From: Cyclostephanos tholiformis
Lineage: Eukaryota > Bacillariophyta > Thalassiosirophyceae > Thalassiosirales > Thalassiosiraceae
Assembly: GCA_036939975.1 (NCBI GenBank)
Contig: JALLPB010000924.1
Location: 1 to 21,221 of the forward strand
Direction: 5' to 3'
DNA length: 21,221 nt
The notes under the pieces are model-generated. The model made no database searches and was not told the DNA's origin. It saw nothing but the letters and a program-made list of their open reading frames with translations. Positions 1 through 21,221 of the stretch are shown piece by piece; positions within the stretch are counted from its first letter, which is position 1; each line of letters begins with the position of its first letter. The position numbers and the translations under genes are program-made.

Positions 1-411
1 GATGAGACGGATCGATTACGTCATCGGCGAGGTTTAAAAAAAGATACCCGAAAAAAAGGATCCGTTCCATCATGAGGTGGGAATCACTAGCAGGGGCATA
101 CGTACGTCAGCAGGTCAACTCCACTCGGTGTGTGGCGACATACACCGTGCAATAGTGAAAGAGAGCGGTGTTGTGTTGGTAGTGCAGCAACACGGCGCCA
201 ATGCCGTTTCGTCTCCAACCAGGTTGACACCGACACAGATGAGAGAGAGGACGACGACGACAAAAATCCCTCACCTTCACGACGCACGACGAATCCTCCT
301 CACCATATAGTGACGACGACATATCCGACGACCACCAACGACATAATAAATCACACAAGCAACAACCTCATCCCTGGAAATATAGGTGTGTGGGAGTGTA
401 TTCAAAAAAAA

Positions 412-459
412 AACACATACACACACACACACACGCACACGCACGCACGCACGCACGCA
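412..459. repeat. AC / GCAC microsatellite
   Basis: An alternating AC tract passes into tandem GCAC units and ends at ATATATTATT. Purine-pyrimidine alternation of this kind can adopt Z-DNA. It lies about 190 bp upstream of the KAS III start codon. Confidence 0.85.
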
Positions 460-563
460 TATATTATTATTATAGGGGAAATAACCGCATATATTATAAC
501 CTCGACTGCATACAACGAGGGAAACTCGCATCCGGAAACGGGGGGGGGAAGAAGATCAGCATC

Positions 564-610
564 AATATATTATTATTATATAATAATAACAATAACAACA
601 ACAACAATAA
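564..610. repeat. AAT/AAC trinucleotide repeat tract
   Basis: Degenerate ATT/AAT units are followed by AAC units, directly before the coding start at 650. This is simple sequence, probably in the 5' UTR or core promoter. Confidence 0.75.
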
Positions 611-649
611 TACCGAAGGTTGAAAATCGAAAACGAAGAGAGAAAAAAA

Positions 650-2553
650 ATGAAATTCCACCAAGCGTCCGCGTCCCTACTACTCGCCGTGGGCTGCGCA
701 TCGATCGGGAATGCGAGCGCCTACGTCGTCGTCGACGTCTCGCCGTCCCGCTCCCTCCCCCCCCGTCGTCGTCGTCGTCATACGACGACGACGACGACGT
801 CGTCGCTCCATATGGCATCGGGGGGGAGGATGAACGTCCGTCCCATCGGCATCGGCAGCGCCTCCCCCCGGACCCTGATTACCAATCGCGACCTGGAATC
901 GGTGCACGACACGAGCGACGAGTGGATACGCACACGAACCGGCATAAGCGAACGTAGGGTCCTCGTACACGATGGCAATCGCGAATCGATCGTCCTCGCC
1001 GCGGGGGGAGGGGGAGGGGTGGTGGAAGGTACGATCGCGACGACCTCCACGACGACGACGACGACGATCGCCACCGTTCCCGAGAATCTACGTTCCCTCG
1101 GCATCGAGGCATCCATCGCCGCCCTCGACATGTCGGGAATATCGTCGTCCGATTTGGATTTGGTCATATGCGCGACGTCGAGTCCGGACGATCTCTTCGG
1201 GGATGCTCCGTCCATAGCCCACGCGATAGGGTGCGATCCGCGCAAGGTCGTGGCGTTCGATCTCACCGCGGCGTGTTCCGGATTCCTATTCGGAATCGTC
1301 ACGGCCGGACAGTACCTACGAGGAGGAGGAGGGGGGGGGAGTGGGAAGGGGGGGAAGACGACGATGAACGCGCTCGTCATCGGACAGGACGCGTTGACCC
1401 GATGGGTCGATTGGGACGATAGGAACAGTTGCATACTCTTCGGGGACGGCGCGGGGGCGATGGTACTAACGACGACGTCCGCCGGGGGGGGGGATGAGAC
1501 CGACGATGACGATGGTGGGGAAGGGGGGGGGGAGGCGGGGGAGGGATTCGGCATATTGGGATATGCCATGCATTCGAACGGTGGGGGTTACGACGATTTG
1601 AAGTGCAAGTGAGTTGACTATACACATTTTTACGATGCGATAATACGTTACATATATTTATTCGTATCCCCAAAATGACGAAGGTGGTGATGATGGAGGG
1701 TGGAGGGTGGGATGGGCGAATAAATATATTCGAAAACCTTATGTCTTACCCTATTTTTTTGGGGGGGGATCGATTACCGTGGAAGAGACCCACTTACGAG
1801 GGCGGGGGGAAGAGAAATTTAGGGAGATGCCCTTCCGGTTCCACTCGTCGAATGGATCGTAGGGAGACAATATATTCACGAAAAACGAGGGAATCAAAAT
1901 GATCCGGAGTGGGATCGTCGTTTCGGGGGTCGGATGGGGGGTAGAGGGGGGGAGGGGAAGGATGCCGAGACGCATCGGTGTTTTGTCTTGTTTCGTGTCC
2001 CCCCCCCTTCTTTTTCGAACCTTGATTTTTTTCCCTTTGCCACTGCGAATATCCCTCATCGTCGCGTTGTTCGTTTTCGATCCCACCCACCCGAACCACC
2101 ACCACCCTCTTTCAAACCACGCGCCCAACTCGCAGTTACCGCGGCGAGCCCAAGAAGATCACCACGCCCGGCGAGGGCACGGTCGTACACGACGGATCCT
2201 ACGACCTAATGTCCATGAACGGACGGAAGGTATATTCCTTCGCCACCCGCGAGGTTCCCACGGTCCTCGAGGAGGCCCTCGAACGAGCCGGCATGACCGT
2301 CGATCAGGTCGATCACCTGCTGTTGCATCAGGCGAACATACGCATCATGGAGGTAGTGGCCGAGCGATTGGGCATGCCCATGGACAAGGTCATAACGAAC
2401 CTGTACAAATACGGCAACACGAGCGCGGCTAGTATCCCCCTCGCGCTCGACGAGGCGGTACGGAGCGGGAGGGTGAAGAAGGGGGACGTCATAGCGTGCG
2501 CAGGGTTCGGGGCGGGATTATCGTGGGGGGCAGCGATATTGAGGTGGGGATGA
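650..2553 (+). CDS. fabH: Plastid 3-oxoacyl-ACP synthase III (KAS III), two exons
   Basis: KAS III condenses acetyl-CoA with malonyl-ACP, the first elongation step of type II fatty-acid synthesis in the plastid. Exons 650-1608 and 2136-2553 join in phase (donor GTGAGT, acceptor CGCAG) to give 458 aa. The start is the ATG at 650 because it opens a hydrophobic signal peptide ending NASA|Y, the ASA-aromatic junction of bipartite plastid presequences in secondary algae. A basic Arg/Thr linker follows, and the enzyme proper begins near residue 61. The catalytic triad is complete: Cys209 (AACSGF), His384 (HQANIR) and Asn414 (GNTSAAS). His and Asn are 30 residues apart, as in E. coli FabH. Compared with bacterial FabH there are three extra low-complexity insertions rich in Gly, Thr and Asp. 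All lie at loop positions and none hits a catalytic motif. The intron breaks the codon after the conserved [10 protein letters not shown] segment. KAS III identity is certain; the exact junctions are by eye. Confidence 0.94.
764..796. repeat. Perfect triplet-repeat inverted repeat (CGT)n...(ACG)n
   Basis: Fifteen-base arms at 764-778 and 782-796 are perfect complements with a 3-nt loop. They lie inside the KAS III coding sequence and encode the Arg-rich then Thr-rich linker between plastid presequence and enzyme. The RNA would form a strong hairpin. Confidence 0.85.
1609..2135 (+). other. KAS III intron (527 nt), G-run rich
   Basis: The donor is GTGAGT at 1609 and the acceptor CGCAG ends at 2135. 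Removing it restores the FabH reading frame with no missing conserved segment. It holds several runs of five to nine G on the sense strand and a C-run near 2000. I see no gene inside; open frames that run out of it into exon 2 are out of phase with the enzyme. Confidence 0.85.
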
Positions 2554-3396
2554 GGTGTTGCGATACATGATTCGATATTGTCGAATTATTATCGGTTCTT
2601 AAAAACAAGCCGGCGGCGGTGTTCTTTCGTTAAGGCCACACCGTAAAGGATATTTTTTGAATTAACAGAGCCGTTGATTCTCAAGGGGCAATAACCTTTT
2701 AAAGTATTATATAGGTTTATTGATGCCATGGGCTTGAGAGTGAGAGAATAGTACGTGCAGTTGTGGATTCTCACGCTACGGTCTTTCCATCAATTTGAAA
2801 TTGTATTTTTTTTCTATAATGAAGTGTGATTGTGCCTTAGGAACAGATGTTCACGAAGGCCTGAGATCCCCCATACATTGCTCTTCTTTCCAAGTGAGTC
2901 AAGGTCGATAGTAGCAACTGGCATTGAGGTGCAGGCGCACGAGCAAGTAGAAAAGAAACGCACTTGCGGCCGTTATAGTGGTGCGATAACTACTTAACTA
3001 AACGACATACCATGTATGATCCACGTGGCAACAAACTGATGTTGTAATAAGAAGAAAAGATGACCTCATTCCACTCTTTTGGTCCGCCCCATCCACGTTT
3101 GTTCAAGATACGTCCTATTATACACCTATACCTCACCAATGAGATTTTACAATAACGCAGAACTATTCATATATTTACTGGCAATATTTGAATGGGCGGG
3201 CCATATTTGATACATGCCTAAAATAAAACGCTTTTGATCGGCCTCAACTTCGTGCAAGATACGCAAAGATGCAGTAAATCAGTCCTAGACAGTTTCACAA
3301 ATCATGCCGTTCCGTTAGGATCCAGTTCTTGACGCAACCCCCTCAAAGTCCAACATAAATCGACGATTTTAGTCTTCTCACTCCTACCCCCAGTCA
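2554..3396. other. Convergent intergenic region, no gene recognised
   Basis: This is 843 nt between the 3' ends of the KAS III gene (+) and the VTC gene (-). It appears more AT-rich than its neighbours and lacks their triplet repeats. No reading frame longer than about 60 codons is convincing. I found no tRNA T-arm or other RNA signature. It presumably contains the two 3' UTRs. Confidence 0.6.
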
Positions 3397-6300
3397 TCAC
3401 AGTTCTTGCGACTCCATCTCATAGTAAAGACGAATCTCCTTGCATTTCACGATGAAGTTGATAAATAACACGCCAGCAAGGATCGAACCTAACATCAGCG
3501 GGCCCCTAGAATCGTCCCACCTGCCAGGGATGCGAGTCCTAATTTTCTCCGCGCGCCACAGAAAAAGATGCAGAGCATACAGACAAAAACCCAGCGAGAT
3601 GGGGAGGAGGGCCATGGCGTACCAATGTGCAGAGACCGAGTCGGTTTCTGAAGCGAAGGCGAGTATCCCCGCCGCGATGGTGTACAGCGTCACCCCCGCA
3701 TGGAGCCAGTGGAGGAAGGTACGTTCGTTCGCGAAGAAAATCTTCGGTTCGATCTTTTGGACGGAGGTGGGCGCGAGCATTTCGTCGTTGTAGCCCGAGC
3801 AGAATGGGAACAACCATCCAGAGCATGTGTCCTCGAAGCAACCCTGCACCGTCGAATTGAGTATCTCCTCGTCCGAGACGTCGGCCCCGGCATAGTAATC
3901 ACTCCCCGAAACCACCGCAGTCTTGGTTGGCCCAGCCTCGACGAGAGACTCGGTGTTGGCGGTGCGTCCCTTCGCGTTGAGGTGAGGCTCCTTCACGTTC
4001 CCAAAGGGCAGGAGGTGGTTGTAAATTTCGTTCGCGCCGGGGCCTACACCCGTCTCCGAATCCTCCTTGACGAGGATGCGCCCACCACCGGACCGTATGA
4101 TGGAATCCCTGATACTGGCATCGTCGATCCAGTAGGGCACCGAACGGACGTATTCCGGTAGCAGTGTCGCACAGCCATGAATGAACTTCGAGAATTTGTG
4201 AACCTCGTACAGCATGCCACTGTTCTGGAGCTCGGTGACCCAATCCGGCGGCTCGGTCGTGGCGCCGCCGAGCTCGATCTTCACCTCCAACACGGCGTGG
4301 GGGAAGCGGGTGATCTCGTTATCCATGAGGGGCTTCTCCGGATCGCGGTACCACTTCGCCCCGCCCTCGGTGTCGTATCCGCGCTCTGAGATCATGCAAA
4401 GGTTGGTATCGAGTGAGATGCGCACGGTGGCGTCGAATGGGATTTGGAATGCCGTGCGCATGTACTGCGTTCGCATCGTGGGCATGAGCTGCTTCGTCTG
4501 CACGACCTGGACCATCTCGCGGACGAGGGTTTCCCAATCATCGAGCTCGGCGTCCGTGGCGCCCTTCTTCTTCATCTCCTCCCTCTTCTCGGCGATGGGG
4601 TATTCGTCGTTGAGAACTCTCTTCACGTCGGACTCGGGCACCTGAGCGTTGATTTTATTATAAGTTTAGTCGTGCGGTGTCAGTCCGGTGGCGTTATAAC
4701 TATATACACTGATAGTTGAAAACATGCTGATCCTCGAAAACAATACACGAACAACAATATATTCTCCAATGACGGAAGATTAGATAATCGCACGATGACA
4801 CACTCACTATGAACCGCTCCTTCACGCTCGCCTCGCCCGTCCACGTGTCACGATGAGTCTTCCTCTCGAAGAAAACGGTGGTTGGATTGCCCGCGCCGTA
4901 CCAGCGTAAACGATATGCGATGGCGCCCGGGGTCTTGTCGAGACGACCGTGATACAGTTCTTCATTTTTGTTTATTTGGTTCGTCGGTGGTGGTGGCGGC
5001 GGTATTGTTTGTTGGGGGATGCTCAGTATGTACGTTTCAATAAGCCGTGCGAGAAATACCAACATATGTATTACATCATCGCGATAGAAACTCACCGAGC
5101 TGATCGTTATCGAAGTAAACGCTATTGGTGAGCTGACTGTCGCTCTCGCCGGTGCTCGTCTTCTGCAAGAATACCGGCAGGTGCTTCAGGACCGCGTACT
5201 TGACCTTGCTAACGTCCTCGGTCCTGACCCAATACTTGGTAGTGGACCTGCTGAACGCCTGCGCCTCGCCCTTGTTCTCCTCCGCCACGTGATCATCCCT
5301 CAGGCACGAGTATATCGCGCTCAATCGTACGACGACGTCGGAGTAATCTCCCCGCACCCACGCCTGATTGTGCATCCTGTTGATGTAAAATTGCTTGCAA
5401 GCGTGTCCCGGAGAATTCTTATCGTGCTTCTTGAGTATCTTGTGAAAGCCCATGAAGTTGATGTTGACGTACTTTTCGAGGGTGAGGAAGGATCCGGCAA
5501 CGGCGTCGGCCATCGACCTAACCTTCTCGACGTCATCGGGATTCGGACGTCCTCCCGATACCATCCTCTCGACGTTCGATATTTCCGATCGTAGCATCGT
5601 GACTCGCTGCAACGTGAAGGATTCGACCTTGTGCAATTCGGCGTCTATGGTCGAGTAGAAATCCTCCTCGGTCACGGGAGAATCGTCCTTGGTGAGCATC
5701 CGACCGGCGGCGTTGGTGGGCGGGGGCGCCGTTAGGGATACCTCCCGAGTCGTGGTGTCCACCCTGTATGTATATTTTTATTTTTATTTCGAACCGAAGG
5801 GGGGGAACGGAAACGATGATAAACGCACGCAACAAGTTCGACGTATTCATATGGTGTTGGTGGCGAATGGTCAACACGGACGTTGTGTTCGGTAGAAGGT
5901 AAGTGGATGGGGGGAAATCGGAGGGCGGATGGGCGAAGGGGGGGGAGGGTATAGGTCAGACTATGTTTGTGACACGCGTGGAGTGCTCAAAAGGGGGAAT
6001 GCGACCCTACCACCCAATCGATGGATTGCAAACACGACACGATGACCGAACTCGACGCATCTCCGTCCCCCATACCACCAACAACAACACACATATCATC
6101 GTGTGTTGTTATATTTCGCACAACAACCCCCCCCCCCACCCCTCGGGATTTATATATCCGGCATTTCTTCTCTCCGAATTACAATGTATGACGAAAACAA
6201 GAAAAAAACAAAACAATCCCATCCAATTCGACGACGACGACGAACTTCCAATTGTGCACAATATATCTCAGTGTGACCAACTCTCTCCTCTCTCACATTT

Positions 6301-6484
6301 CTTCCAACCTCCTCTTCTCTCACACTTCTCACTTTCTCAATCCAATCATCGTTACTACTCACTTCGCGAGCTTCTTCAACGCTAGCTCCTTGATTATAGA
6401 TTTCAGCTTGTCGTAATCCACGTATACGTCGGGGGGATAATCCGCCGCCCGGTTTTCCATTAGCTTGAGACCGAATTTCACCAT
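3397..6484 (-). CDS. VTC4: SPX-VTC-DUF202 protein, Vtc4-type polyphosphate polymerase, four exons
   Basis: Vtc4 makes polyphosphate from ATP at the vacuolar or acidocalcisome membrane and moves it into the lumen; its SPX domain senses inositol pyrophosphates. Minus-strand exons 6484-6363, 5763-5096, 4959-4808 and 4641-3397 join in phase to 728 aa; yeast Vtc4 is about 720. Exon 1 supplies the SPX start [12 protein letters not shown]. The SPX lysine cluster lies near residues 139-157 ([13 protein letters not shown]). The catalytic VTC domain shows Lys217 (KYWV), Arg280 and Arg282 (RLRWYG), an [12 protein letters not shown] motif, Arg376 and Arg388, the metal-ligand Glu433 (AVLEVK), and Lys463/Lys466. 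These match the tunnel residues known for yeast Vtc4, including the 12-residue spacing of the second Arg pair. Three C-terminal membrane segments (about 622-646, 654-676, 695-713) after [10 protein letters not shown] form the DUF202/Vtc1-like domain. All key residues are present, so it should be active. The transposon at 6824 now lies 340 bp upstream of its start. Confidence 0.94.
5764..6362 (-). other. First intron of the VTC gene (599 nt)
   Basis: On the minus strand the donor GTGAGT is at 6362 and the acceptor CATACAG ends at 5764. It separates the 40-codon SPX start exon from the rest, and the split codon reads AAG after joining. It contains C and G homopolymers, for example around 6127-6140, and a perfect 10-bp inverted repeat at 6083-6092 and 6101-6110 with an 8-nt loop. 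The other two introns of this gene are short (136 and 166 nt). No gene is evident inside it. Confidence 0.8.
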
Positions 6485-6823
6485 TTTTTTCTTTAAATTT
6501 TTTTTTATATATGTTCGATTACGAGATGGTAATGTAGTATTATTGATTGACGCGCGTTTATATTTCCTCCACGGGCGAGGGATGAGACGGGTAGGTGGAG
6601 AGGTTGCTTATTATATATATATTGGGTGGACGATGGATGGGCGCGAATAAAAAAATACACAGGTGATGATGGTGGATCGATCCGGACGCGACGATGGGTG
6701 CTGTAGGAGAGATGAGATATCTATTGAACCAAAAAATGCCAAGAGCGAATCTTCAGAATCGATCTCTATCACACAACAACCTCAATTCTTTTTGTTGGCA
6801 ACACAATTGAGGTTGAGGGACTA
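6485..6823. promoter_or_regulatory. VTC upstream region between gene and transposon
   Basis: This stretch has no gene. On the minus strand a TATATAAA element at 6504-6511 lies about 20 nt before the VTC start codon, and an AT tract lies near 6610-6622. Close to the transposon end there is an 11-bp perfect inverted repeat (6777-6787 and 6805-6815). It is the VTC-proximal half of what was probably a shared divergent promoter before the transposon inserted. Confidence 0.45.
6777..6815. repeat. 11-bp perfect inverted repeat beside the transposon's left end
   Basis: CAACCTCAATT at 6777-6787 and its complement AATTGAGGTTG at 6805-6815 are separated by 17 nt. The repeat ends 8 bp before the TA flank of the transposon. 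It could be a cruciform that made a target or a regulatory dyad. It has no counterpart beyond the right end, so it is not part of the TIR. Confidence 0.7.
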
Positions 6824-7179
6824 CAGTGCTCAGTACAATTGTCCAGGAAAAAAAAATGAGTTTTTTCCCGCCTCTACTGGGATATTTCCCACTTGTGGCT
6901 GGAAAAATCTTTTTTTTCCCGCCATATGATTCCTTCTGCAGGCTCTCTACAGAAGCACGCAGAAGAGAGGAGAAAAGAGCTGACCATAATTTTTCCACCC
7001 CCCCCCGCCTTGGCCGAACCCGACGCTCTCCCCCGCCGCTGCCCATCGTCCGGAGACGACGCCCTTCATGCAGTCGCTCCTTCTTGACTCCATCGACCAT
7101 CCGCCCCCTCGGCGCCGCTTCGTCTTCATCGCCATGGCCGCCACGAGCCGTCGAATTGACACCACCGCCATTGGCGCCA
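6824..7179 (+). repeat. Left terminal inverted repeat of the transposon (~356 bp)
   Basis: It aligns with the reverse complement of about 10733-11068. The outermost 26 bases differ at a single position. Inner blocks match strongly, for example AGAAGCACGCAGAAGAG and CTTGACTCCATCGACCATC. It contains two E2F-like sites TTTCCCGCC at 6864-6872 and 6915-6923 and the first coding exon of the accessory gene from 7068. The inner boundary is by eye. Confidence 0.85.
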
Positions 7180-9542
7180 TGCCAACATCCCCAAATGGCA
7201 TTGTCAGGGGTCAAGGTCGCACGAGGGATGGCAAACGAGTGGGGCCTTGTGTGAAGAAAGGGTCGTTCTCGAGGGACGATCGCCTCGCACGGGACGGTGC
7301 CCGACTGTTCTCGGCCGCCACCTCACGCTCGTCGATGTCGCCGTTGCCCCCTCCCGCCCGAGCGACTGGGGGTGATCATTCCATGCCCGTGGCTAGGATA
7401 AGGTGCGTTTGCACAGTGTGGGGGCATGGGTGGGGGACTCAGGCGTGTATCTTTCGGACACGAACGTGCAGGGCTTGATGGGTGGACGTGCCCTACCTTG
7501 CTATCTTTTTGTGTGGCAACTCGGAGGGTTGTCGCAGCCATCCGTCATTGAACACAGAGTTTTTACCTCATCCATGTCCTCACACCCCCCTTTTTGCAGT
7601 CATTCCACCGCCACAGCCTCTGCCTCGACGGCAGCGTCGACCGAATTTGCTGCCGCTGGTGCCGCATCGAGGTCGACGGCGGCGGTTTATGATCTTGACG
7701 ACGATGACGAGGACGATGTTGTCGATGTCGGCGACGAGGACGAAGACGATGAAGACGATTCCGTCATGCTCATCAGCGAGAAGCCTGCTGCGCGTCCTCC
7801 TCCGGGGAAGAAGGCCTCGTTCAAATGCATTTCGGGAGAAGTCCTCCGGGTCATGCAGGACCGTCTCGTCTCCAACGTGTCAAAAAATAACGTCACCTCG
7901 TCGTCGCACAGCACCCTCAAGGCCATGTTCGCCGATCTCGTCCAGTGCCGGGGTCCCCTCATTAAGATTGCCAAGGAGTTGGATCATCGGATGGAGATTG
8001 TGGGGGTAGGGAAACCTGTTTTGATTGCCGACCTCCTTCGCCAGGCGCTTCCCTTCGAGGTCACGAAGCGGACGTCATCGAAGTCTGGGATCGCCCAGAC
8101 ATTCATCAAGTCATGGGCAATCATCAGTGGCATCGTTGCGAACTCCAATCTCGGCCGCAAGCTCACCCATCAGCTCGAGTCTTATCTCAGCCTCATGGGG
8201 AGACTGGAGTCGACCGCCGAGCATGTCATCACCGAGGCCAACGAGGTTGACAAGAACAGCAAGTCGATCCGACTCACCGGCAGCGAGTTGCATCGGACGA
8301 TGCTCAAGGATCGCGCGACCAAGCCTATTCCGGCGATGTCGTCGTGCGCCAAGTGTGGCCACTGCTTGGTGGACGAGCCGTTCTCCAATAAGGAGACCGC
8401 TTGTCTCAACAAGACAATGCGAGACAACTGGGCAAAGGATCACGCCCAGCACGAGGAGAACATCAAGACCAGGCGCAACCCCCTCCTCGACAAGAACGGC
8501 AAGGCCATTGCGAAGCACAAGAATCCAACCCTCCTGTCCGAGCTTCTCGTTTGCCACTGCTGGCAAAATACTATCGAGGCATTCTTGGGAGGGAAGGAGT
8601 GCTTTTTTGGTTGTTACGATGCCAAGACGAAGACCCAGTTCAGGCCTGGGAAGTGTCTGGTGTGCGTCTGTCGATGCCACTTTGTCTGTCCCAAAGAGTG
8701 AGTTGCTGTCCTCGTTTGTTCGCTTTTTCATCCGATAACTCACACCTCCTTTGCAGTCTCTACGTTAAAAAAAAGCAGTATTTTGACCAGGAGAGGACCG
8801 AAGGGGCCACCAAGATCGACAAGCAGGCGGAGTCGGCTCGTGAGCTGCTCAGCGCATTGTCCCGAGTCCGGGAAGCCGCGGTTGACGATTCCTACAAGAC
8901 TCTTGCCTTGAAGAAGTCGAGGGGGATGATCGCACAATCAGTTGCGGACCCCATCCTTTGCAGGTCCGCCGAGAGTGAGGGATGGCTCACCCAGAGCAAC
9001 CATCTCCTCCACAATGGCGTCAGTACGAGCCAGTTTCTTGAGCTCGAGGGCACCATCTCGGCAATGAGGGCGCCATCTTGGCAATCGAGCGCCAGAATGG
9101 CGGGTCGACGATGACCGCCGAGTATGGCAATCTCTCGGACGACCGAGCCGCGGTGCAGCGGTCACGGAATACAAGGATCCATGACCTTCCAACAAGCAAT
9201 GAGAGGAGGGGAATCGGAACAAGTCTGGTGGAGAGTCCGGAGGCGAGCAGGAGATCCGAGAACCCTCCTCTCCGCCTCTTCGATACTCCCGAATGGATGA
9301 GGAGGGAGAGAAAGGTCAAGATCGGTCGCGTCACGACGTTGGCGACCCAGAAGATGATCGACCCTTCCATGCCAAGATCCGAGTCGAACAAGGCGTTCGT
9401 CATCCACAACAGGCTGGCGACGAGCAACCCGGCATTCGTCAGCATGGTCATCAATCTCATGCCGACTCTGCCGGGCAGTCAGAATCTCTTGGAAGCCTGC
9501 ATGATGCAGGTTTCACTGGAGAACAATAACCGTAATAAATAA
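7068..9542 (+). CDS. Transposon accessory protein, cysteine-rich, spliced, frameshifted; function unknown
   Basis: I do not recognise this family. The model is exons 7068-7402, 7600-8697 and 8757 onward. Donors are GTGCGT and GTGAGT, acceptors TTTTTGCAG and TTTGCAG, and both junctions keep phase. A shorter model could start at the ATG at 7574. After an N-terminal segment lying partly in the TIR comes an acidic tract (about 7690-7765). A helical region follows, then a Cys/His cluster: CAKCGHC, then CHC, CFFGC and CLVCVCRCHFVC (about 8345-8690), a likely zinc-binding module. After the third exon begins, the open frame stops at 9114, giving 596 aa. The +1-relative frame continues open to 9542, where the stop overlaps an AATAAA signal at 9534. 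One missing base in a 21-bp tandem repeat at 9049-9089 explains this; an intact ancestor would be about 739 aa. It converges with the transposase. A DNA-binding or transposition-helper role is only inference. Confidence 0.72.
9049..9089 (+). repeat. Imperfect 20/21-bp tandem repeat at the frameshift of the accessory gene
   Basis: Unit 1 is 9049-9068 (20 nt) and unit 2 is 9069-9089 (21 nt). They match except for two substitutions and one missing base in unit 1 (GCAATGAG against GCAATCGAG). Each full unit would encode a heptad of the type G-[TA]-I-[SL]-A-I-E. The missing base separates the upstream reading frame from the downstream frame that stays open to 9542. Confidence 0.8.
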
Positions 9543-9639
9543 TACTATCTAATTCATAATCAATCGCAAACATAATATATATCTAGTACTACATGTATGA
9601 AATAATTTTTGTACGACTCTATGTCCCCGATTGTGTCAC

Positions 9640-10644
9640 CTATTTTTGCGACAAGTTCGATGACAGTATTGACCCCTGCACGTCCATCTGCATCCTAGTC
9701 TGCAGAGTATTGAAAACATACTCGATAGCTCCGTCACATGACCAATACGGGGCCCAAAAGACTACATGATGCCCACGCTGGGCTATCAGATGCAGCACCA
9801 CCGGATGACGATGGATGTTCAGATTATCCATTGTCAAAAGGAATGATCTACCGGGGCGATTCTGATCGAGCCAATCGAACAACTCCAACAAAAAGTTGTA
9901 GAACCGAAAGAGATCGGTTCCCCCTTCGACGAAGCACCTGTGAAAGGAGAACGCCTGGCCCACCCTCTCGTCGCCAGAGATGGCCATCAAAAGGCTCACA
10001 CTCCCCTCCCCCTTCTTATACTTACCCTTTGCATCGCATCTTTTCTCCCAAATCACCTTCCCATACTTCCTATTCTGGGTCTCCAGCTTGAAATTGCTCT
10101 CGTCGAGATCAATTATATCCCGAGTGCTCTCGCCGAGAACACCCTCTGGATACACAGCTTGCCAGTACCGCTCGCGCTTGTACAGATTGATTGCAAAATA
10201 AGCACAGTCGGAGGTCGTTGATCCAACCTTACGATGCAACCCGAGCCTAATCTCGGCACGGCCAATCTGGGAATGAGAATACGGCGGATTGACAGGGTTC
10301 ATGTTGTGCACATATGCACGTACCTCGTCGATGTATGCCTTCGGACGAATCATCCGATAAACCACGAGATTGACGAGATCCTGCCCGTTGACCTCCCGCT
10401 CGGAGATGCGGTTGCCCGTTGCCCGCTTACACAAAGTGGTTCCCTCGCTATTGAACAACTGGATCCATCGCCGGCAGGTCTTCCAACAAGGGAACTGCTT
10501 CTGATTCCTCAGCTCAATGACCCACGGAGAGTTCTGCACGTCGACTCCGTTTTGCCAGAGGGACATGACCTGATCCCTCATTTCGGGTGGATACACATTC
10601 CCCCCCCTGACTAGGATGAGGCTTTTCCTCGGTCCGGGTTCCAT
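9640..10644 (-). CDS. DDE transposase, IS630/Tc1/mariner superfamily (DD34E)
   Basis: The 334-aa product has an N-terminal helix-turn-helix-like part (about residues 20-75; EMRDQVMSLWQNG, then CWKTCRRWIQLFN) and a C-terminal RNase H-fold catalytic domain. Catalytic residues read as Asp181 (LDESNF), Asp273 (MDNLNIHRH) and Glu308 (GAIEYVFN). There are 34 residues between the last two, as in Tc1-like enzymes. The usual P-Y-S-P-x-L-N-P-I-E segment is replaced by APYWSCDGAIE, keeping Pro, Tyr and Glu but not the NP pair. The start is the ATG at 10644; Met22 is an alternative. The stop at 9640 lies 97 bp from the accessory gene's stop at 9542, so the two genes converge. No frameshift or stop is visible, so it may still be expressed. 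It cuts and joins the TIR ends of the surrounding element. Confidence 0.9.
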   Translation of the reverse strand: MEPGPRKSLILVRGGNVYPPEMRDQVMSLWQNGVDVQNSPWVIELRNQKQFPCWKTCRRWIQLFNSEGTTLCKRATGNRISEREVNGQDLVNLVVYRMIRPKAYIDEVRAYVHNMNPVNPPYSHSQIGRAEIRLGLHRKVGSTTSDCAYFAINLYKRERYWQAVYPEGVLGESTRDIIDLDESNFKLETQNRKYGKVIWEKRCDAKGKYKKGEGSVSLLMAISGDERVGQAFSFHRCFVEGGTDLFRFYNFLLELFDWLDQNRPGRSFLLTMDNLNIHRHPVVLHLIAQRGHHVVFWAPYWSCDGAIEYVFNTLQTRMQMDVQGSILSSNLSQK

Positions 10645-10732
10645 TAGGAGGGCGGACGGGTGGACGATGGATTACAATATCCTTATCCGCAAACATGGAG
10701 AGCGTCGGTGGATCCGTCGGGCGGCGGCAGGG

Positions 10733-11068
10733 GGCGTCGATGACGGTGGTGTTGATTCGACGGCTCGTGGCGACCGTGGCGATGAAGACGGAGCGGCGCC
10801 GAGGGGGGGGATGGTCGATGGAGTCAAGAGGGAGCGACTGCACAAAGGGCGTCGACTCCGGACGACGGGGAAGAGCGTCGGATCTGGCCGAGGCAGAGGG
10901 GGCGGAAATATTATGGTTGGCCGCTGCTCCTCCTCTTCTGCGTGCTTCTGTTGAGGCTACACGGTAGGAATCATATGGCGGGAAAAAAAAAGTTATTTCC
11001 CACCGAAAGTGGGAAATATCCCAGTAGAGGCCTCGTTTTTTTTTCCTGGACAATTGTACTGGGCACTG
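10733..11068 (-). repeat. Right terminal inverted repeat of the transposon (~336 bp)
   Basis: This is the inverted partner of 6824-7179. It retains one E2F-like site, GGCGGGAAA at 10977-10985. The second site of the left copy is lost in a short indel. Read on the minus strand it still encodes a peptide like that of the accessory gene's first exon (LDSIDHPPPRRR), but here that frame is not linked to an accessory gene. The transposase starts inside it at 10644. Confidence 0.85.
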
Positions 11069-11070
11069 TA

Positions 11071-11391
11071 GTACCTCTATGTACCAAACTGCAAAAAAAA
11101 ATTAATTTGGCGGGAAGCGGTGCTTATGCCCCGGTGAATACGGTAATATTGCTTTTATTTTTAGAGAGTACGTACCAAGAGAAGGTAGTAAGTAAGGGTA
11201 AATCATAATATACGTTCGCACCCGCCGTATATTATGGCGGGAAGAAGATCAAAAATCAACTCGAGCCCGATACGCGAGGAAACAGGAGAGCAATGACTCG
11301 CGGCAAGAAGATCCTTGGACAAAGAAACACTCTCTCGACCGTTGTTACCACAGAAATCCATTCGCACTTGACTTAAGGCCATGCAAACACC
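11071..11391 (+). promoter_or_regulatory. Upstream region of the coiled-coil gene with E2F-like dyad
   Basis: This is 321 nt between the transposon's right TA flank and the start codon at 11392. GGCGGGAAG occurs at 11109-11117 and 11236-11244. The second forms a dyad with CCCGCC at 11221-11226, separated by 9 nt. These resemble E2F/DP sites (TTSSCGC), which drive S-phase genes in eukaryotes; binding here is inference. A short out-of-frame ATG at 11381 precedes the assigned start. Confidence 0.4.
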
Positions 11392-14300
11392 ATGTCCTAC
11401 CTCTTGATCAAGAAAGGGGCACAGCAACCCAGCAAGGGACCCACGGTCAATCGGAGCAATGGCCATCGTCGGAGTAATCCATCCCTCTCATCGGTCCAGC
11501 GACGACCGGGCGGCGGTGGTAGCAGCTGCCATTCGTGGCGTAATTCGTCATCTTACAGGATTGGGGCGTTCGACCATCATCATGTCTATAATGACGGAGG
11601 AATGAATCAAAAAAGTGATATCGATGCCAGTAATCAAAGATGTCGACATGGCGTGGCGGTCGTGAATGACGGTGGGGGTCAGGTCCAGCTTCAGAGGACG
11701 GCGCCGTTGGTGCAGCGCCAGAAGCAGAATACGACCGCAATGCAACAACAGCAAGTCCAGCAGAATCAATGCCAGCAGCAGCAGGGTCTTGTTTCCATGG
11801 ACGAAGGTGAGAATCGACTCGTTTTTCTTCAGATCGACAACATTCGTTGCCTCATATTCGTCATTGTTTAGCAAGAATTTTGCTACCACGGGAATTTCCA
11901 ACCCGTGGAATAAACTTTGATTGTCCTTTAGGGTTTCTTGACCGTGACCTTCTTTATTTAGCATTCGATTAATCAATGTCCTCGTCCCCCCGCTTTCACA
12001 CAGTATATGCTGATCTTCAGATCCTCGAACAGCAACGCCAAGAATCAGAACGCAAGCTCGCATCCGCTCGCCTCCTTCAAAAGCAAAAGAAAGAGGAGCA
12101 ATATCATCTTGAAAGCAAGCTTTGCGAGCTCAAGAGTCAGAATGGAGGTCTGCGCGTCGAACTCGAACGTTATGGGAAACAGCTCGCCCTTCGTCATCGT
12201 GAACTCCATGAAACCCAATTGAAGGCCGAAAATTCGCGCAAGGATACCCACCGCTTCGACGCCAAGTTGAAGCGCGTTATTGGCGTGGCTCGCGTCCTTC
12301 GAACGTACAGGAGCAAAGTTGAAAACGCGATGATTGCGCTAAACGAGACCGTGACTCGACTCAACTTTGCTAAGGGTCAGGAAATAAGCAAGCTTCAACT
12401 CGCCATGCTCCGACGCGACGATGCCAGGCACCGTCGTGATTTGCTCCAAAAGGCCATAAATGCCAATTTGGCCAAGGGAAGGTCCATCGCCGAGGATTTG
12501 TCCAAGATTCGCGCTGAGATTGAGACGAACGAGGAGGACTTGTCCGCGGCACAACAAATGGAAAGTCAAACGAGGCTTCGGGTTGAGACGATCGAGCACG
12601 AGGTACTGTTGGAGAGGACCCGGCATTCGGATGTTTTGGCAAATCTCGAGTTGAAGTCCAAGGATTTTGATAAATCAAAGGACAGGACTGCCCTGTTGAT
12701 CGAGGACAAAAAGGCTATGATTGAGACGAAGAAATCCGAGCTTCGTAAGATCTGGGAGAAGTGTACCGAGCTTCGCAAGTCCGAAGGTCAAGAGGGTGCG
12801 CATTTTTTATTTAGACCCACTTGAAATTACTTTTATTGCCTTTTAATCGAGACTCATATTTGAGCATCTTTCCACACTCTAGTTTTCCCGGAGCCCAACT
12901 GGGGGACCGACCAGGCACCATCCCTTGATGTAGCGCGACTATGCGTTCGTGTTAATGGCGAAGAGGCAAGTCTCAAAGTCATAACGTCCAAATGTGAAAC
13001 TCTCCGTAGGGATGTTGCTGACTTAGACGCCCTTGCTAGTTCCAATACGATTAATGCTGTCAAGAAACGTGCAAAGGCGGATGCATTGCGGAGAGACGCT
13101 GAAAAGACTCGTGCCGAAGAGTCTTTACACAAGGCTGAGATTCTAAAGGCTGTCGAGGATGCCGACATCGAATGCCAGGAGGTAGAGAAGCTTCGCAACT
13201 CTATCCAGGATCTCACCACAGCGCAAGAGAAAGATACAATTGATTTGAAGCACAAGCTAGAAGACGAGGAAAGCAACATTTCCGCCTTGAAGGCAAAAAT
13301 CACTAGTTTCCGTGATGAGCTTGCTTTGATCAATAAGCAGATTTCTGAGCACAGGGAACACGAGCGCGTCAAGAATGATAAGCTATTCAAAGAAATTGAC
13401 GGGGCCAAGAAGACAGCTGATATGGTCAAAACTGCGTATGAACGCGCTTTGAATAATGCCAATAACTTTACTGCCCTACCAGATGGAGAACTTGCTCTTC
13501 AGATGAAGTTGCTGGATGAGTCCGAACAACAAATTATTGACGCTGCCACTCGTGAACGTGACGAGATGATTGAGGGTGAGTTGTAATAAATGATCAATGC
13601 TTATGTGAATGGTAACATTTATAATCATCTGATCGCTGATCGCAAATTGTATAATGATCTCAGATGAACCACTCTTGGAGAAATTGAGGCTGGACGTCAA
13701 TATAGATGTTTCTTTGGATGAACAAAAGGAAGCAGGGAAAAAGTATCTTCAAAGGCACTGCCTGGATTTCCTCGAAACAGCAAAAATGAAACGGCAGGTC
13801 CGCATGGAACATGCTAGAGACGCTTACTTGGAAAGAGTGCGACTTCGTGAACAGGAAGAATTACAGCGTAAAAAGGAGAAAGATGAACGTTTGGCAAAGA
13901 TGAACAAAGAAAAACGATTGGCTGAAGAATCTCGCCGTCGGGAAGAACAAGAGGAGGAGGTGAGATTGAAAGATTGGCCTGGTAACTATTTTCATCAGGT
14001 GAGATTTCCAACATATTCTCATACATCATTTATGTATCGTTTGCACAGGACGAATGGTGCCTTGAAAAAGAAAAAATTGCTGCATCTATTGCTGCTGCCA
14101 AGAATGAAGAGACCAAGCGCCGCGAGAAGCGACGTGCCGCTGCCAAAGCAGCTGAGATTGAACGCAAGAAGGAGATAAAGGCAGAAGCGAAGCATCTTCA
14201 GGAGAAGAACGACGTGGTGGGTCATTCCTTATCATCGTGTGTAAAATGCCACCTTTTTTAAAAGGTCTTGCTCATGACCAAATAAATTCATTCTGCGTCG

Positions 14301-15588
14301 ATAAGCAGGAGGAGAGACGCAAACATGAAGTTAAAACCGCTACTTCTGCTGTCGCCGGATCTGCAAAGGATGATCGTAAGAGGAAACACTCGTCTAAGCG
14401 CAGTGCGCGTGACGAAAAGAGTGTCACTGCCTCGCTCGAGGTGCATCGCCAACAGGTAACAAAATGATACTATTCCCAATGACTCGCAAACTGTCACTGT
14501 CGCTTACTGTTATGTCTCTTGAACGTTGCTGATTTAAAAGGACAAAGAGCATGCCGAGAACTCTCAAAAGAAACAAGCTTTCGCTGATGAGGCTGATGAG
14601 GTCAGACGTCTCCTCGAGGAGCGCGAGGCACAAAGGTGAATCAATTGTTGAGAAATAAAGCTTTTTTAGCTACTGTTTTATTGAACTAGATCTGCATTTG
14701 ATGCTTTCGTTACTTTTTGCACCGATAGAGAGCTCGAGTTGGAAGAGATGCGTGCTCACTCGAAAAAAATGCAGGAGCAGGTCAGTATCGAGGCAATGGA
14801 TGGAACTTAGTTTGATCAAGATTCCTCTTCTCCTAACTTAACTTTTTGCTCGGATCATCCACAGCTAAAGGCCGAGGAGAAGATTCACGAAGATCTAAAA
14901 CGGAAAGAAAAAGGCAAGCAGCTTGCTGATCGGAAATATCATGATGAGCTTCAAACTAAGAGGAACTCGCTCGAGATGATGGATTTTGATGGCATGGATG
15001 TGAGAACCGATGCTATTTTTTCCGCGTTTTTGCTTTTTTTTGCCTGACACTTCACAGCTGCACATGCAGAAAAAGATAAGTGACGATGCCAAGAAGCGAG
15101 CGCGTAAGTCCTACAGTAAAGTGGAGACCTTGCAAGTGAATAAGCCCACCAAGTCTGACACGTTTCATGAGAAACGAATCAGTGATGAATCCGTGGATGG
15201 TGGTGAAAACAATAACAAGCGATCCAAATCAAGTGAAGCCGCTACTTCTTTCAAACGTGATTCTTTCTCTTGTCTTGCTAAGAGTGCCATCAAGCTAATG
15301 GATTCTAGACTTCCGAAAACCACCTCTAGTGTGCGATTTGATAAAACCGCCGATCGCCCAAAACTCGACATATTCAAGTCTGTTGTCCACAGAAGAGAGA
15401 TCAACCATGCAAAGAAGAAATCATCCAAGCCTGACTCCTCGTCTAACCCTGGTTCTCAGACTTCTGGAATCAGTTCTTGTGAAGCAGGACACGGGGGAAG
15501 GAGGCGCAAAAAATCGTCGGTCGGAGGAAAAAGTAAAGCTAGCTTACTTGCGATGAAAGGTTACGATGATGATGGGGGGTTCTTGTAA
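11392..15588 (+). CDS. Large coiled-coil protein, ten exons, function unknown
   Basis: Exons: 11392-11806, 12004-12795, 12883-13575, 13664-13998, 14049-14216, 14309-14455, 14541-14635, 14729-14780, 14865-14999 and 15058-15588. All junctions are GT-AG and in phase, giving 1,120 aa. The first 140 residues are Ser/His/Asn-rich, ending in a Gln-rich run just before MDEVYADL. Long heptad coiled coils follow in exons 2 and 3. Exons 4-9 are extremely charged (Lys/Arg/Glu), single-helix-like. Exon 10 is a basic, Ser/Lys-rich tail with a GRRRKK cluster that could be nuclear localisation. The architecture suits a cytoskeletal, centrosomal, kinetochore or chromosome-structure protein, but no diagnostic domain is seen and I do not assign a function. 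Introns 2-8 are mostly 84-93 nt. The exon 4 donor is uncertain: 13999 gives a 50-nt intron, while an in-frame alternative at 13960 gives 89 nt and 13 fewer residues. E2F-like sites upstream hint at cell-cycle expression. Confidence 0.8.
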
Positions 15589-15906
15589 ATTTATCATTTA
15601 GCGTTAAGCTTGTCGCTGCCACTCTGCTTTATTCGGCTTGGCGAAATCGAGAGAGGTTGTAATAATCATTCTTTATAAAAAATGCTTTGTGTGCGGCAGT
15701 GCGAGCTTTCATTTTTGCTTGCCCAGAATGCATCAGAAACTTTTGCTTGGCATCAATAACATGCCGCCTCGTGTTGAGCTTCCTCTATCATTTCTCTTTT
15801 AGATTAATCACCGTTCTCACTTGTTGTGTACCATTCTCGCCTTATTTGATAACTTGACAAAGAAAGCTACACCTCTAATGTACTCCCGTAGAACACCCCC
15901 GGACAC
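15589..15906. other. Convergent intergenic region, no gene
   Basis: This is 318 nt between the stops of the coiled-coil gene (+) and the nucleotide-sugar transporter (-). No open frame or RNA gene is supported. It presumably holds both 3' UTRs. Confidence 0.6.
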
Positions 15907-17019
15907 TCAGGAATCGGTCATTGATTGCATCTCTGAATCGCAGTCCTCGGTTGCTTTTTCATAACGATCGGCTGGGGTTGCATCGCCGTTCATAATTGTC
16001 TTTGCTGGGGGATCGGCTGCGGTTGCATCGAAATTGTAATTCAGCACGGCAATGACAACTACTATCGCCGACAGACCCATTTGCTCATTCATCGGTCCGT
16101 CGAGACATACGTGATCCACGATGCTTGCATAAATGATAGACCCGGATATTGCTAGAGTTTTCAGGACGGAATCGCCGTACTTTATCGAAAGTGCGACGAG
16201 CAACCCACCGGCAGCACCGAGGAACGATAACGCAAATGCCATCGGAGTCCAATTGGAAAAGTGGACGTTCTGGGTTTCGAGGCTGATGAGGGTGATGTAC
16301 ATGAGTATTCCGTAGAAGCAGAGTTGGAAATTTCGCTCCCATATATCGAATGGGTCGTGTTTTATGGCCCTTTCGAAATATATCGATGCGTAGCCCGACA
16401 ATGTGATGACGACCATCTCGGCGGCGACGCCAAGGACGAGATCGTTCTTGCTCAAGGAACTCACGATATCATCCTCCGCATTCCCACCCTTCTTCAGCGT
16501 GGGCAAGACGAAGAGGACGACCCCGGCGACGAGTAGGATCAACGCTCTCCATTGCGTCCAGCTGTACCTATTCCCGAGCATCAATGTCGAGAACACAGCC
16601 GTGGTCAAGGTTTTGAGATTGGCAACGACGACGAATGTGCCAGCACCGACGCGCGCGAGGGCGAAGTACGACAGGACGTTTCCCACCCCGTAAAGAAATG
16701 CAAGGACGAGCATCTTCTTTGAATTCACGATCAGTCTCGTCAGGTGGGCCAGCCTCAAACCCTTCATCGGCAACGTGGGATCAATCGAATTATCATCCCC
16801 ACCCCCATTGGTAACGGTCGTCATCATGTAACAGCTAAACAGTAGCTTGATGACTTCACCGAGCAATAGGACCTCATTGACGGAATATATCTCGCGTAGC
16901 ACCCCCCGGCTGTATCTCCTGAGGATGCTGTATGTGCCATCGGTGAATAGGAGACATACTAGCGTAACAAAGCGGAGGAAGCGCAGGCGGGATGGAGACA
17001 TGGTCGGTTGCTGCTTCAT
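15907..17019 (-). CDS. Nucleotide-sugar transporter, SLC35A-like
   Basis: This is a Golgi/ER antiporter that exchanges a cytosolic nucleotide sugar for lumenal nucleoside monophosphate, feeding glycosyltransferases. Starting at the ATG at 17019 it is 370 aa, usual for the family; the frame is open further upstream but without an ATG. About ten hydrophobic segments are visible. SLC35A-type signatures appear in order: LRRYS near the first helix, ANLKTLTTAVFSTLMLGNRY followed by W-x-QW-like ALILLVAGVVLF, SGYASIYFE, IWERNFQLCFYGI, and KYGDSVLKTLAISGSII near the last helices. The tail after the last helix is hydrophilic and acidic. The substrate (CMP-sugar, UDP-galactose or UDP-GlcNAc) cannot be told from sequence. 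It is single-exon and divergent from the deaminase gene 147 bp away. Confidence 0.9.
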   Translation of the reverse strand: MKQQPTMSPSRLRFLRFVTLVCLLFTDGTYSILRRYSRGVLREIYSVNEVLLLGEVIKLLFSCYMMTTVTNGGGDDNSIDPTLPMKGLRLAHLTRLIVNSKKMLVLAFLYGVGNVLSYFALARVGAGTFVVVANLKTLTTAVFSTLMLGNRYSWTQWRALILLVAGVVLFVLPTLKKGGNAEDDIVSSLSKNDLVLGVAAEMVVITLSGYASIYFERAIKHDPFDIWERNFQLCFYGILMYITLISLETQNVHFSNWTPMAFALSFLGAAGGLLVALSIKYGDSVLKTLAISGSIIYASIVDHVCLDGPMNEQMGLSAIVVVIAVLNYNFDATAADPPAKTIMNGDATPADRYEKATEDCDSEMQSMTDS

Positions 17020-17166
17020 GTCCCCAACCTGCGGAGTGCAACTTCTTCCATACAAGTCAATTACACCAAAAAAGTAAGTCCAGGTGGGATGGATGGCGCA
17101 ACCGGGTGTGAGAATTTCGATGGTTTGTTGCCAAATCAATATAAAAGTTAGTCTGCGAGGAGGACG
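17020..17166. promoter_or_regulatory. Short divergent intergenic region (147 bp) with TATA-like box
   Basis: It separates the start codons of the nucleotide-sugar transporter (-) and the deaminase (+), so it is likely a bidirectional promoter. TATAAAAG at 17140-17147 points to the plus strand. It is only 19 nt before the first deaminase ATG, closer than the usual 25-30 nt to a transcription start. Transcription may therefore begin at or past that ATG. Confidence 0.5.
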
Positions 17167-18225
17167 ATGCCATCATCGTGGTTCAGATTATTTTCTAGCA
17201 GCCCCTTCCGATGCATGTTTCCTACTGTGGAATTACTAGTATCTTTTCTCCCCGACCTTCACAACGCCGCCGCCGCCGCCGGCTTCACGCTGCCACCACA
17301 TCACAACACCGTATCATCTCGTTTTATGTTTCGCGGCCATCCACTTAAGACGGCACTGCTGACTGCCAAGGATCGCCGCGCTCGCGGCATACTCCGCTTC
17401 CCCATGCCGTCGACGAAAATTTGTAACGATTTTCCCCCCTCGTCTCGTCAAATTACCGCCGCCGTCGCCAGTGGTTCGACCGATGACGTCGCCGCTCCTG
17501 GTTGGCGGGGGGGAGGGGCGCTGTCGGGATTCGAATTCCCCGGAGGATATCGACCGTCCGACATCTTGTCCGACGACGAGAATTACATGGACATGGTTAT
17601 GATCATCACCCGTTTCTCGAAATTGCGACAGGGATCCATGGGCTGCATCCTAGTTCGTCCGTCGACGGGGGTGACGACGACTGCAAACGACCGGGAGGGG
17701 GGGCGGGTTGTCGCGAACGTTGACGACGACGACGATGACGACGACCGACATTATTCGCGATTGCGACGCGATGACGATGACCGCGGCGGTGGGATGATCG
17801 ATCGTGACATTTTCGGAAGGATCATCGCGGCCGCTACCAACACGTCATTATTTCGACGTGACGATAGCGACGTGCATGCGGAAATAAATGCCATCGGCCA
17901 AGTTGCCGCCGGGCGTCATCGTCATTTTTGTGCGATTAGAGCCCAACGAGAATCATCGGCACGGGATGACGATAACGTCGATGAGGACGCTTATTCCACT
18001 CGTGGGGCGACCGCCTACATAACGATGCCACCGTGCAAGCGTTGCTTCGGGGCATTACACGCATGTGGCATAAAGCGCATCGTATCGCGCGTGGAACATC
18101 CGAATTCATTGTTAATGGCCGCACGCGACGTTGGGATCGACATGTCGTGTTTGACTCGGGAACAATCGTCTGATCAAAAAGTGAGGTTGGATCGATTATT
18201 CGCACGCGCACCGCAAAAGTCATAA
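17167..18225 (+). CDS. Zinc-dependent cytidine/dCMP-type deaminase (CDA fold)
   Basis: The 352-aa product carries the CDA zinc site: His237 and Glu239 (VHAEINAI), then Cys290 and Cys293 (PPCKRC). Glu239 is the proton shuttle and the other three are zinc ligands. The domain begins near residue 138 (NYMDMVMIITRFSKLRQGSMGCILVR), and GIKRIVS follows the cysteines as in this superfamily. The substrate is not clear: free (deoxy)cytidylate, cytidine or tRNA adenosine are all possible. Two low-complexity Asp/Arg inserts (about 184-206 and 264-276) lie on either side of the HAE motif and are absent from typical deaminases. Residues 1-137 match nothing I know and could hold a targeting sequence (MPSSWFRLFSSSPFR is basic and Ser-rich). 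If transcription starts from the TATA-like box at 17140, Met17 (17215) becomes the likely start, removing that segment. Single exon. Confidence 0.82.
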   Translation: MPSSWFRLFSSSPFRCMFPTVELLVSFLPDLHNAAAAAGFTLPPHHNTVSSRFMFRGHPLKTALLTAKDRRARGILRFPMPSTKICNDFPPSSRQITAAVASGSTDDVAAPGWRGGGALSGFEFPGGYRPSDILSDDENYMDMVMIITRFSKLRQGSMGCILVRPSTGVTTTANDREGGRVVANVDDDDDDDDRHYSRLRRDDDDRGGGMIDRDIFGRIIAAATNTSLFRRDDSDVHAEINAIGQVAAGRHRHFCAIRAQRESSARDDDNVDEDAYSTRGATAYITMPPCKRCFGALHACGIKRIVSRVEHPNSLLMAARDVGIDMSCLTREQSSDQKVRLDRLFARAPQKS

Positions 18226-19070
18226 TAATGCACACACGAGTGTTCACGGTGCAAAAATGAAACTGATGCCCCCCGACGATATCTCGAGACCGAATGAAAC
18301 AAAAAGGAAAGATATTTCGAAGTGATATGCACCACCGGACTTCTCTGACTTTGAATGGAACGCACTATTCTTCCTTGCTTGGATATGTCAAGGAGATGGT
18401 AGCAACGAAAGCGACAATGACCTTTTGGTCGCATATCTTAGGATTGCACCATTGGTATGTGATATGGTAGGAGATACGAAAAGCAAGCGTAAAGAGAGGG
18501 AAAAGACAGGTTATAGCACTTTTTCATATTCAATGAGGTGCCTATCTACATAGGTGTGCCGTGAGTTGAGATGTAGCAGGAACGTAATTGCAAGAACACA
18601 GAACAGCAAGAGACGACCGCAGCCGCTCCTGCGTTCTTCGTATCTCTGTCATCAACAGCCTCTTCTGAACCTGGAGCGTTGAGGCAAACCTCCGTGGTGT
18701 ATATTCTGGAAAGTGAATCGTGTACTGATGCTAGTTTCGGGTGAAAATGTTTGTTTATTAGATCGAGGTTAACAATAGTTATACAAATGTTCCCTTTTCG
18801 AACGTTGAATCTCCCAATGTCGCCAAGATGCAGTCAAAACGAAACAGGAGCAAAACGGATAAAGCTAATGAAAGACATGGTACAATATTTGTCGCACTCG
18901 TACATCATTATCATGGAGTTTTCCTAAAAAGTTTTGAGATATGGAATGATTCCACTTTAGGCGCCAAATCTCTCTGAATGGCTTGCATAATCTGCAGTCA
19001 TGTCAAGTGGCCGAGGCGGATGGGCGGAGGCGTCAATCGATGAAGGCGAGCCCGGAAAAGCCTACCCAGA
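18226..19070. other. Convergent intergenic region, no gene recognised
   Basis: This is 845 nt between the deaminase stop and the degenerate tandem copy behind the ankyrin gene. No open frame is convincing, and I see no tRNA or other RNA signature. Its composition is plainer and more AT-rich than the triplet-repeat-laden flanks. Confidence 0.6.
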
Positions 19071-19252
19071 GTTTCCCACTTGTCCTCCAGCTCTGACACG
19101 GAAACGACAATAACTCATTCACATGGCCCTTCATGAGCCTCTTCGTAAGGTCTATGAGGTGTGGGGGGGGGGGGCAAACGACCCCATTTCCCTACCCTTT
19201 CTCCAACAGCGCCTGACAGGCCTTATATATCAGCTGGAAGTCCCCGAACGAC
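19071..19252 (-). pseudogene. Degenerate tandem copy of the ankyrin gene's 3' end
   Basis: It aligns along its whole length (about 182 bp) with 19253-19429, which codes for the last part of the ankyrin protein. On the minus strand it would read DFQLIYKACQALLEKG then a stop, against DFQLIYKACQALSEEEGG in the intact copy. A 12-base C-run (sense strand), further indels and substitutions break the rest. It directly follows the intact unit, and its first codons supply the present stop codon of the gene. Confidence 0.8.
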
Positions 19253-19429
19253 GTTCCCACCTATCCTTCAGATCCGACACGGAACCTAACGATCTCCTGT
19301 CCACCTGGCCCTTCATGAGTTTCTTCGCCAGCACTTTGAAGTGGGGGGGGCAAACGCCCCCCCTTCCCCCCTCCTCCTCCGACAGCGCCTGACAGGCCTT
19401 GTATATCAGTTGAAAGTCCCGAACGACGT
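19071..19429. repeat. Direct tandem duplication, two units of about 180 bp
   Basis: The units are 19071-19252 and 19253-19429. Shared blocks include CTGACAGGCCTT, CATGAG with flanking GGCCCTT, and GAACGACGT. They differ by substitutions and by the length of a poly-G run (about 12 against 8) in the middle. Confidence 0.85.
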
Positions 19430-21005
19430 CGTGGCATGGCCTCGAGAAGGAGGAGCCGGGCCTCGAAGAACCGTCGTCGTCGCGGTCGCGACGGCGAACG
19501 ACGCCGCCCAAGGCCTCCTTCACCTGCTCGACGTCGCCAGGCGTGCCCGCGGCCAGTAGCAATATGCTAAACGTGGCCCAAAACTCGTAAATCATCGATG
19601 CGTCTGAGGAGCGGCAATGACGGCCATCATCTAGGGCGATCGAGATCGCATCGTCGGGGGTGTCGCTTCTCAATTCGCCATCGCCTCCTCCTCCTGCTCC
19701 GCCACAGAGCATGGCGATGGTTTCGGCGATGGGTCCGGGCGGGAGGATGGAGATATCGTCAAGCTCCTCACGGTAATCGTCCTCTATTAAGTCTAACGGC
19801 GTCCTACCGAGAGGGGGGGCGGTCTCTGACGATCGTCGTCGCCCCCGTCGCCGCCTCCGCCGTCCCGCCCCGTTCTCCGAGGCCGTCTTCCCTCCGCCGT
19901 CGAGGCGACGACCGCTATCATTCGTAGAGACGCCACTCGCGCCGGTCGATCCAACGGAATCGAAGCCAATTCCCCCTCCCGCATTCATGTCTTCATCATC
20001 GTCGTCATCTTCATCGCAATTGTTCAACCCCCCCACGATCACCGTGAGCTGTCCCATCGCGCAGTCCAATCCGAGGCGGCCGCCGAGCCAATCCCTCGAC
20101 AGCGCCAACTTACGCGGATCCCTCGACCGCAGTAGTAATAACCGGATAAGGTCCGGACGTCGATCTGGATTGCGAGCCGAGGCGCACGCCAGGTGCAATG
20201 GCGTGCGTCCGCGACAGTCTCGGGGGAAGAGGGGATCGTCTTCGTTGTCGTCGTCATCGTCGTCGTCGTCGTCCACCGCCGATCCCGCCATCCCCGACGT
20301 GCCTTCCATGAGGTCCAATAGCTCCCCCGCCACGCTTACATCGCATCCGCAATGACATGCCAGGTGAAGCGGCAGCGATCCATCCGTCGTGGTCATCCAT
20401 ACCATATCCGGTCGTGTGGTCGCGAGCGCGCGCACCGCCGATAGGGGCGGATCGCGTCGACACGCTAAATGCAAGGCCGTGTTTCCCACGGAGTCGACGA
20501 AGAGCGGGACGCGACGACGACGGCGACGACGACTGCGATCGTCCCATCTCGCTCGTCGAGTCCCTCGTCGTCGTCCAAGGTCGTCGTTCGCGAATGACGA
20601 GAACGCCAAGTCGGGTGGATACGACGCCATGTCGGCGACGTGGGTGTAATCCCGACCGCCGTCGAACTCCTCTAGCGTTGCGATCCAGTTCATCCTGTCG
20701 TTGTCGTCATCTTTCACCCCGTAGTCGTCATCGCCGTCATCCTCGTCGTCGTCGTCGTCGATCCCGCCCTCCCCCCCGACGGTCATCGTCGACCCCTCGC
20801 ACAGGACCTCCAATCCCGTCCAATCGCCAACGAGGGCAGCGTCGTAGATGGGACAGTACCCCCCCGTCGGCCCGAGCCCCCCCTCCACCGCGGATGTCGA
20901 TGTCGTCGCGCCGTATTCAACTTCATCCTCCGGTAGGAGGATGCGGGAATTGATTATTCCCATTGTTATGCCGACGAGTCCCGCACCTTGTGACGTTGTA
21001 CACAT
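19230..21005 (-). CDS. Ankyrin-repeat protein with poly-Asp and poly-Arg tracts
   Basis: The 591-aa single-exon product starts at the ATG at 21005. Ankyrin repeats are recognisable at about residues 171-200 (GNTALHLACRRDPP), 206-232 (DGSLPLHLACHCGCD) and 264-300 (CRGRTPLHLACASA). A weaker unit (GRTPLDLIEDDYREEL) follows a roughly 100-residue low-complexity spacer, and YDAALVGDWTGLEVL near 54 is a diverged first repeat. Poly-Asp tracts near 83-94, 245-257 and 334-341, and Arg tracts near 159-165, are encoded by triplet microsatellites. Such multi-ankyrin proteins are numerous in diatoms, act as protein-binding scaffolds, and mostly have no assigned function. No signal peptide or membrane segment is evident. 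The last residues (RSGTSS) come from an out-of-frame reading of the downstream tandem copy, so the native C-terminus may have been different. Confidence 0.82.
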   Translation of the reverse strand: MCTTSQGAGLVGITMGIINSRILLPEDEVEYGATTSTSAVEGGLGPTGGYCPIYDAALVGDWTGLEVLCEGSTMTVGGEGGIDDDDDEDDGDDDYGVKDDDNDRMNWIATLEEFDGGRDYTHVADMASYPPDLAFSSFANDDLGRRRGTRRARWDDRSRRRRRRRVPLFVDSVGNTALHLACRRDPPLSAVRALATTRPDMVWMTTTDGSLPLHLACHCGCDVSVAGELLDLMEGTSGMAGSAVDDDDDDDDDNEDDPLFPRDCRGRTPLHLACASARNPDRRPDLIRLLLLRSRDPRKLALSRDWLGGRLGLDCAMGQLTVIVGGLNNCDEDDDDDEDMNAGGGIGFDSVGSTGASGVSTNDSGRRLDGGGKTASENGAGRRRRRRGRRRSSETAPPLGRTPLDLIEDDYREELDDISILPPGPIAETIAMLCGGAGGGGDGELRSDTPDDAISIALDDGRHCRSSDASMIYEFWATFSILLLAAGTPGDVEQVKEALGGVVRRRDRDDDGSSRPGSSFSRPCHDVVRDFQLIYKACQALSEEEGGRGGVCPPHFKVLAKKLMKGQVDRRSLGSVSDLKDRWERRSGTSS

Positions 21006-21070
21006 TGTCGAAGACGCTCTTGGTTGGCGTCATGAGAGAACAGGTAGATAAATATCGAATATAGGTAAAA

Positions 21071-21105
21071 TCGAAGTTACATACGTAGCTCTGTCGTAAC
21101 TTCGA
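21071..21105. repeat. 10-bp perfect inverted repeat upstream of the ankyrin gene
   Basis: TCGAAGTTAC at 21071-21080 pairs with GTAACTTCGA at 21096-21105 around a 15-nt loop. The right arm overlaps a second copy, CGAAGTTAC at 21103-21111, giving a direct plus inverted arrangement. It lies about 70 bp upstream of the ankyrin start on the opposite strand. Confidence 0.75.
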
Positions 21106-21146
21106 AGTTACTACTACCGAACTTAAATCAATTGGCGCCTTAGCTA

Positions 21147-21169
21147 ACTAAGGGTTAACTAAGGGTTGT
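21147..21169. repeat. Tandem 11-mer TAACTAAGGGT, two copies
   Basis: Two adjacent copies of the unit are followed by a TG that breaks the third. Together with the inverted repeat 40 bp to the left it marks a structured edge of the window. It could be a small foldback element or promoter motif; the window ends too soon to tell. Confidence 0.65.
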
Positions 21170-21221
21170 AGGACTCCGGTCCTCGTCATGGTAGGCATGA
21201 GAGGATAGAAGGAGAAGTAAG

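Follow-up and report, generated by a model that had tools for sequence, protein, structure and literature searches.

Introduction

Classical Tc1/mariner transposons, such as Tc1, Mos1 and Sleeping Beauty, are approximately 1.3–2.4 kb in length. Their transposases are regarded as self-sufficient and, hence, have become tools in distant hosts. The MuDR transposase is of the MULE type and generates a 9-bp target duplication. In Harbinger elements, the second gene encodes a Myb-like protein. Diatom genomes are poorly annotated for DNA transposons.

The Tec and TBE elements of ciliates have several genes and a DD34E transposase of the Tc1/mariner type; they are described with terminal inverted repeats (TIRs) of ~700 bp and one reversed gene in Tec, and with a zinc finger protein in TBE (PMC7325037). 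Mariners carrying Fanzor, PGv-1 and PUl-1 among them, are described as TA-flanked and encode a second protein; some come from stramenopiles or algal viruses (PMC3627910). With Tec, TBE and PGv-1 known as multi-gene elements, the view, taken in the original prediction for the locus studied here, that a transposase is the sole product of Tc1/mariner elements was overstated (PMC7325037, PMC3627910). The TIRs of maize MuDR are reported to be promoters of two genes, and its helper mudrB, of unknown fold, is required for Mu integration (PMC8224964). In the stramenopile Ectocarpus, Harbinger is described with two tail-to-tail genes and TcMar-2_Ec32 as an autonomous Tc1/mariner element of 4.4 kb with a MITE of 217 bp (PMC12477816).

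Here, we analyse an interval within a 21,221-nucleotide window (the whole stretch of DNA examined) from the diatom Cyclostephanos tholiformis. The interval holds a defunct IS630/Tc1/mariner element, a cut-and-paste DNA transposon from a lineage with two tail-to-tail genes. Like classical Tc1/mariner and bacterial IS630 elements, the diatom elements have a DDE_3-type transposase, D-x34-E spacing, a TA target and CA-rich ends. Unlike classical Tc1/mariner elements, they are 3.7–4.3 kb long and have an obligate-looking second gene and TIRs that are mostly ~350 bp. With Tec and TBE they share a multi-gene DD34E organisation of the Tc1/mariner type; compared by description only, Tec differs in having three ORFs and a tyrosine-type recombinase, and the hosts of both are ciliates (PMC7325037). 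No Pfam trace of a recombinase domain was found in the accessory proteins that we scanned. Fanzor mariners are similar in pairing a TA-flanked mariner element with a second protein (PMC3627910), but their accessory protein is TnpB-like. The published Fanzor motif, with its C4 zinc finger, occurred in none of the 106 diatom accessory proteins that we collected, many of which are ORF fragments, and we rejected membership of that group. Viral contigs scanned with the transposase and with the window-type accessory protein contained no relative.

The two convergent genes, and long TIRs whose inner edges lie close to both start codons, recall MuDR in layout; the resemblance is not one of descent. 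The MuDR transposase is from another superfamily; MULE membership was rejected, with the scanned transposases matching DDE_3 and no MULE model. Harbinger elements have a similar tail-to-tail gene pair (PMC12477816), but a different transposase and a TNA/ANT target. We rejected this assignment too; profile searches found no Myb domain and the target is TA. TcMar-2_Ec32 is likewise a large autonomous stramenopile Tc1/mariner element with a MITE, whereas the feature described as novel in it is a transposase fusion with an EsV-1-7 domain (PMC12477816).

Boundaries and target site of the element

The element had been placed at positions 6824 to 11068, with CAGTG termini and flanking TA dinucleotides. 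A long inverted repeat does bound this interval, but the true ends, at 6821 and 11071, are each 3 bp further out. The whole, decayed element (6821..11071; 4,251 bp) was delimited by an end-motif search, TIR alignment and comparison of the right end with six uninterrupted target copies. The left TIR (6821..7178, forward strand, ~358 bp) and right TIR (10733..11071, reverse strand, ~339 bp) are 81.8% identical in a pairwise alignment; the original description gave repeats of about 340–356 bp.

We searched the host genome for ACTACAGTGCCCAGTACAATTGTCC, allowing up to 3 mismatches, and found 61 occurrences; the reversed control gave none. The base preceding ACTAC was T at 37 of the 41 ends, from 20 loci, that had 12 flanking bases. 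Positions outside this T, at the same ends, showed no comparable preference. Thus, CTACAGTG is the start of the repeat and the outer TA is the target. At the boundary, TA is followed by CTACAGTG, and the TA named originally lies inside the repeat. Hence, the copies do share ends, displaced by 3 bp from those proposed. A boundary between TA and CAGTG was rejected on the end-motif counts, flanking bases, TIR alignment and six target copies. Also rejected was a target reading TACTAGTA, with the inner TA as the duplication; this sequence is absent from the MITE empty site, and in the six target copies the site is ATCTACCTC. The ends of compared elements were placed using the motif [TG]ACTA[CT], which did not locate a right end for C1225. 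Because the motif placed them, its presence in the 13 placed ends is partly selection; the independent evidence is the genome-wide ACTACAGTGCCCAGTACAATTGTCC count and the tally of flanking bases at 41 ends.

The right flank, from position 11072, is a dispersed repeat, six uninterrupted copies of which read ..TTTTATC-TA-CCTCTA.., and the right end of the element falls exactly at the TA of this repeat (11072..11073). The left counterpart (6819–6820) reads GA. A search of the window that allowed up to 3 mismatches found no match to the left half of the dispersed repeat. Because the sequence on the left does not match the repeat on the right, the window copy is without a matched TA duplication. 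Insertion at TA is apparent at the family level, from the T preceding ACTAC, but not in the window copy, and the intact TA flanks originally described were not borne out. The MITE empty site has AA at the position expected to be TA.

The transposase

As predicted, the reverse strand encodes a DD34E transposase. Its main open frame (9643..10644; 334 aa) matched DDE_3 with 34.4 bits in a profile search (cut-off 28.6) and has D-x34-E spacing. Compared with relatives of 370–374 aa, the frame breaks twice, once close to a run of G residues at ~10600 and once near 9680. The N-terminus lies in another frame of the same strand (10600..10696, ATG at 10696), as does the C-terminus (9563..9694; profile positions 336–366, E 1.4e-5). 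Among relatives, DDE_3 matches exceeded the cut-off for C52 (41.3 bits) and C170 (29.0 bits) and fell just below it for P0002 (27.6 bits). The IS630 profile matched below its 100-bit cut-off in all three transposases tested. Mos1 was the best solved relative (profile match, E 2.9e-5).

The catalytic triad was readable in 9 of 11 elements. Spacing was D-x34-E in C900 (the window copy), C1225, C52, C75, C758 and C287, and D-x38-E in C170 and C1393, within the D-D-(34 to 39)-E/D range of IS630/Tc1/mariner enzymes. The decayed C1213 gave a spacing of 22, and the triads of C723 and C151 were not read by pattern. On this sequence evidence, namely the DDE_3 and IS630 profiles, Mos1 match, triad spacing and TA target, the superfamily is assigned as IS630/Tc1/mariner.

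The accessory gene of the window copy

The accessory gene, on the forward strand, converges on the transposase gene. Exon 1 (7134..7402) is a prediction, inside and just past the left TIR; the predicted start is at 7134 and an in-frame ATG is also present at 7068. Exon 2 (7600..8697), with 16 homologues, encodes an acidic stretch, a helical region and a Cys-rich core (~8345–8697). Exon 3 (8757..9542) is frame-broken between positions 9046 and 9085, coincident with a 20-bp near-tandem duplication. A profile of the accessory proteins of the DD38E lineage matched segment 9042–9539 of this exon (E 0.006 among 3,955 segments). The convergent arrangement of the original prediction is, therefore, observed; splicing, with two predicted introns, is probable from the GT..AG sites and the homology of the third exon to other lineages. 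Neither gene of the window copy is intact; both are frame-broken.

The two-gene layout across the host genome

The host genome contains at least three deep lineages, with transposases 19–36% identical. Where protein searches found both genes on one contig, they were tail to tail in 22 of 22 pairs. The elements measured (4251, 4110, 3877, 3753, 3981 and 3735 bp) exceed the classical range of ~1.3–2.4 kb, and the second gene in the 22 pairs departs from the classical transposase-only content. Together with the 61 end copies, the pairs match the predicted recurrence of ends and gene order, with the outer TA as target.

A transposase was also found on 21 of 31 accessory contigs, so the accessory gene is not solely a host gene located elsewhere; the other 10 contain the accessory alone, often as fragments. 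Of the 15 contigs from one of the searches, 14 contained accessory sequence; the remaining one, C390, is truncated at the contig end. No accessory was seen in 13 of 36 transposase contigs, C390 included. Four of nine contigs with DDE_3 matches (C690, C1401, C515 and C17) are outside the lists of the two-gene family.

Transposase and accessory distances correlate across 11 elements (Mantel r 0.942; 0 of 9,999 permutations), a value largely driven by three groups, within which the relation is positive but loose (for example, 0.61 and 0.55 for C758/C1213 versus 0.72 and 0.39 for C75/C758). For the best pair, C52/C75, dN/dS was low, at 0.14, 0.15 and 0.22 in three parts of the accessory gene and 0.03 in the transposase gene; the accessory value for the window copy and C723 was 0.40. 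In these comparisons dS approaches saturation, and no finite ratio was obtained for 5 of 13. The partner gene has been carried through deep divergence, and the idea that it was always present fits better than recent acquisition. The proposal of a distinct stramenopile (here diatom) IS630/Tc1/mariner lineage with a partner gene is supported.

The TIRs and a possible role for the accessory protein

In three of the four elements with both starts placed, all six predicted ATGs lie no more than 45 nt from the inner edge of the TIR (taking the second ATG for the window copy; the accessory start of C1393 is at −22 or +38). The exception is C52, where the TIRs are 108 and 143 bp and the starts 101 and 248 nt beyond. 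Compared with first-order resamplings, short subterminal repeats were in excess at 9 of 13 ends. The window copy showed no such excess (48 and 49 of 300 shuffles were as high). Small internally deleted relatives (MITE) are ~195 bp.

By analogy with maize MuDR, the long TIRs may act both as ends bound by the transposase and as regions that control each gene from its 5′ side. The accessory protein would bind DNA in or close to the ends, perhaps at the short subterminal repeats and, as suggested by mudrB, could help the transposase to assemble, integrate or choose targets. We infer that it is probably a helper of transposition that binds both metal and DNA. We tentatively propose an old, previously undescribed IS630/Tc1/mariner lineage with two-component transposition, in which the obligate partner has a new metal-binding fold and the TIRs are twin promoters and binding platforms; this would be a MuDR-like design of independent origin on a mariner-type enzyme.

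Less likely, though a serious competitor, is an accessory protein acting outside the DNA reaction, either protecting expression (for example, by keeping the host from silencing the TIR promoters) or regulating the transposase. VANC of Arabidopsis VANDAL elements is an anti-silencing helper of this sort. Such a role predicts the same genetics, namely joint inheritance, selection and TIRs ending near both start codons. Nothing directly opposes it; the Cys-rich core and subterminal repeats suit DNA binding under either explanation.

Relationship among the accessory proteins

The accessory proteins have a conserved Cys-rich core, which from its sequence is probably metal-binding. Domain profile searches recognised no DNA-binding domain, and database searches gave no match to a named family; among the matches listed, most were nameless and none bore a host-gene name. 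We distinguish type A (window-type), type B (DD38E-type) and type C (from the third lineage). Comparison of profiles with hhalign gave E 1.8e-4 for B–C and E 1.1e-4 for A–B. The C-terminal exon of A matched B separately, with order preserved. Conversely, the A–C comparison by itself fell short of significance (E 0.067; the shuffle test gave 11 columns), and single A, B and C sequences failed against each other's profiles (best 3.7 and 6.9 bits between A and B/C, and 11.6 for B–C).

The three types could be different Cys-rich proteins, each acquired by its lineage at the same place. The A–C result and the dependence of A–B on a profile score fit this idea, and composition alone can make Cys-rich proteins score. 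However, none of 60 column shuffles that kept composition reached the B–C score, nor did any of 60 reach the A–B score, and the ordered match of the C-terminal exon also argues against separate origins, which we consider improbable. Homology of A and B is supported by profile evidence that is weak but consistent. A predicted structure of the B form, from an alignment of 46 of 63 B-type proteins, was mediocre (pLDDT 67.7) and, at that quality, matched no fold among solved structures; the A form was not usefully modelled (pLDDT 41.8).

Capture of a host gene on one or more occasions, or the trapping of a neighbouring gene between unrelated repeats, has a precedent in Fanzor1, taken up by mariner elements (PMC3627910), and might account for the 10 of 31 accessory contigs without a transposase match, but is very improbable given 22 of 22 convergent pairs across such divergent lineages, accessory divergence in step with the transposase and the lack of host-gene names among the listed, mostly nameless, matches.

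Implications

A lineage of two-component Tc1/mariner-type elements, keeping a second protein despite transposase identities of 19–36%, would be a natural test of what such an enzyme can dispense with or hand over to a partner. It would further account for a family of hypothetical Cys-rich proteins, 106 of which were found, and for small repeats having multiplied in a burst in diatom genomes.

Structure and insertion site of the element

The element occupies positions 6821–11071. It is framed by an inverted repeat with arms of 358 and 339 bp (81.8% identity in the alignment of the terminal inverted repeats, TIRs). Bounding by inverted repeats, as in the original prediction, stands; the predicted ends, 6824 and 11068, do not. 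A second, cysteine-rich gene (the accessory, + strand) and the transposase gene (− strand) converge inside the element. The main transposase frame (9643–10644) matches DDE_3 and its best solved-structure match is Mos1 (E 2.9e-5). Compared to relatives of ~370–374 aa, the transposase is frame-broken near both its ends. The accessory frame is interrupted at a 20-bp near-tandem duplication (9046–9085). With both genes broken, the element is therefore a fossil rather than a working copy. Pieces of an SPX and VTC domain gene (polyphosphate/phosphate handling) adjoin it (3400–5762, − strand). Among the other host genes of the window are those for a ketoacyl-ACP synthase III and for a nucleotide-sugar transporter.

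Across the host genome, the end sequence of the element is present 61 times, compared to 0 for the control, and T precedes ACTAC in 37 of 41 ends examined. These counts place the junction at TA followed directly by CTACAGTG. To the right of the element, from 11072 to ~11145, lies a dispersed repeat (TACCTCTATGTACC...GGTGAATACGGTA) with at least 6 other genomic copies. Six of these (on contigs C1372, C1357, C115, C65, C1528 and C385) run uninterrupted through ATC-TA-CCTC, the exact stopping point of the window element. The repeat was the target of the insertion. The left flank has no relation to this repeat and, in the genome search, matched only itself. Thus, either a rearrangement followed the insertion on this side or recombination produced the copy. 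A short palindrome-like stretch (6780–6815, CCTCAATT...AATTGAGG) immediately adjoins the left end.

Small non-autonomous relatives

Fifteen loci with paired ends were retrieved from the host genome. The ACTAC-to-GTAGT span was 194–197 bp in ten; the other five measured 177, 178, 200, 230 and 312 bp. These are small non-autonomous relatives (MITEs) of the window element. For the MITE on C962, a paralogous site without the insertion is present on C810 (81% over 109 columns), with a single 3-nt gap beside the junction and AA at the expected TA position. At loci L061–L075, the ~195-bp MITEs have ends as in the window element; in many, these are nearly identical, suggesting recent mobilisation.

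Two genes arranged tail to tail

We searched the 25-Mb host genome with both proteins. Accessory sequence was present on 31 contigs, as types A (the window's; 4), B (11) and C (16), and transposases of accessory-bearing lineages on 36. Both occurred together on 21 contigs, as 22 pairs, all tail to tail; matched ends lie just 58–128 bp apart in some complete B pairs (C151, C401, C1393, C170). Ten contigs had an accessory but no transposase match, and 15 a transposase but no accessory in the protein search. Of the 15, C182 and C512 do contain accessory sequence (profile or DNA match), C390 is truncated by the contig end and 12 were covered by the protein search only. The C170 element (L049:1130–4882), a DD38E relative, has TIRs 90% identical, an uninterrupted accessory frame of 585 aa and a transposase frame with one stop. 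DDE_3 matches outside the family, on C690, C1401, C515 and C17, are possibly ordinary single-gene elements.

Among the best 120 of 206 transposase relatives, the organisms named were Thalassiosira, Skeletonema and Mediolabrus; one accessory relative came from Stephanodiscus triporus. By taxonomy look-up, Stephanodiscus, Mediolabrus and Skeletonema all belong to Thalassiosirales. Metagenome contigs were the source of most relatives. Two database proteins, the transposase P0004 and the accessory P0134, are encoded on contigs that agree in source and length (3,589) and are perhaps one and the same.

Shared history of the two proteins

Across 11 elements, pairwise identities of transposase and accessory were correlated (r 0.942; 0 of 9,999 permutations as high), largely because both proteins split into the same three groups. 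For the C52/C75 pair, dN/dS was 0.14–0.22 for the accessory and 0.03 for the transposase, with dS near saturation. Thus, the accessory is maintained as a protein, changing faster than the transposase.

B and C accessories align, with common cysteines CPxC..CxC..CxxC..CxxCxC. Profile comparisons gave E 1.8e-4 (B–C) and 1.1e-4 (A–B), scores matched by 0 of 60 column shuffles of trimmed profiles; A–C on its own was not significant. The B profile recovered exon 3 of the window's accessory (E 0.006). Speaking against a common family, no single A sequence scored well with that profile (best 6.9 bits). Homology of the three types is likely, short of proof.

A possible helper at the element ends

The start codons predicted for the two genes of C170, of C1393 and of the window element are all ≤45 nt from the inner edge of a TIR (6/6, taking the second ATG of the window accessory), so each gene would have a TIR as its entire 5′ region. 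The C52 element departs from this placement. Nine of 13 element ends are enriched in short repeats; the window's ends have no excess. In MuDR, 200-bp TIRs are described as promoters for the transposase and a helper needed for integration (PMC8224964); the likeness is in TIRs that end near the predicted starts of two genes. Taken together, the TIR layout, short repeats and MuDR resemblance favour the accessory being a metal- and DNA-binding helper that would work at the element ends. The main rival is that it acts instead in expression or anti-silencing. We consider the whole account, of ends, target, gene layout, maintenance and such a helper, rather probable; the doubt falls mostly on the helper's role and little on the other four, which were established here.

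No Pfam or NCBIfam model matched the accessory above its cut-off, and the structure search gave no matching solved fold. Multi-gene Tc1/mariner elements are already known, with Tec and TBE (PMC7325037) and the Fanzor mariners (PMC3627910) among those described; unlike the latter, accessories here lack the Fanzor motif (0/106). In Ectocarpus, a TcMar element of 4.4 kb accompanied by a 217-bp MITE has been described (PMC12477816).
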